Of a stretch of DNA of 64,000 bases, positions 1-64,000 are shown one piece after another. The stretch spans positions 1,736,001 through 1,800,000 of the forward strand of contig NZ_CP031223.1 in NCBI RefSeq assembly GCF_008973485.1, in the 5' to 3' direction. Each line of letters starts with the position of its first letter. The first letter of the stretch is position 1. The notes beneath the pieces are model-generated. The model searched no databases. It was given only the letters and a program-made list of their open reading frames with translations, and was not told the origin of the DNA. The DNA is from Psychrobacillus glaciei. Lineage in GTDB: Bacteria > Bacillota > Bacilli > Bacillales_A > Planococcaceae. The translations under genes were made by a program, and so were the position numbers.

Positions 1-1
1 A

Positions 2-2641
2 ACAGAGCTTCAGGATATTAGCCTTTGGAAAAAAACTTTCGAAGATCAGCGGAAAGTTATGTTAGAAAATGCCTCGATTATGCCATATGAAATGAGGGAT
101 TTCCTTAAGTTATACGCAGAAGGCATGCAGAGTTCTTTTAAAGTTGGATTTATCGGAAGTAAAAAGAAAACGGAAGAAGAAAGACAAAGAAGGTTAGAAG
201 AGGCAAGACAATACCTCGAAAAAGTTATTTCTACTAATATTTCTGTTCATCTAAAACAATTGATGAAAGGTATGCTAAAAGATGTTTCTCTATTAACTTC
301 TGAACGAACGAATGAAATAGACGAAAGAGCATTTGAAATTGCATCATCACTCATTAGTGGGCCATTACATGATGGTGCAAGTACAACGGGAGATGCGCTT
401 CAACATTTTGCTAATCGTGTTCGAGATGCTGTTATTCGATTTTTTGTTGTGGAAACTGATAGTTGGAAAGAAAAAACAATACGTTTTATGCATGAACACC
501 CACTAGAAGAAACAGAAATGATTGAACAAAAAACGCAAATTTTGAATGGTAAGATGTTGGCAATTCATGCCATAGAAGAAATAGATCTTAAACTTCATTC
601 GTTTGAACAAGCGATTAAAACGCCTGTCTTAGCGCTGAGAAATGACCGCGATCAATTGATGTTGGAATGGGAAAATGAACGACATATTTTCAGGAATTCT
701 ATAACAGAGTTTGATCCGTCATCAGAGGAAAAGGAACAGAAGATTGAACAAACGTCATTTACGGAAAAAGTTGAGTCAAATGAGATAATACTTCCTGCAG
801 ATGCTGTTTTAAAAAGAGCAAATAGAATTGGAGAAGTATTAAAACAATTACCAGATTTCCGGGAAGCAGCTGACATTATTAAGCGAAAAGCAAAACGGGT
901 AGAAAACCAACAATTTACAATTGCTTTATTTGGAGCATTTAGTGCTGGTAAATCAAGCTTTTCAAATGCATTAATGGGAGCAAATGTATTGCCTGTCTCA
1001 CCGAATCCAACAACTGCTGCAATAAATAAAATTCATCCGGTTTCAGAAAAACATCCACATAACACGGCAGATGTTGCATTCAAAACAAAAGAACAATTAT
1101 TAGTTGATGTAGCCTTTGCTTATAGCCAGTTGGGAATTATGGTTATGTCTTTGGAAGATGCCTTTGATCAGGCGAGTATTGTCATGAATCAAGCTGTTGC
1201 AGAAGAAGTGCATAAATCTTTTATTATCGCTTTTTATAAAGGTTACCCAACTTTCCAACATCAACTAGGTAAAGTGCTTCGAGTATCAGGTGAAGAGTTT
1301 GGAAAGTATGTGGCAGAAGAATCCAGAAGTTGTTTTGTCGATTTCATTGACTTTTATTATGACTGTGAATTGACGAGACTCGGAGTCACATTAGTGGATA
1401 CACCAGGAGCAGATTCTATCAATGCGCGACATACTGGGGTTGCGTTTGATTATATTCGAAATGCAGACGCCGTCCTGTTTGTTACGTATTTTAATCATGC
1501 ATTTGCAAAAGCAGACCGAGAGTTTTTAATACAGCTTGGGCGCGTGAAAGATGCTTTTGAACTGGATAAAATGTTTTTTGTTGTGAATGCCATTGATCTT
1601 GCTGACACGGTAGAGGAAGCAAGTCTTGTGAAGCAATATGTGCAAGAGGAACTACAACGTTTCGGTATTCGGTTCCCAAGAGTATACGGTGTATCTAGCT
1701 TACAAGCATTAAAAGAAAAGGTTGAATCTACTACATTACATGAAGGAATGGTGCAATTTGAGAAAGAATTCCTTCGATTTTTAGATAAGGACTTGAAACA
1801 AATTGCAGTAACCTCATTAGAGGAAGAAGCAACCCGTCAGCAGACTAAATTGTTTACATTAATCGAACAAACGGAAGCAAATCTTGCGAGAAAAGATGCA
1901 AGGCTACAAGAATTGCGTGAGCAAGAGCAAAATATTCGTAAGCGCTTTGCAGGCTCCATGTCTGCTATTACAGCGAAAGAGGCAAACCAAGAGCTTGAAA
2001 CCTTGTTATATTATGTTCTTCAACGTGTATATTATCGTTTCAATGAATTTTTTAAAGAAGCATATAATCCATCGCTATTTACAAATAAATCGGGTAACGT
2101 GGCATTAGAAATAGCGTTAAAGGATATGCTTGGCATGTTGCGATTTGATTTAGAGCAAGAAATGCGTGTGACTAACTTCCGTGTGCTGCAATTTATTCAA
2201 AAACAAATAAAACAGTTGGAAAAAGAAGAGTTGCGGGTATTAAAAGACTGGAATGCTAGCTTTACATTTACACCACACGAAAGTGAAAAATGGGATTTAT
2301 TAGAATTCACTGGTCCATTTAAAGAAATAGCGAAATATGACAACGTCAAATCTTACTATAGAAATACGAAATCGTTTTTTGAAAAAAATGAAAAAGAAAA
2401 ACTGCGGGATGCTTTATCTGAACAGACAAAAATAGAGGCACAGGCTTATATAGAAAAAGAACAGTCGAGACTTTCTAAGTGGGTAGAGCAGTGTGTGGAT
2501 TTGGAAACAGAATCTGTTCGATTAAAGTGGTTAAGTGAATCTGTTGCACAAATTGAGGCCGAACGAAAATTATTGGAACAGGAAGAAATACTTGCAAAAT
2601 GGAAAGAAATTTACGAACGTGTTTCTAATGAAGGGGGATAA
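2..2641 (+). CDS. dynA: DynA-like bacterial dynamin GTPase, 3' part (5' end outside window)
   Basis: The frame is open to the left edge, so the gene starts outside the window. The visible ~879 residues hold one dynamin-type GTPase domain: P-loop GAFSAGKSS near 932-956, the DTPG switch near 1397-1408 and a VNAIDLAD base-recognition stretch near 1580. Long charged coiled-coil segments lie on both sides. Bacillus DynA (YpbR) is a fusion of two dynamin units, about 1,190 residues, that acts at the cytoplasmic membrane in fusion and repair. The region before the P-loop (about 300 residues) looks like the end of a first unit, so this is probably the second half of such a fusion. The stop is 4 bp before the next GTG, suggesting co-transcription with the sulfurtransferase. 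A single-unit dynamin is the alternative. Confidence 0.85.
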   Translation, partial: TELQDISLWKKTFEDQRKVMLENASIMPYEMRDFLKLYAEGMQSSFKVGFIGSKKKTEEERQRRLEEARQYLEKVISTNISVHLKQLMKGMLKDVSLLTSERTNEIDERAFEIASSLISGPLHDGASTTGDALQHFANRVRDAVIRFFVVETDSWKEKTIRFMHEHPLEETEMIEQKTQILNGKMLAIHAIEEIDLKLHSFEQAIKTPVLALRNDRDQLMLEWENERHIFRNSITEFDPSSEEKEQKIEQTSFTEKVESNEIILPADAVLKRANRIGEVLKQLPDFREAADIIKRKAKRVENQQFTIALFGAFSAGKSSFSNALMGANVLPVSPNPTTAAINKIHPVSEKHPHNTADVAFKTKEQLLVDVAFAYSQLGIMVMSLEDAFDQASIVMNQAVAEEVHKSFIIAFYKGYPTFQHQLGKVLRVSGEEFGKYVAEESRSCFVDFIDFYYDCELTRLGVTLVDTPGADSINARHTGVAFDYIRNADAVLFVTYFNHAFAKADREFLIQLGRVKDAFELDKMFFVVNAIDLADTVEEASLVKQYVQEELQRFGIRFPRVYGVSSLQALKEKVESTTLHEGMVQFEKEFLRFLDKDLKQIAVTSLEEEATRQQTKLFTLIEQTEANLARKDARLQELREQEQNIRKRFAGSMSAITAKEANQELETLLYYVLQRVYYRFNEFFKEAYNPSLFTNKSGNVALEIALKDMLGMLRFDLEQEMRVTNFRVLQFIQKQIKQLEKEELRVLKDWNASFTFTPHESEKWDLLEFTGPFKEIAKYDNVKSYYRNTKSFFEKNEKEKLRDALSEQTKIEAQAYIEKEQSRLSKWVEQCVDLETESVRLKWLSESVAQIEAERKLLEQEEILAKWKEIYERVSNEGG

Positions 2642-2645
2642 TAGG

Positions 2646-3464
2646 GTGAGTAACGTTTTTATAGATTTGAAAAATTTAATTGGAAAAGATGTCCGGTATA
2701 TTGACACTCGCTTTGATCTTACAAATCGTGATGCAGGTCGAGATATGTATCAAATGGGGCACATAGAAGGGGCTATCTATTGGGACTTGGAAAAGGACTT
2801 GTCCGATATGGAGAGTAAGTTTGGTCGCCATCCTATGATTTCAAAAGAGAAGATGACGAAGCTTGTTCAGCAAGCTGGGCTATTTTTGGATGATTCGATT
2901 GTCATCTACGACCAAGGTGGTTCGCCTTTTGCATTACGAGCATATTTTTTATTGGAATGGGCAGGTTTTTCGGACATACATGTTCTTCGTGAAGGGTTTG
3001 AAGAAGCGAAAAAAATGCTTCCTATTTCCAATTTGGATCTGAGTTGTACGCTTTCTAACGTATCACCGATTTGGAAGGATGAACTATACGTTGATATAGA
3101 GACGGTTAAGAAAATTGTTGCAGGTGAAGTAGATGCTCAATTAGTAGATGCTCGTTCAGCTATCAGGTACCGTGGTGAAATCGAGCCAATAGACGCTGTA
3201 GCAGGGCATATTCCTACAGCTCTTAATTTTGATTGGGAGCAGCTTAAGCAGGATGGCAAATTTATGAAGCAAGAAGATTTAATAGAAAAACTAACTAATT
3301 TAACGAATAATACAAAACCGGTTATTGCGTATTGTGGTAGTGGGGTTACTGCTGCACCTCTATATGCAAGCTTAAAAGAAGCTGGTTATGAAAATGTTCA
3401 ATTGTATGTGGGTAGTTATAGTGATTGGATTAGAGAAAATAAGGTAGAAAATTCATTAATGTAG
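2646..3464 (+). CDS. Sulfurtransferase (3-mercaptopyruvate/thiosulfate type, two rhodanese domains)
   Basis: 272 aa. Two tandem rhodanese domains: an inactive N-terminal one (about 1-140) and a C-terminal one carrying the active-site loop CGSGVTA near residue 225. CGSGVTA-type loops are typical of mercaptopyruvate sulfurtransferases, while thiosulfate-specific rhodaneses usually have CRKGVTA. It would pass sulfur from a donor to a thiol or cyanide acceptor in the cytoplasm. GTG at 2646 is preferred because AAGGGGG at 2630-2636 is well spaced from it; the in-frame ATG at 2628 would overlap that site. It lies 4 bp after the dynamin gene, probably one transcript. Confidence 0.85.
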   Translation: MSNVFIDLKNLIGKDVRYIDTRFDLTNRDAGRDMYQMGHIEGAIYWDLEKDLSDMESKFGRHPMISKEKMTKLVQQAGLFLDDSIVIYDQGGSPFALRAYFLLEWAGFSDIHVLREGFEEAKKMLPISNLDLSCTLSNVSPIWKDELYVDIETVKKIVAGEVDAQLVDARSAIRYRGEIEPIDAVAGHIPTALNFDWEQLKQDGKFMKQEDLIEKLTNLTNNTKPVIAYCGSGVTAAPLYASLKEAGYENVQLYVGSYSDWIRENKVENSLM

Positions 3465-3483
3465 TAGTATGCATTTAATTCAA

Positions 3484-3514
3484 AGAAAAGGAAATCCTAG
3501 TGAGTTCCTTTTCT
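3484..3514. terminator. Bidirectional terminator between convergent genes
   Basis: AGAAAAGGAA at 3484-3493 pairs with TTCCTTTTCT at 3505-3514. The A-rich and T-rich flanks let it act for the sulfurtransferase on the plus strand and the small membrane protein on the minus strand. Confidence 0.6.
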
Positions 3515-3882
3515 TATCGATCAAAGAAAAATTTTTTATTTATATAAGCCCCATCTTTGTTGGCAATTATTTCTGCATATGGAACACCAAAAACAGTGTA
3601 TGCAATCACTACGGACGAAATGAGCTCCCCATCATCCTCCTCTAATGATTCAATTTCGTAAGAAACAATTAGAAGTTGATCTAAAGAGTTATTAAACGTA
3701 TCAGTAGTCATTTTAATTACCTGCTTAGCCATATCCCTACTATTATTGTCTTTGTAATCCAGTAGATTTGTTCCTAAGAAGCTTGAAGGTAAAAAAGCGG
3801 AAATACCAATAATTAATATAGCTAATTTAAAGAAAGCACGCCTTTTTTTTTGAGAAATAATTTTCTTGCTCGTCTTATTCAT
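3514..3882 (-). CDS. Small membrane-anchored protein of unknown function
   Basis: 122 aa. A basic N-terminus with KKIISQKKRR is followed by one hydrophobic helix (about residues 20-40), then a soluble, acidic 80-residue tail predicted outside. No family is recognised. The ATG at 3882 is chosen because GGAG stands 9 nt upstream on the minus strand; a TTG five codons earlier lacks such spacing. It stands alone between a terminator and the rlmN promoter. Confidence 0.6.
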   Translation of the reverse strand: MNKTSKKIISQKKRRAFFKLAILIIGISAFLPSSFLGTNLLDYKDNNSRDMAKQVIKMTTDTFNNSLDQLLIVSYEIESLEEDDGELISSVVIAYTVFGVPYAEIIANKDGAYINKKFFFDR

Positions 3883-4054
3883 ACTATACATCTCCAATTC
3901 GATATCAAAACTATATTTTTTTTAAAAGTAGTTGAGTGTATTAGTATATTATTCAATGCCTTACAAAATTAATCCACAATCCTTCTTGAAATAAATCGCA
4001 TAGGTATTCAAAAACTAAATAATATCTTTTTAACTTCATTTCCGATATAATTAA

Positions 4055-4083
4055 TTGTCGTATGTAAACATTTATAGTATAAT
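4055..4083 (+). promoter_or_regulatory. Sigma-A promoter of rlmN-like gene
   Basis: TTGTCG at 4055-4060, a 17-bp spacer and a perfect TATAAT at 4078-4083. The start codon is about 36 nt downstream, leaving a short leader with GAGGAAT as ribosome binding site. Confidence 0.75.
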
Positions 4084-4118
4084 AGGCGAATTGTATACGA
4101 ATGAAATGAGGAATATGA

Positions 4119-5186
4119 ATGAAAAAATCAATATATGGTCTCACTAAAGATCAGTTAATAGAGTGGTTACTAGAACGTGGCCAGAAAAAATTTCGAGCGG
4201 AACAGGTTTGGGATTGGTTATATATTAAAAGAGTACAGAGCTTTGAAGAAATGAATAATGTGAACAAGGACTGTCTTCAAATATTAGAGGATAATTTTGT
4301 CATTCAAACATTAAAACAGTCTGTCAAACAGGAATCGGCTGATGGAACGATTAAATTTTTATTTGAAATGTCAGATGGGAATCTAATTGAAACTGTATTG
4401 ATGCGATTCAATTATGGTTTATCCGTTTGTGTAACTACACAAGTTGGCTGTAATATAGGTTGCAGTTTTTGTGCGAGTGGATTACTAAAGAAAAACCGAG
4501 ATTTGGATTCTGGTGAAATCGTTGGTCAAATTATGAAAGTACAAGAACATTTAGATCAGCTTGGTAAGAGTGAACGAGTTAGTCATATAGTTGTTATGGG
4601 CATAGGAGAACCATTCGATAACTACACGAATTTAATGAGTTTCTTACGTGTTGTAAACGATCAAAAAGGACTTGCAATTGGAGCTAGACATATTACAGTT
4701 TCTACAAGTGGTCTTGCGAAAAAAATTATTGACTTTGCTAACGAAAACATTCAAGTAAATCTTGCGGTATCATTGCATGCTCCTAACGATGAACTTCGTA
4801 CACGTATTATGGTGATTAATAAAGCCTTCCCGATCGAAAAAGTTATGGCTGCGGTAGATTATTATTTAGAAAAAACAAACCGACGAATTACGTTTGAATA
4901 TATATTACTAAGAGATGTCAATGACCATGTAGAAGAAGCGCACCAACTTGCTAAACTTCTTGAAAACAAACGTCATTTGTCCTATGTAAACTTGATTCCT
5001 TATAACCCGGTAGATGAGCACGGTCAATATCAACGTAGCTCAGAAGAATCCATCAGCGCATTCTTCCAAACACTGAAAAACAAAGGGATTAACTGCGGAG
5101 TTCGCATGGAACAAGGGACAGATATAGACGCTGCATGTGGACAACTTCGAAGTAAACAAATTAAAAAAGAAAAAACAACAGTATAA
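4119..5186 (+). CDS. rlmN: RlmN-type dual-specificity rRNA/tRNA adenine-C2 methyltransferase
   Basis: 355 aa radical-SAM enzyme. C111-x3-C115-x2-C118 binds the 4Fe-4S cluster, GEP at about 165-167 belongs to the SAM site, and the C-terminal ACGQL holds the catalytic cysteine. The family methylates A2503 of 23S rRNA and A37 of some tRNAs. The overall sequence follows RlmN (YloN) rather than Cfr. The cluster loop continues [10 protein letters not shown], where the housekeeping Bacillus protein has a CASTLGG-type loop as recalled. The gene stands alone with its own promoter and terminator, not in the usual prkC/rsgA neighbourhood, so it may be a second copy. Confidence 0.85.
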
Positions 5187-5260
5187 GAAGAGAACATAAA
5201 AAAAGTATTAAAATCAGCGGAACTTGCGAAAAAAAGTAACCATTGATAAAGAAGCATAGA

Positions 5261-5293
5261 GCATCCGAAATTGTATCTTCGGATGCTTTTTTG
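5261..5293 (+). terminator. Rho-independent terminator of rlmN-like gene
   Basis: GCATCCGAA (5261-5269) pairs with TTCGGATGC (5278-5286), followed by a run of six T. Confidence 0.85.
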
Positions 5294-5316
5294 TGTGTAG
5301 AATTGAATTAATTGTT

Positions 5317-5369
5317 CAAACAAACATGAAAGTTCGAACTTTCACGTTTGTTTTGGTGCCAGGCACCTG
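5317..5369 (+). repeat. GGTGCCTGGCACC-family repeat, copy 1
   Basis: A hairpin (perfect palindrome TGAAAGTTCGAACTTTCA, flanked by CAAACA and TGTTTG-like arms) runs into the motif GGTGCCAGGCACC at 5356-5368. The same layout recurs at 12266-12370 and, inverted, at 19175-19270. A fourth palindrome core is at 11508-11532. Confidence 0.7.
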
Positions 5370-5392
5370 AAATATACCTGTAATAAATGTTA

Positions 5393-5421
5393 TTGACTAT
5401 CTTTCGAATGCAGTGTAACAT
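5393..5421 (+). promoter_or_regulatory. Promoter of the ABC transporter operon
   Basis: TTGACT at 5393-5398, a 17-bp spacer and TAACAT at 5416-5421, about 70 nt before the first start codon. A second TTGACA lies downstream near 5433. No T-box or other leader structure was recognised. Confidence 0.55.
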
Positions 5422-5492
5422 ATCTTTAAAGTTGACACTTTAGCGAGTTGAATCGTTAGTGTAAGGGGTTTTACTAGGGGGCATGGAAGAAG

Positions 5493-6503
5493 ATGAGAAA
5501 AAGTATAAAAAGATTAATGTTTATGGTAATTGGTGCAGTGCTTTTATTAGCTGCCTGCGGAGGAAAAGAAAATTCAAGTTTATCTACTGAGACAGATGGA
5601 GGAGCAAGTTCAAGTGGAGAAACGAAGAAATTCAAAATAGGAGTTACACAAATTGTGGAACATCCGTCTTTAAACGCAGCATACGATGGATTTAGAAAGG
5701 CTTTGGAAGATGCTGGAATTGATGTGGAATACAAAGTGGAAAATGCTCAAAATGATAATAGTGCAAATACGACGATTGCAAATAATCTAGTAAGTTCTGG
5801 TGTTGATTTAATATTTGCTAACTCCACTCCAAGTGCTCAAGCAGTTTCGAGCGTAACGAAAGATATTCCAATTGTTTTTACATCTGTTACAGATGCAGTT
5901 AGTGCTGAACTCGTTCAATCTATGGAGAAACCGGGTGGAAATGTAACGGGTACTGTGGATACACAACCAGATGCAATACCAAGTACGATTAAATTTTTGA
6001 AAGAAGAACTAGGTGCAAAAAATGTTGGAATGGTATTTAATGCCGGAGAACAAAATTCTCGTGCACAAGTGGATGCGGTTAAAAAGCAAATGAACGCAGT
6101 AGGGTTAAATGTGGTGGAAGCTTCTGTTTCTACTTCCGCTGAAGTAAAACAAGCAACTGAATCTTTAATTGGAAAAGTAGATTCATTGTATATAATTACG
6201 GATAACACGGTTGTATCGGCTCTTGAATCAGTTGTGTCTGTTGCTAATGATCATAAGCTGCCAATGATGGTCGGTGAATTTGACTCTGTTAAACGGGGGG
6301 GATTAGGGGCTTACGGATTTGAATATTTTGATATAGGCTACGAAGCTGGACAAATGGCAGTGAAAATTTTAAAAGGGGAGAGTACACCGGCAGAGTTACC
6401 TGTCCAATATCCTCAAAATTTAAGATTTGTCATCAATAAAGAAACCGCTGATATACTAGGTCTAAAAGTAAAAGATGAATGGAAAGCGGAATTTGTAAAA
6501 TAG
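5493..6503 (+). CDS. ABC transporter substrate-binding lipoprotein (TrpX-like)
   Basis: 336 aa. Signal peptide with RKSIKR and the lipobox LLAAC puts the lipid-bearing cysteine near residue 22. The mature part belongs to the ABC_sub_bind family (periplasmic-binding fold, type I), with the typical opening KIGVTQIVEHPSL. It captures a small solute outside the membrane and delivers it to the permease encoded next. In streptococci the same three-gene set (trpX, trpY, trpZ-like) imports tryptophan; in other bacteria the ligand is unknown. It is followed 18 bp later by the permease gene. Confidence 0.85.
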   Translation: MRKSIKRLMFMVIGAVLLLAACGGKENSSLSTETDGGASSSGETKKFKIGVTQIVEHPSLNAAYDGFRKALEDAGIDVEYKVENAQNDNSANTTIANNLVSSGVDLIFANSTPSAQAVSSVTKDIPIVFTSVTDAVSAELVQSMEKPGGNVTGTVDTQPDAIPSTIKFLKEELGAKNVGMVFNAGEQNSRAQVDAVKKQMNAVGLNVVEASVSTSAEVKQATESLIGKVDSLYIITDNTVVSALESVVSVANDHKLPMMVGEFDSVKRGGLGAYGFEYFDIGYEAGQMAVKILKGESTPAELPVQYPQNLRFVINKETADILGLKVKDEWKAEFVK

Positions 6504-6521
6504 ATAGGAGATCGATTCTTT

Positions 6522-7556
6522 ATGTTTTCAGCTATATTTGGCTCTGTTGAGCAAGGAATCATCTATGCAATTATGGCACTCGGAGTATATCTTACATTCC
6601 GAGTGCTAGATTTTCCAGACTTAACAGTAGATGGAAGTTTCGTAACGGGTGCTGGAACAGCAGCTACGATGATTGTATTAGGATATCATCCGTTAATCGC
6701 AACGTTGGCTGCAATTGTGGTTGGATTTGTAGCAGGATGCATGACAGGCTTATTACATACAAAAGGTAAAATAAATCCTTTACTTTCAGGAATATTAATG
6801 ATGATTGCTTTATATTCTATTAATCTTCGAATAATGGGTTTAACAGCGGAAAACTCAATTGGCCGGCCTAATATTCCCCTATTAAACTCGGAAACATTGT
6901 TTAGTTTGTTTTATGGATGGTGGGGTAATTTAGGAATTGATGACTCTATAAATAGCTTTCTGAAAAGTATTGGTGTTCAGTATGTTCCTGGAACTTGGGG
7001 AACGATTGTAGTAGTTGCAATTGTAGTTTTGGTTATTAAATTTATTGTAGATTGGTTTTTGAAAACCGAAATTGGTCTTGCAATTCGTGCAACTGGTGAC
7101 AATAAAAAAATGATAAGAAGTTTTTCTGCAAATACAGATAATCTAGTTATTATTGGTTTAGGTATTTCAAATGCACTTGTTGCTCTTTCTGGGGCTTTAA
7201 TTGCACAATACGCAAAGTTCGCAGATATTGGAATGGGTATCGGTATGATTGTAATTGGATTAGCATCGGTTATTATTGGTGAAGCCATTTTTGGTACCAA
7301 AACGATTGTGAGAACAACTCTAGCCGTAATATCCGGTGCGATTATTTACAGAATTGTGTTAGCTTTAGCTCTACGAGTAGATTTATTAGATACAGGTGAT
7401 ATGAAGTTAATCACAGCCATAATTGTTATTGCTGCTTTAATATTGCCTCAATACTTTGAAAAGCGCCGAGAAAAAAGAAGAAAAGTAAAACGTCATATGG
7501 AGCGAACGATTACGGAAATTCAAGTCTTAAAGCAGGAGGGGAATGATCTTGCTTAA
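6522..7556 (+). CDS. ABC transporter permease (TrpY-like)
   Basis: 344 aa, about eight to nine hydrophobic segments, of the LivH/BPD_transp_2 type permease family that pairs with ABC_sub_bind receptors. The opening GSVEQGIIYAIMALGVYLTF and the glycine-rich segment near residue 235 are characteristic. The C-terminus is a strongly basic cytoplasmic tail (KRREKRRKVKR). It overlaps the ATPase gene by 14 bp, a tightly coupled operon. Confidence 0.85.
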   Translation: MFSAIFGSVEQGIIYAIMALGVYLTFRVLDFPDLTVDGSFVTGAGTAATMIVLGYHPLIATLAAIVVGFVAGCMTGLLHTKGKINPLLSGILMMIALYSINLRIMGLTAENSIGRPNIPLLNSETLFSLFYGWWGNLGIDDSINSFLKSIGVQYVPGTWGTIVVVAIVVLVIKFIVDWFLKTEIGLAIRATGDNKKMIRSFSANTDNLVIIGLGISNALVALSGALIAQYAKFADIGMGIGMIVIGLASVIIGEAIFGTKTIVRTTLAVISGAIIYRIVLALALRVDLLDTGDMKLITAIIVIAALILPQYFEKRREKRRKVKRHMERTITEIQVLKQEGNDLA

Positions 7557-8346
7557 ACTTCAATCGATCAATAAAATCTTTAATGAAGCAACTGCTGATG
7601 AGAAAATTGCCTTAGATCAAATTAATCTAGAACTAAAAGTTGGGGATTTTGTCACAGTCATCGGTAGTAATGGAGCAGGGAAGTCTACTATGATGAATAT
7701 GATTTCAGGAGCAATCACACCTGACTTCGGAAAAATAGTAATAGATGGTCAAGATGTTTCGAAACTCCCCGAATATAAACGATCTCAGTATATTGGACGT
7801 GTTTTCCAAGATCCTATGGCGGGAACTGCACCTACGATGACAATAGAAGAGAACCTTGCAATTGCTTATTCAAGAAATAAAAAGCGCGGATTAAAAATTG
7901 GTGTGGATAAAAAGAGACGAGAGTTCTTCATCCAATCATTGGAAACACTACATTTGAATTTAGAAAATCGATTAAACGCTAAAGTAGGTATGTTATCTGG
8001 AGGGGAAAGACAAGCACTTTCACTATTAATGGCGACATTTACGAATCCGTCCATATTGCTTTTGGATGAACATACTGCTGCATTAGATCCCTCTCGAGCA
8101 GCGTTGATTACCAATTTGACCAAACAGCTAGTGGAAAAAGACCAACTCACAACCCTTATGGTCACGCATAATATGCAACAAGCTCTCGATTTAGGAAACC
8201 GATTGATCATGATGGATAAAGGCCAAATTATTTTAGAAGTAGATGAAGAAGCAAAAAAATCACTTACGATTGAAAAACTCATGGATGAGTTCCAACGAAT
8301 TCGTGGTGAAAAGTTGACAAGTGATCGAGCTCTTTTATCTGTATAA
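7543..8346 (+). CDS. ABC transporter ATP-binding protein (TrpZ-like)
   Basis: 267 aa. Walker A GSNGAGKST near residue 42, signature LSGGERQ near 151, Walker B ILLLDEHTAALDP near 170 and the switch histidine in MVTHN near 207. It energises uptake with the two preceding gene products. The ATG at 7543 lies inside the permease gene and has GCAGGAGGGG just upstream. Confidence 0.9.
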   Translation: MILLKLQSINKIFNEATADEKIALDQINLELKVGDFVTVIGSNGAGKSTMMNMISGAITPDFGKIVIDGQDVSKLPEYKRSQYIGRVFQDPMAGTAPTMTIEENLAIAYSRNKKRGLKIGVDKKRREFFIQSLETLHLNLENRLNAKVGMLSGGERQALSLLMATFTNPSILLLDEHTAALDPSRAALITNLTKQLVEKDQLTTLMVTHNMQQALDLGNRLIMMDKGQIILEVDEEAKKSLTIEKLMDEFQRIRGEKLTSDRALLSV

Positions 8347-8356
8347 AACATATGCT

Positions 8357-8406
8357 ACCGCTCCAAAAAGTCATTTATTGGCTGATGGAGCGGTTCTTTT
8401 TTTGAT
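8357..8406 (+). terminator. Terminator of the ABC operon
   Basis: ACCGCTCC (8357-8364) pairs with GGAGCGGT (8387-8394), followed by TTCTTTTTTT. Confidence 0.85.
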
Positions 8407-8419
8407 TCGTTAAGAAAAG

Positions 8420-8445
8420 AAGCTATCCTATTCAAAGGATAGCTT
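8420..8445 (-). terminator. Terminator of katA
   Basis: AAGCTATCCT and AGGATAGCTT form a perfect 10-bp stem with a 6-nt loop. On the minus strand it is followed by CTTTTCTT, just after the catalase stop codon. Confidence 0.85.
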
Positions 8446-8458
8446 ACGGTAAATACTA

Positions 8459-9937
8459 TTAAGCCATTGCAGCTTCCACATTACCCCAAGGGATTTCCAT
8501 TGCATCCGCAAGACCTTTTCCATAAGCCGGGTCTGCTTTGTAACAATGAATGATGTGACGGACTTTAATATGTTCTTCTACGCCATCCATATTACGAGCA
8601 GTGTTTTCAAATAATATTTGTTGTTGCTCACTACTCATTAAATTGAACAGTTTACCCGGTTGTTCATAGTAGTTATCATCGTCTTCACGGAAGTCCCAAA
8701 TGGATGCTGCACCATTAATCGCAAGAGCAGGCTCTTTGAATTCAGGTTGTGCTTTCCATTGTCCGTAGCTGTTTGGTTCATAGTGAAGCGTTCCACCTAA
8801 ATTACCATCTGTTCGCATTGCTCCATCTCTATGGAAGGAATGTACAGGACATTTTGGTTGGTTAACTGGAATTTGGTGATGGTTTACACCTAGACGGTAA
8901 CGTTGTGCATCACCATATGAGAATAAACGACCTTGTAACATTTTGTCAGGAGAGAAGCTAATTCCTGGTACTACATTTGCTGGAGTAAAGGCTGCTTGTT
9001 CCACTTCTGCAAAATAGTTTTCAGGGTTGCGATTTAGTTCCCATTCGCCAACTTCGATTAATGGGAAATCTTTTTTATACCAAACTTTTGTTAAATCGAA
9101 TGGATTATATGGCATATTATTTGCTTGTTCTTCTGTCATCACTTGAATATACATTTTCCATTTAGGGAAATCACCTTGATCGATACTATCTAAAAGATCA
9201 CGCTGATGACTTTCACGGTCTTTACCGACAAGTACTTCTGCTTCTTGATCTGTTAAGTTTTTAATAGGCTGCTGTGAGCGCATGTGGAATTTAACCCAAA
9301 CTCTTTCGTTGTTAGCGTTAATCATACTAAATGTATGGCTTCCGAAACCATGCATATTACGGTATGTTTCAGGAATACCACGATCACTCATCACGATAGT
9401 TACTTGGTGAAGTGCTTCCGGTAATGAAGTCCAGAAATCCCAGTTGTTATTTGCACTACGCATATTTGTACGTGGGTCGCGTTTTACAGCATGGTTTAAA
9501 TCAGGAAAGTTAAGTGGATCACGGAAGAAGAATACTGGTGTGTTATTACCAACTAGGTCCCAGTTCCCTTGTTCTGTGTAAAATCGCATCGAAAATCCAC
9601 GAATATCTCGTTCTGCATCAGCAGCTCCTCGTTCGCCAGCTACAGTGGAGAAACGTACAAACATTTCAGTTTCTTTTCCAATTTCGGAGAAAATACTCGC
9701 TTTTGTATATTTAGTAATATCATTAGTAACAGTAAATTTACCATAAGCTGCAGAACCTTTTGCATGCATACGACGTTCTGGAATAACTTCCCTATCAAAG
9801 TGTGCTAGTTTTTCTAATAACCAAATGTCTTGTAATAGTAGCGGTCCTCTTGGTCCAGCAGACATGGAGTTTTGATTGTCCACTACAGGTGCACCAGCTG
9901 CAGTTGTCAATTTGTTGTTGTTTTGATTCTCTGTCAT
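8459..9937 (-). CDS. katA: Monofunctional haem catalase
   Basis: 492 aa, the small-subunit clade-3 catalase length. The distal histidine is H58 in [10 protein letters not shown], and the conserved [10 protein letters not shown] block and distal Asn in LVGNN follow. The proximal haem tyrosine lies in [14 protein letters not shown] near residue 338. It breaks down hydrogen peroxide in the cytoplasm. AGGGGG stands 9 nt before the ATG. A PerR-like box lies about 20-35 nt upstream, which would fit peroxide control. The gene is monocistronic with its own terminator. Confidence 0.95.
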
Positions 9938-9955
9938 TGACGATTTCCCCCTAGA

Positions 9956-9970
9956 TTAGAATATTTATAA
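9956..9970 (-). promoter_or_regulatory. PerR-like operator upstream of katA
   Basis: TTAGAATATTTATAA matches the Bacillus PerR consensus TTATAATTATTATAA at 12 of 15 positions, one of the mismatches being the central base. It sits just upstream of the catalase start, where PerR boxes of katA genes usually lie. Function is inferred from similarity only. Confidence 0.5.
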
Positions 9971-10066
9971 TACAAGAATGATTATATCAAAAGAATGATT
10001 TTTTTACTAGGAATGAAGAATAATATATTTTCGACAATTGCGTCAAAATATGTAGAAAAAAAGTAA

Positions 10067-10101
10067 AAACACTTGTGAAAGTATTGATGTCACAAGTGTT
10101 T
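10067..10101 (-). terminator. Terminator of ilvA
   Basis: AAACACTTGTG (10067-10077) and CACAAGTGTTT (10091-10101) form an 11-bp stem. On the minus strand it is followed by TACTTTTTTT. Confidence 0.85.
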
Positions 10102-10114
10102 GTATGAAATATAC

Positions 10115-11380
10115 TTAAATTAAAAGTTCGAAAAGAGTACTATCTTTGTTTACTTCTTTATAAGAAAAACCATTCTCAGTCATTCGAGAAATAAGTGCCA
10201 AATAATCATTACTATGTTTCAATTCAATACCTACTAATGCAGGACCACTTTCTTTATTATTTTTCTTGGTGTACTCAAATGTTGTAATATCATCGTTTGG
10301 ACCTAATACTTTATCTAGAAATTCTCGTAACGCCCCAGCTCTTTGAGGGAAGTTTACGATGAAGTAGTAGAGGAGACCTTCATGCATTAAAGACTTTTCT
10401 TTAATTTCTTGCATTCTACCGATATCATTATTTCCACCACTAATAACACATACTACTGTATTTCCTACTATCTGGTTTTGATAAAAATCAAGCGCTGCAA
10501 TAGAGAGTGCACCAGCTGGCTCAGCGATAATTGCATGTTTATTGTACAAGTCTAAGATGGTTGTACATACTTTTCCTTCTGGAACGAGTACAATTTCATC
10601 TATATATTTCTTGCAAACTTCATAGGTGAGATTCCCTGCGCATTTTACTGCTGCTCCATCTACAAATTTATCGATAGTTTCTAAAACAATTGGGCCATTA
10701 TTTTCTAAAGCTGCTTTCATACTAGCAGCACCCGATGGTTCTACACCAATAATTTTTGTTTGAGGTGAGAGATTTTTTATATAAGTAGAAATCCCAGATA
10801 TTAATCCGCCGCCACCAATACTACCAAATACAAAATCAATTGGTTCTTCAATATCATTCATAATTTCTACTGCAACTGTTCCTTGTCCAGCGATGATATC
10901 CCGATCATCAAAAGGATGGATGAACATTCGATCTTCTGCTTCTGCATAAGCTGTCGCGCTTTGTGCTGAATCATCAAATGTATCTCCAGAAAGTATAATT
11001 TCAACAAACTCACGACCAAACATTCTCACTTGATCAATTTTTTGATTTGGTGTAGTGAGGGGCATAAATATCTTGGCTGTTATTCCTAAATGTGCGCAAG
11101 CATAAGCAACGCCTTGTGCATGATTACCAGCACTAGCACATACTACTCCTTTCTTAATTGCATCATTCTCAATTGACTTGATTTTGTAATATGCACCTCT
11201 CAGTTTAAAAGAGCGGACATGTTGTAAATCTTCTCTCTTAAAATAAACAGTACAATTGTACTTTTCAGATAAATATTCGTTTTTTTGCAATGGTGTGTGG
11301 ACTACTACATCTTTTAAAAACTGATGCGCAATTAGCACATCTTCTACTTGAATTAATTTCATATCTGCTACTTGCATCAT
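10115..11380 (-). CDS. ilvA: Threonine dehydratase (biosynthetic type)
   Basis: 421 aa PLP enzyme that turns threonine into 2-oxobutanoate, the first step of isoleucine synthesis. The PLP lysine is K59 in RSFKLRGAY, and the phosphate-binding loop is GSIGGGGLISG near residue 185. One C-terminal ACT-like regulatory domain (about 335-421) is present, as in the short Bacillus IlvA. The ATG at 11380 follows GGAGGT at good distance; the TTG six codons earlier overlaps that site. A 13-bp inverted repeat, shared with the next divergent gene, lies 54 bp upstream. Confidence 0.9.
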   Translation of the reverse strand: MMQVADMKLIQVEDVLIAHQFLKDVVVHTPLQKNEYLSEKYNCTVYFKREDLQHVRSFKLRGAYYKIKSIENDAIKKGVVCASAGNHAQGVAYACAHLGITAKIFMPLTTPNQKIDQVRMFGREFVEIILSGDTFDDSAQSATAYAEAEDRMFIHPFDDRDIIAGQGTVAVEIMNDIEEPIDFVFGSIGGGGLISGISTYIKNLSPQTKIIGVEPSGAASMKAALENNGPIVLETIDKFVDGAAVKCAGNLTYEVCKKYIDEIVLVPEGKVCTTILDLYNKHAIIAEPAGALSIAALDFYQNQIVGNTVVCVISGGNNDIGRMQEIKEKSLMHEGLLYYFIVNFPQRAGALREFLDKVLGPNDDITTFEYTKKNNKESGPALVGIELKHSNDYLALISRMTENGFSYKEVNKDSTLFELLI

Positions 11381-11433
11381 AATATTGCTAACCTCCAATA
11401 TATTAAATATTCATACATTTTAACACACCACAG

Positions 11434-11446
11434 TGGTAAACTACCA
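11434..11446 (-). promoter_or_regulatory. Inverted repeat TGGTA-N3-TACCA upstream of ilvA
   Basis: TGGTAAACTACCA, a perfect 5-bp inverted repeat around 3 bp. The sequence upstream of the divergent reductase gene (11621-11633) is the same at 12 of 13 bases. The pair looks like binding sites of one repressor or activator; the protein is not identifiable here. Confidence 0.45.
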
Positions 11447-11496
11447 TATCTATTTAGATAATTCTAAAATATGTAACAAATCAGAAGTCTAGAATT

Positions 11497-11543
11497 GTTA
11501 CAAAGTTGTTACTGGTGCCTGGCACCAGTAACGCTTTTGTAAC
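11497..11543. repeat. GGTGCCTGGCACC-family repeat, copy 2 (core with long palindrome)
   Basis: GTTACTGGTGCC-T-GGCACCAGTAAC at 11508-11532 is a perfect 12-bp inverted repeat. It is enclosed by outer arms GTTACAAAG and CTTTTGTAAC, giving a long cruciform-capable element. It lacks the CAAACA hairpin of the other copies. Confidence 0.7.
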
Positions 11544-11620
11544 AATCGATTCTATTAAAATACTCGATTTTTTTGTTGAAATTTTTCTGAGCAATGTATA
11601 AGCATAATTTTTAGACTTAG

Positions 11621-11633
11621 TGGTATACTACCA
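11621..11633 (+). promoter_or_regulatory. Inverted repeat TGGTA-N3-TACCA over the -10 region of the reductase gene
   Basis: TGGTATACTACCA contains an extended -10 (TGG followed by TATACT), so a protein bound here would block RNA polymerase directly. It matches the ilvA-side repeat at 12 of 13 bases. Confidence 0.5.
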
Positions 11634-11704
11634 AATGTGATATTTTGTTAAAATTTATTAGTATTTTATTAATTAAATGGAATTGGAAAGAGGAGAAATT
11701 ACAT

Positions 11705-12253
11705 ATGGCAATTAAAGTAGCTGCAATAATTGGAAGCAACAGAAAAGAATCTTATAACTTAAAGCTTGTAAAATACATGAAAGATCGTTATGCGGAACAA
11801 TTAGATATCGAAATCGTATCGATTAATGACGTAGAAATGTTTAGTGCAGATACTGAAGAAAATCCTCCAAAAGGTGCTATGGATTTTAAAATAAAGGTTC
11901 GCAATGCAGATGCAGTTTTATTTGCAGTACCAGAATACAACTTCTCTATTCCTGGTGCTTTGAAAAATGCGATTGACTGGATGTCTCGTAGTGGTCATGA
12001 CATGAAGGACAAGCCAACTTTTATCGTTGGTTCTTCAATGGGCGTACTAGGAAGCGTTCGTGCACAAATGCATTTAAGAGAAATCATTTCAAACCCAACA
12101 CTACAACCAAAATTGCTTCCAAATAATGAAGTTTATATTGGTGCAATTCATACAAAAATGAATGAGCAAAACGAACTAACAGACGAAGGTACAATCGGTT
12201 TTCTGGATTCAGTAGTAAATAATTTCGTCGAATTTTATAACAAAATAAAATAA
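11705..12253 (+). CDS. NAD(P)H-dependent FMN reductase / quinone reductase
   Basis: 182 aa flavodoxin-fold protein of the NADPH-dependent FMN reductase family. It opens with the FMN phosphate loop GSNRKESYN, then PEYNFSIPGALKNAIDW (the family signature near residue 75) and a third FMN loop at GSSMG. Related proteins reduce quinones, azo dyes or chromate. The ATG at 11705 follows GAGGAGAAAT; the longer frame starting at 11645 has no ribosome site. The TGGTA-N3-TACCA repeat over its -10 suggests repression, perhaps by a quinone or thiol sensor (inference). Confidence 0.85.
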   Translation: MAIKVAAIIGSNRKESYNLKLVKYMKDRYAEQLDIEIVSINDVEMFSADTEENPPKGAMDFKIKVRNADAVLFAVPEYNFSIPGALKNAIDWMSRSGHDMKDKPTFIVGSSMGVLGSVRAQMHLREIISNPTLQPKLLPNNEVYIGAIHTKMNEQNELTDEGTIGFLDSVVNNFVEFYNKIK

Positions 12254-12265
12254 TTTATTGTTTTT

Positions 12266-12370
12266 AAACAAACAAACATGAAAAACGTGAAATTCACGAT
12301 TTTCATGTTTGTTTTAATTTTCGTGAATATCACGAATAACACGTTTGTTTTGGTGCCTGGCACCTGTAAT
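12266..12370 (+). repeat. GGTGCCTGGCACC-family repeat, copy 3 (longest)
   Basis: Two successive hairpins (AACGTGAAATTCACG and TTCGTGAATATCACGAA types) framed by AAACAAACATG and CATGTTTGTTTT arms, then ACGTTTGTTTTGGTGCCTGG and the rest of the core. Its tail TGTAATATACATG resembles copy 1. It follows the reductase gene and may also end its transcript. Confidence 0.7.
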
Positions 12371-12484
12371 ATACATGTAAAATAATCAATAGATGATTTT
12401 AATGTGCTAGTGTACTAAAGTTTTTGTTTTGTTTTTTACTTTTAGATGGCATAATAAAATCATACTAAAAATGGAGGCAAGAGC

Positions 12485-13084
12485 ATGATTGGCATAATAG
12501 ATTATGGAGCAGGAAATTTACATAGTGTGTTGAAAGCAATTGCTCGTTTAGGTTATGAAACTAAACTCATAACGAAATCAACAGATCATGATGAGTCGAT
12601 TACAAAATTAATATTACCTGGTGTTGGGAATGCAAAAGTCGCCATGGATGTGTTAAATGAATCCGGTTTAAGCGATTATTTAAGAGATCAGGTTGCAAAA
12701 GGAACCTCTCTATTAGGTATTTGTTTAGGGATGCAGCTACTTTTGGAATCAAGTGAAGAAGGCAATGTGGATTGTTTAGGTTTTCTGAGAGGAACGGTAC
12801 CAGAGTTTAAAGAGTACTCAGAAAAAATACCACATATGGGTTGGAATCAAGTGAATGATGTTCAACGGCATTTTTTGTTTAATGATATACCTGACAATAC
12901 AGATTTCTATTTTGTTCATTCTTATTTTGCAAAAACAAGGGATGAAAAAGATGTATTGGGTTCGACCAATTATGGTATTGACTTTGCAAGTGCAATTGGT
13001 AATCAACAAGTAATGGGCGTGCAGTTTCACCCAGAAAAAAGTGGGAAGTATGGTATTCAATTATTAGAAAATTACTGTAAATGA
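12485..13084 (+). CDS. hisH: HisH-type glutamine amidotransferase subunit
   Basis: 199 aa class-I glutaminase. The nucleophile is C80 in GICLGMQ; the His-Glu pair lies in VQFHPEKSG near residue 180. It releases ammonia from glutamine for the cyclase partner encoded 12 bp downstream. GGAGG stands before the ATG. No other histidine gene is in the neighbourhood, which is unusual, because in Bacillales hisH normally lies inside the his operon. It may serve a special pathway (see findings). Confidence 0.8.
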   Translation: MIGIIDYGAGNLHSVLKAIARLGYETKLITKSTDHDESITKLILPGVGNAKVAMDVLNESGLSDYLRDQVAKGTSLLGICLGMQLLLESSEEGNVDCLGFLRGTVPEFKEYSEKIPHMGWNQVNDVQRHFLFNDIPDNTDFYFVHSYFAKTRDEKDVLGSTNYGIDFASAIGNQQVMGVQFHPEKSGKYGIQLLENYCK

Positions 13085-13096
13085 GGAGTAATATAA

Positions 13097-13870
13097 ATGC
13101 TTAGAAAAAGAATAGTTCCAGCAATTGATGTGTTGAATGATAAAGCGGTGAAATACATACAGTTTAGAAATCCAACTATTATTGGGGATCCTGCAGAGCT
13201 GGGTAAAAAGTATACGGAAGATGGAGCAGACGAATTAATTTATTTAGACACAACTGCTTCATTGAAAAATCAAGATTTAAAAATTGAGTGGATTCGCAAA
13301 GTGGCAGAACAGGTATTTATCCCATTTTCAGTTATAGGGGGTGTACGAACAATTGATGATTTTAAACGTTTACTTCGAGCGGGGGCTGACAAAGTAGGTG
13401 TAAATTCTGCGGCAGTTCAGAGACCAGAGTTACTTCGAGAAGCTGCTGAAATTTATGGTAAGCAATGCGTTGTGTTAGGATTAGATGCTATGCCTATTTA
13501 CAATGATGAAAACGAAATTATTCGTTGGGAAGTATACACACATTCCGGCCATGAAAAAACTGGAATGGATGTTGTCGAATGGGCACAACAAGCAACAGAA
13601 CTTGGCGCAGGAGAAATCATTTGTACAAGCATCCATAAAGACGGTATGAAAAATGGTTATGATGTAGAGTTGATCAAATTACTTTCTGAAAAAACAAATG
13701 TTCCAATCATCGCTTCAGGTGGAGCAGGCAAGCTTGAGCATATCGAAGAAGTATTTACAGATGGAAAAGCAGATGCAGCGCTTGTTGCTTCCATGATTCA
13801 TTATGGTGATTACACAATTTCTGAGATCAAATCTTATTTACAAAATAAAAACATTAATGTTCGATTCTAA
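13097..13870 (+). CDS. hisF: HisF-type cyclase (imidazole glycerol phosphate synthase-like)
   Basis: 257 aa (beta-alpha)8 barrel. By direct count the catalytic D11 and D130 of IGP synthase are kept, as are K19 and the ammonia-gate residues R5, E46 and K99. Cys9 of the usual PCLDV motif is Ala here, and the usual DRDG loop reads HKDG. The protein is therefore a real but divergent HisF. It forms a two-gene unit with hisH; a second HisHF pair acting in sugar or nucleoside amidine synthesis is possible. Confidence 0.8.
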   Translation: MLRKRIVPAIDVLNDKAVKYIQFRNPTIIGDPAELGKKYTEDGADELIYLDTTASLKNQDLKIEWIRKVAEQVFIPFSVIGGVRTIDDFKRLLRAGADKVGVNSAAVQRPELLREAAEIYGKQCVVLGLDAMPIYNDENEIIRWEVYTHSGHEKTGMDVVEWAQQATELGAGEIICTSIHKDGMKNGYDVELIKLLSEKTNVPIIASGGAGKLEHIEEVFTDGKADAALVASMIHYGDYTISEIKSYLQNKNINVRF

Positions 13871-14005
13871 ACTTTATAGTAGATAAAAGGATTTGCCGAA
13901 AAGTTACTATTAACTTTTTAGATCACACGATCTTATGAATATTTTGAAGGTGATTATTCATTGAATGTAGAATATAGTGTCACAATAATTCCTAAGGAGA
14001 ACTTT

Positions 14006-14179
14006 ATGACAAATTGGGATGAAACATTATTACCTACTTCTCGTGGTATCTTTAAAATTTTCATAAAAGGAGTGGGTGATCCTGTTTGTGTGACTCATAA
14101 CTATTCAGAAATTAATGAGACTGGTGATTATTTTACAGATAGCTTTACTAAAACACATAAAGTATATTTAGTGAATTGA
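14006..14179 (+). CDS. Small hypothetical protein
   Basis: 57 aa, no recognised domain. ATG at 14006 follows AAGGAG at ideal spacing. A TTG at 13961 in the same frame would add 15 residues and has a weaker AAGGTG site. It stands alone upstream of a hydrolase pseudogene and could itself be degraded. Confidence 0.4.
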   Translation: MTNWDETLLPTSRGIFKIFIKGVGDPVCVTHNYSEINETGDYFTDSFTKTHKVYLVN

Positions 14180-14189
14180 AGAGAATGTG

Positions 14190-14723
14190 GAAATCGGAAA
14201 AAGCTTATGAGCGTTACGAGCTTAGTATGAGAAACAATTTTTTTATTTAGAAGCAATACGTACTGCGCTAGGTTTTGGATAACTGGTTTTGCAGGACATT
14301 CAACCGGAGGTATGCTTGGGAAAATATATGGTATATAACTTTGTTGTAATTTAAGATACAAAGTTATCGTTGGAGCAGCGGTAAGAAAATATATGACTTT
14401 TTCAGATAATTGCATATATAATTATATCACCTTCAATTTACCTGGATGAGCTTTTGGAAATCTTGAAATGTCCGGATCTCTCGGAGAAGAATAGAAAAGA
14501 ACTTCACTTTCTTTAAACAATCCAAGCAAATATAATAAATTATTCTCGAAGAATACCCATAAAAAAATGTCTGCAATTAGAATGGATTTTTTTTGCTCGA
14601 GAATTGCATATATTTGATGTTACAAAGAAATTGCAGCTTATTTCCACGCCAACGTTAACTATTTGTGGAAAACATGATGTAAAATCATCACTACCCGTTT
14701 TTAGAAGAGGCAGAAATGTTTAA
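14190..14723 (+). pseudogene. Alpha/beta-hydrolase pseudogene
   Basis: Fragments of one hydrolase lie in different frames. AGHSTGGMLGKIYG near 14291-14332 contains the nucleophile elbow GHSTG. SLNNPSKYNKLFSK follows near 14510-14565. TPTLTICGKHDV, the catalytic-acid segment typical of prolyl-iminopeptidase-like hydrolases, is near 14645-14690. Stops and frame changes separate them, so no functional protein is made. The boundaries are approximate. Confidence 0.65.
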
Positions 14724-14904
14724 TGCGGAAGTAAACATATTTTTGAAAAGCAAATGATAATTAACATTAACTTATCGAGATGAGGTCTATCAAAATTTTC
14801 ACCTACAACATTGATTAACAAATAGAAGAACAAAGTTGTAGGTGAAGGTATGAAAAGGTATCAATTGTGTGATATTGAGGTACTAATCACTATCTAGGTT
14901 TATT

Positions 14905-15081
14905 TTATATTAAAAATAGAGTTGCGATTAAGAAGACAGGCAAAAATATTCTTCTAAAACGATTGCGTATAAACATACTTCTTCCCGGAACAATGCCATT
15001 TATCATTCCGATATGTCTTCTACCCATTCTTTCTCTTACGACAACCCGACTTCCCATATTTCTCATTACAAACGAATCCAT
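14905..15081 (-). CDS. Possible short Arg-rich ORF with hydrophobic tail
   Basis: 58 codons from ATG at 15081 to TAA. The product is strongly basic (RRHIG, RNRFRR) and ends in a hydrophobic stretch of about 15 residues. No good ribosome site was found and no family is recognised; it may be a chance frame or a remnant. The opposite-strand frame over the same bases looks less protein-like. Confidence 0.2.
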   Translation of the reverse strand: MDSFVMRNMGSRVVVRERMGRRHIGMINGIVPGRSMFIRNRFRRIFLPVFLIATLFLI

Positions 15082-15244
15082 TGGATCCGCGCAAAAACTA
15101 CAACCTTATATTGATAATCGAATATTTCTTCATTCAAAGTTCCATAATAAAAAGCAGATTGCTTGAACCTGCCCTTTATCCTTACTATTCGTGGTGGTAG
15201 TATTCAATGAAGTAAAAAATCAAATATTATTTAACACATAAAGA

Positions 15245-15373
15245 TTAGTAAGTCTTCATAAAAGAAGCACCTACGATGATAAGGAGAATAAACAATACGA
15301 CAATCAATACAAAGCTAGATCCTGTGTTGCTATAGGATCCACCGCCATAGCCACCTTCATTTCCATAGTTCAT
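15245..15373 (-). CDS. YjcZ-family sporulation micro-protein, copy A
   Basis: 42 aa. A Gly/Tyr-rich head (GGYGGGSY) is followed by the hallmark hydrophobic helix FVLIVVLFILLIIVGA, the pattern of the YjcZ/YhfH-type small sporulation proteins. GGAGGTG precedes the ATG. A second copy lies about 650 bp away and the two share their upstream DNA, so they arose by duplication and are probably expressed together during sporulation. Confidence 0.8.
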   Translation of the reverse strand: MNYGNEGGYGGGSYSNTGSSFVLIVVLFILLIIVGASFMKTY

Positions 15374-15381
15374 ATATTTCC

Positions 15382-15895
15382 ACCTCCTATATTGAGTTTA
15401 AGGATTACTAGATTACATCCTTAATATTAATTTATGTTACAAGTTTGAATTGACTTGTACTAATGTGTTAGGAATTGAGAATTTGTTTGACTTATTAATT
15501 GAGATAATTAAAGTAAAAGGAAAGCATAAGATGAAATGTTATTTGGCTAATTTGAAGATAATGTCCAAAAGAGAGAAGAGTAAACGGAAAAACATGTGGA
15601 GAGTGGATCCCGACAGGTTTTGTGATGAGTTTGAATCTAACATTGTATGGAACTCTAGAACTAAATAGTAACTTCATTTTTCCTTGTGGTTAACTAATAA
15701 AGACCTCATAGAAAAAAATGATGCTCATCACAAAATATTCCAGATCTTATTTGAAGCATACAAATTAGTAAACACATATAGAAGGATTGCCAATATTGAT
15801 GAAGTAAATTGATTCCATCAACTATCCTAATCCTCTAAGAAAATCAACTTCCAACTTTGATTAATAGTATTTTTGAAAGAATTCTTTTACTATTC
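15382..15895. other. Intergenic region between the two yjcZ-like genes
   Basis: It contains the conserved upstream segment of copy A (about 15398-15438). A 72-codon open frame at 15450-15668 has no ribosome site or family resemblance. Nothing else could be supported. Confidence 0.4.
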
Positions 15896-15898
15896 TTC

Positions 15899-16033
15899 TT
15901 AACTATTCCACATTGTTGCTCCTACAATGATAAGGAGAATAAACAATACAACGATTAATACAAAAGATGAACCCATGCCATTATAACCAGGGCTATAGTT
16001 TTCGCCACAGCTACCGCCATATCCATTACCCAT
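15899..16033 (-). CDS. YjcZ-family sporulation micro-protein, copy B
   Basis: 44 aa with head GNGYGGSCGENYSPGYNG and the same 16-residue hydrophobic helix as copy A. It ends MWNS. AGGAGGTG precedes the ATG. The 30 bp around 16060-16090 (GGATTACTAGATTACATCCT and following bases) are nearly identical to the segment upstream of copy A, pointing to a shared sporulation promoter. Confidence 0.8.
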   Translation of the reverse strand: MGNGYGGSCGENYSPGYNGMGSSFVLIVVLFILLIIVGATMWNS

Positions 16034-16302
16034 ATATTTTCACCTCCTATAATAAATAGTAAGGATTACTAGATTACATCCTTAATATTATGTTATGTCA
16101 AAAATATGAATGGCTATAGACGAATCGGATAAATTTCAAAAAATATTTTCATGTTTAATAAAAGCGATAAAATGTTTTGATATTCATTAGAAAATTTGAA
16201 GAATGCATTATCTGAGAAATCTAATTTCTAGTAATAGAGCCTTTTCTAACTGGTGATGGAAAAATATCTTAACTAAAGTGGAATGGCTTATATATTTAAT
16301 CG

Positions 16303-16339
16303 AAAAAACCTGTGTTGAGAAAGTCTCGGCAGGTTTTTT
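16303..16339. terminator. Bidirectional terminator
   Basis: AAAAAACCTG (16303-16312) pairs with CAGGTTTTTT (16330-16339). It probably ends the cdaS transcript from the right. Confidence 0.7.
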
Positions 16340-16399
16340 GGTTGGAGTTTAGTTTAATATGGTATCCTGAATCTTAAACCAGGCTTCAATATTTTGAGT

Positions 16400-17026
16400 T
16401 TAGACTAATAAAGAACTTGTTGTAATAATAGGGTGGAGCTCACCGTCCATAGCAAAAGAAACTCTTCCAGTTTCTTCAGAAACAACGATAACAAGAGCGT
16501 CACTTTTTTCAGATAAACCTAATGCAGCACGATGACGTGTGCCGAGTTTTTTTTCGCCGACAACTACGTTCGATAAAGGGAGGACATTTGCTGCAGAAAA
16601 TATATGATTACTACGCACTAAAACAGCCCCATCATGAAGAGGATTTCCGGGATAGAAGATGGATTCTAATAATGAATGTGTTAACATAGCTCCTATTGGA
16701 GTACCGGGGCGTATGAAAGAGTCCAGATAGTTTTCACGTTCAATCACAATTAGAGCTCCATGTCTTTGATTAGAAAGATGTTGGACAGAAGTAGAGATAT
16801 CAAAATATTTATCAGTAAATGGAGACAAATAACAGTTTAAATAAAATGATGCTGCAATAGCTTCTGCTTTTTCAAATTGTTCTTTGATGATAGCAAGTTT
16901 TCCTAATAGACAAAAGTTATCTTCTTCCAATGTTTTTAAGCCAATATTAACCTCAATCGAAATGCTTTCTAACCCTTTTTTTAATTTTTCTTTTAATGGT
17001 GAAAAATCACAATTACTCTTATCCAC
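16400..17026 (-). CDS. cdaS: Sporulation-type diadenylate cyclase CdaS
   Basis: 208 aa, matching the length of Bacillus CdaS (YojJ). The N-terminal ~60 residues form the two-helix inhibitory region typical of CdaS. The DAC (DisA_N) domain follows, with the DGA motif at 132-134 and RHR at 164-166. It joins two ATP into c-di-AMP and in Bacillus acts in the forespore. GTG is the start, with GAGGTG 8 nt before it. It lacks the three membrane helices of CdaA and the DNA-binding part of DisA. Confidence 0.9.
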   Translation of the reverse strand: MDKSNCDFSPLKEKLKKGLESISIEVNIGLKTLEEDNFCLLGKLAIIKEQFEKAEAIAASFYLNCYLSPFTDKYFDISTSVQHLSNQRHGALIVIERENYLDSFIRPGTPIGAMLTHSLLESIFYPGNPLHDGAVLVRSNHIFSAANVLPLSNVVVGEKKLGTRHRAALGLSEKSDALVIVVSEETGRVSFAMDGELHPIITTSSLLV

Positions 17027-17279
17027 ACAAATACACCTCGTTCCAATAGTTTGTATTATGGTAACAAATGCATCCAGACATATAATTCTCTTTGAAATAT
17101 AGTTTACCCTGAACTTAGTAATTGATTCTTTTTGTATTTTTAAGAGAAAAGTTGAAAAAGAACCTACTCATATTAATTTTGAGCGGTATTACTTTCTTCA
17201 CATGTGTTTAATATAATAAAGTTAATCAGAACGTAAGGGGAAATCTTGCATTGCATTAATTTTAATGTAACGTTAAAAA

Positions 17280-17583
17280 CAAATAAATTTCCAGTAATCA
17301 AAATTTACACAAAGAAAAATTCCTTTATAATGGATAAGTTCAGGTGTAAACCTGTCCAAATCCACTAATAAAGGAACTAATCATGGACATTAATATACGA
17401 AAAACATTTATTGTGCAATGGTTTTCACCGATAAATGTTCAACTTTTTTAAGAAAAAGTGAAAATAATCTTCAAAAGTTATTATTCAAAGTGAACTAGTT
17501 ATTGGGGGAAAAAGTGCACATTACATATACAATATTGATCCAAGTGCAGTCATTGATACAATCAAAACTTTGATTAATAAATG
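17280..17583 (+). pseudogene. Unidentified gene remnant
   Basis: A promoter-like TTTACA-16 bp-TATAAT lies near 17304-17331, followed by AGGTGTAAACCT and a 21-codon frame from ATG 17382. In another frame, a protein-like tail (ELVIGGKSAHYIYNIDPSAV, ending TIKTLINK) runs from about 17475 to TGA at 17583. The two parts look like the ends of one deleted gene, perhaps a transposase or hydrolase; identity is unknown. Confidence 0.35.
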
Positions 17584-17704
17584 AATATAAGGTTTACCAA
17601 TTATCTCGGTTCTAAAGTTCGACTTGGAAGGGGACCCCATATTATTTGGAGTTCCCTATTTTATTGTATAAATTTCAACATGAAAATGTAATAACACCTT
17701 TTGA

Positions 17705-18364
17705 TTAAATAATCTCCCAACCACGGTCTTTTGCGACACTTCTCAGTTTATCTTCTGGTTTTACTGCAATGGGATTTCCAACTAGATTCAGTACTGGTAA
17801 ATCAGAGTAACTATCCCCATAAGCATAACTGTTTTCCCAATCAATTTGTTTACCGTCTAAAGCTTCTATAATATTTTTAGATTTTTGTGTACCATTCACA
17901 TGGATAATACGAGTTTGCGTATCCACTCTATTTTCTTTATAAGGTATATCTGTGCCAATAATATGATCAAAAGAAATTCCTGTTGTAACACGATTTAAAA
18001 ATTGTGTATAAGCACCTGAAACAAGTAATATATGTATGTTTTCGGATTGATGCTTTTTAAGTCTTGAAAGAATCTCTTGATTAAAATGTTGTTGCATTTT
18101 CTCTTTTAGTTCCTCAAAATAAGCATCCATTTCAGATGTTGATAATCCTTCAAAAGCTTTTAAGTATAATTGCATCGAAAGTTCTTTCATTTTTGAAGTT
18201 GGATAAAGCTTTAGTTTATTCGCAATATAAGGTGGAACGATTGCTCTGTAAAAACGATTGTAATTTGAACGGTAAATGGGATGTTCTTTCAAATGATTCA
18301 TGAGCAGTTTGAATGTTTCTTTTTCATACAATGTTCCATCAAAATCGAAAATTGCTACTCGCAT
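17705..18364 (-). CDS. HAD-IB family phosphatase (SerB-like)
   Basis: 219 aa. Motif I DFDGT gives nucleophile D7 and acid D9, motif II is SGAY near residue 100, and motif IV is GDSYSDLP near 180. The helical cap lies between motifs I and II, as in phosphoserine phosphatase-like HAD-IB enzymes. The substrate cannot be read from the sequence. ATG at 18364 is preferred because AAGGTG stands 8 nt upstream; the TTG seven codons earlier has none. Confidence 0.8.
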   Translation of the reverse strand: MRVAIFDFDGTLYEKETFKLLMNHLKEHPIYRSNYNRFYRAIVPPYIANKLKLYPTSKMKELSMQLYLKAFEGLSTSEMDAYFEELKEKMQQHFNQEILSRLKKHQSENIHILLVSGAYTQFLNRVTTGISFDHIIGTDIPYKENRVDTQTRIIHVNGTQKSKNIIEALDGKQIDWENSYAYGDSYSDLPVLNLVGNPIAVKPEDKLRSVAKDRGWEII

Positions 18365-18436
18365 GTCTATCACCTTTTCTTTCAATAAGTACTTAGGTCA
18401 AATTATACGTTAATTTGTGGAAGAAACAATAAAAAC

Positions 18437-18461
18437 TCGTCCCTATTGATTAGGGACGAGA
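18437..18461 (-). terminator. Terminator of the coat protein gene
   Basis: CTCGTCCCTA and TAGGGACGAG form a 10-bp stem with a 5-nt loop, followed on the minus strand by TTTTTATTGTTT. Confidence 0.85.
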
Positions 18462-18466
18462 AAAGT

Positions 18467-19108
18467 TTATTGTACTTTATTCATCGTTTGTCCTTGAACA
18501 GGAGTGAAAGAATTGAGCAATGCCTGCATGGTTTGCTGATCTAGTTGTGGAACTTGGTAGTAGTGGTGTTTGTTTTGATAAATTGAAAGTTCATAAGCCA
18601 TTTCAATGCAGTTTGGTATGGAATCTGCAAGAACTCTACGAACGACTGGATTTGTAGTTTCTAAAGCTGCAGAAGTTTTAGTTGTTGCAGAAGTTTTAGC
18701 TGAACCAAGTAAATAACCGGAAATCATTTCATCTGAAATTTCATTAGCGTTTTGCATTGGCTTTTTAGGTTGTGAAGCTTTAATCCCGTAAATAAAGTCA
18801 TTACCCGTTTGCATTTTATAGCTTGAAGTTGGGTGAGAAGGGTCTTTTCCTGTTTTGAAAGATTCGACAATAATATTGTATTCATCTACTCCAAATGTGT
18901 ATTGACGATCTAACATACTAAGTAATTCTTGGTCTTTAACATGAGGACGAAGTATCGTTTTTAAATTTAAACCAGCTACCACACAAGATAAAACTTCGTG
19001 AACATCAAATAATTCGTGCCCACCATGATTCATTTGTTGAGCAACATTTCCCGTTTGCATATTTTGATGCGTTTGACCTTGAGCTTGACCAAATGGGTTT
19101 TGAGTCAT
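18467..19108 (-). CDS. CotF-like spore coat protein
   Basis: 213 aa. A Gln/Asn/His-rich head of about 30 residues precedes a helical, ferritin-like CotF-type body: DVHEVLSCVVAGLNLKT, then MLDRQYTFGVDEYNII, and EMAYELSIYQN near the end. Coat proteins of this family carry DEVL- and H-rich helices and are assembled on the spore surface. AGGAGG precedes the ATG. It is monocistronic. Confidence 0.7.
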   Translation of the reverse strand: MTQNPFGQAQGQTHQNMQTGNVAQQMNHGGHELFDVHEVLSCVVAGLNLKTILRPHVKDQELLSMLDRQYTFGVDEYNIIVESFKTGKDPSHPTSSYKMQTGNDFIYGIKASQPKKPMQNANEISDEMISGYLLGSAKTSATTKTSAALETTNPVVRRVLADSIPNCIEMAYELSIYQNKHHYYQVPQLDQQTMQALLNSFTPVQGQTMNKVQ

Positions 19109-19174
19109 TTCAAATTTTCCTCCTTATAGAAAATGTGATGAAACATCCTCGTTAGTTTGGCAAGTTTAAGTGAA

Positions 19175-19270
19175 GTTATGCATGATGATTACAAGTGCCA
19201 GGCACCAAAACATACAATATAATCGTGAAATTAAAAACAATCATAAATGTTTTATTATTCATGATTGTTT
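19175..19270 (-). repeat. GGTGCCTGGCACC-family repeat, copy 4 (inverted)
   Basis: Read on the minus strand: hairpin AAACAATCAT / ATGATTGTTT (19235-19270), then TTTTGGTGCCTGGCACTTGT. This is the same order of hairpin, T-run and palindromic core as copies 1 and 3. It lies directly downstream of the 19282-19866 gene and may serve as its terminator. Confidence 0.65.
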
Positions 19271-19281
19271 CTATAATTGTA

Positions 19282-19866
19282 TTAATTTTCGGTTGCTTCG
19301 ACCAAAGAAAAGGTGAAGGAGAATAAATGATGCAAAGTTTCTTCCAACGTAAAATCTTCGCTAAAGTCTTTCAAATAATTTAAAGGAAGATTAACTTCCC
19401 ATAATCCGTCTTCTCCCGAAAACATTAAGCTATAGTTCATGAGTTCAGTGTGAAAGTGTTCGTTTAGATAGTCGCGTAAAGATGGTCCAAATTTCTTTTG
19501 AAGTGCTAAGCCAAACATAGCAGTGTATACTTCAAATACTTCATCAAATTCTAATGCTATAGCATCCACATTAATGACATCAAAATTATCAGATTCCAAA
19601 TACAAATACTCATTTTGTTTTTCTTTAAAGTAAGCTATTGGAGATTTCAAAAATTCTACTGTATCTTTAGAAACAAGCTCATCTGTTTCTTTATTGAATC
19701 GTTCGATATTTGCCTTTGAAAATTGCTTGTTTTTATCTATCAAAACGATATTTTGTCCATCTGCAAGTAACGAGTGTTTTTCAGCATATTGTTTTTCTTC
19801 TACTAATAATTCCACATCATGACCATTTGCTTCTTCGATCTTTTTAATTATTTTTTTTAATATCAT
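19282..19866 (-). CDS. Hypothetical protein, coupled to ypsA
   Basis: 194 aa, soluble, acidic, no domain recognised. The start ATG overlaps the ypsA stop by 4 bp, so the two are translated together. It begins with a basic helix (MILKKIIKKIEE) and is otherwise a mixed alpha/beta pattern rich in Phe and Leu. Confidence 0.65.
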   Translation of the reverse strand: MILKKIIKKIEEANGHDVELLVEEKQYAEKHSLLADGQNIVLIDKNKQFSKANIERFNKETDELVSKDTVEFLKSPIAYFKEKQNEYLYLESDNFDVINVDAIALEFDEVFEVYTAMFGLALQKKFGPSLRDYLNEHFHTELMNYSLMFSGEDGLWEVNLPLNYLKDFSEDFTLEETLHHLFSFTFSLVEATEN

Positions 19867-20429
19867 AAATAATTATTCCTCTCTTCTTCTGCGATTTCCT
19901 CCGCCATTAGTTGAAGGTCATATGCATCGATGATAAAAATTGAGTAATTTTCTTTTTCAGCATATTGTTCTGCGAGTTTTTTCGTGTATTTCGGAGAACC
20001 ATCATTTTCTTCATCATATACGATAAGAATACCATCCGAATTTCGGAGAAAAAACTTGTTTTTCTCAATGAATTGCCAAGGTGCCTCGTAAACTTTTTTC
20101 GTGAGACTTGTTTGATAATTAGCATGAGATAGTAAAGCCCGATATTTTTCTTGTTTCAGCTCATTCCAATTTTTCTCCTGTTCTAAAAATGGAGTAATAA
20201 TCGCATATTTTAAATTAGGATATTCTTCTTTCATTTCCAAAACAAGCTCTGCTGTCCATGTTTCGATACCTTGTTGCCCGCTTAATATAATCCATTCTAA
20301 TCCTTCATTGATCAAAGCAAGTAATTGATTTTTAATTGCTTTTTTTATGATGGGTATTCCTGGATGAGAATCGTTAAATATACCTAACTCATGTGCTTTA
20401 TAACCAGTTACTACTAATCGTTTTACCAT
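19863..20429 (-). CDS. ypsA: YpsA-family SLOG-domain protein
   Basis: 188 aa, DUF1273 (YpsA). Family blocks are VTGYKAHELGIF at the start, LEWIILSGQQGIE near residue 45 and the strongly conserved ITPFLEQEKNWNE near 78. The SLOG fold binds nucleotides or similar ligands; in Firmicutes YpsA affects cell division. Usually gpsB follows ypsA, but here the downstream gene is a different hypothetical protein. Confidence 0.85.
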   Translation of the reverse strand: MVKRLVVTGYKAHELGIFNDSHPGIPIIKKAIKNQLLALINEGLEWIILSGQQGIETWTAELVLEMKEEYPNLKYAIITPFLEQEKNWNELKQEKYRALLSHANYQTSLTKKVYEAPWQFIEKNKFFLRNSDGILIVYDEENDGSPKYTKKLAEQYAEKENYSIFIIDAYDLQLMAEEIAEEERNNYL

Positions 20430-20554
20430 TTATTATACCTACTTTGTTTAACAACTACAGTTTATCATAACACTTTTCCGTCACTATATAAATATACATC
20501 ACATTAGCCCCCGATAGAGCTAGGAGAATTAAGAAGAGTTTCCATAATAGTAAA

Positions 20555-20577
20555 GACCGAACGCTTTTGCATTCGGC
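20555..20577 (-). terminator. Terminator of the met/CoA operon
   Basis: GCCGAATGC and GCGTTCGGT form a stem with one G-T pair and an AAAA loop; TCTTTACTATT follows on the minus strand. It directly follows the last gene of the six-gene block. Confidence 0.7.
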
Positions 20578-21771
20578 CTAATTATTAAACACATTATTTG
20601 CGAACAAATCATTTATTTCTTTTTCTGAATAGCCTAGCTCTGTTAACACATCTCTATTATGTTGACCAAGAAGAGGGGCAGGGTTTTTAAATTGAGCAGG
20701 TGTTTCTGAAAGTTTAGCAGGAAAACCAAGTGTTTTCATTGCACCAGCAACTGGGTGGTCGTATGCTAAGATCATGTCTCGAGAAAGAATATGTTCATCG
20801 GATAATGTCTGATCGTAAGAATAGATAGGACCAGATGGAATACCATGTCTATCTAGTAGATCAAGCCAGTATAAGGAATTTTGCTCTTTCAAGACACTTT
20901 CTATCTCTATTTCCAATTCATCCACATGATGTGCGCGAATAGAATTTGTTAAAAAACGCTCGTCGACTACCCATTTAGGTTTATTTACAACATGTATGCA
21001 GAATTTTTCCCAAAGTTTCTGATTTGCTGCTCCGATTAAAATAAAACCATCTTTCGTTTTGTAGCCTTGATATGGAGCGGATACTCTATGAGCAGTTCCA
21101 TTTCGACGAGGCACTTCTTCTTTACCAAAATAGGCTGCCGCTTCCCATACCGTCCACGCAAGTCCAGAATCCACTAAAGACACATCAATATACTGGCCAA
21201 TTCCTGATTTTAGCCGATGAATATAGGCAGCTAAAATAGATTGAATAGCCGTTTGAGCTGCAGCAATGTCATGAATAGCGATACCCACTTTCACCGGTTT
21301 ACCTTCACGCTCTCCGGTCATATCGATTATACCTGAAAGGCCTTGTGCCATTATATCAAATCCACCTTTTTTCTTGTAAGGACCGGTTTGACCATAACCA
21401 GAGATAGAGCAATATATTAGACTAGGATTAATCGCTTTCACCGTCTCGTAATCTATTCGGAGTTTCTTCGTTACCCCAGGACGATAATTTTCAATAAAAA
21501 CATCTGCATCTTTTATCAGTTTATATAGAATTTGAATGCCTTGGTCCTTCTTTAAATTTAGGCAGATACCACGTTTATTGCGATTGACCATCATATACAT
21601 ATAGCTTTCTTCATTAATATATGGACCCATAGAACGTGTATCATCGCCTTTTGGAAACTTTTCTACTTTGATCACATCTGCACCCATATCACCGAGTACC
21701 ATCGTACAATAGGGACCAGCAAGAACTTGCGATAAATCGATTACTTTTAATCCTTTAAGTGCTTGTTCCAT
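20578..21771 (-). CDS. Family III CoA-transferase (CaiB/BaiF type)
   Basis: 397 aa. It opens LKGLKVIDLSQVLAGPYCTM and has the catalytic aspartate context GFDIMAQGLSGI near residue 153, both hallmarks of CaiB/BaiF enzymes. These move CoA between carboxylic acids through an aspartyl-CoA thioester. It is the last gene of the block metQ-metN-metI-crotonase-oxidase-CoA-transferase, 27 bp behind the oxidase frame. The acid substrate is unknown; the context suggests a hydroxy- or keto-acid linked to methionine. Confidence 0.85.
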   Translation of the reverse strand: MEQALKGLKVIDLSQVLAGPYCTMVLGDMGADVIKVEKFPKGDDTRSMGPYINEESYMYMMVNRNKRGICLNLKKDQGIQILYKLIKDADVFIENYRPGVTKKLRIDYETVKAINPSLIYCSISGYGQTGPYKKKGGFDIMAQGLSGIIDMTGEREGKPVKVGIAIHDIAAAQTAIQSILAAYIHRLKSGIGQYIDVSLVDSGLAWTVWEAAAYFGKEEVPRRNGTAHRVSAPYQGYKTKDGFILIGAANQKLWEKFCIHVVNKPKWVVDERFLTNSIRAHHVDELEIEIESVLKEQNSLYWLDLLDRHGIPSGPIYSYDQTLSDEHILSRDMILAYDHPVAGAMKTLGFPAKLSETPAQFKNPAPLLGQHNRDVLTELGYSEKEINDLFANNVFNN

Positions 21772-21798
21772 TTCAAAAATACCACCTTTAATTTACCT

Positions 21799-22932
21799 TT
21801 AGTTTCGAACTATTTTCAGTTTGCGAACTTCAGCAAGATTTCTGGCACCACTTAAAGAAATAGAAACTTTTGTTTCTTGCAAGAAATTTTCCAATACTCT
21901 TTCAACTCCGTCTTGCCCGCCATTTGCCAGACCCCAAACAAATGGGCGTCCTATGCATACGGCGGTAGCACCTAAAGCTAAAGCTTTCACTGCATCTGAA
22001 CCCCGACGAACACCACTATCAAATAAAACAGGGATTTTTCCTTTTACTACTTCTACAATTTCAGGAAGCGCATCGATGCTTGCAATAACTCCATCAAGTT
22101 GGCGACCACCATGGTTTGATACGATAATCCCATCTAGTCCTTTTTCGATTGCAATTTTTGCATCTTCCGGATGAAGTATTCCTTTTAATAAAATGGGTAA
22201 ATCTGTTCTTTCTCTTAACTCTTCAATATCGGTCCAATTTAAAGTTGGATGATAGATGTTTTCTATCATACTTTTTATAATAGAACCTTCCGTTTGATCT
22301 GGAAGAGCAGCCATAAAAACAGGGTCAGTTGAGTAATTACCTTGGCCTAAACCACGCTTGAGAGGAGAGAACTGATTTCGAACATCTTCTTCACGCCAGC
22401 CAAGCATCACCGTATCGACGGTTAATACAATTGCCTCATATCCAGCAGTTTCGGCTCTTTTCACCATGCTAAATGCAATTTCCTTGTTTTGAGACCAGTA
22501 TAATTGGAACCACTTAGAGCTTCCTTCCGTTGCTGATGCAATTTCTTCGATAGAGTAACTAGAAACAGTACTTTGAATATACGGATAGCCAAACTTTGAT
22601 GCAGCTTTTGCAACAGCTATTTCACCATCTGCATGTGCAATTTTATTTACCCCAACTGGCGCTATAAAAAGGGGGTGAGGGTATGTATGACCAAGAATAG
22701 TAACTTCCGTATTTAATGTTGAAACATCCGTTAAAAAACGAGGGACAATGGAATATTTTTGAAATGAGTTTGTGTTCTTTCGATACGTTTCTTCTCCTCC
22801 AGCAGAAGAGCGAATATATCCGAAAGAGCCAGCATCTAAGTTTTCTTTAGCGGTTTGTTCTAATTCCTCATAATTTAAGGGGTATTTATCATTTGAATCA
22901 ATATTTTTTAACAGTAAATCATTCGCTGACAT
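21799..22932 (-). CDS. FMN-dependent alpha-hydroxy-acid oxidase/dehydrogenase
   Basis: 377 aa of the lactate/glycolate oxidase family. FMN contacts and the catalytic histidine lie in SNHGGRQLDG near residue 275, the substrate arginine in the same loop. LFDSGVRRGSD binds the FMN phosphate, and APVGVNKIAHADGE is the first FMN loop. It turns a 2-hydroxy acid into the 2-oxo acid. ATG at 22932 follows AAGGGGTG; the GTG three codons earlier is part of that site. It lies 12 bp after the enoyl-CoA hydratase gene. Confidence 0.85.
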   Translation of the reverse strand: MSANDLLLKNIDSNDKYPLNYEELEQTAKENLDAGSFGYIRSSAGGEETYRKNTNSFQKYSIVPRFLTDVSTLNTEVTILGHTYPHPLFIAPVGVNKIAHADGEIAVAKAASKFGYPYIQSTVSSYSIEEIASATEGSSKWFQLYWSQNKEIAFSMVKRAETAGYEAIVLTVDTVMLGWREEDVRNQFSPLKRGLGQGNYSTDPVFMAALPDQTEGSIIKSMIENIYHPTLNWTDIEELRERTDLPILLKGILHPEDAKIAIEKGLDGIIVSNHGGRQLDGVIASIDALPEIVEVVKGKIPVLFDSGVRRGSDAVKALALGATAVCIGRPFVWGLANGGQDGVERVLENFLQETKVSISLSGARNLAEVRKLKIVRN

Positions 22933-22944
22933 GTTGTTCACCCC

Positions 22945-23721
22945 TTAAGAAAAGTTAGGCTTTCTTTTTTCTAAAAATGCTTGGATTCCTTCTTTATAAT
23001 CTTCTGAGCTAAACGAGTCTAAGATAAGTTGTTCCATTTCATTTGTTTCTTCGTTTTCACCGTCGATGATTGAATGAATGACTTGTTTAATCCCGTTGTT
23101 TGCTACAGATGACTTGCTAATTATTGCTTCTGCAAATGCTAGACATTTCTCTTCAATCTCTTCTATTGAATATACGTAATCGATTAAACCTATCTCTTTT
23201 CCTTCTTCTGCAGAAATAAGCTTGGCGGTATATAATAATTCTTTTGCTTTTGACGGACCAATCAAGTTAACCAAACGCTTAGTGCTTGTTAAGTTGTATA
23301 TAATTCCTATATTAGATGCAGTTATCCCAAGTTTGCTTCCAGTAGTAGCGAATCGGAAATCACAGGAATTAGCTAATTCTAATCCACCTCCAATTGCTAG
23401 CGTCTTGATAATTGCAATGGTCGGTTTTGGAAAACGATATAACTTCTCAATCGCTTCCAGGGTTGCATCATTATAAGTTTTTGCTTTTTGTGCTGAGAAG
23501 CGATTTTCGAGAAACTCCGAAATATCAGCTCCTGAAGAGAAGGCAGATTCATCTATGCCTTTTACTAGTAACAGTTTTACTTGTTGATCTGTTTCTAATT
23601 CCTCTAAAATTGTACCAAGCTGTTTAAACATAGCTAGAGTAAATGAATTCTTCTTTTCTACCCGATTAATAATGATGGTAGCGACGGAACCGCTTCGCTT
23701 CACATATAATTCTTTTGTCAT
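22945..23721 (-). CDS. Enoyl-CoA hydratase/isomerase family protein
   Basis: 258 aa crotonase. The oxyanion loop segments FSSGADISEF (near 63) and IGGGLELANSCDFRFA (near 105) are present. The position that in hydratases usually carries the second catalytic Glu (PE.nLG) reads ASNIGIIYN. The reaction may therefore be isomerase- or hydrolase-like rather than hydration. AGGAGG precedes the ATG, 15 bp downstream of metI. Confidence 0.8.
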   Translation of the reverse strand: MTKELYVKRSGSVATIIINRVEKKNSFTLAMFKQLGTILEELETDQQVKLLLVKGIDESAFSSGADISEFLENRFSAQKAKTYNDATLEAIEKLYRFPKPTIAIIKTLAIGGGLELANSCDFRFATTGSKLGITASNIGIIYNLTSTKRLVNLIGPSKAKELLYTAKLISAEEGKEIGLIDYVYSIEEIEEKCLAFAEAIISKSSVANNGIKQVIHSIIDGENEETNEMEQLILDSFSSEDYKEGIQAFLEKRKPNFS

Positions 23722-23735
23722 TTGTAAACCTCCTA

Positions 23736-24407
23736 TTAATCTTTCTTCAGTCTTGCAGCTAATCTGTTTCCTATGGATTGAATGCTTTGAACGAGGACAA
23801 TTAATATAATCACAGTTGCATACATTACATCGACTTCATACCGTAGATGTCCAAAACGGTATGCTAAATCCCCAAGTCCTCCTGCTCCAACCATACCTGC
23901 CATAGCTGTTGCCCCTATCAAACTGACTGTAGAGATCGTTAAGCCTAGAATAATAGAAGGACGAGCTTCTCGCAGTAAGACGTGCCAGATAATGGATCTT
24001 GTTTTGATTCCCATTGCAGTATAAGCTTCGATAACTCCATTTTCCACTTCGAGTAAAGCTGATTCCATTAATCTAGCAATATAAGGAGCAGTATAGATGA
24101 CTAATGGAACAATAACTCCTTTGACTCCGATAGTAGTGCCAACAATCAATTTAGTAAACGGAAGAATGAAAAATAGTAAGATAATAAACGGGATCGAACG
24201 AAGGATATTTATCAATAGATTACTAAGTTGATATAAAAACTTGTTTTGTAATGACTGACCGGGTCTTGTTAATACGATTAAAATTCCAAGAGGAATACCT
24301 ATTAATATCGAGAAAAATAAGGAAATTCCAACCATTTGAAATGTTTCTATAACCGATTTTCCGATGATAGGTAACCATTGGTCTGTAAACTGCTCGAATC
24401 TACTCAT
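23736..24407 (-). CDS. metI: Methionine ABC transporter permease
   Basis: 223 aa, five to six membrane helices, with the permease-ATPase contact EAxxxxG seen as EARPSIILGLTIS near residue 150. The MetI/MetP family partners MetN and MetQ, encoded just upstream; its start overlaps the metN stop by 4 bp. It carries methionine, including D-methionine in many bacteria. Confidence 0.9.
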   Translation of the reverse strand: MSRFEQFTDQWLPIIGKSVIETFQMVGISLFFSILIGIPLGILIVLTRPGQSLQNKFLYQLSNLLINILRSIPFIILLFFILPFTKLIVGTTIGVKGVIVPLVIYTAPYIARLMESALLEVENGVIEAYTAMGIKTRSIIWHVLLREARPSIILGLTISTVSLIGATAMAGMVGAGGLGDLAYRFGHLRYEVDVMYATVIILIVLVQSIQSIGNRLAARLKKD

Positions 24408-25423
24408 GATTGACCCTCCAATTCCTCAGTGCCTACGCCATGTTCTTCAAGGAAATTAAGTGCATTTTTCACTTGTATTTTATCTCCAATTAAATGAATA
24501 ACAATGTTTCCAATTATGCCGTTTTTTAGTTCAATAATATTGGCTGTTAATATATTAGGTTGCACATTAAATCTTTGACTAACTTCTGCAAGCAATGGTT
24601 TACCAGTACTTTCCCCGACAAATGTTAAACGGGTAACAGCACCAGTTACATTTAATTGTGAAATTAAAGTAGATGATAAATTACGCTGACTAATTGTATT
24701 TAAAAACTTTTTAGTAGTAGGGTGAGTGGGCTTAGTAAATAGATTAACAGCAGTATTTTGCTCTACAACTTCACCATTTTCCATTACATATACATGATCA
24801 CAAATTTTTTGAATAACATTCATTTCATGCGTGATGAGTAATATAGTTATTCCTAATTCTTTATTGATTTTTAATAGTAAATCTAAAATGGAATCAGTTG
24901 TTTCAGGATCAAGCGCACTAGTTGCTTCATCACTCAATAATATTTCCGGTTCTTGTGCAAGTGCTCTAGCTATAGCAACACGTTGCTTTTGACCGCCAGA
25001 TAATTGAGTTGGATAGTTTTGATGTTTGTCTGTAAGACCAACAATCTCTAGATATTTTTCCACTCTTTTTTTTACTTCGGCCTTATTATATCCAAGAAGT
25101 TTTAAAGGGATTGCGATGTTATCGTATACAGTAGCGGTTTTCAAAAGATTGAATCCTTGAAAGATCATTCCTATTTTATTGCGTATTTCACGTAATTTCG
25201 GAAGGGGAAGAGAAGTTGCTTCGATGCCATTGATAAGTACTTTTCCTTCTGATGGTTTTTCCAGTAAATTTACACAGCGTATTAGTGTACTTTTACCGGC
25301 ACCGCTATATCCAATTACACCGTGAATTTCACCTTTTTTTACATGTATATTTACTTTGTTTACTGCTTTCACAATTCTATTTTTGCTGTTAAATTCTTTC
25401 GATATATTTTCTAAAATAATCAT
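24404..25423 (-). CDS. metN: Methionine ABC transporter ATP-binding protein
   Basis: 339 aa. Walker A GYSGAGKST near 39, signature LSGGQKQR near 142, Walker B ILLSDEATSALDP. The C-terminal ~90 residues form the NIL (ACT-like) domain, through which MetN senses methionine and shuts transport. GAAAGGAAG precedes the ATG. It lies between metQ and metI. Confidence 0.9.
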   Translation of the reverse strand: MIILENISKEFNSKNRIVKAVNKVNIHVKKGEIHGVIGYSGAGKSTLIRCVNLLEKPSEGKVLINGIEATSLPLPKLREIRNKIGMIFQGFNLLKTATVYDNIAIPLKLLGYNKAEVKKRVEKYLEIVGLTDKHQNYPTQLSGGQKQRVAIARALAQEPEILLSDEATSALDPETTDSILDLLLKINKELGITILLITHEMNVIQKICDHVYVMENGEVVEQNTAVNLFTKPTHPTTKKFLNTISQRNLSSTLISQLNVTGAVTRLTFVGESTGKPLLAEVSQRFNVQPNILTANIIELKNGIIGNIVIHLIGDKIQVKNALNFLEEHGVGTEELEGQS

Positions 25424-25443
25424 GATTTGACTTCCTTTCTAAA

Positions 25444-25473
25444 GAAAACGCTACCGAAATCGGTAACGTTTTC
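25444..25473 (-). terminator. Intra-operon stem-loop between metQ and metN
   Basis: GAAAACG.TACCG and its complement form a 13-bp stem (one G-T pair, 4-nt loop) followed by TTTAGAAAGG on the minus strand. It lies between the receptor gene and the transporter genes. A partial terminator here would give more MetQ than MetN/MetI, as is common in ABC operons. Confidence 0.5.
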
Positions 25474-25483
25474 AATTCATTTA

Positions 25484-26302
25484 CTAATCCCAGCTAGGTA
25501 TTATAGAGCCTTTAAATTCTTCTTCAATTAATTTTTTTACATCTTCTGATTGATAAGCTTTTACAAACTTCTTAATCGTCGGATCATCTTTATTTTCAGC
25601 ACGAACGACAATATAGTTTACATATGGTGAGTTAGTTGATTCTAGTAGAATGGAATCTTCTTTAGGATTTATGCCAGCAGCTAATGCAAAGTTTGTGTTA
25701 ATCGCAGCGGCATCTACTTCACTTAATTGATTTGGAATTTGTGCAGCATCTAATTCAATAAACTTTAGATGTTTTGGATTTTCTTCAATATCGTAAATAG
25801 AAGCTGTTTCTTTTTTATCACCTTTAATTTTGATAAAGCCATTTTCCTCTAAAATATACAATGCGCGTGATCCATTTGAGGGGTCATTTGGTAGACCAAA
25901 AGTAGCGCCATCAGGAAGTTCATCAAAAGACTTATATTTGTCAGAATAAACGCCCATTGGGTTTAATACTGTTTTTCCTACCGGAACAAGATTCGTACCA
26001 TGGTCCTTATTAAATGCAACTAAGAATGGTTCATGTTGATAGCTATTTGCATCTAAATCGCCTTCTGAAAGCGCCGTGTTTGGTAAGATATAGTCGGAGA
26101 AAACTTTTAATTCAATTTCCAGTCCGTCTTTTGCGGCAACTTCTTTTACCTTTTCCATGATTTGTTCTTGAGGACCTGCTGTAACTCCAACTACCAATTT
26201 TTTTTCGTTCAATGCTTTATCACTCGCACTAGAACTGTCACCACATGCTGCAAGGGCACCAGTTAAAAGTATGGTAGATAAAAGTAAACCAATTTTTTTC
26301 AT
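25484..26302 (-). CDS. metQ: Methionine-binding lipoprotein
   Basis: 272 aa NlpA/MetQ family receptor. Lipobox LAAC places the lipidated Cys near residue 21; the family block SYQHEPFLVAFNKDHGTNL is near 90. It binds methionine outside the membrane. Of two near ATGs, 26302 has AGGAGG at 7 nt, while 26308 lies directly on it. Transcription passes an S-box riboswitch. Confidence 0.9.
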   Translation of the reverse strand: MKKIGLLLSTILLTGALAACGDSSSASDKALNEKKLVVGVTAGPQEQIMEKVKEVAAKDGLEIELKVFSDYILPNTALSEGDLDANSYQHEPFLVAFNKDHGTNLVPVGKTVLNPMGVYSDKYKSFDELPDGATFGLPNDPSNGSRALYILEENGFIKIKGDKKETASIYDIEENPKHLKFIELDAAQIPNQLSEVDAAAINTNFALAAGINPKEDSILLESTNSPYVNYIVVRAENKDDPTIKKFVKAYQSEDVKKLIEEEFKGSIIPSWD

Positions 26303-26348
26303 TTTCATTCCTCCTAATAGTTATAAGAAATGTTGAATAAATATAAAA

Positions 26349-26509
26349 GCCTCTCCTTCAAAAGAAAGAGAGGCACATAAAGTTTCTATTAGTCCTCTCT
26401 TATCTTCCAAAACATAATGTTTTGCTGGATTTAGCACCTTTCTACATAAAAACATGTAGGTGGTTGCCGAGCTTCAACGGGCCAGTCCCTCAGCTACTCT
26501 TGATAAGAG
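26349..26509 (-). ncRNA. SAM (S-box) riboswitch with terminator
   Basis: On the minus strand the P1 arm CTCTTATC (26509-26502) pairs with GATAAGAG (26404-26397). Between them lie the S-box hallmarks AGAGTAGCTGAGGGACTGG, CCCGTTGAAGCTCGGCAACC and GGTGCTAAATCCAGC. Downstream, GCCTCTCC.../...GAGAGGC (26349-26374) with TTTTAT is the terminator, and AGAGAGGA just after P1 can pair with it as antiterminator. High SAM would stop transcription before metQ. Confidence 0.95.
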
Positions 26510-26549
26510 ATATAAGCTATTAAATTGTCTTCAGCAGTTCATGAAATTT

Positions 26550-26578
26550 AATTTACTACACCAACTCACTAAAGTCAA
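26550..26578 (-). promoter_or_regulatory. Promoter of the S-box operon
   Basis: On the minus strand TTGACT (26578-26573), a 17-bp spacer and TAAATT (26555-26550), about 35 nt before the riboswitch. Confidence 0.65.
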
Positions 26579-26661
26579 CATATTTTTTCTAATTGAAATT
26601 TTCTATTTTTGTTGTCTATAGTTAAGAACAATAAATAAATATACGAGGATGATAGATTCAT

Positions 26662-27168
26662 ATGACTCATATAAGGGTGAATTATGCAACTGGGCAGGTT
26701 GGAAAAACAATTGGTGCAAGATTAATTTACGGAACGGATTTACTTGAAGGAATCGAGGAGTTATGTAAGGAGAATGACATTAAATATGCAAGTATTATTA
26801 GCTGTTTTGGAAGCTTTCAGCGAAGTGTTTTTGTCTACTTCATTCCTACTGAAAGCTCAAAAATTGGAGTCGTATATAATGATTTAGTAGTCAAGGAAGG
26901 ACCAATTTAATTTTTGCAAGGAACCGGAGTAGTGTGCTGGAGAGGAGGGAAGTACTAAACGAATATTTACGGTACTATATGTGACCAACAAGGTAACATA
27001 TTTGGAGGACATTTTGTGAAAGGGGAAAATCCTGTTATCACTGTAGATCTAATATTTGCAGAAGTGATAGGGATGGAATTTCATCGAAAGTTTGATGATG
27101 AAAATGGGGCAAATCAATTTTATCCTGTGGAATCTACTAAACATTCACCAAATAAAATGGATAAGTAA
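26662..27168 (+). pseudogene. PPC/DUF296 domain protein, interrupted by two in-frame stops
   Basis: One continuous 169-codon frame is broken only by TAA at 26908-26910 and TAA at 26956-26958. Family features are GARLIYGTDLLEGIEELC at the start, FLQGTGVV in the middle and GNIFGGHFVKGENP with DLIFAEVIG near the end. This is the plant/prokaryote conserved (PPC, DUF296) domain of about 140 residues. No frameshift is needed, so the gene died by point nonsense changes, probably recently. Confidence 0.75.
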
Positions 27169-27481
27169 ATAAACGGCTTATGAATAATGTAAGTCGGGCT
27201 TGACTATCGTTTTGAGTAGACACCATTTATGCGGAAAAATCTAATTGTAGCAAATAACTAAAAGATTGTTACTATCAGTTAAATTAGTCGGACAACAAGA
27301 CATTAGATTATATTATATAAAGTTGGTTCAAGAGAAATAGTAGGTAGTACATTGAAAAAGAATCGCTTTTAAAATAGTAGGAAAGTATCTAAAATCTCAT
27401 TAACCAAACCTAATGTACCATGTCTCTACATATTTCAAGAGGGCGAGGGAGAGACGTCCGCCACAAGATTAACGAAAAAAA
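27169..27481. other. Intergenic DNA without recognised feature
   Basis: About 310 bp between the DUF296 pseudogene and the mtnE terminator. No open frame with a ribosome site, repeat or structured RNA was seen. Confidence 0.4.
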
Positions 27482-27516
27482 TGGATTGTGAAGTGACACA
27501 GTAACTTCACAATCCA
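27482..27516. terminator. Strong hairpin downstream of mtnE
   Basis: TGGATTGTGAAGT (27482-27494) and ACTTCACAATCCA (27504-27516) form a perfect 13-bp stem. It is flanked by A7 on one side and CAAAAAA on the other, so it can terminate in both directions. It lies about 100 nt after the mtnE stop. Confidence 0.7.
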
Positions 27517-27612
27517 CAAAAAATCCACCGGTAATAGTGTTGCAAATGTTTAGTTCAAAGCACTCGGTAATTGGTGATGACCAGGTGCACTTAAATGGCG
27601 CTTTCGTTTTTC

Positions 27613-28776
27613 TTAAAACAACTGCAGTTTTTCTATTCGGTTGATCGCTTCAACCAAACGATCCTCATCTACTAATAAACCAACACGAATATAACCTTCT
27701 CCGTATGTACCAAAACCATTTCCAGCTGCAACTGCAACATCTACCTTCTCCAGTAATAAGTCCGCGAACTCTTCACTTGTGTATCCTTTTGCGACAGGAA
27801 GCCATGTAAAAAACGAGCCTTGAGGAGCTTTCACATCCCATCCGATTTTGGAACAAGCTTCCACTAATGCGTTTCTTCTTCCTTCATATAACGCGACCAA
27901 TTCATCTACACATTGCTGGCTTTCGTTTAGGGCGGAAGCAGCCGCAGATTGAATAGCAGGGAATAGACTTACAAATAAATGATCCTGAATCATATTAATT
28001 GCCTCTATCATTTTAGGATTACCGACTGCAAAACCAATTCGCCATCCAGCCATATTATAAGTTTTTGAAAGGGTATACATTTCAATGCCCACGTCTTTTG
28101 CACCTTCTGATTGTAGAAAACTAACTGGTTTGTTATCATCAAAACCGATTCCTCCATATGCAAAGTCATGAACAATAGCAATGTCGGATTCCTTTGCAAG
28201 GGCAACTGTTTCTTCAAAAAATTCTTTCGTAGCAGCGGCCCCTGTTGGGTTATTTGGATAATTTAAATACATTAATTTAGCATCGATTTTTTGTTCTGCT
28301 GTCAATTTGCTGTAATCTGGTAAATAATTGTTTTCTTCCAAAAGAGGCATTGTATCGAAACGAACATTTGCTAGTGCTACACCTGATAAATAATCCGGAT
28401 AACCTGGATCTGGAAGTAACATTAAATCGTTTTCATTCATCATCGCGAGTGGTAATTCCACAAGTCCAATTTTTGTTCCAAACATAATCGCTACTTCTGT
28501 ATCTGGGTCAATTTTTACATCATATTCTCTTTTATAAAATTCTGCGGCTGCCTGTTTTAATTCGTTAATTCCTCGAAAAGGGGAGTACTTATGTGACAGC
28601 GGATTTAAAGCAGCATCTTGTAATGCTTTTACGATATGTTCTGGCGTCGGTTGATCTGGATTTCCTTGACCTAGATTAATCACATCTCTTCCTTCCGCGA
28701 CAGCACCAGATACCTTTTGAACTAATGTCGCAAAAAACTGAGTAGGTAAACTTTTTAATCGATTTGAAAATTCCAT
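27613..28776 (-). CDS. mtnE: Methionine-salvage aminotransferase MtnE-like
   Basis: 387 aa class I/II PLP aminotransferase. The PLP lysine is in YTLSKTYNMAGWR near residue 232, and NYPNNPTG binds the cofactor. The opening LPTQFFATLVQKV and GRDVINLGQGNPDQPTPEHI follow Bacillus MtnE (YkrV), which amidates 2-oxo-4-methylthiobutanoate to methionine. ATG at 28776 has GAGGT 7 nt upstream. It is the last host gene before the integrase, and the island may have replaced its original promoter region. Confidence 0.8.
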   Translation of the reverse strand: MEFSNRLKSLPTQFFATLVQKVSGAVAEGRDVINLGQGNPDQPTPEHIVKALQDAALNPLSHKYSPFRGINELKQAAAEFYKREYDVKIDPDTEVAIMFGTKIGLVELPLAMMNENDLMLLPDPGYPDYLSGVALANVRFDTMPLLEENNYLPDYSKLTAEQKIDAKLMYLNYPNNPTGAAATKEFFEETVALAKESDIAIVHDFAYGGIGFDDNKPVSFLQSEGAKDVGIEMYTLSKTYNMAGWRIGFAVGNPKMIEAINMIQDHLFVSLFPAIQSAAASALNESQQCVDELVALYEGRRNALVEACSKIGWDVKAPQGSFFTWLPVAKGYTSEEFADLLLEKVDVAVAAGNGFGTYGEGYIRVGLLVDEDRLVEAINRIEKLQLF

Positions 28777-28843
28777 GTACAATACCTCATTTTCATAATA
28801 GTTGCATAGATTAGACAAATTTTTGTTCTTGTAAAAATACTAT

Positions 28844-28893
28844 AGACCTTAAAACGTTGATTAAACAGGCTTTTCAATGACATTTTAAGGTCT
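28844..28893 (-). terminator. Inverted repeat / terminator behind the integrase gene
   Basis: AGACCTTAAAA (28844-28854) and TTTTAAGGTCT (28883-28893) are a perfect 11-bp inverted repeat at the host-island boundary. It can end the integrase transcript or mark the attachment region. Confidence 0.5.
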
Positions 28894-28917
28894 TTTAGGA
28901 CCTATTAGTATTGAACT

Positions 28918-28940
28918 GAATACCAAATTGAATACCAAAT
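28918..28940. repeat. Tandem 11-mer at the left end of the island (putative attL-associated)
   Basis: GAATACCAAAT occurs at 28918-28928 and 28930-28940, directly next to the integrase stop codon. Such short tandem repeats beside int genes often are recombinase arm sites. The crossover core itself cannot be fixed without the right end. Confidence 0.4.
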
Positions 28941-28941
28941 A

Positions 28942-30108
28942 TTAAAAGTTGACGTATTTAGCGAATTTTTCAGCAGTATTATCTTTCATTTTTTGAGTGA
29001 CATGTGTATACACATTCATGGTTGTTTTTATATCAGTGTGTCCTAAGCGATCCTGGACATCTTTTATACTTGCTTCAGCTTCAAATAATAATGATGCATG
29101 AGTATGTCTAAAACCATGGACAGTGATTGAAGGGAGGTCATATTTTTTTATTATGCTTTTAAGCTGATAATTTGGATAGATTGTCGAATGAAAATCATTC
29201 ATGGCTCTTTTATCTGTGGATGCTAGTATAGGTTGGTTCTTTTGGAATGTCGTATTAATACCATACATTAATAACAGTTTAGCTTGCGTTTTCTTCCATT
29301 TTTCCAGCACATCAAGGGTATTATCATCCACACTAATTACACGCTTAGAATGTACTGTTTTTGGTGTTTGAACGTTCCTAGTAGAATGTTCCGTTTTAGC
29401 AAGTGTTTTATTGAATCGAATAGTTTTTTCCTTGAAATTAACATCATCCCAAGTTAAAGCTAAAACTTCGCCTTTTCTACCGCCAGTAAAAGCGAGCAAC
29501 CTAAATAATACATAAATTTTCATTTTCTCGTTTTTTTGAATGATGTTTAAAAAATGTTCTAATTGCTGTTTATCGTAATAATTTTCGAGTGGTTCTTCCT
29601 CTTCAACTTTTTGCACTGGCTTAGGCATAATTATTTTAGTCATAGGATTTTCGGTTATGACTTGTAATGTAGTAGCATAGTCCAGCACCATTTTTACATA
29701 GTTTCGATAGCTTCGATAATTTTTGTATTGCTTGGACCATTCATTTACGACCTTTTGACAATGAGAAGTTGTAATTTTATCAATTAAAAGAGATTCGAAC
29801 TTAGGGAGAATAGCAGTCCTAAAATACGTAACTGTAGTATTCACGGTGGAAAGTTTTACGGTGTGTCGATAGTTCTCTAGCCACAATTCATACAACTCTT
29901 TAAATAGCATCTTTTTATGTGTTTTAAAGCCGTTTGCTTCTATATCAACTTCTAGCCTAGCTAATGCAAGTTTCGCTTCTTTGGTGGAGTTAAAACCACG
30001 TCTAGTTGTTCGTTTAGGTTTACCAGTAAGAGGGTCGGTACCAAGATATACGTTAAACATATAGGCGGTAGATCCGTCTTTTTTTGTGTATTTTTTTATA
30101 GTTGTCAT
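28942..30108 (-). CDS. Tyrosine-family integrase
   Basis: 388 aa phage-type integrase. An N-terminal arm-binding domain precedes the SAM-like core-binding domain (about 65-165). The catalytic domain shows Arg in TGGRKGEVLAL, HGFRHTHAS, LGHTDIKTTMNVY and the nucleophile Tyr in YTHV. ATG at 30108 follows AAGGAGAG; the longer frame to 30204 has no such site and reads through GC-rich leader DNA. It drives insertion of the element next to mtnE. Confidence 0.95.
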   Translation of the reverse strand: MTTIKKYTKKDGSTAYMFNVYLGTDPLTGKPKRTTRRGFNSTKEAKLALARLEVDIEANGFKTHKKMLFKELYELWLENYRHTVKLSTVNTTVTYFRTAILPKFESLLIDKITTSHCQKVVNEWSKQYKNYRSYRNYVKMVLDYATTLQVITENPMTKIIMPKPVQKVEEEEPLENYYDKQQLEHFLNIIQKNEKMKIYVLFRLLAFTGGRKGEVLALTWDDVNFKEKTIRFNKTLAKTEHSTRNVQTPKTVHSKRVISVDDNTLDVLEKWKKTQAKLLLMYGINTTFQKNQPILASTDKRAMNDFHSTIYPNYQLKSIIKKYDLPSITVHGFRHTHASLLFEAEASIKDVQDRLGHTDIKTTMNVYTHVTQKMKDNTAEKFAKYVNF

Positions 30109-30130
30109 TATGTTCTCTCCTTGTATGTCC

Positions 30131-30144
30131 GGGCAAGGGCAATT
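30131..30144 (-). promoter_or_regulatory. GGGCAA-GGGCAA tandem motif upstream of integrase
   Basis: GGGCAAGGGCAATT on the plus strand, 23 nt before the integrase start. The same 14-mer stands before the prim-pol gene (31855-31868), and a 13/14 copy stands before a small gene at 47139-47152. Confidence 0.45.
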
Positions 30145-30181
30145 ATAAGGGAGAATAAACGTGTTTTTATTAATTCTATAT

Positions 30182-31189
30182 CTAAGAATTGTTTTCCGAA
30201 TCATTAAAAACGAGTTGTAATATTTGCAGGGCTTTTTGTTTTTCTTTTTCTGTAAGTAAACGATTATTTATTGATATGTTTTTATTAATAAATAAAAGGT
30301 TTTCTATACTAAAAAAATTATTAGATACCTTCTCCCAAATTTGAGAGTCATCATTGCTATGGTCCAAGCTTATTTTTGTTTCGTTATCCATTAGGTAATC
30401 AATGCAAAAAGTCCACTTTTTTTCCTTTCTATCCTCTTTCATTAAGATCCCATTTGAAAATGATTTGACAGTTTTAACAAGCCCTTCTCTTTGCATCTTG
30501 GATACTTGTTGCTTTGAATACCAACTTACTAATTCTCCTACGTTTAAAAGAAATCCAATTTGTTCACTTTTTTCAGTTAGTAAAGGGTAGCCTTGAATTA
30601 AACTATTCTCATTTTTTAAATATTCATCTTTATCAACATCTAAATCGTGGGCCATTTCATCTATTGAAATACCTCTGTGAAGTCTAAGTAATTTTAGATA
30701 GTCACCTATTGATCCAAACGTATAGAAATTTTCAATCAAGAAATCAGTGATTGTATCTTCTTCAAGCGTTTTAATATCACCTATTTTGCTAATTTCCTCA
30801 ATACTTTCTTTTCTTAACTTCACTAAGTCATTACTTCGAGAGATATATTTCCTATCCGAATTACAAATAAAATCCAAAATAAACTCTTTTTTATCATTGA
30901 AAGATAATTGTTTAATCATTGTCGTAATAAAGTTTTCATCTAATCCATTTTCTTTACTCTCTTTTGTCATATATCCAGCCTTGACCATTAATTCAAAAAA
31001 ATCGGCTCTTAAGGATTTAGATAACTTTCCTAACACATCTGCAGAGGGTTTAAAATGTCCATTTTCTATTTGTGAAATATATCCTTTTGAAACACCACTT
31101 TGTTTTACTAATTCATTTATTGATATTCCTTTTTCATTTCTAATTCTTCTTATATAATCACCGATATTTTCAGGCACATTGTTTTTCAT
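30182..31189 (-). CDS. Phage-type repressor with two XRE-like HTH domains
   Basis: 335 aa. A classical XRE helix-turn-helix lies at about 10-65 (IRRIRNEKGISINELVKQSG, then GYISQIENG). A second XRE-like unit lies at about 155-215 (DYLKLLRLHRGISIDEMAHD). The C-terminal part has no protease motif visible, so it is not an obvious LexA-type cleavable repressor. AAGGAGG precedes the ATG. It is divergent from the Cro-like gene across three operator repeats. Confidence 0.85.
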   Translation of the reverse strand: MKNNVPENIGDYIRRIRNEKGISINELVKQSGVSKGYISQIENGHFKPSADVLGKLSKSLRADFFELMVKAGYMTKESKENGLDENFITTMIKQLSFNDKKEFILDFICNSDRKYISRSNDLVKLRKESIEEISKIGDIKTLEEDTITDFLIENFYTFGSIGDYLKLLRLHRGISIDEMAHDLDVDKDEYLKNENSLIQGYPLLTEKSEQIGFLLNVGELVSWYSKQQVSKMQREGLVKTVKSFSNGILMKEDRKEKKWTFCIDYLMDNETKISLDHSNDDSQIWEKVSNNFFSIENLLFINKNISINNRLLTEKEKQKALQILQLVFNDSENNS

Positions 31190-31225
31190 CAAGGGACCTC
31201 CTTTTTTCTTAGATTAAACCATATA

Positions 31226-31326
31226 GTTCAATAAATCAAACCGAAATACAAATTTTATTTGCAAAAAGGTTTGATTTATTGAACTTCCGGTGGTAATATG
31301 TGGTTAAGGGTTCGATAAACCAAACC
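31226..31326. promoter_or_regulatory. Three-operator lysis/lysogeny-type switch region
   Basis: GTTCAATAAATCAAACC at 31226-31242, its exact inverse GGTTTGATTTATTGAAC at 31268-31284, and a third near-copy GTTCGATAAACCAAACC at 31310-31326. They fill the gap between the divergent repressor and Cro-like genes, the position of phage operators O1-O3. Confidence 0.8.
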
Positions 31327-31348
31327 TAAAGGATGCGAGGTGATATGA

Positions 31349-31585
31349 ATGATTAGTTACACTCCTAAGAAAATAAATATATATGTACAAATGGCAAAGA
31401 AAGGTTTGAATCAAAAAACTCTTAGTAAAAAGTCAAAAGTTCATCCTTCAACTATTTCAAATTTTATGAACGATAGGTATTGTATTTCTCCAACAACAGC
31501 TACGAAACTTGCAGAAATTTTGGAATCAAAAATTGAAGATTTGTTTGAAATACAAATAAATCCAAAAGAGGTGAGTAGCAAATGA
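31349..31585 (+). CDS. Cro-like XRE regulator
   Basis: 78 aa single HTH domain (MAKKGLNQKTLSKKS, STISNFMNDR). It is the first gene of the rightward early operon, directly behind the operators. GAGGTG precedes the ATG. Its stop overlaps the next start (ATGA). Confidence 0.8.
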   Translation: MISYTPKKINIYVQMAKKGLNQKTLSKKSKVHPSTISNFMNDRYCISPTTATKLAEILESKIEDLFEIQINPKEVSSK

Positions 31586-31848
31586 CTAGTATTTTTTCTG
31601 CGGAAACTCAACAACAAATGAAAAATGAAATAGTAGAACAAATCATGAAGACAGTTGCGGTCTTGGTTCAAGAAAAGAGTCAAAAGAGGTATTTAAAGTT
31701 TTCAGAAGCTTGTAAATATGCTTCGGTTTCTCCTGGTACATTGCAAAAATGGGTTGAGAAATATGGCTTACCTGTTTCTATAATTGAAGGCAGAAAAATC
31801 ATAGATACAAGAGATTTAGATGCATTAATCGCTAAACACAAAATATAA
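31582..31848 (+). CDS. Excisionase-like HTH protein
   Basis: 88 aa. The second half is a MerR/excisionase-type winged helix: YLKFSEACKYASVSPGTLQK, WVEKYGLPV, and a closing DTRDLDALIAKHK. It may act as directionality factor for the integrase. It is translationally coupled to the Cro-like gene. Confidence 0.7.
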   Translation: MTSIFSAETQQQMKNEIVEQIMKTVAVLVQEKSQKRYLKFSEACKYASVSPGTLQKWVEKYGLPVSIIEGRKIIDTRDLDALIAKHKI

Positions 31849-31854
31849 AGCTCA

Positions 31855-31868
31855 GGGCAAGGGCAATT
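31855..31868 (+). promoter_or_regulatory. GGGCAA-GGGCAA tandem motif upstream of prim-pol gene
   Basis: A second perfect copy of GGGCAAGGGCAATT, 46 nt before the prim-pol start codon. Confidence 0.45.
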
Positions 31869-31913
31869 TATCATATAAAAACGAAGGAAGTGTAAGGGGA
31901 AGGAGGCGAGGAT

Positions 31914-34172
31914 TTGGCCATAATTGTAAAAGAGGAAATACTAGAACCGGTAATGGAAAACATACCAGAAGAGTTGCAAATGATACCAAATTGGGTCTTG
32001 TGGCGTGCTGAATGGAATGAGAAACGTCAGCAATTCGATAAAGTACCATATCAAACAAATGGTATAGATAAAGCGGATTCTACAAGAAATCATACTTGGG
32101 GATCTTTTAAAGATATTGAAGAAGCGTATTTAAATGGAAATGTCGAGGGAATTGGATTTGTGTTATCTGAAGACGATCCATATTGTGTGATTGATATTGA
32201 TGGACTTGAAAATGTGGAAGTACTGCCTGCATTAGCACAAGAAATTACAGATCTATCTTATGCAGAATTAAGTCCAAGTGGTTCCGGCATCCATATTTGG
32301 TTGAAAGGCTTTTATCACGACAAAGAAAAATTCAAAAATAAAAACACCAAATTAGGATATGAGATTTATTCAAATGAAAGATTCATGACTTTTACTGGAG
32401 AAACATTGAATAATCTGCCTATCAGTGAAGGAACTAAAATTAATAGTTTCATAGAAAAAATATTCAAGCGAGAGGAACAAGTTCAATCTTTCATAACTAA
32501 AAGGAATGACAATTTCGGACGAGCAGCATTATCAGAAGAAGAAGTTATTCATATAGCTTGCAATAACCCTAAAACAGGTGAGAGGTTTAAGAGTTTTTTA
32601 CGTGGCGGCTGGGAACAAAATTATAATAGTGATTTTTCAAGTGGGGATTTAGCATTTCTAAATGACTTAGCTTTTTGGACTAATTGTGATTATGGGATGA
32701 TGGATAGCATTTATCGAAAATCAACTCTAATGCGAGAAAAATTTGATAGACCTCAAAATGGCACGACATATGGAAATGAACAAATAATGAAAGCAATTAG
32801 TGAATGTGCTAATACATTTAATCCACCAAAGGGTGAGGATGAAAAAATAAAAGGCCCGTGGTGGAGAACTAATGGTAATGGATCTATTTCATTTCTACAT
32901 CAGGTCTTAGCTAAAGAAGTATTAAAGAAATATCATATTGTTCGTTATCCAAGTCCACATAGCGATTTATATTATTTCAATCCTAAAAAAGGGATATATG
33001 AGCAAGATAAATCGGGACGTCAAATTAACGGTATTATTCGCAAGTTTGATGAAGATTTAAAAAGTGGACAAATAAAAGAGGTTCACAATTATATAACAGA
33101 CTTGTCACCAATTATTAATAAAGTAAATGAAAATTATATTGCATTAAAAAACGGGATTTTGAATTTCACAACCTTTGAAATAGAACCGTTTAATCCAGGA
33201 GTTTTTATTTTACAAAAAGTATCCGTTGAATATAAGCCTAATGCTTATGATTCGTTTGTTGAATCCACTTTAAAAAAGGTAACGAAAGGCCATGCAGCTA
33301 GTATCGAAAACATTAAAGAAATTTTTGCATGTGTTCTGTACCCAGGTGTATTAGTTCCAAAAATTCATTATTTGCTTGGTCGAAGTGCTCATAATGGAAA
33401 ATCATCTATTTTAAATTTGATTCACGAAACATTCAACAAAGATGGAGGAAACATTTCAGCAGTAACACCGCAGAAATTAGCGAGCAGTACATTTGCCGGA
33501 TCTTCTATATATGGCAAGTTAGCAAATATTGTGGACGATAACCCTACATCGTTGATTGAAGATAGCGGACTATTAAAAACCATTGTCACAGGGGGATTTG
33601 CTGAAATCGAGAAAAAGGGGCGTGATTCCGAAACAGTCCGCCTAAGCGCAACATTCATTATTGCTAGTAACCATTTTCCGAATCTTAACGAGAGCGGTAA
33701 TGCGATTAATCGGAGATTGAACATTATACCTTTTGACCATAACTTTTCACTGGATGATGATTGTTTACCGGATGAGGAAAGTATGCGATTAACAAAAAGT
33801 GATTCCGCAAGTGAATATGTTTTGAAACTAGCGATAGATGCACTAAAAAGAATGATGAATAATCCATCATCAGACAAATTAACTGTAAATGATAGAGCAC
33901 AAGAAGCAATAAGTGCATTTGCAGAACACAATGATCCGCTTGCTGACTTCTTTCATGAATTTGATGAACAGTACTTTAATGATGTGCGAGGCGCAAGAGC
34001 TCTAGAAGACTATGAACAATATTGTAGAGAGAATCGCATTCCACCAATGGAAACAAAAAAGTTTAAAGAAGTTGTTAACACTAAATTTAATATGGAATGG
34101 AAAGATAAAACCATAAACGAAAGCGGATTTTGGAAAACGGTGAAGGGTTTTAAGTCGAAAAGTAAAAAATAG
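31914..34172 (+). CDS. Prim-pol / SF3 helicase replication protein (P4/NrS-1 type)
   Basis: 752 aa. The N-terminal archaeo-eukaryotic primase-polymerase domain has the metal motif VIDIDG near residue 98 and SPSGSGIHIW near 122. The C-terminal SF3 helicase has Walker A GRSAHNGKSS, Walker B NIVDD and the arginine-finger region ASNHFPNLNES with NRRLNIIPF. This domain pair is the replication initiator of P4-like satellites, phages such as NrS-1 and many integrative elements. The start is TTG with AAGGAGG 8 nt upstream. Thirteen iterons follow the stop codon directly. Confidence 0.85.
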   Translation: MAIIVKEEILEPVMENIPEELQMIPNWVLWRAEWNEKRQQFDKVPYQTNGIDKADSTRNHTWGSFKDIEEAYLNGNVEGIGFVLSEDDPYCVIDIDGLENVEVLPALAQEITDLSYAELSPSGSGIHIWLKGFYHDKEKFKNKNTKLGYEIYSNERFMTFTGETLNNLPISEGTKINSFIEKIFKREEQVQSFITKRNDNFGRAALSEEEVIHIACNNPKTGERFKSFLRGGWEQNYNSDFSSGDLAFLNDLAFWTNCDYGMMDSIYRKSTLMREKFDRPQNGTTYGNEQIMKAISECANTFNPPKGEDEKIKGPWWRTNGNGSISFLHQVLAKEVLKKYHIVRYPSPHSDLYYFNPKKGIYEQDKSGRQINGIIRKFDEDLKSGQIKEVHNYITDLSPIINKVNENYIALKNGILNFTTFEIEPFNPGVFILQKVSVEYKPNAYDSFVESTLKKVTKGHAASIENIKEIFACVLYPGVLVPKIHYLLGRSAHNGKSSILNLIHETFNKDGGNISAVTPQKLASSTFAGSSIYGKLANIVDDNPTSLIEDSGLLKTIVTGGFAEIEKKGRDSETVRLSATFIIASNHFPNLNESGNAINRRLNIIPFDHNFSLDDDCLPDEESMRLTKSDSASEYVLKLAIDALKRMMNNPSSDKLTVNDRAQEAISAFAEHNDPLADFFHEFDEQYFNDVRGARALEDYEQYCRENRIPPMETKKFKEVVNTKFNMEWKDKTINESGFWKTVKGFKSKSKK

Positions 34173-34448
34173 CAATATAGCAATAAGAAAGCAATAAGTA
34201 CAGCAATAAGAAAAAGGTAGTGTTATCAAGTGTTCATGACAGTTCTTATTGCTATATTGCCATATTGCCGAAATTTACTCCATTTCTTTTATATAGGGGT
34301 GTTAAGGCAAATAGACATACCCCTTTTTATTTATTTCTTTTTTATTAGCAATAAAGCAATAAATAGAATAATAGTGCTAAAAAACACAGTAACATCAACA
34401 GTTTTTCTTTATTGCCGATTCAGCAATAAGTCAGCAATAAGGGCAATA
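34172..34448. repeat. GCAATA iteron cluster, putative replication origin
   Basis: Nine copies of GCAATA (34172, 34180, 34191, 34203, 34348, 34356, 34423, 34434, 34443) and four inverted copies TATTGC (34247, 34255, 34263, 34410) lie within 277 bp. The usual form is AGCAATAAG. The stretch is very AT-rich, has no credible gene, and sits directly behind the replication protein gene, the typical place of a P4- or plasmid-type origin. Confidence 0.75.
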
Positions 34449-34465
34449 AAAGGAGGAATAGGAAA

Positions 34466-34702
34466 ATGCCAAAACAAAACATCGTCCAACTTAAAGAAAC
34501 AACATACGCAAAACCAACAGAATTATATTCACTGGTTGAGAAGTGCGTAATTTGTGGGAGTAAACATACTCATTCACCTTCAGAGGGAAACAGAGTTGCT
34601 CACTGCATCAATTTGCCAGTACCAACAACTTACGATTTGGAAATAGATCGTAATAATGCCGAAAACCTACGTTTGGCCGAAAAGTACGGTATTCAACTAT
34701 GA
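34466..34702 (+). CDS. Small protein with possible zinc site
   Basis: 78 aa. CVICGSKHTHSP and a later HC give four potential zinc ligands; no family recognised. AGGAGG precedes the ATG. Its stop overlaps the next start (ATGA), so it begins the late-regulator cluster. Confidence 0.65.
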   Translation: MPKQNIVQLKETTYAKPTELYSLVEKCVICGSKHTHSPSEGNRVAHCINLPVPTTYDLEIDRNNAENLRLAEKYGIQL

Positions 34703-35007
34703 ACTGGTTGAAAGGTTATTGGGAATTAGAAGAAGAAATTGCCACTTCAGAAAAGAAACTGAAGCAATTGCAAGGAGATCCATCAATTCAAATACTAGAA
34801 AGTTTCATAGAAGAAAAAAAGAACACTAAAACAGAATTAGTGGAATTAGTAAGTACCTTCAAATGGCTTGGAAACGTAATTCTAAAGCTGAAATACATTG
34901 ACGGTATGACTTTAGAAAACATTGCTGCTCATTTAGGTTTCAGTGCCAGTTACATCTATAAAAAACATGCTGAATTGATGAATACCATGAAAGGCGAGGT
35001 GAATTAA
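34699..35007 (+). CDS. Sigma-like / ArpU-RinA-type regulator 1
   Basis: 102 aa. A coiled-coil first half is followed by a sigma-70 region-4-like HTH: LKYIDGMTLENIAAHLGFSA, then YIYKKHAEL. Proteins of this build switch on late genes in Gram-positive phages. It is the first of three tandem paralogues and overlaps its upstream neighbour. Confidence 0.7.
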   Translation: MNWLKGYWELEEEIATSEKKLKQLQGDPSIQILESFIEEKKNTKTELVELVSTFKWLGNVILKLKYIDGMTLENIAAHLGFSASYIYKKHAELMNTMKGEVN

Positions 35008-35382
35008 GTGAGCTTATGGTTAGGGGACTATTTAAAGTTACGTAATGAAATTCATTATTTGGAATTTAAATTGACCGATAATCAGCTTTCCAGTGAAGAA
35101 TATGAAGAAACGAAAATTCAACTTAATGACCGTCTTCAACGTGAAGGTGAATTTAAAATAATTCTCAATAATTTTGAAGATGTAGAAAATCGAATTCTAA
35201 AGTTGAAATATATAGAAGGAATGACATTGGACAAGATAGCAATGGAAATTGGATATAGTCCCAATTACATTAGGAACCAACATGCAAAAATTATGGTTGT
35301 CCTTTCGAAATTCGAAAAGTTTTATATGGAGCTCGAATTGTTTAAAAAGAATTTTCCTTATAAAAAAAGAAATGAGGTGTGA
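35008..35382 (+). CDS. Sigma-like / ArpU-RinA-type regulator 2
   Basis: 124 aa paralogue of the preceding gene: LKYIEGMTLDKIAMEIGYSP and YIRNQHAKI match the HTH of copy 1. GTG start directly after the upstream TAA, with GAGGTG before it. Confidence 0.7.
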   Translation: MSLWLGDYLKLRNEIHYLEFKLTDNQLSSEEYEETKIQLNDRLQREGEFKIILNNFEDVENRILKLKYIEGMTLDKIAMEIGYSPNYIRNQHAKIMVVLSKFEKFYMELELFKKNFPYKKRNEV

Positions 35383-35387
35383 CACAT

Positions 35388-35738
35388 ATGACTGTTCTTT
35401 CGAAATTAGACATACAGAGCTTAGAAAAACTATGGATAAACCAAGATTTCAATAAGGAAAGGTTAAAAATACTAAAACAGAAATCATCCTTACCAACAGA
35501 CTCTAAGCATCTTAAACGTAATTTAGAAACGATTACTATTGCGATTGATACATTATCCTCTGAAATAGATTCTGATTTAAAAACAATAGTAGAAATGCGT
35601 TATTGGGATAAAAAAGGGGTTTGTTACGAATGGGAGGAAATAGCGGACCATCTTTTCATGTCCAGAAGCAAAGTCTTCCGCAAACGTAATGTGCTGCTAA
35701 GAAAGACGGCTGACCTTATCGGTTGGGTTTCAGTATGA
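35388..35738 (+). CDS. Sigma-like / ArpU-RinA-type regulator 3
   Basis: 116 aa, same build but more divergent: IVEMRYWDKKGVCYEWEEIA followed by LFMSRSKVFRKRNVLLRK. ATG at 35388 has GAGGTG at 8 nt; the GTG three codons earlier lies on that site. Confidence 0.65.
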   Translation: MTVLSKLDIQSLEKLWINQDFNKERLKILKQKSSLPTDSKHLKRNLETITIAIDTLSSEIDSDLKTIVEMRYWDKKGVCYEWEEIADHLFMSRSKVFRKRNVLLRKTADLIGWVSV

Positions 35739-35756
35739 AAGAAGGGGTGTGACAGC

Positions 35757-36446
35757 GTGAATAAATCTATATTAGCTGAAGAGTTTGGCGAACAATTAGA
35801 AGCTGTTACAATTGGCACTCCATATGCTGTAGATCCAGATAGCGATAACTTTATAAGTGAGCTAGAACAACGAATAAGAAGGGTGATGTATAACTTGTGG
35901 ATGGATGCTCAGTCCCAAAGGTTGGCCAAACATTTACAACGAAAACAGGTAGCACACTTTGAAGAGTTATATGAATTTAGTTATGGAGTGCCTATGTACG
36001 ACAAGGAATACGCTGGTATACCAAGAGATACAGAGTCCCTTGCAATTAGGATTATCGATGAGAAACAAGCATTCATAAAACGTAATGAGCATTTGTATTT
36101 ACGATATGAAAGGTTTAAAGAAATCACTAACAATCTTCCGGCTTCATCTAAACAAATCTTGGTGGATTACTTTGAGTATCGTAAGAAGATTGACTATGAA
36201 CTATTACGCAACACATTAAAGAAGCATCTGAAAGCAATTGAGCGCATCTATAAAGCCGATGAGGAATCGAAAGAAGCTGAAGCAGAAAACCAGGAAGATG
36301 AACGTCAAGCTAAGCTAGGTTGCAAAGCATATCTAATAAACCGTAGGAAGGTTTATATGATACCAGAAGACTATGCAGCGCATGTTGAGAGAGATAGAAC
36401 TGAACGTCTTAAAGTATATGAACAACTGGGACTAGCTATGCCATGA
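35757..36446 (+). CDS. ArpU-like late-gene regulator candidate
   Basis: 229 aa. The centre (about 120-170) has a sigma-region-4-like stretch: NNLPASSKQILVDYFEYRK, LLRNTLKKHLKAIERIYKA. A highly charged Glu/Lys linker and a C-terminal domain follow. GTG start with AAGGGG upstream. It is the fourth regulator-like gene in a row; the assignment rests on context and pattern only. Confidence 0.5.
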   Translation: MNKSILAEEFGEQLEAVTIGTPYAVDPDSDNFISELEQRIRRVMYNLWMDAQSQRLAKHLQRKQVAHFEELYEFSYGVPMYDKEYAGIPRDTESLAIRIIDEKQAFIKRNEHLYLRYERFKEITNNLPASSKQILVDYFEYRKKIDYELLRNTLKKHLKAIERIYKADEESKEAEAENQEDERQAKLGCKAYLINRRKVYMIPEDYAAHVERDRTERLKVYEQLGLAMP

Positions 36447-36483
36447 AAACACAAAAGTATTTAGGGAAGAGGATGCATTTACT

Positions 36484-36750
36484 GTGGAAGACAAGCGATG
36501 GATTGAACTGCATGGAAAGTTAAAGAAGATTTTAAATAGAGATGCAAATAATATTACGGTTCTCTTCAATGACATGAGTATCGGAAATTTAACACTAACA
36601 ATTCCTAAGTCGAATGTGTTCTCTCTTTCATTAAAGGTACACAAGTATTACAACCTATTTGCAGAACTAAAGGGGGTGACACATGTTAACAATGGAAGAG
36701 TTTATACAAATAATATATTGAAAGTGGTTAGGGTTGTTAATGAAAAATAA
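36484..36750 (+). CDS. Hypothetical phage protein
   Basis: 88 aa, GTG start with GGAAGAGG upstream. No domain recognised. It lies between the late regulators and the cos-like DNA. Confidence 0.5.
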   Translation: MEDKRWIELHGKLKKILNRDANNITVLFNDMSIGNLTLTIPKSNVFSLSLKVHKYYNLFAELKGVTHVNNGRVYTNNILKVVRVVNEK

Positions 36751-36755
36751 GATAT

Positions 36756-36880
36756 ACCCCCCTCTAAACAATTTCTATTAATTTGGAAAAGTACAGGGAC
36801 CGGGGAGGGGGTGTTCTGTCCAGATTTTTATAGAAAAAACGATTCCACGCGAGAGGGGGGGGAGGGGATCGCTAAGGTAC
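36756..36880 (+). other. G/C-tract region resembling a phage cos site
   Basis: In otherwise AT-rich DNA this 125-bp gap holds ACCCCCCTC, GGGACCGGGGAGGGGGTG and GAGAGGGGGGGGAGGGG, separated by AT-rich bases. Such clustered C and G tracts just upstream of the packaging/structural genes are typical of cos regions of Gram-positive phages. The cleavage site cannot be placed. Confidence 0.45.
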
Positions 36881-36910
36881 AAGAAATGTTGGATGAAAGT
36901 AGGTGAAAAA

Positions 36911-37084
36911 ATGATTGAAAGAACTTCAAATGAAAATAGCATCCTTATTCGTTCCGACGGCTCTGAAACTAAACTTGAAGCACCATCAAGTGGACATGGT
37001 GAACATCGAATAATCTGGAAAGATGGAAAGATATTAGATGTGGTAAAGGAAGAAAGAATTAGGATTCAAGAAAAAAAAATATAA
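36911..37084 (+). CDS. Small phage protein, XtrA/YqaO-like
   Basis: 57 aa. The core SSGHGEHRIIWKDGKILDV resembles the XtrA/YqaO family of small phage proteins (H-G-E-x-K/R-V/I-I pattern), which lie near late regulators. ATG at 36911 is preferred over 36893 because TAGGTG stands before it. Confidence 0.45.
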   Translation: MIERTSNENSILIRSDGSETKLEAPSSGHGEHRIIWKDGKILDVVKEERIRIQEKKI

Positions 37085-37104
37085 ATAAGTCTTACGGAAA
37101 AACC

Positions 37105-37146
37105 GAGGACACTTAGTCGCTTCATTGCGGATAGGTGTCCTCTTTT
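37105..37146 (+). terminator. Terminator upstream of the tape-measure gene
   Basis: GAGGACAC (37105-37112) pairs with GTGTCCTC (37135-37142), followed by TTTTTATTTT. It separates the early/regulatory part from the tape-measure gene, which has no visible promoter of its own. Confidence 0.8.
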
Positions 37147-37172
37147 TATTTTACAAAAGGAGTGTGAAGTGA

Positions 37173-40100
37173 ATGGCAGAACAAGAAGTTGGTAGATTAA
37201 AAGTTAGTCTCTCCATTGATAGTGCAAACTTCGAGAAATCTATTTCCAGTATAGACCGTAACTTAAAAGCAATGGGTCAAGAAATGGCTTCGGCTCGAAA
37301 CAAAGGTAAGGACTGGGGTAGCTCTATTTCCGGTTTAACAACTAAACAAGATACATTATCTCGTATGTTATCAGGACAAGAAACAAAAGTTAGTAGATTA
37401 CGGGATGCATATGAGAAAAGCAAAATCGAAACTGGTGAAAACTCGAAAGCTACTGAAAACTTAGCTATCAAATTAAATAAAGCAGTTGCTGAATATGACA
37501 AGACGGAAACTGAGTTAAAACAAGTAACAGATGCACTTAAAGTTCAACAGGATGAGTTAAAACGCTCTCTAAGTCCATGGCAACAGTTGAGCGATAAAAT
37601 GGATACTTTGGGTTCGAAAATGAAAGATGTTGGAGGAAAAATGAAGGATGTCGGTAAGAACCTTTCATTAAAATTGACAGCCCCATTATTAGCTTTAGGT
37701 ACTGGAGCAGTAAAAGCTGCAGTCGATTTTGAATCCGGAATGGCAGGAGTTCGTAAAACCACGGATTTAACAGACGCAGAATTTGCGACACTTACACAAG
37801 GAATTCGTGATATGGCAAAAGAAATGCCAGCAGCGGCAACTGAAATAGCAGGAATTACAGAACAGGCCGGACAGTTGGGAATTAAGAAAGAAGCGTTGCT
37901 TAGCTTTACTCGTACAATGGCCGACCTGGGAGTTTCGACGAATATGTCGTCTGAACAGGCATCTAATGCGCTTGCTCGTCTTGCTAATATCACAAAAATG
38001 AATCAACAAGACTTTGATAAATTAGGCTCTTCAGTAGTTGCTCTAGGAAATAATTTCGCAACAACAGAAGGTGAAATTGTGGATATGGCATTACGTTTAG
38101 CTGGTGCTGGTTCGCAAATTGGTATGTCCGAAGCAGATATTTTAGGATTATCTGCTGCTTTAAGTTCTGTTGGTATTGAAGCTGAAATGGGTGGTTCCGC
38201 AATGAGCCGTGTAATGGTTCGTATGCAGATTGCCGCAACGACTGGACTAGGAAAAGTGATGGACTTATCCAAGAAGACAGGAATGTCTTTAAGGGATATG
38301 CAGTTGATGGCTGCAAACGATGGTAAAGGTTTTAAAGAATTAGCTGGTTCTTTAAAAATGACGCAAGATGAAATGAAAAGCATCATTAATGCTGGTGTAG
38401 ATTTAGAGAACTTTGCAAAAGTAGCTGGTATGACTGGCGAACAATTTAAGAAAGCGTTCCAAGAAGATGCAGTAGGGGCTATCGCTTCATTTGTCGAAGG
38501 ATTAGGTACTGCAGAAGAAAAAGGCGATTCAGCCATCAACATATTGGAAGAAATGGGTATCAAAGAGGTACGTTTGCGTGATAGTTTATTACGTTCAGGC
38601 GGAGCACATAAATTAGTAGCAGACGCAATAGAGTTGTCGAATAAAGGATGGACTGAAAATGTAGCATTAACAAATGAAGCTGAGCAACGTTATGCAACAA
38701 CAGCCTCTAAAATGACGGTTTTTTTGAACAAAATAAAAGATTTAGGAATTACCATCGGAGATATTTTGATTCCAAAAGTAATTGCATTAATGGATTTTAT
38801 TGCACCATTAATTGAAAAATTCCAAGGGATGTCTACCGCAACACAAAACGTTATTTTAGTCTTTGCTGGAATAGCAGCTGCAATAGGTCCTGTACTCGTA
38901 ATTGTTGGTACATTAATAAGTTCCATTGGCACAATAGTAACCGCATTCGGTACTGTATCAGCGGCCATAGCAGTTGTCACCACAGGAGTAGCAGCGGCTA
39001 CACCAGCTGTTGGCGCTTTAGCAGCAGTCTTCACTGCTTTAACGGGTCCAGTCGGATTAATAATACTAAGCATTGCTGCATTAACAGTGGGTACAGTTGC
39101 ATTAGTTAAACATCTTAGCAAAGATGCATTACCTGCAGTCGATAGATTTGGAGATAGCTTAGAAGGTGTTTCAGATTCGACGAAAGTTGCATTAGAAGGA
39201 TTCTTTGAATTATCTGATGGAGTTAGTCAATCACTATCACAGTTAAGTTTAACATCTTCAAAAGTTACGCAAGAAATGGCTACAGACATGACCACTAAAT
39301 ATAACGAAATGAACAAGCAGATTGTGGATGGCTTAAATACTAGACATGCTCAAGAAATGGATAGTATGAAAAATTTCTTCTTAAATTCGTCCGTTTTAAA
39401 TGATGAAGAAGAAGCGAAGATTTTAGAGAAAAAACAACAGGCTCATGATAAAGAAATTGAGCGTGAAGAATATAACAGAAAACGCATTGGTGAAATACTA
39501 CAACAAGCTGCTGATGATAATAGAGCACTTACTGAGCGAGAACAAAAAGTTGTTGAGAACATTAATAAACATGCTCAAGATCAAGCGGTTAAAATTCTTA
39601 GTGAAAGTGAAATGGAACAGAAAATCATCATGGAACGATTGAAAGAAACTGCTAGCATTGCATCTGCACAACAAGCAGCGGAAGTCGTCAAAAATAGTGC
39701 TAAACAACGTGATAAATCAGTTAAAGAAGTAAATGCTCAATATGATGAAACAGTTGCTAGTATTATTCGTATGCGTGATGAAACTGGAGATATTTCAGCG
39801 GAACAAGCAGACAAATTAATTGCCGAAGCAAAAAAGCAACGTGATGGATCTGTAATGTATGCCGAAAATATGCATCAAGATATTGTATCAGAAGCAAAGA
39901 AACAAGCTGGAGAACACGCTAACGAAGTTGATTGGGAAACAGGCGAGATTCTATCCAAATGGGCAGTATTTAAAGATAAGATGGCAGATACATGGCAACG
40001 AACTAACGAGGCAATTAGCAAAAAAGTTTCTGAGTTGGTAACACTCATATCCACTAAATTTACGGAATTTCACAAGAAAATTTTCGACAAAATGGCAGAA

Positions 40101-40526
40101 ACGGAAGCGGATATTAAATCTAGATGGAACGTCATTATTGAGTTTTTTAAAGCGATTGACCTCAAGCAAATCGGCAAAGACATTATCCTTGGATTAATTA
40201 ATGGTATCGGATCTAAGTTTACGGCAGTTGGAGAAGCAATAAAAGGAATAGCTGATAATATCAAGGATACATTTACAAAGCTATTTGATATCCATTCACC
40301 TTCTCGCGTAATGGAAAAACTCGGCGGACATGTCGGTCAAGGTTTAAAGAAAGGGATAGATGGAACAAAAGACGATATTTTAGAAAGCATGAAAAATATC
40401 GCTGATGGAATTATGTCCATGGCGTCGCCAAGGATCAAAAGTAGTGAAAAGACCAAGGTGGCGGCAATGATACTGAAGGGAATTCTAAATAGGCCAAAAC
40501 ACGATAGGAGGTTAGTATTTTTATAA
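37173..40526 (+). CDS. Phage tail tape-measure protein (TP901 type)
   Basis: 1117 aa. An N-terminal coiled coil (LKVSLSIDSANFEKSISSID, about 1-130) precedes the TP901 core, with FESGMAGVRKTTDLTDAEF near residue 187 and GGSAMSRVMVRM near 340. Hydrophobic helices lie at about 555-650, then a Gln/Glu-rich coil. The usual closing motif FDIHSPSRVMEKLGGHVGQG is near 1037. The final ~30 residues (after SMASP) are unlike the family and may come from a recombination joint. It sets tail length in siphophages. No other tail, head or packaging gene is near, which is highly unusual. The stop overlaps the next start (TAATG). Confidence 0.9.
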   Translation: MAEQEVGRLKVSLSIDSANFEKSISSIDRNLKAMGQEMASARNKGKDWGSSISGLTTKQDTLSRMLSGQETKVSRLRDAYEKSKIETGENSKATENLAIKLNKAVAEYDKTETELKQVTDALKVQQDELKRSLSPWQQLSDKMDTLGSKMKDVGGKMKDVGKNLSLKLTAPLLALGTGAVKAAVDFESGMAGVRKTTDLTDAEFATLTQGIRDMAKEMPAAATEIAGITEQAGQLGIKKEALLSFTRTMADLGVSTNMSSEQASNALARLANITKMNQQDFDKLGSSVVALGNNFATTEGEIVDMALRLAGAGSQIGMSEADILGLSAALSSVGIEAEMGGSAMSRVMVRMQIAATTGLGKVMDLSKKTGMSLRDMQLMAANDGKGFKELAGSLKMTQDEMKSIINAGVDLENFAKVAGMTGEQFKKAFQEDAVGAIASFVEGLGTAEEKGDSAINILEEMGIKEVRLRDSLLRSGGAHKLVADAIELSNKGWTENVALTNEAEQRYATTASKMTVFLNKIKDLGITIGDILIPKVIALMDFIAPLIEKFQGMSTATQNVILVFAGIAAAIGPVLVIVGTLISSIGTIVTAFGTVSAAIAVVTTGVAAATPAVGALAAVFTALTGPVGLIILSIAALTVGTVALVKHLSKDALPAVDRFGDSLEGVSDSTKVALEGFFELSDGVSQSLSQLSLTSSKVTQEMATDMTTKYNEMNKQIVDGLNTRHAQEMDSMKNFFLNSSVLNDEEEAKILEKKQQAHDKEIEREEYNRKRIGEILQQAADDNRALTEREQKVVENINKHAQDQAVKILSESEMEQKIIMERLKETASIASAQQAAEVVKNSAKQRDKSVKEVNAQYDETVASIIRMRDETGDISAEQADKLIAEAKKQRDGSVMYAENMHQDIVSEAKKQAGEHANEVDWETGEILSKWAVFKDKMADTWQRTNEAISKKVSELVTLISTKFTEFHKKIFDKMAETEADIKSRWNVIIEFFKAIDLKQIGKDIILGLINGIGSKFTAVGEAIKGIADNIKDTFTKLFDIHSPSRVMEKLGGHVGQGLKKGIDGTKDDILESMKNIADGIMSMASPRIKSSEKTKVAAMILKGILNRPKHDRRLVFL

Positions 40527-41239
40527 TGACACTATTAATGCACGTTGGTTTTCAGGACGATTTTGTACTCGTAACATCTGATACCGCTAGAAGAAAAAAG
40601 TATTTTAACCCGATTAATCTAGAGGGAAATGGGCTTTTTGGAGAGCTCCAAGAGACAAGAGAAAAGCTTTTTAAAGTGACTGATACTGTTTTCGGCACCC
40701 TGGGAGGGTTGCTATTTATAGGTCACGCTTATATGAGCCGACTCTTAGCCCGTGTGAAACCTGATGATTGTTTAGACATTTGCGAAGAGTATCTGTCAGA
40801 GATTGCTGATGAAATTAACGAGGAAAAGCATGATCGCTTGTTCAAAAAATATCGTGTTTCTAAGGAATATCAAGTAACTTTGATGGGTTATTACAAAGAT
40901 GGAACACCTGGCATAGTAGGAATAATAGGCGGGAAATTAGAAAAAGCCAGTGGAGGGATACTTTCAAATGCATTTACGCCAACGGCCGAGGTAGGAGAGT
41001 TGACTGGTGACATCATGACAGATGCTGTATTTAAATACTTGATTAAACTCGACGTGAATGAGGTTATAAGTAATTTAGCGCACTTCCAAGCTGCAGTATC
41101 ATTTACTCATCCAGAAATAGTTTCCTCCACAATGATGTATATGGGAATAAAGAAAAGTTTGAGTGGAGAGTTGGTTTCCTTTGAAGGTGAAATTGATTTG
41201 AAGGATCTGATTGCTTCATTTGAGATTGAGGAAGGGTGA
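40526..41239 (+). CDS. Proteasome/HslV-type Ntn-hydrolase family protein
   Basis: 237 aa. After Met, Thr2 is followed by LLMHVGFQDDFVLVTSDT, where the spacing from Thr to the Asp in SDT equals that of the Thr1-Asp17 pair of proteasome beta subunits (one residue longer). KLFKVTDTVFGTLGG matches the Lys33 strand and the glycine turn. MGYYKDGTPGIVGI is the later beta-strand of the fold. It may be an autocatalytically activated peptidase or a related hydrolase. ATG overlaps the tape-measure stop. Assignment is by motif only. Confidence 0.6.
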   Translation: MTLLMHVGFQDDFVLVTSDTARRKKYFNPINLEGNGLFGELQETREKLFKVTDTVFGTLGGLLFIGHAYMSRLLARVKPDDCLDICEEYLSEIADEINEEKHDRLFKKYRVSKEYQVTLMGYYKDGTPGIVGIIGGKLEKASGGILSNAFTPTAEVGELTGDIMTDAVFKYLIKLDVNEVISNLAHFQAAVSFTHPEIVSSTMMYMGIKKSLSGELVSFEGEIDLKDLIASFEIEEG

Positions 41240-41243
41240 AAAC

Positions 41244-41561
41244 ATGATAGGATTCAAGGATAGTCTAAAACTAGACCACGAGAAAAGTATGCGCCTGTTT
41301 AATATCTCGGCAGAAGCTGAGAAAATGAAAGTCATGGCAAAGAACCAATTGAAAAAAAGTAAGGGGCAGATTACACCAATACAACGTGAAGAATTGAAAG
41401 CCCAGGCGAAGTATTTGACGGATGGCGCTAACGTGGTGCTGAAGGAAGCTAGGGAGATGCATTTCAAGGGCGCTACTACTGAACTAATTGGACAGTTGGA
41501 TGAAATATTGGAGATTGTAAAGAGTGAGCGTAAAAGCTTAGAGTTGATGATTAAAGTTTAG
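41244..41561 (+). CDS. Helical protein of unknown function
   Basis: 105 aa, almost wholly alpha-helical and charged; no domain recognised. ATG at 41244 follows GAAGGGTG, 5 bp after the Ntn gene. The last 35 residues (from MHFKGAT) recur at the right edge of the window, where a broken paralogue lies. Confidence 0.65.
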   Translation: MIGFKDSLKLDHEKSMRLFNISAEAEKMKVMAKNQLKKSKGQITPIQREELKAQAKYLTDGANVVLKEAREMHFKGATTELIGQLDEILEIVKSERKSLELMIKV

Positions 41562-41562
41562 T

Positions 41563-41592
41563 GAAGGAGGGGCTTAGGCTCCTTCTTTTTTT
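41563..41592 (+). terminator. Terminator of the tape-measure operon
   Basis: GAAGGAG (41563-41569) pairs with CTCCTTC (41579-41585), followed by T7. Confidence 0.8.
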
Positions 41593-41623
41593 GTGCGAAA
41601 AAAAACAGGATTATAAATATTAA

Positions 41624-41651
41624 TTGTCGAAATATTTTAAGAGCATATAAT
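41624..41651 (+). promoter_or_regulatory. Promoter of the 41.7-kb HTH gene pair
   Basis: TTGTCG at 41624-41629, a 16-bp spacer and TATAAT at 41646-41651, 28 nt before the start codon. Confidence 0.7.
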
Positions 41652-41678
41652 CCCCCAAAAAACTAAGGAGGTCCACTA

Positions 41679-41870
41679 ATGACGCTACGAATTGCTAAAG
41701 GTGTTCCTGATTTGCTGAAGTACCTCGAAGATAACGGGGTAGAACTTAGTCTATCCACGATATATCGACTTATACGCAAACAGGAAATACCATTTAAGCG
41801 GATTAATACACAAACTCTTTTATTTGATTTAAACAAGATTGATAGATGGATAGTAGGGGATGATGAGTGA
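41679..41870 (+). CDS. Excisionase-type HTH protein
   Basis: 63 aa. STIYRLIRKQEIPFKRIN and LNKIDRWI fit the DNA-binding excisionase/AlpA fold. AAGGAGG precedes the ATG. It is coupled to the next gene by an ATGA overlap; a decayed copy of the same two-gene module lies at 60754-61240. Confidence 0.7.
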   Translation: MTLRIAKGVPDLLKYLEDNGVELSLSTIYRLIRKQEIPFKRINTQTLLFDLNKIDRWIVGDDE

Positions 41871-42193
41871 GTAATCAGCGGTTGAAAGTGGAACTAGAGA
41901 TTACTATTCCATCGGATCTAGTTGTAATATCTAAAGTGGAACTAGATGAGTTAAAGCAACAATCTTTAAAAGGTGTCTACTGGAACATGAAAGATGTTGA
42001 ACAACGTACAGGAAGAAAAATTGATTGGTTGAAGGCGAATTTATTATACCTCCCACACTTTAGAAAAACCCTAGACGTTGAAAATGGTGGCTTTGTGTAT
42101 TATCCATCTGCTAAGGGGCAAGCCTGGTCCTTTCAAGCAAATAAGATGGCTGATTTTCTAGATAAGAACTTTCATCAGATATTTAGAAAATAG
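41867..42193 (+). CDS. Partner protein of the excisionase-type HTH
   Basis: 108 aa. ISKVELDELKQQ and WNMKDVEQRTGRKIDWLK suggest a second HTH-like unit; the end (ENGGFVYYPSAKGQAW) is conserved in the broken paralogue at 60979-61240. No family name can be given. Confidence 0.6.
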   Translation: MSNQRLKVELEITIPSDLVVISKVELDELKQQSLKGVYWNMKDVEQRTGRKIDWLKANLLYLPHFRKTLDVENGGFVYYPSAKGQAWSFQANKMADFLDKNFHQIFRK

Positions 42194-42214
42194 GTTTGCT
42201 TTATAGTGCAAATT

Positions 42215-42248
42215 AAAAACGCCACCCTATTTCAAGGAGAGCGTTTTT
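42215..42248 (+). terminator. Terminator of the HTH gene pair
   Basis: AAAAACGC (42215-42222) pairs with GCGTTTTT (42241-42248). Confidence 0.65.
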
Positions 42249-42353
42249 GTCTAATTATACTGCTTTTCCAACTTGTCAAAGATTGAAGGGTAAAAGAAGG
42301 AAGAAGTCGAATGTTATCAGTTACCTACAATTTTTACTATAAGGAGGAACTGA

Positions 42354-42545
42354 ATGAAACATTTCTACAATTCAAAAGAAGTAATGGAATTACTAACTCT
42401 TAATTCATCAAGAACCGCACTATCACGAATTAAGGCATTGAACGAAGAATTAATAGAAAAAGGTTATTGGATAGAGCGTGGAAAAGTTCCTATTCAATAC
42501 TTTCATGAAAAATATCCTTATATTGAAAGAAAAAAAGATGAATAA
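42354..42545 (+). CDS. Small HTH/excisionase-like protein
   Basis: 63 aa: FYNSKEVMELLTLNSSRTAL, IKALNEELIEKGYWIERGKV, fitting an excisionase or MerR-like helix-turn-helix. AAGGAGG precedes the ATG. Confidence 0.6.
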   Translation: MKHFYNSKEVMELLTLNSSRTALSRIKALNEELIEKGYWIERGKVPIQYFHEKYPYIERKKDE

Positions 42546-42561
42546 AAGAGGAGTGATAAAA

Positions 42562-42762
42562 TTGTCGCACCGAATTATAGTGCCTTATCTCGAAATTGGT
42601 GAATTTAAAGTCGCGACACCTATTGGCTTTTCTGAATTATTGGAACCGGCTTGGACTAAGAAAATAGAGAATGATGAAATTGACGTTTTCGCATCCTCAT
42701 ATCATCGGACAGTGTTTCGTAATCCAGAAGGTAGATTGGTAACTAGATATGAAAAGAAGTAA
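42562..42762 (+). CDS. Small hypothetical protein
   Basis: 66 aa from TTG, preceded by GAGGAG at good spacing; an ATG eight codons upstream (42538) is the alternative. No domain recognised. Confidence 0.45.
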   Translation: MSHRIIVPYLEIGEFKVATPIGFSELLEPAWTKKIENDEIDVFASSYHRTVFRNPEGRLVTRYEKK

Positions 42763-42785
42763 ATCATTGGGTTTGAAAATGGATT

Positions 42786-42819
42786 AATAAAAAAAGGCTT
42801 GCACAGAATCGTGTAAGCC
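42786..42819 (-). terminator. Terminator of the leftward transfer-like operon
   Basis: GGCTTGCAC (42796-42804) and GTGTAAGCC (42811-42819) form the stem. On the minus strand it is followed by TTTTTTTATT. Confidence 0.8.
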
Positions 42820-42835
42820 ATTAATTTATATTAAA

Positions 42836-43390
42836 TTAAACCGCTTTTCCAACTTGGCGTAGAATCTCAAGAAATAATGGCGACAACTGAATTAATACAT
42901 AGCCTAGACCAGCATTCATAATCATATTCCAAGCTTTTTCGGAATTACCGAACATAAAGAAGAAACACGCCCCTACCATGATAACGCTAGCTATTGGAAA
43001 GCTAATTGCGACTAATATTTGAATTACGGGATCTAATACGTTAGCAAGCATTGTTAACGAAGTATCTGCGATGAAGCCTGTTGGAATCATTTCAGGTGAA
43101 GCCATATTTGTAGGGAAAATAGTAGGTGCTTGTGCAAGCACATGGATAGGTTCTAGCACTGCTGTTGGTTCGATTATTGGTGCAGATACGGGGAGAGTGG
43201 TTGGTATGTGTTCGATAGTAGGAGAAGTGTTAAAGTGATAGATTGATAATCCGATAGCAGCAGTAATAGGAACACTTGCAGCGCCTATTATTGTTTTGTT
43301 AGTAGCATAAGCATCACCTGGTACACGATGACTATAATCCGTATATTCACTTTCTGGAACAACCTCAATTTTATGTTTGCGTTTAAACAC
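42836..43390 (-). CDS. VirB2/TrbC-like membrane protein
   Basis: 184 aa. A basic cytoplasmic start, one hydrophobic segment (about 33-50) and a Pro/Thr/Ile-rich linker are followed by two close hydrophobic helices near the C-terminus (about 118-145 and 155-175). The two-helix end resembles pilin-like VirB2/TrbC proteins of type IV secretion. Its place beside an FtsK-type ATPase supports a transfer or envelope role; the similarity is by layout only. Confidence 0.5.
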   Translation of the reverse strand: MFKRKHKIEVVPESEYTDYSHRVPGDAYATNKTIIGAASVPITAAIGLSIYHFNTSPTIEHIPTTLPVSAPIIEPTAVLEPIHVLAQAPTIFPTNMASPEMIPTGFIADTSLTMLANVLDPVIQILVAISFPIASVIMVGACFFFMFGNSEKAWNMIMNAGLGYVLIQLSPLFLEILRQVGKAV

Positions 43391-43404
43391 TCTTTTTCCT
43401 CCCT

Positions 43405-44007
43405 CTATTTGATTTCATTGATTGTGTATACTTTTGTTAGCGGTAACTCTCTACAAGCTTCTTGTAGTTGATTTCGCCTTAATTCAGATGTAGTGAGCCA
43501 CACAATCGTTGGAAAATGTTCTAATTTTTGTGCTAACAATTCATTATCATGCAATTCTTTATATCTTGCTATTTTCGTACGATTCTCTGACATTGGTTGA
43601 GTATGGTCCACCTCTAAAAAGTGATAACGAAGACTTTTAGTGAATAAAGCATCGCAAATAATAGTTGCTTTGCCATCTGATACTTTCACCTCGTTTCGCC
43701 AGTCGTGAGGGCATCCGTAAAATAGATAGAATTCATTCCGCATAATCGTATGCTCAACGTGAGAGCCCTTTTTACGTATCTTGGTACATTCAACATAAGC
43801 TCTACCGGTTGCGTTTAAATAGTAAATAAATTGATGTCCGTCGCGTACATACGTGAGGTAATCCGATAATGCGCTGATAACTCGATTCGTATTGCGTTTG
43901 GATCCTAGTCGGAAATAACGGTTAAGCTGATTGCGAGTCATGAAATCAAATTTCTTCAATAATAATAGTATCGATTCCTCTCGGTTGTTCAACTTCCGCT
44001 TGTTCAA
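43405..44007 (-). CDS. Replication-relaxation family protein
   Basis: 200 aa. An N-terminal winged helix (KFDFMTRNQLNRYFRLGSKR) is followed by a restriction-fold-like domain with CDALFTK, FLEVDHTQPM and KIARYKEL, the D-ExD-K pattern of the replication-relaxation family found in plasmids and integrative elements. The TTG start lies 62 bp inside the ftsK-like gene; a shorter start would remove the winged helix. Confidence 0.7.
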   Translation of the reverse strand: MNKRKLNNREESILLLLKKFDFMTRNQLNRYFRLGSKRNTNRVISALSDYLTYVRDGHQFIYYLNATGRAYVECTKIRKKGSHVEHTIMRNEFYLFYGCPHDWRNEVKVSDGKATIICDALFTKSLRYHFLEVDHTQPMSENRTKIARYKELHDNELLAQKLEHFPTIVWLTTSELRRNQLQEACRELPLTKVYTINEIK

Positions 44008-45256
44008 GTACGATAACCTCCTTTTCGACTTTTTCTACGACGTAAGGTGCTAATGTCTTTTGAATTATTTCAGATGTAATTAATGGGGTTTGAAGGATTT
44101 CTCGTTTATCTGCAGTTTGATAGATGGCTCTACCTTTAATTTGTGGAAGTAATTCAGCACCAGTTTCATCTAAAACAACCTTAGATGCAGTTGCAGATTG
44201 AACTCTGAATGATAATTTAGCGTCACTATTTTGTTTGCATTGTCTAGGGATCACATCGCCAGTAGGATATTGAGTGGCCAAGATTTGACGAAAGCCTAAA
44301 CCTCTACCCAACCTACTTATTTGACTCATTAACTTCTGGCATTCTTCTTTTAACTTCCTATCCGGAGTTCCTACAGCTTCAGCAGGGTTCAACTCGCCAA
44401 CCTCATCAATTATTACGAAGTAACGCTCTTTAATACCGGCTTCCTGGACGTTCTTCTTTCCAAGGAATCTAAGACGGTTCTGTATCGTTCGCATTTGGTC
44501 GTATGCTGCTTGTAATGTCGTTAGAGCTTCTTCCGGTTCATACGCAATACTTACTGTCTGCTTAATAGATTCGTAGTCGCATAACTCCACACCGCCTTTT
44601 AAATCGATTAAATAGAAGCTCACGTAATCAGGTTGACTCTGTAGCAAACTTGTAATCATCGAATTTATAAACGTAGATTTCCCATATCCTGATGATCCTC
44701 CGGTAACGAGGTGCGGTATTTTTTCGAAATCATGGTATCTGAATGTGTTTTTATCGCGTGTAACACCCACAGGGACGCTCCAATTAACACCAGGCTCAAA
44801 CGGTACTTGTAACGGTAAAGGCTCGTTATAGACACGTATTTTCAGTAATCCATCGAATATTATTTCGATTTCTTTACGCTCCGTAAGTTTGTTAGTCCAT
44901 AGCGTTTTAAGGTTGTCAATGATATTTTCATCGAGTTGCAACGACTTTAAATCTGCAATGCTGATACGTTGACGACGATTGTTTAATCCGTCCTCTAATA
45001 CACGTTGTTTCGCTAAATAGTCGTCATAACTGCGCCCTAGCGGTATTCGATAGGCGTATTCCATGCCCCATTCATATGATTTCTTGCGGATTAGCTGCGT
45101 CGTAAGCGTTTCTTTGCCATCTTTTACGTTTAATCCGGATAGCGATATGATTCGCTGTATTTTTCCGCTATCATTCGTGGCTAAACCTTTCTTTTTCACG
45201 AATGCTTTTAATGCAATTCCACCCATAAAAGTTGTTGTTAAAATTTCAAATATCAT
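43946..45256 (-). CDS. FtsK/SpoIIIE-type DNA translocase (conjugation/plasmid type)
   Basis: 436 aa. Walker A GGSSGYGKST near residue 190, LIDLKGGVE near 220, Walker B FVIIDEVGEL near 277, and the Q/R-rich motif SRLGRGLGFRQILATQ near 315. It lacks the long membrane and gamma domains of the cell-division FtsK. It resembles the coupling or Tcp/YdcQ-type ATPases of Gram-positive integrative elements. It probably pumps element DNA. ATG overlaps the stop of the 61-codon gene before it. Confidence 0.8.
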   Translation of the reverse strand: MIFEILTTTFMGGIALKAFVKKKGLATNDSGKIQRIISLSGLNVKDGKETLTTQLIRKKSYEWGMEYAYRIPLGRSYDDYLAKQRVLEDGLNNRRQRISIADLKSLQLDENIIDNLKTLWTNKLTERKEIEIIFDGLLKIRVYNEPLPLQVPFEPGVNWSVPVGVTRDKNTFRYHDFEKIPHLVTGGSSGYGKSTFINSMITSLLQSQPDYVSFYLIDLKGGVELCDYESIKQTVSIAYEPEEALTTLQAAYDQMRTIQNRLRFLGKKNVQEAGIKERYFVIIDEVGELNPAEAVGTPDRKLKEECQKLMSQISRLGRGLGFRQILATQYPTGDVIPRQCKQNSDAKLSFRVQSATASKVVLDETGAELLPQIKGRAIYQTADKREILQTPLITSEIIQKTLAPYVVEKVEKEVIVLEQAEVEQPRGIDTIIIEEI

Positions 45257-45438
45257 CGGACCGCACCTACCTTAACTCCCAACGCCACAGGGGTTCTATT
45301 TAGTATAAATAGTTGTGGCAATTGGGAAGTTTTTAAAAAGTAGATAAACCGTTCACCTATAAGGGAAGACAAGCTTCCCACTTTACGTCTTAGGTTAGAC
45401 ACTAAATGGGACTTCAAACGGGCAGTGTTAAAACTCAA
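45253..45438 (-). CDS. Small basic protein, first gene of the transfer-like operon
   Basis: 61 aa, rich in Arg and Lys. TTG start with GGAGG 8 nt upstream; the stop overlaps the FtsK start (ATGA), which argues for a real gene. No domain recognised. Confidence 0.55.
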   Translation of the reverse strand: MSFNTARLKSHLVSNLRRKVGSLSSLIGERFIYFLKTSQLPQLFILNRTPVALGVKVGAVR

Positions 45439-45454
45439 TCATTTACCTCCGTTT

Positions 45455-45664
45455 TTATATTTTTTCTCCATCTTTCAAATAAAAATTCCCTTCATATTTC
45501 ACTTCCAAAGCATTCGCGATCTCCATTAATTCCTTTTCGGAAAAATTGTCACGCTTGAATTTGTTGTACAGATTTTGTGGTTTTGTATCTAATAATTCCG
45601 CGAGTTGAACTGCTGTCATTCCTTTCTTTATTAATAGGATTTTAATTTTTTCACTCATTGCCAT
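45455..45664 (-). CDS. XRE-family repressor of the second module
   Basis: 69 aa single HTH: LLIKKGMTAVQLAELLDTKP, NLYNKFKRDNFSEKEL. GGAGG precedes the ATG. Divergent from the small-gene operon at 45820, with a palindrome and promoter between them. Confidence 0.8.
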   Translation of the reverse strand: MAMSEKIKILLIKKGMTAVQLAELLDTKPQNLYNKFKRDNFSEKELMEIANALEVKYEGNFYLKDGEKI

Positions 45665-45735
45665 AGTTACAACCTCCTCTATGTGAAAGATTATACACTA
45701 TAGCATATAACTTTAATAGTGAAAACGAAAGAAAT

Positions 45736-45778
45736 AACACTTTTAAGTGTTGACAATGTAACTATAACGTTATATTAT
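45736..45778 (+). promoter_or_regulatory. Divergent promoter and palindromic operator
   Basis: Operator AACACTTTTAAGTGTT at 45736-45751 overlaps a -35 TTGACA (45750-45755), followed by a 17-bp spacer and TATTAT (45773-45778). A further half-site AAGTGTT lies near 45788. The XRE protein encoded to the left is the likely ligand. Confidence 0.7.
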
Positions 45779-45819
45779 GTAACTAATAAGTGTTATAGAA
45801 CTGAGGGGAAGGAGAAAAA

Positions 45820-45939
45820 ATGAAAAAAATTAATCTTTATTTTTTCGGAGAAGAACTTGTCCATTGGTCAGATGCATGTTGGTTTTACGGAGTTATAACG
45901 GTATGTAGCATTATTACAACATACGTGCTATTCAATTAA
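45820..45939 (+). CDS. Small single-span membrane protein
   Basis: 39 aa with AAGGAG before the ATG. One hydrophobic helix (FYGVITVCSIITTYVLF) forms the C-terminal half. It is the first gene behind the 45.75-kb promoter. Function unknown. Confidence 0.55.
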   Translation: MKKINLYFFGEELVHWSDACWFYGVITVCSIITTYVLFN

Positions 45940-45959
45940 AAAAATGGGGGGATGGGAAA

Positions 45960-46262
45960 ATGACAACAGTTAAAGAAAGTTACGGATTGAAGGACCTTGC
46001 ACGCGAATTAGACAATGATTTAAGCAGCATCGCAGTAAAAGTAGACACACTGAAAGACCTCAAAACATCAATAACAAACCTTAGAATCGAAATGGATGGC
46101 ATAAATGAGAGAGACGCTCGAGTTTACTTTATGGATTTTCACAGAAGCATTCGATTAATCGACGATTTATTTCAGCACACAGTAAATTCATTAAGCGATG
46201 AATTTGAAGAAGTCGAGGTTACGAAAGATTTTTTGTTCAACAAAATTGTAAAGGAGCAATAA
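45960..46262 (+). CDS. Hypothetical helical protein
   Basis: 100 aa, acidic, coiled-coil-like, no family recognised. GGGGGGATGGG-type site upstream; followed 1 bp later by the next gene. Confidence 0.6.
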   Translation: MTTVKESYGLKDLARELDNDLSSIAVKVDTLKDLKTSITNLRIEMDGINERDARVYFMDFHRSIRLIDDLFQHTVNSLSDEFEEVEVTKDFLFNKIVKEQ

Positions 46263-46263
46263 A

Positions 46264-46485
46264 ATGCAACCAGACTTAGTGACAAAATTAATATTCAATA
46301 CTACCGTTTTAGTGGAATTTTCATCTGATTATGTAGATACAGTCATGGTTAAAGTTTACGATCACGATGACGAAGAACAACAAGAAAGAGTGTTTCAATT
46401 AGAAATAGACGAAATCGACTTATTTATTGCAACGTTGAATTTGTACAAAAATAGAATAGCTGGAGGAAGAAAAAATGAATATTGA
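46264..46485 (+). CDS. Hypothetical acidic protein
   Basis: 73 aa, mixed beta pattern, no family recognised. AAGGAG stands before the ATG, inside the previous gene's end. Confidence 0.6.
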   Translation: MQPDLVTKLIFNTTVLVEFSSDYVDTVMVKVYDHDDEEQQERVFQLEIDEIDLFIATLNLYKNRIAGGRKNEY

Positions 46486-46532
46486 GAAAATGAATTGGAG
46501 AAAATGGAAAATAGTATAGGAGGCATGAAAAC

Positions 46533-46682
46533 ATGGCAAAACCAAAGATAGTAATTGACCTGAAAGATCTTATTTCGGAACTTAAAAAAATGTATGTTGC
46601 ACAAGGTGGCAACTTGGAAACATTTGAAAAGGAAACACTAACATTGAAGGAAACACTAAGATTGAAGGAGGAAGTGCAATGA
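46533..46682 (+). CDS. Small hypothetical protein with KETL repeats
   Basis: 49 aa, TAGGAGG upstream. The C-terminal part repeats LKETL/EKETL, probably a short coiled coil. Its stop overlaps the next start (ATGA). Confidence 0.5.
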   Translation: MAKPKIVIDLKDLISELKKMYVAQGGNLETFEKETLTLKETLRLKEEVQ

Positions 46683-46831
46683 CAACAGTAAAAGGAAAAA
46701 ACTCACTAACAGACGAAGAATTAGAAATAATAGTAAGGTTTGTAGAAATGTTTAGCATACTGACTCGAGACACAAAAAAAGCCCCTGCAGCAACAGGAGC
46801 AATTGAGAAAACATATTCGGAAATATTATAA
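46679..46831 (+). CDS. Small hypothetical protein
   Basis: 50 aa, coupled to the previous gene by ATGA, with GGAGGAAG upstream. Last gene of the short operon; a weak hairpin follows. Confidence 0.5.
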   Translation: MTTVKGKNSLTDEELEIIVRFVEMFSILTRDTKKAPAATGAIEKTYSEIL

Positions 46832-46843
46832 CATGAATTGATG

Positions 46844-46873
46844 GTAGCTCAAAAGGCTACCTCTTTCTAGTTA
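46844..46873 (+). terminator. Weak terminator of the small-gene operon
   Basis: GGTAGC and GCTACC form a 6-bp stem with TCTTTCT behind it. Confidence 0.4.
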
Positions 46874-46964
46874 TTAAATATCGTTATTTATATACTTACA
46901 CATTCCATTACGTAAGTGACGGTTTATCGATGGAAGTTAAATTACATAATAAAAAGGCAGCCAT

Positions 46965-47117
46965 TTATTGACTACCTTCCTCATCGTTTTCTGCTTTTTG
47001 TTTTTCAAGTCGTTCTTCTTCTAATATCCTCGGAAGTGAATGCTTTACAAAAAAATCGAACATTGCTTGTTTTGTTTCTTGTGAAATGTTAGGTGGTTTA
47101 ACAATACTATTTTTCAT
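46965..47117 (-). CDS. Small phage-type hypothetical protein
   Basis: 50 aa: MKNSIVKPPNISQETKQ, then FFVKHSLPRILEE, an acidic tail. AAGGAG precedes the ATG at 47117; the longer frame upstream has no ribosome site and runs over the GGGCAA motif. Unknown function. Confidence 0.55.
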   Translation of the reverse strand: MKNSIVKPPNISQETKQAMFDFFVKHSLPRILEEERLEKQKAENDEEGSQ

Positions 47118-47138
47118 AATAATACTCCTTTGAACCTC

Positions 47139-47152
47139 AATTACCCTTGCCC
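47139..47152 (-). promoter_or_regulatory. GGGCAA-GGGTAA tandem motif, third copy
   Basis: On the minus strand GGGCAAGGGTAATT, 13 of 14 identical to the copies at 30131 and 31855, again just before a ribosome site and start codon. Confidence 0.4.
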
Positions 47153-47317
47153 TATTTTTGAATCCCAAAAGCTTAGTATTCATTGAATTACATTTTTTAT
47201 ACTTCAATTATGAAACTTGACTTAACGATGTTTTATTAATAGTTGATGTGTATTTTTTTATATGTTGCAAAAACAAACATTCGTTCGTATAATGGAATAA
47301 AAGAGGAGAGAACAAGT

Positions 47318-47539
47318 GTGCGTATAAATATTTTGAAGTATTTGTATCGTGGGCAATTAGCCGATATGATTTACATGAAAAATAGAGGCGAAATGACGAA
47401 AAGAAGAGTGAAAATAGTAAGTGTGGAAGATACTACATTCAAGGTTTATTGCTTTTTAAGAAATACAAAAAGGACTTTTAAAATAGAGAATATACTCGCA
47501 TTTGTTCCTATCGCAAATCATGAAAGGGATGTTATCTGA
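47318..47539 (+). CDS. Small WYL-like protein upstream of YolD
   Basis: 73 aa from GTG with GAGGAG upstream. KRRVKIVSVEDTTFKVYCFL and RTFKIENILAFVPI resemble the WYL fold that recurs beside YolD genes. Its last base is shared with the YolD start. Confidence 0.5.
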   Translation: MRINILKYLYRGQLADMIYMKNRGEMTKRRVKIVSVEDTTFKVYCFLRNTKRTFKIENILAFVPIANHERDVI

Positions 47540-47910
47540 TGGCTTACTTCGATGAAATGATGGATACTCCAGATTTATCAAAATTACGTGATAGAGGCTC
47601 AAAGAAATGGGTAGCAATGATGTTACCAGAACACTTGAAACTAGTCCGTGAATACATCGCAGACCAAAAGAAATCACCACGTCCTGAACTGGACGAATGG
47701 GATATAGACATCATTCAAGAAAACATTCAAATTTCTATGCAACGTAATGTAGAAGTTGAAATAAAAACTTGGAAAGATGGAGCTTTTACTTATAGTGTTG
47801 GAAAATTAACATGGGTAGATTTAAAAAATAGAGTCATCGAAGTCGAAGACGTATTCAAATCATTTGTGATTCGATTAGACGAAATAGTTGACGTAACAGT
47901 ATTAGAATAA
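47539..47910 (+). CDS. YolD-like protein, copy 1
   Basis: 123 aa. Family block RDRGSKKWVAMMLPEHLKLV near 19-40, then PELDEWDIDIIQE and the closing IRLDEIVDV. YolD-like proteins usually accompany UvrX/DinB-type Y-family polymerases in plasmids and prophages; here no polymerase is left next to this copy. A second YolD gene is at 57602. Confidence 0.8.
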   Translation: MAYFDEMMDTPDLSKLRDRGSKKWVAMMLPEHLKLVREYIADQKKSPRPELDEWDIDIIQENIQISMQRNVEVEIKTWKDGAFTYSVGKLTWVDLKNRVIEVEDVFKSFVIRLDEIVDVTVLE

Positions 47911-47929
47911 AGCATAGAGGTGTATTAAT

Positions 47930-48103
47930 GTGGAGGATAAGGAACAAATATTGAGGGAATCAGTAGATAATTTGTTTAAAGTGTTACCTCGAGAAAAAGT
48001 ATTGAATCTGATTCACCAGATCATTGAGATGCCAGAAGAGGACTTAGAAGAGTTGATAGAGTATGGACGAATACTAGATGAAAGAGAAACCACTAACCAG
48101 TAA
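47930..48103 (+). CDS. Small acidic hypothetical protein
   Basis: 57 aa from GTG; GAGGTG 8 nt upstream. Helical and acidic (PEEDLEELIEYG). It lies 19 bp after the YolD-like gene and upstream of the Abi unit. Confidence 0.5.
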   Translation: MEDKEQILRESVDNLFKVLPREKVLNLIHQIIEMPEEDLEELIEYGRILDERETTNQ

Positions 48104-48172
48104 TAATTCCTAAGGTGCTTTTCATTTATTTCAAATACAGTTAGTATTCGTTTACATAAATAAACTAATATA

Positions 48173-48201
48173 TTGACGTGTAAATAAAATCCATGTATTA
48201 T
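48173..48201 (+). promoter_or_regulatory. Promoter of the short RNA upstream of the Abi gene
   Basis: TTGACG at 48173-48178, a 17-bp spacer and TATTAT at 48196-48201. The first downstream start codon is 120 bp away and a terminator lies between. Confidence 0.7.
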
Positions 48202-48207
48202 GAATAC

Positions 48208-48269
48208 AATATAGTATGCAGGCCATCGATTGGCTAGGAAAAACCTCTAACTTGTTTAGGGGTTTTTTT
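48208..48269 (+). ncRNA. Putative antitoxin-like small RNA of the Abi unit
   Basis: About 62 nt between the promoter at 48173-48201 and the T-run ending at 48269. It holds a short stem-loop, GCCA-TCGAT-TGGC, and a terminator hairpin ACCTCTAA/TTAGGGGT extended by A-T pairs and closed by T7. No start codon with a ribosome site lies in it. Abi_2-family (AbiF) loci have been reported to carry an upstream structured RNA that neutralises the toxin; this position and build fit that pattern. Confidence 0.6.
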
Positions 48270-48321
48270 CTGCCCGCTTCTAGAGTATCATATAGATATT
48301 GCGAGTGAATCGGGGTGCGAA

Positions 48322-49314
48322 ATGAGTGGAATGGGAAAACCATTTTTATCATTGGAAAAACAAATAGAAAAACTTTCTTCGCGTGGTTTGGAAATTAAAT
48401 CAGTTAGTGATGCCAAACAACAACTATTAAGAACTACCTATTATGATTTAATTAATGGATATAAAGATGTATTTTTAGTAGAGAAAATAGATCCAGAAGA
48501 AGAGGATCAGTATATTAGAGGTACAACTTTTGAAGATATTCTTGATCTATATAATCTAGATAGAGAGATAAGACATGTAACATTAGAGGTTTTACTAGAC
48601 ATTGAGTGTACTTTCTACTCAAGCTTGGCTTATTGCTTGTCAGAAATATATGGGGAAAAACAGGAAGACTATTTAAAGAAAGAAAATTTTAGACTTGGAC
48701 GAAAGCAGAGACATAACAATCGTTTTGAACGAGATAACCTACTTTGGAAAATTGGAAAGAAAATTAATGAACCTGATGAACAACCACTTAAATACTATAA
48801 AGAACAGTACGGAAATATACCACCATGGATATTGGTTAAAGGATTATCATTCGGTGAATTGGTGATGCTATACAAGTTATCATCTGATGTAGTTAAATCA
48901 AATGTTATTATGAATATAATTGGCAGGGAAGCCTCGGATCATGACAAAGAATTTTTCCTGAAAAGTATGGAAATATTTAATAGATATAGAAATCTTGCCG
49001 CCCATGGTGGTCGTATTTATAATAATTGGACAAACTTTGAACTTCCTTACAAGCCGGAACTGTTTAGGATCCTAGGCATTGAAAAGGCTGCGCACAATAA
49101 AGGAAAGGGAAGAAATGATTACGCTGCATTTACAATTGGTCTCTTATTTTTCTTTCAAAATAATCATAGAGGGATGCTTGAATTCATTATATATTTAGAA
49201 GGTTCGATGAGTGAATATCAGAAAAAGCAGCCATCTCATTACGAGTGGACCTTAGCTTCATTAGGTATCCCTAGTAATTACCATCGCTCATTTTTAGATC
49301 ATATTGGATTATAA
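48322..49314 (+). CDS. Abi_2 (AbiF/AbiD-type) abortive-infection HEPN protein
   Basis: 330 aa. It opens KPFLSLEKQIEKLSSRGLEI and has YNLDREIRHVTLEVLLDIE near 85, both typical of Abi_2. The HEPN motif R-N-x3-H is in RYRNLAAHGGRIYN near residue 220. HEPN Abi proteins are RNA-cleaving effectors that stop growth of phage-infected cells. The weak site GGGGTG precedes the ATG. A short terminated RNA unit lies just upstream, and a terminator follows. Confidence 0.85.
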   Translation: MSGMGKPFLSLEKQIEKLSSRGLEIKSVSDAKQQLLRTTYYDLINGYKDVFLVEKIDPEEEDQYIRGTTFEDILDLYNLDREIRHVTLEVLLDIECTFYSSLAYCLSEIYGEKQEDYLKKENFRLGRKQRHNNRFERDNLLWKIGKKINEPDEQPLKYYKEQYGNIPPWILVKGLSFGELVMLYKLSSDVVKSNVIMNIIGREASDHDKEFFLKSMEIFNRYRNLAAHGGRIYNNWTNFELPYKPELFRILGIEKAAHNKGKGRNDYAAFTIGLLFFFQNNHRGMLEFIIYLEGSMSEYQKKQPSHYEWTLASLGIPSNYHRSFLDHIGL

Positions 49315-49340
49315 GCATTGGTATTATTTTCACATGAAAT

Positions 49341-49365
49341 GAAGAGCTTAGGCTCTTCTTTTTTT
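49341..49365 (+). terminator. Terminator of the Abi gene
   Basis: GAAGAGC and GCTCTTC around CTTAGG form the stem (49341-49357), followed by T7. Confidence 0.8.
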
Positions 49366-49442
49366 GTATGAATAACTGGAGTGTTACCTGAATGTTACAG
49401 CTCAATTTTGAGCCGTCAAACTATACCACTGCTAGAGTTAGT

Positions 49443-49464
49443 TGGTGTTAAAATGGTGTTAAAA
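49443..49464. repeat. Perfect tandem 11-mer (TGGTGTTAAAA x2)
   Basis: TGGTGTTAAAA at 49443-49453 and 49454-49464, with inverted TAAACAC-type motifs near 49492 and 49506. Like the tandem 11-mer beside the integrase, it could be a recombinase arm site, marking an old element end. Confidence 0.4.
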
Positions 49465-49590
49465 ATGATATAAAACCGTAATAAACACTATAAAATCATA
49501 TCAATAAACACCGTCAAAACAGTTATTTATAAAGTTTTTTATGCTTTTTCCACCACATTTGAGGAGTGGTGGTTCATCAAAACTAGAAAT

Positions 49591-50001
49591 GTGATTGGTT
49601 TTACACAAAGTATAACTCCATTCACCCAAGAAGGTCGAGCACAAATAACCACACGGTTGAGTAAAGACATAAGACATGAAATAGTATTGTTAATGGAATC
49701 AAAAATACCGACACGAAGTGTCGAATATATGGATAATCGGATCAGTAGATACAGTATGAAGAAAGGGAAATGTGAAATTACTGGCATGTTCCTAACGGCA
49801 CAAAACGTGTACTGCCACCATTATATATCTAAGCATCTTGGTGGAAGCGACAAATTCAATAATTTACGTATCCTCCAAAAAGAGGTACATGAGTTAATCC
49901 ATATAACCGACAAAATTAAGGCGAATACTCTCATAAGAATTTTGGGTATTACTGAATCGATGTTAGAAAAACAAAAATGTGAGCTAGAAATAATCAAATA
50001 A
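49591..50001 (+). pseudogene. Group II intron maturase, C-terminal HNH remnant
   Basis: 136 codons corresponding to the end of an intron-encoded reverse transcriptase. The X/thumb-type lead-in ends in KKGKCEITGMFL, then VYCHHYISKHLGGSDKFNNL and VHELIHIT, the HNH endonuclease of bacterial group II maturases. The reverse-transcriptase domains are absent, so this is a 5'-truncated intron copy. Confidence 0.7.
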
Positions 50002-50160
50002 CCCAAATCAACATGAGTAACTTGAAACTTATAATGACTAAAACCATCGCTAGATGGAACGTGGAATAATGGGAAACTATCACGATCCGTGCGGAGTAGG
50101 GGAAAAGCTGGAGATAACTTCAAACGCTTACCTATTACTAACTTTAGTTTAATAAGTATA
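50002..50160 (+). ncRNA. 3' end of a truncated group II intron
   Basis: The DNA behind the maturase tail is rich in short stems and contains GGAACGTGGAATAATGGGAA and GGGGAAAAGCTGGAGATAAC. I read it as leftover intron RNA sequence because it directly follows the maturase end. Domain V and the exact 3' splice border could not be fixed. Confidence 0.4.
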
Positions 50161-50293
50161 ATTAAAGTCAACAGTGATCAGTTGGCTTTTTCTGACGCAT
50201 CCGGAACATTATGCGTCGTAAAAAAATTAAAAACTTAGAAGGATTCCCGTCCTATTTTGTCGAATAAAATTTAATGGGAGAGGATGAGATGAG

Positions 50294-50797
50294 TTGGAAA
50301 ATTTAACTTCGAACATCATAGCTGCTGTTGGGGTTTTAGTTACAGGAACTTTTAGTTACTTTGTATGGAAAGCAACTAATGCAACAGCTCAAGTTGCAAA
50401 CGCAACATTTGAATTAAGTAAAGAATTAGCTCAAAAGGAAGATAATAGAAGAGAAGAATATAAAAGAATAATGAGAAGACAATTACTATCTGTTATTTCA
50501 AAAGAATCAAAAATCGTATATGATGCGGTTGTGGATATTGACCCAATGAATATTCTTATGAAGCTAAGAGATGCTCCTGTATATTTGAGTATCAATAAAA
50601 CAGAATTAGCGGAATATTTTAGTGTCGATGAAGTTGCTACAATAATTAAAGCATGGGAAACATATGAAAGCTATAGGACGAAATATTACAAAGAGACATA
50701 TAGAGGTAATGAGTTAAAACTTTTGTTAGAGAAAAATCAACCTGTTATCATTCATTTCGAGGAATTAAAAGACAAGTTAAACAATATTGAAATTTGA
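50294..50797 (+). CDS. Membrane-anchored hypothetical protein
   Basis: 167 aa. One N-terminal helix (IIAAVGVLVTGTFSYFVW) is followed by a coiled-coil and a soluble helical part. TTG start with AGGATGAG upstream. Similar small proteins occur before holin genes in Bacillus prophages; the function is unknown. Confidence 0.55.
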   Translation: MENLTSNIIAAVGVLVTGTFSYFVWKATNATAQVANATFELSKELAQKEDNRREEYKRIMRRQLLSVISKESKIVYDAVVDIDPMNILMKLRDAPVYLSINKTELAEYFSVDEVATIIKAWETYESYRTKYYKETYRGNELKLLLEKNQPVIIHFEELKDKLNNIEI

Positions 50798-50853
50798 GAT
50801 AAGAGCGTTCCAATAGGAGCGTTCTTTTATTATTCAAAAAATTAAGGGGTGGA

Positions 50854-51017
50854 ATGATGGAAGTAGTTGAAAGAACAGTTATTTTAATTGGCAGTGCAGT
50901 AATGAAAATTCAGTAAAACGAAAATTGAATGATATTCAAAAAGATGAAACATTAACCGATGGAAAACGTAAGGAAGGAATAGGAAAAGTATTTAAATTAT
51001 TAGAATTAAAACAATAA
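50854..51017 (+). pseudogene. Frameshifted small phage protein
   Basis: MMEVVERTVILIGSAVMK is cut by a stop, and the continuation KRKLNDIQKDETLTDGKRKE up to LLELKQ lies in another frame. One base change in length near 50910 would rejoin them. GGGGTGG precedes the ATG. Confidence 0.5.
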
Positions 51018-51031
51018 CGGAGCGTGATTAA

Positions 51032-51463
51032 ATGAAAGAAATAAAATCGTCTTTATTTTATTTTCATTGGAAAACTCATATTCTCTTTATTAGCGTAATG
51101 CTTATTTTGTACTCGTTCGTTGTCTTCGAAAATATCTTTATCTATCTAATAATGATATTGACACCTTACATTATTTTTATTTATTATCCATATTACAAGG
51201 AAACTGTTATTGATACTCATATAGAAGATGATGATGAGTATTGGCGACAACATTACGAAGCATTACATCAAGCTGAAAACATGGAATTCACTAAATTTGA
51301 ATTAATAATGGAAATCTTAACACATGTATTTTATTGGTTATTATTAGGGTTTACAAGTTTCACCTTGTATAACGGCGGATACCCTACAATATCTACAATT
51401 CTAGGAATTATATTAATCTGTTATTGTTTATGGTTTTTAGCTCCTTTGATCAGCAGAAAATAA
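51032..51463 (+). CDS. Integral membrane protein of unknown function
   Basis: 143 aa, about four hydrophobic helices in two pairs around an acidic loop (THIEDDDEYWRQHYEAL). GGAGCG precedes the ATG. No family recognised. Confidence 0.55.
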   Translation: MKEIKSSLFYFHWKTHILFISVMLILYSFVVFENIFIYLIMILTPYIIFIYYPYYKETVIDTHIEDDDEYWRQHYEALHQAENMEFTKFELIMEILTHVFYWLLLGFTSFTLYNGGYPTISTILGIILICYCLWFLAPLISRK

Positions 51464-51534
51464 TTATAATATTAGATTATCGGGAATGTCCACACGGGCG
51501 TTCTTTTTCTTTTGTAAAAAAAATTAGGGGTGAA

Positions 51535-51956
51535 ATGATGGATTTTATAGAACGTATTTTGATTTTAACTGGTTCAGCAACGTTTCATATTTTTTAGGCG
51601 GTTGGACAATTTTGTTGTCTACCCTAATAATTTTAAATGGATTTGATTTCGTAATCGGCATTACTGCAAATTGGAAAGAGCGATCATCGTTGAAAGCGTT
51701 CCGGGGGGGAATAAAAAAAGGTATCATGTGGATGTGGATTGGTATTGCTAATTTAGTCTATTTACTTCTATCTGAATTAGGATATGAAGCTAGTGAGGTC
51801 TTACCTAATCTAGCAGCTCTATATTATATAATCATGGAAATTATATCGTTAGAAGAAAACTCGAAGAAGCTTGGTATGAATATGCCGGCACCTTTGGTTT
51901 TTTTTATTCAAAAATTAAAGGATATTTTCAATTCTAAAACTGGAGGCGAACAATAG
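51535..51956 (+). pseudogene. Phage holin (Holin_4/TcdE type), frameshifted
   Basis: The start MMDFIERILILTGSATFHIF hits TAG at about 51596. The rest (LGGWTILLSTLIILNGFDFV, WKERSSLKAFRGGIKKG) follows in another frame to 51956. Adding one T to the T6 tract at 51590-51595 restores a full holin of about 140 residues. The family opens the membrane for the endolysin. Loss, phase variation at the T tract, or a sequence error are all possible. Confidence 0.65.
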
Positions 51957-52697
51957 TGGCTAACTTTATCAAACCATGCGAGGGAAGAGTCACGAGTCCT
52001 TTTGGATATCGCATTCATCCAATAACGAGTTTAAAAACTATGCACTGGTGTGGATTGGGGTAACACTCCATCGAACAATAATATTATTGCTTCGGCAGAT
52101 GGTGCGGTCACTTATGTAGGGATAATGGGCGGATACGGAAATATTGTGATGATCGTCCACACTGTTGCAGGAGTGGTATATGAGACTGTCTACGCACATT
52201 TAGCATCCATTGCAGTAAAAGTTGGACAAGTTGTAAAACAAGTAGAAAAGATTGGTGTTAAAGGTACAACTGGAAATTCCACTGGCGTACATCTTCACTT
52301 CGAAATTCATATAGGTGGACGTAGAAATAGCGACTATACGTTTGCAAAGGACCCAGTTCGATATGTATGTGATCCTGAGGTTAAAACTCTACAGGAATTA
52401 TTAAATAAAATAGACTACAAATTAGTTGTGGATGGAATAGAAGGCAATGCAACAACTAATGCAGTTAAAGAGTTTCAAAAGGTTAATTGCTTAACTGTGG
52501 ACGGTATAGCCGGAAGTGCAACCTTATCAGCATTAAATAAAGCTATTGCATTAAAAAAGGAGGAAGTTAAAGTGCCATCTACAAGCGAGAAGTATCGACT
52601 TCAGACTGGGACTTTTAATAGCAAAGTGGAAGCTGAAAAAGCTGCAGAAGAATTAAAGGGAAAATACGGATGGATTATTTACATTAAAGAAGCATAA
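51956..52697 (+). pseudogene. M23 endopeptidase endolysin, frameshifted
   Basis: From GTG 51956 (GGAGG upstream) the frame reads CEGRVTSPFGYRIHPITS, MHW and then stops. The continuation VDWGNTPSNN, GVHLHFEIHIGG lies in another frame. The zinc motifs H-x3-D and HLHFEIH are both present, followed by a peptidoglycan-binding domain (VKTLQELLNKIDYKLVVDG) and a SPOR-like end. A short indel at about 52050 breaks it. Confidence 0.7.
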
Positions 52698-52702
52698 TAA
52701 CT

Positions 52703-52740
52703 AGCCTTGTTCTCTTATTTGAGGATGGGGCTTTTTTTAT
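52703..52740 (+). terminator. Terminator behind the endolysin
   Basis: An imperfect stem AGCC...GGCT with TTTTTTTATTTT after it. Confidence 0.5.
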
Positions 52741-52812
52741 TTTCTGATAATTATATAGACTTCTAAACTTCCAAATTGTACTATATTAGTAAAGTATAAA
52801 GGAGGGAAATGG

Positions 52813-53022
52813 ATGACTGATATAGCAAATATAGTTGCAGAATCATTTAATAAGATGGCCTTGCAAATGCTCGCGTTTGCAATTTGCGGAGTATTAGGTT
52901 TCGTGGTTGTTTATTTTATCGTAAAAGCGTTTAGCAGATCGCATCAATTCGCTAAATTCGTTGGATTGATGGCAATGCTCGCTTCTTTTTATTTTTCTTG
53001 GAAAGTAATATTTTTGCAATAA
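52813..53022 (+). CDS. Small membrane protein
   Basis: 69 aa with two hydrophobic helices (MLAFAICGVLGFVVVYFIV; FVGLMAMLASFYFSW). AAAGGAGG precedes the ATG. Possibly a second lysis-type membrane protein; no family recognised. Confidence 0.55.
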   Translation: MTDIANIVAESFNKMALQMLAFAICGVLGFVVVYFIVKAFSRSHQFAKFVGLMAMLASFYFSWKVIFLQ

Positions 53023-53051
53023 AAAAGAGGGGGCTTATGCCTCCTCAATTT

Positions 53052-53240
53052 TTACGATAAAATTGCCATTCCGATAATGCTCAAAAATACAACGTTAAAT
53101 ATCCAGATTGTCGTCACTATAGAATTAACAACACTTTCTGATTTTCTAATATTGCATATTAAAACTACATGAGATCCCATAGTCCAACCTAACATTAAAA
53201 GGACAATAACTTCTACTATAAATATCTTCATTGCTTTCAC
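53052..53240 (-). CDS. Small membrane protein
   Basis: 62 aa, two hydrophobic helices (IFIVEVIVLLMLGWTMG; TIWIFNVVFLSIIGMAI). GAGGAGGTG precedes the ATG. Convergent with the gene before it. Unknown function. Confidence 0.5.
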   Translation of the reverse strand: MKAMKIFIVEVIVLLMLGWTMGSHVVLICNIRKSESVVNSIVTTIWIFNVVFLSIIGMAILS

Positions 53241-53254
53241 CTCCTCTCAAAACA

Positions 53255-53314
53255 AAAAAACGGAAGCACCAATTTCCACGCATGAATGCGCAAGAAACGG
53301 TGCTTCCGTTTTTT
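53255..53314. terminator. Long bidirectional hairpin
   Basis: AAAAAACGGAAGCACC (53255-53270) and GGTGCTTCCGTTTTTT (53299-53314) form a perfect 16-bp stem, with a second small stem CGCAT/ATGCG inside the loop. Confidence 0.8.
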
Positions 53315-53329
53315 TTCGTACATATAAGA

Positions 53330-53709
53330 TTTATATAAGCATATTAAATAATTATTTTATTTACAAGCCCTGCTCACATAATATTTTGAGTGAGGCATTT
53401 TTATTTGTCCAAAAATGAAATATTAGATACTCTACAATTACATTCAACCGCTGGTATGGGTCCAAATATGTTAATGGCTAAACTAGCACTAAGACTACTA
53501 AAAATAATTATGTACATGAATGAAAAGTGTTTAAAAAAGTGAGTTATTTCTATGTTTTCAAGTGTACATTATTGTGTACATAAATATTAGACGACATTCG
53601 CCTGTTCGAGCCAAAAAATAAAGTTTGATAATAAATAATCTCTTAAGTACGATATCCTTAAGAGTTTTTTGTATTTTTCGGAGATAGGGTTATTGAATGA
53701 AGAAAGAAG
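53330..53709. other. Gene-poor stretch with a terminator hairpin
   Basis: No supported gene. CTCTTAAG (53640-53647) and CTTAAGAG (53657-53664) followed by T6 form a terminator. The rest is AT-rich DNA with short broken frames. Confidence 0.5.
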
Positions 53710-54189
53710 TTGAGAGTCATTATGGTAAATGCTAGTGAAAAATTTATGATGGAGCCTGCCGAGAAAGGCAAAGAATTATTGAAAACATATGCTTTTGAGA
53801 ATCCGGAAATAATAAGAAGTAAGCATAGTTATGAGAAGGATTATTACCTTCCGCTGAATCTCGGTAACCGAAAAATAATTATTCATTATACTCATAGGAG
53901 GAATCTTTATATTGATAACTGTCTCGACCGTTTCGCATTGTTGGAAAACCATGAGATTCGTGTTACAGAAAAGAAAAATCTCTATCGACTAAAGGGAGTT
54001 GAGAATATCACGCGATTAAATAGATATCCTGTTTCTTCACTTGGCATCGAAAGTTTTTCTTACTTGATTCAGAATAGCAAACATCTAGCGGATGGTTACT
54101 GTCTTTTTAGATTAGATAGTTCAGAAGTCTTTTATAAATATCTTTATAAGTTATATTTGAACAACAAAGATTTATTTATTAGCCGCTGA
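53710..54189 (+). CDS. Hypothetical protein
   Basis: 159 aa, soluble, basic; RKIIIHYTHRRNLYIDNCLD is a notable block. No family recognised. TTG at 53710 has GAAAGAAG upstream; the ATG at 53722 is an alternative. Confidence 0.5.
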   Translation: MRVIMVNASEKFMMEPAEKGKELLKTYAFENPEIIRSKHSYEKDYYLPLNLGNRKIIIHYTHRRNLYIDNCLDRFALLENHEIRVTEKKNLYRLKGVENITRLNRYPVSSLGIESFSYLIQNSKHLADGYCLFRLDSSEVFYKYLYKLYLNNKDLFISR

Positions 54190-54435
54190 GAGCCTAAACT
54201 TATATTAAAGAAGTAAGGTAAAAGTGTAAAAGAGGCTACTTAAACGGGGGTTACTCCAAAAGGATTAATGCTCTTTTTGTTGAAGTTATGTTCCTTTTGG
54301 ATGCAAAATATATTAGATTCTACGAATTCGGTAGCTCTAGAGATGTTTTAAGTGTTTGTATCACCAAAAAACAATTATGTAAGCTGTTCGAATGTTAGCT
54401 CGCTTTTCAATCCTTCTGATTTAATAGCGCCAAAA

Positions 54436-54482
54436 AAGTAACCTCTCTACCCTAATCAAACTAGGGGAGGGTTACTTTTTTA
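54436..54482 (+). terminator. Terminator upstream of the Ntn gene
   Basis: AGTAACC and GGTTACT enclose a GC-rich imperfect stem (CTCTCTACCC / TAGGGGAGG) and are followed by T6. Confidence 0.7.
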
Positions 54483-54495
54483 ATGTACTCTAACT

Positions 54496-54690
54496 ATGTC
54501 AAACGTATTTTTGTTTATTCTGCCTCAGTATAGAATAATCGTTAGGACGTTTTATTCAAAATCAACTAATAACTTGAATTATAAGCAAAATACAGCTTAT
54601 ATAGGACGTATTAAAGCCGATATAAAATTTATAAACGGCTATATAAAAGAAATTTTGACCGAATTATATAAGAGAAAAGATGAGGGATAA
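54496..54690 (+). CDS. Short gene directly upstream of the Ntn-domain protein
   Basis: 64 aa ending YIKEILTELYKRKDEG, 3 bp before the next ATG. No clear ribosome site and no family. The close spacing suggests coupling with the Ntn gene, but it could be a remnant. Confidence 0.35.
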   Translation: MSNVFLFILPQYRIIVRTFYSKSTNNLNYKQNTAYIGRIKADIKFINGYIKEILTELYKRKDEG

Positions 54691-54693
54691 GTA

Positions 54694-56487
54694 ATGACGT
54701 ATTGTTTTGCATGGAAGGCTGATGATGAAATTTACATTGTTGCAGATTCATTAACTTCTTCTGAAAATAATGATTTAGAAGTTGAAGCTGATTATTCAAG
54801 TATGGGGGAAAAGTATGGAGAATATAATTCACGCTTTGTTGCAGAAACGGATATAAAAATTTATATAAAAGATAATTATGTTATTGCATTTTCAGGTTAT
54901 TTGGATACCTATGAGGAAATAAAAAGTAAATTAAATTTAATGGTTGGATTGCCAGATGATCAAATCATTTCTTATCTTATGGAAATTGTATCAGATGGAG
55001 AATTGATACTTGCAATTCATCAGAAAGATAATAATAAATTATTTGTATTAAATAAAAGAGAAGTTAAAGAAATAACTAATTATATAAGTATAGGAAGTGG
55101 TAGAGCAATAGGAATGTTAGATGATCTAATGAAGAGGTTTTCAAAAACATTCCCAGACTTTAAAGATGAAACTATAGACGATAAGCCTAGGAAAAAAATA
55201 AGTGCTGCTACTGCATATCTTCAAATGATATCTTTGAAAAATAATTTTTTAGAACATGGAGTAGGTGGGACTATATGTGGTGTCTGCATTTATGATAATA
55301 AAATAGAGTGGAATGATGATTTACTTTATTTTTTTTATGATGAAAATTTTAAGAATAAAAAGCTCATAAACATGATTATTAGAAATAATAATATTTTGAC
55401 CGGTTCAGATTTTACTGGATTAACTAAGCTATTTAGATTTCCAGAAGTAGATGACAAATTGGATGAAGTAAGTATGAGGAAACTTGTTCGTTCTATGCAT
55501 AAAAATATGTCCTCACATATACCAAGATATATTGTATTTTATAGTACCGATTTAAATAATATTTATTTTTATGACACACATAGAAAAACACAAACTAGCT
55601 TAGTAAGAATGTTTCAACGCAGAAGTAGTGGGAAAATTAAGTGGGAAATATTCACTATACCATTTTTAATATCTAACTTTTTATTGCAAAACAACAATAA
55701 AGAAGAATTGGCGCCCCCTTTTCATTATTTAGAGGGACTTCCAGTTCCGTATGAATCGAGAGATTATTTAATAGAAAACACAGAAAACATTGAGGATATA
55801 GAATTTGAATATGATTATTTCGATCAACCGTTAGAAAATATTCAAATTAATATTGATATAGAAAAGTACTTTAAATTTGGATTAGAAGACTATGAAAATT
55901 TAATTATTGTTAATTTCGAATATCTGGAAGAAAAAATTATTGAATTAAGAAATTTTTATAAAGGACTAAATATTCAATTTGATAGCTCTAAAATATTAAA
56001 AAAACTTTGTGAATTTTTGAAGAAGGAATGGGGTGTAGATAAATTTGAAATTCTAGTATTTAGCAAGAATTATCAATTCTTCTACGAAAAAATAGATGAT
56101 TTAGAATTAAATTTAATAAAAAACAAGAATGAATACTCAGGTTTTTTAATTAAATTATTACATAATTACTATGTAGATCATAGATATTTTCATTTGAATA
56201 AAATTTTCATAATTGACGATAGTTCAGATTTCAATGATTTATTCGAAATTTTGCCTGATTATAATAAAAATAGAGAAGAAGCAGATATTTTTATTATAAA
56301 AAATCAAAACGGTGAGTCAGAAGTATTGTATTCCCCATATCATTATAATGCTGATATATTATTTTCACAGTTATCGGGACTAAGTTATGAAGCTCTAGGA
56401 TTGTGGAGTCCACTAGAGTATTCCGAAGATGAACTCGAGGGAATAAGGAAATATATAAATGAACAAATAGATAACTCGAAAATATAG
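54694..56487 (+). CDS. Large protein with proteasome-like Ntn-hydrolase domain
   Basis: 597 aa. After Met, Thr begins T-YCFAWKADDEIYIVADSL, giving a Thr1...Asp17 spacing identical to proteasome beta/HslV. Lys in TDIKIYIKDNYVIAFSGYLD fits the Lys33 strand and glycine turn. The Ntn-like domain covers about 1-220; the rest (about 380 residues) is acidic, without recognised domain, and includes YLEEKIIELRNFYKG. The codon use is very AT-rich compared with the host part. A TniQ/TnsD remnant follows 12 bp later. A defence or regulatory protease is possible; nothing proves it. Confidence 0.6.
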   Translation: MTYCFAWKADDEIYIVADSLTSSENNDLEVEADYSSMGEKYGEYNSRFVAETDIKIYIKDNYVIAFSGYLDTYEEIKSKLNLMVGLPDDQIISYLMEIVSDGELILAIHQKDNNKLFVLNKREVKEITNYISIGSGRAIGMLDDLMKRFSKTFPDFKDETIDDKPRKKISAATAYLQMISLKNNFLEHGVGGTICGVCIYDNKIEWNDDLLYFFYDENFKNKKLINMIIRNNNILTGSDFTGLTKLFRFPEVDDKLDEVSMRKLVRSMHKNMSSHIPRYIVFYSTDLNNIYFYDTHRKTQTSLVRMFQRRSSGKIKWEIFTIPFLISNFLLQNNNKEELAPPFHYLEGLPVPYESRDYLIENTENIEDIEFEYDYFDQPLENIQINIDIEKYFKFGLEDYENLIIVNFEYLEEKIIELRNFYKGLNIQFDSSKILKKLCEFLKKEWGVDKFEILVFSKNYQFFYEKIDDLELNLIKNKNEYSGFLIKLLHNYYVDHRYFHLNKIFIIDDSSDFNDLFEILPDYNKNREEADIFIIKNQNGESEVLYSPYHYNADILFSQLSGLSYEALGLWSPLEYSEDELEGIRKYINEQIDNSKI

Positions 56488-56499
56488 GAGTGTTTCAGG

Positions 56500-56770
56500 T
56501 TGCTAACTTTTCACAAATCCATATCCAGATGAGTTGTTGTATTCGGCCAATACGTACTACCATCTTTATAGTGGAAATCTTGATACCTAGTGTGGATATT
56601 GGTATATAGAGAAGACTACTCTGAATGTGAAGAAGGTTCTCTCGTTCCACACATTAAAACCTACCAATCACACTTCAATGAGTTTCAGTATGGGGACAAG
56701 AAAACAGCCATTAGGGATGATTAGTGTATCCGATTATAGCACCTTATTTAGATACCAATACAGACGACTG
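56500..56770 (+). pseudogene. TniQ/TnsD remnant (Tn7-like target selector)
   Basis: FTNPYPDELLYSANTYYHLY, followed by SGN, is the characteristic start of TniQ/TnsD proteins. A TAG (56592), an indel at about 56505 and the missing body show that it is dead. TAGGAG and TTG at 56500 mark the former start. Only about 90 codons remain. Confidence 0.6.
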
Positions 56771-56891
56771 GGCATTTGAGGAAGCAATAAAAGAATTATT
56801 TAATAAACATTCTCATCTTGATATAGTGTTTATCTACAATAAAGAAATTCATCTTCAACAATCGGCTGAGATTGTGGAACAACAGAAGTAG
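56719..56891 (+). pseudogene. Unidentified C-terminal gene fragment
   Basis: An open, protein-like end (YLDTNTDDWAFEEAIKELF, then HLDIVFIYNKEIHLQQ) in a frame different from the TniQ remnant. It has no start. Source gene not recognised. Confidence 0.35.
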
Positions 56892-57126
56892 AATTTGATC
56901 GGACTTTAAAAACAAATATAAATCCTCTGTAGAGGGAATCTATTTTGATTAATTTCAAAATGGATTCTTTTTATTTATCGTAAACTATTGGTTTCTCAAG
57001 TATTTTTAATCTAAACTTATTTCAAAACTACATTTTGAATACTGAAAACGATTACTTGCCAATTGGCACTTCTACCACTACCTGCATCCTCCTACTAGAT
57101 GACCTCCTGGAAAAAGCCAAATACTC

Positions 57127-57590
57127 ATGCGAGACTATAACAAAATAGAAGAAGTTAAAGTCGTAATTCTTGAAATGTGTGAGGATGTTGCGAAGAGGGC
57201 TAGAGATTCACATCAAGCAGCTAGAACTATTTCATTAGGAATTGGCTATAGCAAAAATGCTTTGGTGGAGGATTTCAGCGGGCTAGAACAATACATGAAG
57301 CTACTAACGATACAATTAATATATACAATGTTTGCTTAGATTTATTAAAAGAAAATTATACTAGAAATCCTGTAAGGCAAATAGCAATTTCCATAACAAA
57401 ATTAGAAGATGAACACTCAATGCAGCTTAACCTTTTTGAAAAACAAAATTGGAAGAAAAGAAAACTCGCAACTGCAATGGACAGCATAAGAAATCGATAT
57501 GGCTCCGCAGCATTATTGAGAGCAGTATCTTACACTCCTGCAGGAACCGCAGTAAAACGTTCAAAAATGGTTGGTGGACAGAAAGGATAG
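57127..57590 (+). pseudogene. UvrX-type Y-family DNA polymerase, C-terminal remnant
   Basis: VAKRARDSHQAARTISLGIG is the little-finger domain start of UvrX/DinB-type polymerases. After a frame change near 57272 it goes on with IHEATNDTINIYNVCLDLL, VRQIAISITKLED and RNRYGSAALLRAVSYTPAG to TAG. The catalytic palm is gone. The YolD gene directly behind is the usual operon partner. Confidence 0.75.
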
Positions 57591-57601
57591 GAGGAAATCA
57601 T

Positions 57602-57934
57602 GTGATAAAAGATCGAGGTATGAAAAAATGGCAAGGCATGATGTTACCAGAGCATGTTAGATTACTAGGAGATCGTCGACGAAGTTTAATGAAGACTGGA
57701 CGTCCAGAGTTAGATGAGCAAGAGTTACAATCGATCCAGGAGATACTAGAAAAACTTATGAAGTATAGTGCAGAAGCTGATTATAAACTGTGGGAAAATG
57801 GTGAATTCCAAACATATCGAGGCACTATTACTAAAATCGATGAATACAACAGACAAATTCACTATATTGATTCTTTCAGTAATCGGTGTGAACCACTTAG
57901 CATCGATAATATCGTAGATATTTCACCTTTATAA
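57602..57934 (+). CDS. YolD-like protein, copy 2
   Basis: 110 aa: KDRGMKKWQGMMLPEHVRLL, PELDEQELQSIQEILE, then IDNIVDISPL. GTG start with AGGAGG upstream, 11 bp after the polymerase remnant. Clear paralogue of the gene at 47539. Confidence 0.8.
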   Translation: MIKDRGMKKWQGMMLPEHVRLLGDRRRSLMKTGRPELDEQELQSIQEILEKLMKYSAEADYKLWENGEFQTYRGTITKIDEYNRQIHYIDSFSNRCEPLSIDNIVDISPL

Positions 57935-57986
57935 TTGAAGGACTTTTCAATATCACCTCGAATAGTATCCAAAAGGGGTGAATAAA

Positions 57987-58172
57987 TTGAAAAAGAAATA
58001 TGCAGTAGAAATAACTTTTTAAAATGGTCAGAGCTATGAATTTGAAACAAATTCAGATGTGCGTAAATTAGAACCTGAAGAGATTAATGGGGCACGTATT
58101 ATCACAACAGAAGAAGAAACCGTTATAAATATAATTCACATTAAAGAAATGAAGGTAACTGAACTAAGATGA
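57987..58172 (+). pseudogene. Small protein gene with one in-frame stop
   Basis: A 62-codon frame from TTG (AAGGGGTG upstream) with TAA at 58020-58022 as the only break. The rest (GQSYEFETNSDVRKLEPEEI) is intact to 58172. No family recognised. Confidence 0.45.
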
Positions 58173-58214
58173 AAAGAAACCACCAACCATTATATTTGGA
58201 AGGTGGTTTTTATG

Positions 58215-59051
58215 TTATTTAGCTACAGTAAACACAAATGGCTCGATATCAATGTCGTAATTATCGCTATATCCTTCTGCGTAAATCTGTAATTCAGCAG
58301 TTGCAGGATCCATTGCAGGGAATGTTACAACACCTGTAGTTGTGATACCTGGTAGTAAATCGCTTTGAACTTCTGGATATCCAGTGTCATATTCATATAT
58401 TCCTTCAAATTGAGAACCACCAGAAACTATCTTCATATTGTGTGTATAAAATGAAATTTTATCTTTTGTATTATTTGTCACGCTTACATATACACGAGTA
58501 TGCTTTTTAGCAAATTCAATTTTCTCTAAAGTAACGACAAAACCATGCTGATCAATTGGTTTATTTATTTCAATTGTTGCTAACGTAGGTGCAATCGCAG
58601 AAATGTAATCGGTAACTTCTATTGAAGATGCTTTGACCATAGGAGCAAGGATAGTGCCACCTAACATATTTTCACCTTCGAATACGTCTTTAACTACGCC
58701 TTTTACTTTTATGTAATCCCCATCGGAAACTACTAATTCTGGATCATCAATACCAACGATTGTATTATATTCATTGTTTTCTGGGTCAGCATAAACTTGA
58801 AGATATGTCCCGTCTTTATCCTTTTCTGGCGTAGTAAATACTTGACCGATAAATTCATAATTAAAGTTTTTATAATCCTTTGGTGAAGTATATAATTTTG
58901 CGATATCACTCTCTTCAATTGTCTTTCCAGTTACATCACTTGAAGTTTCAACTTTTTTCTCCTTATCAGTACTTTTTTCCTCTTCTGAACCACATGCAAC
59001 TAGGATTAAAGTCGTAATAATAGTTGCAATAAAAAATAGATTTTTCTTCAT
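58215..59051 (-). CDS. Lipoprotein with OB-like and DUF4352-type domains
   Basis: 278 aa. Signal peptide with lipobox LVAC puts the lipid Cys near residue 19. An acidic linker leads to an OB-like domain (about 50-140: YEFIGQVFTTPEKDKDGTYL) and an immunoglobulin-like DUF4352-type end with VYVSVTNNTKDKISFY and PGITTTGVVTFPAM. ATG at 59051 has AGGGAG upstream. Exported small lipoproteins of this type are common in mobile elements; role unknown. Confidence 0.75.
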   Translation of the reverse strand: MKKNLFFIATIITTLILVACGSEEEKSTDKEKKVETSSDVTGKTIEESDIAKLYTSPKDYKNFNYEFIGQVFTTPEKDKDGTYLQVYADPENNEYNTIVGIDDPELVVSDGDYIKVKGVVKDVFEGENMLGGTILAPMVKASSIEVTDYISAIAPTLATIEINKPIDQHGFVVTLEKIEFAKKHTRVYVSVTNNTKDKISFYTHNMKIVSGGSQFEGIYEYDTGYPEVQSDLLPGITTTGVVTFPAMDPATAELQIYAEGYSDNYDIDIEPFVFTVAK

Positions 59052-59376
59052 ATTTTCAAACTCTCCCTTCATTTCCCATTTTATTAGATTTGTAATTGAA
59101 AGTACACATAAAAAAACAGATAACTACGATCAGTTATCTGTCTTCACAAATTTAATTTCTATTTTCATATCTAAAGCTACCGGAATCAAAGGTGCGAGCA
59201 TTTATAGAATTTTGCCTTATGATGACACATCGAGTGTGACACAACGAATCGGAGTCGAAGAAGCTAGTAATGACGTGGCTTGTCCTCCACAATTCGAAGA
59301 CCTAAGCATTTAATCTTTTAATCTTTTAAGTTCTAAACAAGCAAAAAATATATATAACCTTTCAGAAGAATTATCT

Positions 59377-59613
59377 TTGCAAGCTGAAAACAAAAAAATA
59401 TACATGAATGAGTACCAAACAATGCTATTCGATTTCATGAATAGTTTACCAATGCAAGATAATCTAAAAGATGAATTGCATAAAGTTGCTCTAGTTACAG
59501 AGATTGATAGTGTAAAAGATTTCATAATAGCGAAAAACATCATTTTCAATCTTATAAGAGATATTGCGGATGGTACATTGACGATTACTAAGACTTTAGA
59601 AACGTGTTTGTAG
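59377..59613 (+). CDS. Doubtful short gene, possibly a remnant
   Basis: 78 codons from TTG with a weak AGAAG upstream. The frame stays protein-like for some 15 codons before the start, which suggests a truncated larger gene. No family recognised. Confidence 0.3.
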   Translation: MQAENKKIYMNEYQTMLFDFMNSLPMQDNLKDELHKVALVTEIDSVKDFIIAKNIIFNLIRDIADGTLTITKTLETCL

Positions 59614-59786
59614 GAGCTTATAACAAAGCGAGTGAGTGTTCGAAGGATAAGGCCTCTTCTACATCATCTGTGGAGGAAGAACCTCGTGTGAGCAAGCCGG
59701 TACCATTTTATAATTGGTTAGAAGAGGGAGAGGAACGAACTGTAAATGAGAGTAACCTCAATATAGATAATTGGTTATTATGGTAA
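59604..59786 (+). pseudogene. C-terminal fragment, replication-protein-like tail
   Basis: 60 codons ending with KPVPFYNWLEEGEE and NIDNWLLW. The VPFYNWLE block is seen near the end of DnaD-like phage replication proteins. No ribosome site, so likely a remnant. Confidence 0.3.
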
Positions 59787-59820
59787 AATATTATAACTAA
59801 TAGTTTTGGAGGATAAATGA

Positions 59821-60381
59821 ATGTTTGGATTTGGTATATATAAAAAAAGAGATGTTGAATTATATAGGGAGTTGTATGAAAGTGATGAAATAATGATCCA
59901 CAAATTAAGGAAGGATATTATGAATTTAGAAGAATCACGTGATTTAGTTGATTATATTAAAGCTATCAAAGATGATTCTATCGTTGGTATAGTGCAAAAT
60001 AAAGACCGAGAATTATTTGCACTTACAAAAAGAGAAGATTATAACAATCTAACGATAACAATGAAAAACTCATATAGAAATGAATATCCATATGTGAATG
60101 TAACTTTATATAAGAATGTTAAAGTAGATGAACTTGGAGTAATTTGGACAGCGAATCAAGAATTATTTGTTGAAGGGATTTTTGCAAAAAATAAAAGAAA
60201 AGGTAACGGCAGAATATTAATTAATGCGGTTATATCATATGCTAAAGCCAATCAATACAATTCGATTGCTGGTAGAATAATAGATGAGGATAAAAATGCT
60301 ACTCCTGGTTTACCAGACTTTTATGAAGAAATGGGATTTACTTTAAACGAAGAAGGATCCTATTTTAAAATGAAACTATAA
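59821..60381 (+). CDS. GNAT-family N-acetyltransferase
   Basis: 186 aa. The acetyl-CoA loop of motif A reads AKNKRKGNGRILINAVISYA near residue 122, and LPDFYEEMGF is the usual motif B end near 163. An N-terminal ~40-residue helix precedes the domain. GGAGG precedes the ATG. The substrate cannot be told. Confidence 0.75.
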   Translation: MFGFGIYKKRDVELYRELYESDEIMIHKLRKDIMNLEESRDLVDYIKAIKDDSIVGIVQNKDRELFALTKREDYNNLTITMKNSYRNEYPYVNVTLYKNVKVDELGVIWTANQELFVEGIFAKNKRKGNGRILINAVISYAKANQYNSIAGRIIDEDKNATPGLPDFYEEMGFTLNEEGSYFKMKL

Positions 60382-60496
60382 ATGAGAAAAAGACTACCCT
60401 TAATGAGTGGTAAATATCATCTGTTTTCAGCTTTGGTCATTTGCAGAGCATGACTCTAATTAATTACAGATTATATGAATTGAAAGGAATTATGAT

Positions 60497-60595
60497 GTGG
60501 AAAAAACAAAGTATACATTTCATCATTTCGTTATCGTAGATGGTCAAAGAAAGGAAATTGATCCAACTAAAGTCGACTTTATTGCTGATCAATGA
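60497..60595 (+). CDS. Very small phage-type protein
   Basis: 32 aa from GTG with AAAGGAAT upstream: TKYTFHHFVIVDGQRKEIDP. Short proteins with DGQRKEIDP-like ends recur in Bacillus phages. Support is limited to the ribosome site and the composition. Confidence 0.35.
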   Translation: MEKTKYTFHHFVIVDGQRKEIDPTKVDFIADQ

Positions 60596-60753
60596 AAGCT
60601 TTTATGGGCGAATCTATCGACAGGAAAAGAACACATGATTGTAAAAAAGTTGACCCAATTCGTCAATACTCACGCATTTTACCCAGCGCTGATTTGCGCT
60701 CGTCGGATTTCTTTATTTCGAGTTCTTACTTTTGTGTGATTGGGGGTGTAAAA

Positions 60754-60976
60754 ATGCATGAGTTGTTAAAAGTTGCAGAAGTAGAAAATACTTAAGTGCG
60801 ATAAAGGCTTCGTATATAAACTTATCAAAAGTGGTCAATTAATTGGATTGAAACTAGGACGTATGAAAGTTTCTACTATTGAATTAGAAGAATTCATGAG
60901 ACGTAATGCTGGAAAAGATTTGACTGATCCGTGCAATGTTAAAGAATTAAAGGTTACAACGAGTGAGGAGAAATAA
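60754..60976 (+). pseudogene. Frameshifted excisionase-type HTH gene
   Basis: MHELLKVAEVENT then stop. The continuation DKGFVYKLIKSGQLIGLKLG, VSTIELEEFMRRNAGK lies in another frame to TAA at 60976. GGGGGTG precedes the ATG. Together with the next entry it forms a decayed module of the 41679-42193 type. Confidence 0.65.
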
Positions 60977-60978
60977 GC

Positions 60979-61240
60979 ATGCAGCAATTAAAGGTAGAAC
61001 TATTCGTCCCTATTCCAACAAATAAGTACTTATTTCTAAAGTGGAACTGGAAGAGTTAAAGAAGCAAATCCTGAATGATGTTTATTAGACTATCAAGGAC
61101 GCGGAAAAATGTACTGGACAAAACACGAGTGGATAAAAGGAAATATTTTGTATCCATCAAAGTTCAAAAAAATATTAGATGTTCATAATGGGGGATTCGT
61201 TTACTATCCACAAGTGAAAGAAGTAAAAACCAATCACTAG
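60979..61240 (+). pseudogene. Decayed paralogue of the 41867 gene
   Basis: QQLKVELFVPIPTNKY, then SKVELEELKKQIL, IKDAEKCTGQ and DVHNGGFVYYPQVKE are spread over several frames with stops. The intact copy at 41867 has VELEITIPSD, SKVELDELKQQ and ENGGFVYYPSAK in the same order. Confidence 0.65.
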
Positions 61241-61296
61241 AATAAAGAACACTAGATCAGGCGGACATATAGCCAAGTTAGTTGAGCGGAAAAAAG

Positions 61297-62061
61297 CTAA
61301 ATGACTATACGTTTTTTCAAGTGCTTTCTATAAGTTACTAATGTATCAATGATTACAAAAGTTAATAATGCTTCAGTTATAAATTTACTTCCATTAAGTA
61401 AAAATGTTAATGAGATTAATAAGTCATCAACAAAACGATAAACTAAACCATCACTTAAATTAAACAATGATATTAAGTGGAATGTTGATTCAGTTATTTT
61501 GTCAATTACCTTCTGATTTGAAAAACCTAAAAAGTCAATAACATTAAAAAATATATACGTGGTAAGTAATAGTATATATATGTGTATACTAAGTAAATTT
61601 TGATGGATTTTGGCTTGTTCTTTTTCAATAGCTTTAGTGGTAGGTTCTGTGTTCAATATCTTATTTAGTCCAAATAAACTCAATATGTATATCTTTTTAA
61701 AAAGTGGTAAATGAGCATATGTAAAAAAGAAAAGCGTAAAGACCAAATAACCAACTGTTTTAAAATAATAATCATTCTGAATGTATTGTCGTGTAATTTC
61801 AAACTGGTTTAGCGCAATGAAAATAAAAATATAAAGTAATAGTCCTAAAACTATTGGGGTTATAATACGTGTCGAAACAATAGCAATAAGTTGCATTAAT
61901 AATACTATAACTATAGTTACTAATAACAATAAAACTCTAAGTAAATATTTTAATGAATCAAATATTATTTTTAAAACTTTATTCCATGAGTAGAATGAAG
62001 CTATTATGGGCAAACAGATTAATAAACAGATGAAATTCAAATATATAATGAAAAACACCAT
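61297..62061 (-). CDS. Polytopic membrane protein of unknown function
   Basis: 254 aa, six or more hydrophobic helices (for example FICLLICLPIIASFY, VLLLLVTIVIVLLMQLIAIV, VLGLLLYIFIFIAL). ATG at 62061 has AAAGGTG upstream. No family recognised; stands alone on the minus strand. Confidence 0.6.
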   Translation of the reverse strand: MVFFIIYLNFICLLICLPIIASFYSWNKVLKIIFDSLKYLLRVLLLLVTIVIVLLMQLIAIVSTRIITPIVLGLLLYIFIFIALNQFEITRQYIQNDYYFKTVGYLVFTLFFFTYAHLPLFKKIYILSLFGLNKILNTEPTTKAIEKEQAKIHQNLLSIHIYILLLTTYIFFNVIDFLGFSNQKVIDKITESTFHLISLFNLSDGLVYRFVDDLLISLTFLLNGSKFITEALLTFVIIDTLVTYRKHLKKRIVI

Positions 62062-62412
62062 AATCACACCTTTTTTATTTCAATAGTTATCTAGGAATAT
62101 ATCGGTTGAGAAATTGATGTTTTAAATATACGTCAAAGAAAAAAGTAGGTGAGTAAAATTTATAAGGGTTACTTAAAGGGAAATGGGAAACATGTTGCAA
62201 CTGCTTTTAAGGATGGCAGCATGTTATCTCGTTTGGATGATACTTAATGGCAAACAAATTAAATGTCCATAATGCAATCACGAAATAGATAGTGAAGTAA
62301 TTAGGGATATACCGAGTAACAATTAATAAGGAGGCCAGATCCATTTGATCTTGGGTGCTCTTTTTGTATTACGATAATTTTTGTTGTATTGTAATTTAAA
62401 GGGGTGGTATTC

Positions 62413-62592
62413 ATGGAAGACTGGGTAACTATAGACGAAGAAGTAATAGATGAAATGCCTTGTGTATGCAGCGAAGGAATGCAATATAAGGTGAGATTGG
62501 TAGAAATGGACTTAATAAATAATAAAAGAAGAAACCGAATCTTAGTAAAGATCGAATGTCCTAATCCAGGTTGCTCTTCGAATTTAAAATAG
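62413..62592 (+). CDS. Small possible zinc-ribbon protein
   Basis: 59 aa with CVC near residue 18 and CPNPGC near the end, a possible four-cysteine metal site. ATG at 62413 follows AAAGGGGTGG. Confidence 0.5.
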   Translation: MEDWVTIDEEVIDEMPCVCSEGMQYKVRLVEMDLINNKRRNRILVKIECPNPGCSSNLK

Positions 62593-62651
62593 GAATGTTA
62601 GTTACAATCATTTCCATTCACATTATGATTAGTGTGGGAGGAGGTGGGAAC

Positions 62652-62876
62652 ATGGATACAGAAAAGTGGTTACAAAAATTTATAGATGAATTGCCAATAG
62701 GTACTGAACTAGAGGTAAACTCTGTAGACAATGAAATTGATTTTAAAGTGAGAAGAGAAGAGTTATTCGAAATTATTAAACCGTATGGTTTAGATATATT
62801 GAATTCAGAAGAAACTTCTCCTGAAATACTCGAAGATATTAAAAAACAAATCATTGAAAAATTACAATCAAAATAA
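62652..62876 (+). CDS. Small acidic hypothetical protein
   Basis: 74 aa, helical, GGAGGAGG before the ATG at 62652. A longer frame from 62571 has no ribosome site. No family recognised. Confidence 0.55.
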   Translation: MDTEKWLQKFIDELPIGTELEVNSVDNEIDFKVRREELFEIIKPYGLDILNSEETSPEILEDIKKQIIEKLQSK

Positions 62877-62881
62877 TACAT

Positions 62882-62912
62882 AAAGGTCACATCTAACACA
62901 GGTGTGGCTTTA
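62882..62912 (+). terminator. Terminator, copy 1 of a repeated hairpin
   Basis: AAAGGTCACATC pairs with GGTGTGGCTTT. Nearly the same hairpin ends the DUF4145 gene at 63769-63798, so the two units were probably copied with their terminator. Confidence 0.55.
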
Positions 62913-63047
62913 TATTATGCATTGAAGACTACATATCATATAGTCACAAAACAATCTTTTTAAATGCATTGGTGGACTTCCTTGTGATTTTGAAGGGTTC
63001 TCCCCTTTTTTGTCGAATAATGATATATAGAAGGGGGAGAATGTAAA

Positions 63048-63722
63048 ATGGAAAAACGAGAAGTTATGTTTTGTTACCATTGCGGAAACAAGACCTCAAT
63101 GGATTTGGCGGTAGAGCATCTCCATCGAATGAGCGACACAATTAAAATAGGTCCTGATGATTATTATCCTGTGACATTCGATGATAACTACTGTATTTTC
63201 ATTTGTCCTGTTTGCTATAATTCCACAATCAAAAAAGTGCATTCGAATAGTGAGGATTATGATTATGATGGATCTCCACTTGTTACCGAAGAAATACTCT
63301 ATCCAAAAGTAGAATTGAGTATGGACTATTTGCCACAGGGTATACAAAAATCATATGAAGCTGCTTTGAAAGTTAAACACATCGATAATGCTATTTCGGC
63401 ACTTTCATTGAGAAGGACACTTGAAATGGTTTGCAAAGACAAAGGAGTTACTAAGGGTAATCTGTATACTAAATTAAAAAAACTTTCTGAATTGGGTATT
63501 CTGCCAGCTATTTTAGATGAAATGGCAAATGTGCTGAAGGATGTTGGGAACGCTGCAGCTCACGCAGATGATATAGAGTTCAGTGATATCATGGTAGAAT
63601 CTCTCTTAGAGTTTACGGAGACAATCTTAGAATATATTTATAAACTACCAGTTAAGCTGAAACGAGTTCAAAGTCAATGGTTAGCTGAGACAACTTCTGA
63701 AGAGGTTGTAACAGAAAAATAG
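63048..63722 (+). CDS. DUF4145 (HEPN-like) protein
   Basis: 224 aa. A zinc-ribbon-like start (CYHCG, later CPVCY) is followed by the DUF4145 domain: AISALSLRRTLEMVCKDKGV near 118, then DVGNAAAHADDIEFSD near 165. DUF4145 domains accompany restriction and other defence genes, and some relate to HEPN. Here only R-x4-H-like spacing is loose, so nuclease activity is uncertain. AGAAGGGGG precedes the ATG. Confidence 0.75.
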   Translation: MEKREVMFCYHCGNKTSMDLAVEHLHRMSDTIKIGPDDYYPVTFDDNYCIFICPVCYNSTIKKVHSNSEDYDYDGSPLVTEEILYPKVELSMDYLPQGIQKSYEAALKVKHIDNAISALSLRRTLEMVCKDKGVTKGNLYTKLKKLSELGILPAILDEMANVLKDVGNAAAHADDIEFSDIMVESLLEFTETILEYIYKLPVKLKRVQSQWLAETTSEEVVTEK

Positions 63723-63768
63723 GCATTTCTCTGAAGATGCTTTCTATGCCATAAAATTTGAGTTGCGT

Positions 63769-63798
63769 AAAGGTCACATCTAACCAGGTGTGACTTTT
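63769..63798 (+). terminator. Terminator, copy 2 of the repeated hairpin
   Basis: AAAGGTCACATC and GGTGTGACTTTT, the same stem as at 62882. Confidence 0.55.
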
Positions 63799-63840
63799 AT
63801 TAAGTCTTAAAAGCCTGTTGCATGATGAGATTGGTGTGAA

Positions 63841-64000
63841 GTGCAAAGCAAAGGGGCTAATAGCAAGATTCATACAAAGATGCGTAATAAATCTAGGAAG
63901 ATGCATTTCAAAGGTGCTACAGTTGAATTAATTAAGTTTTTAGAGGGAGTATTAGTAGAGGTGAAGAGTGAAAGTAAAGGCTTGGAATTAATGATGAATA
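63841..64000 (+). pseudogene. Partial paralogue of the 41244 gene, cut by the right edge
   Basis: In one open frame from GTG 63841: SRKMHFKGATVELIKFLEG, VKSESKGLELMMN. This matches the end of the 41244 protein (REMHFKGATTELIGQLDE, VKSERKSLELM), but the first 65 residues of that protein are missing. It is a rearranged copy; its end lies outside the window. Confidence 0.6.

Follow-up and report, generated by a model that had tools for sequence, protein, structure and literature searches.

A 64,000-nucleotide stretch of DNA (the window) carries a 62-nt structured RNA, ending in a terminator, between a promoter and a gene of the AbiF/AbiD (Abi_2) HEPN ribonuclease family, and this RNA is conserved upstream of related genes. 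By analogy with characterised systems, this is most likely a prophage-borne AbiF toxin-antitoxin unit of a type III-like kind, in which the 62-nt RNA would serve as the antitoxin. The parts stand in the same order as in the AbiFCd and AbiD1 units, which makes a type III-like antitoxin the best-supported reading. That an AbiF protein can have an RNA antitoxin is already known. What is new, as far as we have seen, is a repeat-free RNA whose first hairpin immediately precedes the terminator, which belongs with one AbiF branch and which Rfam 15 does not match.

The gene unit and its prophage setting

The unit lies between a YolD gene (47539-47910) and the Abi_2 gene (48322-49314, plus strand). Its surroundings are of the prophage type, with genes for an integrase (28942-30204), an HTH protein (30182-31192), an NrS-1-polymerase-like protein (31914-34172), a tail tape measure protein (37173-40526), a holin (51612-51956) and an M23 endolysin (52050-52697). 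The genes for FtsK/SpoIIIE-like and replication-relaxation proteins (43405-45256, minus strand) have the opposite orientation within this prophage-like region. A 597-aa protein (54694-56487) is unmatched in Pfam and NCBIfam and in PHROGs resembles only an HslV-like peptidase family, weakly and over residues 11-139, and a SAM riboswitch occupies 26397-26509 on the minus strand. The genome holds a second Abi_2 gene (locus L002, contig C2, 19 kb), distant from that of the window; no terminator RNA was visible by eye in the stretch inspected upstream of it.

The 330-aa product of the abi gene, the candidate toxin, belongs to the Pfam domain family Abi_2 (PF07751; E 2.5e-36, 126.2 bits against a curated cut-off of 25.6), is called AbiD by PADLOC (8.8e-45) and falls in the PHROG abortive-infection family (4e-64); NCBIfam gave no match. 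The HEPN catalytic motif R-N-x3-H, which a sequence-only reading of this DNA had noted in the gene, is present as R223-N-L-A-A-H228 (codons at 48988-49005), and R223, N224 and H228 are unchanged in all 20 aligned sequences. The AlphaFold prediction, made for the monomer only, has the fold of PbAbiF (PDB 8vz6); the Cas13d chains come next after PbAbiF among its matches, a model-based result that bears out the kinship between AbiF and Cas13 named by the same reading. A terminator scan placed a terminator 3' of the gene (49341-49365, plus strand).

Upstream of the gene, positions 48208-48269 (plus strand, the start being deduced from the promoter) fold into a hairpin P1 (48221-48235), a single-stranded linker (A48236) and a hairpin P2 (48237-48269), at -20.0 kcal/mol (z -3.6), which two of 200 shuffled sequences equal. 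The sequence-only reading had described an RNA of about 62 nt with a small stem and a strong terminator, and both elements are located here. In P1, 48221-48225 (GGCCA) pairs with 48231-48235 (TGGCT) around a loop at 48226-48230; the GGCTAGGAAAAACC that surrounds the linker is identical in the window and in loci L004 and L033. P2 is an A/U-closed intrinsic terminator of 14 bp (48237-48250 with 48256-48269, loop 48251-48255) with seven T. It is the most stable part of the leader RNA, and P1 with the leader alone folds weakly (z -1.3). A simple terminator scanner overlooked P2, probably because the T-run pairs inside the stem, and an inverted-repeat search recovered it. The RNA is followed by a little-conserved 52-nt spacer (48270-48321) with a weak ribosome site, GGGGTG (48312-48317), picked out by eye.

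The RNA had also been said to contain no ORF, which is nearly right. A 30-codon frame does run through it from an ATG at 48216-48218, without a visible ribosome site, but L004 and L109 lack such a frame and that of L033 stops after six codons, so that a conserved coding role was dropped. An outer stem joining the 5' leader to the stretch that follows the terminator, GCAG with CTGC in the window, was judged by eye and likewise dropped, being absent in L109 and L033. The window RNA has no tandem or direct repeats and is therefore not a type III antitoxin of the classical sort (ToxIN, AbiQ, CptIN, TenpIN). Nor does it match RF03085, the covariance model of which found nothing in the window at its gathering score or at E up to 10. 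We refer to the P1-linker-P2 architecture as class A.

A sigma-A-type promoter (48173-48201, plus strand) precedes the RNA, with TTGACG at 48173-48178, a gap of 17 nt and TATTAT at 48196-48201, just as the sequence-only reading had it. Taken alone it is at chance level: there are 16 promoter-like sites at 47000-50500 against 16.3 expected, and 9% of local shuffles are equally good. Its position, however, is conserved. In 29 of the 30 class A loci a distance of 12-21 nt (19 in the window) separates the end of the best promoter's −10 box from P1, and in 25 of the 30 at least 10 of the 12 promoter bases are matched. Such a conserved spacing makes it likely, as far as sequence can tell, that the RNA of class A loci is started separately, with a leader of some 5-14 nt. 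The idea that the AbiF/AbiD-family gene has a promoter-RNA-terminator unit of its own is supported.

Conservation of the leader RNA

It is the relatives, and not the window promoter or P1 by themselves, that set this RNA apart from chance. In the protein tree the window groups (SH-aLRT 98) with seven loci, all of class A, from genome G086, Listeria phage HB17054, Lentibacillus populi, Geomicrobium, Oceanobacillus oncorhynchi, Listeria booriae and Bacillus sp. JCM 19034. The viral contig L087, with a gene truncated after 177 residues, is an eighth relative, one that the tree did not include. From P1 to the T-run the window is 69-90% identical to each of the eight, against 46-47% for shuffled sequences; the corresponding values are 52-59% against 53-55% for the 100 nt upstream of the RNA and 42-60% against 41-49% for the spacer. 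The leader RNA is preserved while its flanks drift. As A-tract terminators resemble one another, P1 and the linker were tested apart from P2, and in six of the eight relatives they are nearer to the window (0.76-0.89) than all 417 control sites (best 0.71). In L112 (0.62) and L087 (0.65) they are equalled or beaten by 37 and 18 of the 417 controls, respectively, and these two retain the P1 stem through paired changes from C-G to U-A.

Two of the five P1 pairs are changed on both sides among the eight relatives, and the 12 modelled pairs of P2 are preserved in all of them. With the window left out, 98.5% of their pair cells are standard and nine are double changes against a shuffled mean of 2.4 (none of 500 shuffles as high), and 19 AbiF loci, mostly more distant, have 63 against 16.3 (again 0 of 500). 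The rows behind both counts are related to one another and were hand-picked and hand-padded around the predicted hairpins of the individual sequences, a procedure biased towards pairing. The loops and linkers were padded by hand because the MAFFT alignment of the RNA ignores stems. Of the 49 terminators that lie upstream of abiF, 32 have P1 before them, against 60 of 419 terminators elsewhere in the same loci (Fisher 8.6e-14), and by a stricter definition 22 of 49 against 26 of 419 (9.2e-12), as counted in 116 nonredundant loci, some related and so not independent, by one algorithm written after the motif had been seen. Five genome loci of the window clade (L109-L113) provided a prospective check, having been fetched after the motif and a first covariance model, R1, existed: the RNA is present in all five, with an R1 match at the right place in each. 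The automatic structural test for RNA classes described below was written after these loci had been fetched. Identity, covariation, P1 enrichment and the separate comparison of P1 plus linker all bear out the expectation that the RNA would be conserved in sequence and structure upstream of related Abi_2 genes.

The sequence-only reading had proposed a covariance search upstream of other Abi_2 genes; the structure was indeed found conserved, but the models themselves are poor detectors. R1, built from 19 loci (window, L004 and L033 excluded, L087 included), ranked the window RNA first in the 64 kb at only 15.1 bits (E 0.35), a score inside the noise of its off-target matches, which went up to 19.1 bits when 53 loci were scanned and to 26.3 bits when ten new ones were. 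In the window's own genome R1 reported two other places and not the window site, and in the ten new loci it matched at the right place in six and missed L114, L117, L118 and L121 at E up to 2. The second model, R2 (eight loci, window left out), found 48211-48272 at 32.8 bits, with an unrelated runner-up in the window at 20.4 bits, and its nominal E of 4.1e-7 overstates the case. The window site also came first in its own genome, where the next match had 26.2 bits. Across 261 genomes G086 alone stands apart among the matches listed (56.8 bits, at its AbiF leader), and at least 18 further rows exceed 32.8 bits, none of them where the genome in question has an Abi_2 match. R2 matched in 106 of the 261 and in 128 of 398 genomes when E up to 0.1 was allowed, mostly at sites resembling ordinary terminators. 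Given these off-target scores, both models are in keeping with the site but are no means of discovering new ones, and the E-values they give are not to be relied on.

In the 398 genomes the pattern GGCY-N4-10-GGCTAGRRAAAAMCY matched the window and one site within an ORF of G386; its reverse gave 14 matches by hand count. The 16-mer GGCTAGGAAAAACCTC had six matches in IMG/VR, four at AbiF loci (two different genes) and two inside unrelated ORFs. A search of genome and viral contigs with the single window protein as query returned no relatives, and alignment-based scans found them. Class A RNAs are found in various Bacillota, Listeria, Streptococcus and Latilactobacillus among them, on chromosomes and plasmids and in phages and satellite phages. 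One locus, L006 (genome G014), has an AbiF gene and leader identical to those of L116. In L035 and related Listeria plasmid records a 209-codon AbiF gene ends at an IS30 transposase gene, and its leader RNA does not differ from the one before the full-length gene of L034. The lactococcal locus L241 is uninformative, since an IS element lies directly upstream.

RNA classes and protein branches

The automatic structural test assigned the 116 nonredundant loci to class A (30), class B (37), both (3) or neither (46). In class B the terminator hairpin itself is bulged on its 5' side, for example CUCCGG-UGU-CC-UACG-GG-CCGGGG-U. It comprises an outer stem, a 5' bulge of 2-3 nt, a CC-loop-GG cap and a T-run, and by eye GATC or GAAC often stands before it. 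It is found upstream of Abi_2 in L007, L019, L031, L119, L124, L126 and L129, and further in L133, L145, L146, L164, L167, L168 and others. None of the class B loci scanned matched RF03085 at its gathering score.

The tree of 114 proteins is split (SH-aLRT 98) into 44 and 70 rows. On the smaller side 28 rows are of class A, two of both, one of class B and 13 of neither; on the larger side 36 are of class B, one of both, one of class A and 32 of neither. Counting A and B rows only, the class changes five times on this tree and twice on the tree to which PbAbiF was added, the latter against a shuffled mean of 22 (minimum 15) for 66 rows. At least six of the 13 rows with neither class on the A side (L006, L080, L090, L094, L101, L102) fold into the two hairpins and fail the strict test. 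The RNA class tracks the protein branch, which suggests that the protein recognises the RNA.

PbAbiF (a fragment), the AbiF of phiC2 (L043) and L067 form a small branch of three rows (SH-aLRT 99), and in the 114-protein tree L043 and L067 are on the class B side; this placing is provisional, the branches being long and the tree a quick one. Among 40 locus scans L043 alone matched RF03085 at gathering (37.6 bits against 37). In genus g13 (G079-G124; loci L008-L032), 45 of 46 genomes have an Abi_2 gene about 30% identical to that of the window, and the automatic test assigned 11 of 13 nonredundant representatives to neither class. Many of them have in common an upstream block resembling GGTTTATTA...TTACAGTAAAAGAAAG, and this AbiF may be a domesticated, vertically kept one.

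Mechanism, rival readings and known systems

If the unit works as AbiFCd, PbAbiF and AbiD1 suggest, the promoter at 48173-48201 would drive a short, abundant RNA consisting of P1, the linker and terminator P2. The majority of transcripts would end at P2, and a minority would read through to give AbiF mRNA. The 62-nt RNA would bind an AbiF HEPN dimer and block its RNase. When transcription or the RNA supply drops, for instance upon infection by another phage (a trigger that we only infer), AbiF would outlive its RNA, and the freed protein would cut RNA and stop growth. The sequence-only reading had pointed to relatives with a neutralising upstream RNA, and precedents exist in AbiFCd and in the leader transcript of AbiD1. 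AbiFCd has an RNA antitoxin, RCd22, in a unit consisting of a SigA promoter, a short RNA, a terminator and read-through; the protein is described as toxic and as neutralised by RCd22 both in cis and in trans, and RCd22 binds it directly and requires its stems (PMC12373285).

Alternatively, the leader could be an attenuator only, in which P2 would keep AbiF expression down, P1 would adjust termination or respond to a phage factor, and the released short RNA would not act as an antitoxin. For AbiD1, a 50-nt transcript ends at a terminator just upstream of the gene, read-through is low and activation is described as occurring at translation, through the phage protein Orf1 and low temperature (PMC2661086). 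The stability of P2 within the leader also fits such a device. However, P1 and the linker are conserved and covary, though a terminator requires neither, RNA class and protein branch go together as if the protein recognised the RNA, and the comparable RNA of AbiFCd acts in trans and binds its protein (PMC12373285); we consider pure attenuation unlikely. The sequence-only reading had also offered a guide-like cofactor, a relative of crRNA that would direct AbiF to targets. This idea draws on the proposed descent of Cas13 from AbiF-like HEPN proteins (PMC12165695, PMC12737573) and on the rank of the Cas13d chains in the predicted-fold search. However, a CRISPR guide has a variable spacer beside a constant structured part; across the compared loci nothing varies but short loops and paired positions, which disfavours a guide role. 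As RCd22 neutralises AbiFCd (PMC12373285) and a review terms the PbAbiF RNA an antitoxin (PMC12737573), a guide is highly improbable. An ordinary terminator with a chance hairpin, or the terminator of the upstream gene, is hardly credible: P2 alone does resemble many terminators and P1 occurs by the same test at 60 of 419 controls, but the conservation of the RNA against its flanks and of P1 itself, the enrichment of P1, the covariation, and a promoter sitting at conserved spacing between the upstream ORF and the RNA all speak against it.

Returning to the antitoxin reading, the RNA-protein pairs known from structure or genetics are, in the sources covered, those of PbAbiF and AbiFCd only, and our tree places both (AbiFCd by way of phiC2 AbiF) on a single small branch. 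With its compact 62 nt, its different architecture and its link to another AbiF branch, the window RNA offers a minimal system for RNA recognition by HEPN RNases, and AbiF-RNA pairs are the proposed ancestors of Cas13. Class A RNA is also a test case for a terminator doubling as an antitoxin, and classes A and B are seeds for RNA classes missed by Rfam 15 in the loci scanned. The covariance models 'AbiF5_iter3' and 'diverse_rna', mentioned in a Nature paper (PMC12804078), may include class A RNA. The literature searched, which did not extend to Zilberzwige-Tal et al., contained no description of the class A architecture. We tentatively propose, with somewhat less than even confidence, that class A is a separate, repeat-free type of antitoxin of which the terminator hairpin is one half; that P1-linker-P2, besides setting the toxin/antitoxin ratio through termination, is what the HEPN dimer binds; and that AbiF branches evolved mutually exclusive RNA partners (class A, the bulged terminator of class B, RF03085), so forming a natural series of orthogonal RNA-HEPN pairs that led towards Cas13.

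Compared with known systems, the unit resembles ToxIN/AbiQ in its logic, with a candidate RNA antitoxin, a terminator and a candidate toxin RNase gene; their antitoxin is a tandem-repeat RNA, unlike the window RNA, and their toxin has a fold unrelated to AbiF. Rfam RF03085, the abiF RNA, is likewise a small RNA upstream of abiF genes, but at gathering its model is without a match in the other class A loci scanned too. PbAbiF with its ncRNA (8vz6), reportedly described by Zilberzwige-Tal et al., groups, in a comparison by protein alone, with phiC2 AbiF and L067 and not with the window branch. Lactococcal AbiD1 (pIL105) shares a promoter, a terminated short transcript and an abi gene reached by read-through, with transcript and read-through predicted for the window and the leaders likened by description, and differs in that the control reported in PMC2661086 is translational. 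Finally, the AbiFCd/RCd22 pair of the phi027 prophage of C. difficile (Clostridioides difficile), as portrayed in PMC12373285, shares an Abi_2 HEPN protein with R-N-x3-H, encoded in a prophage close to the lysis genes, and the same succession of sigma-A promoter, short structured RNA, terminator and abi gene, with read-through expression that we assume for the window by analogy. RCd22 is about 88-132 nt long, and two RF03085 motifs precede its terminator hairpin, whereas the window RNA has 62 nt, one hairpin directly before the terminator, no repeat and no RF03085 match, and phiC2 AbiF, 99.88% identical to AbiFCd (PMC12373285), stands on a different branch from the window protein.
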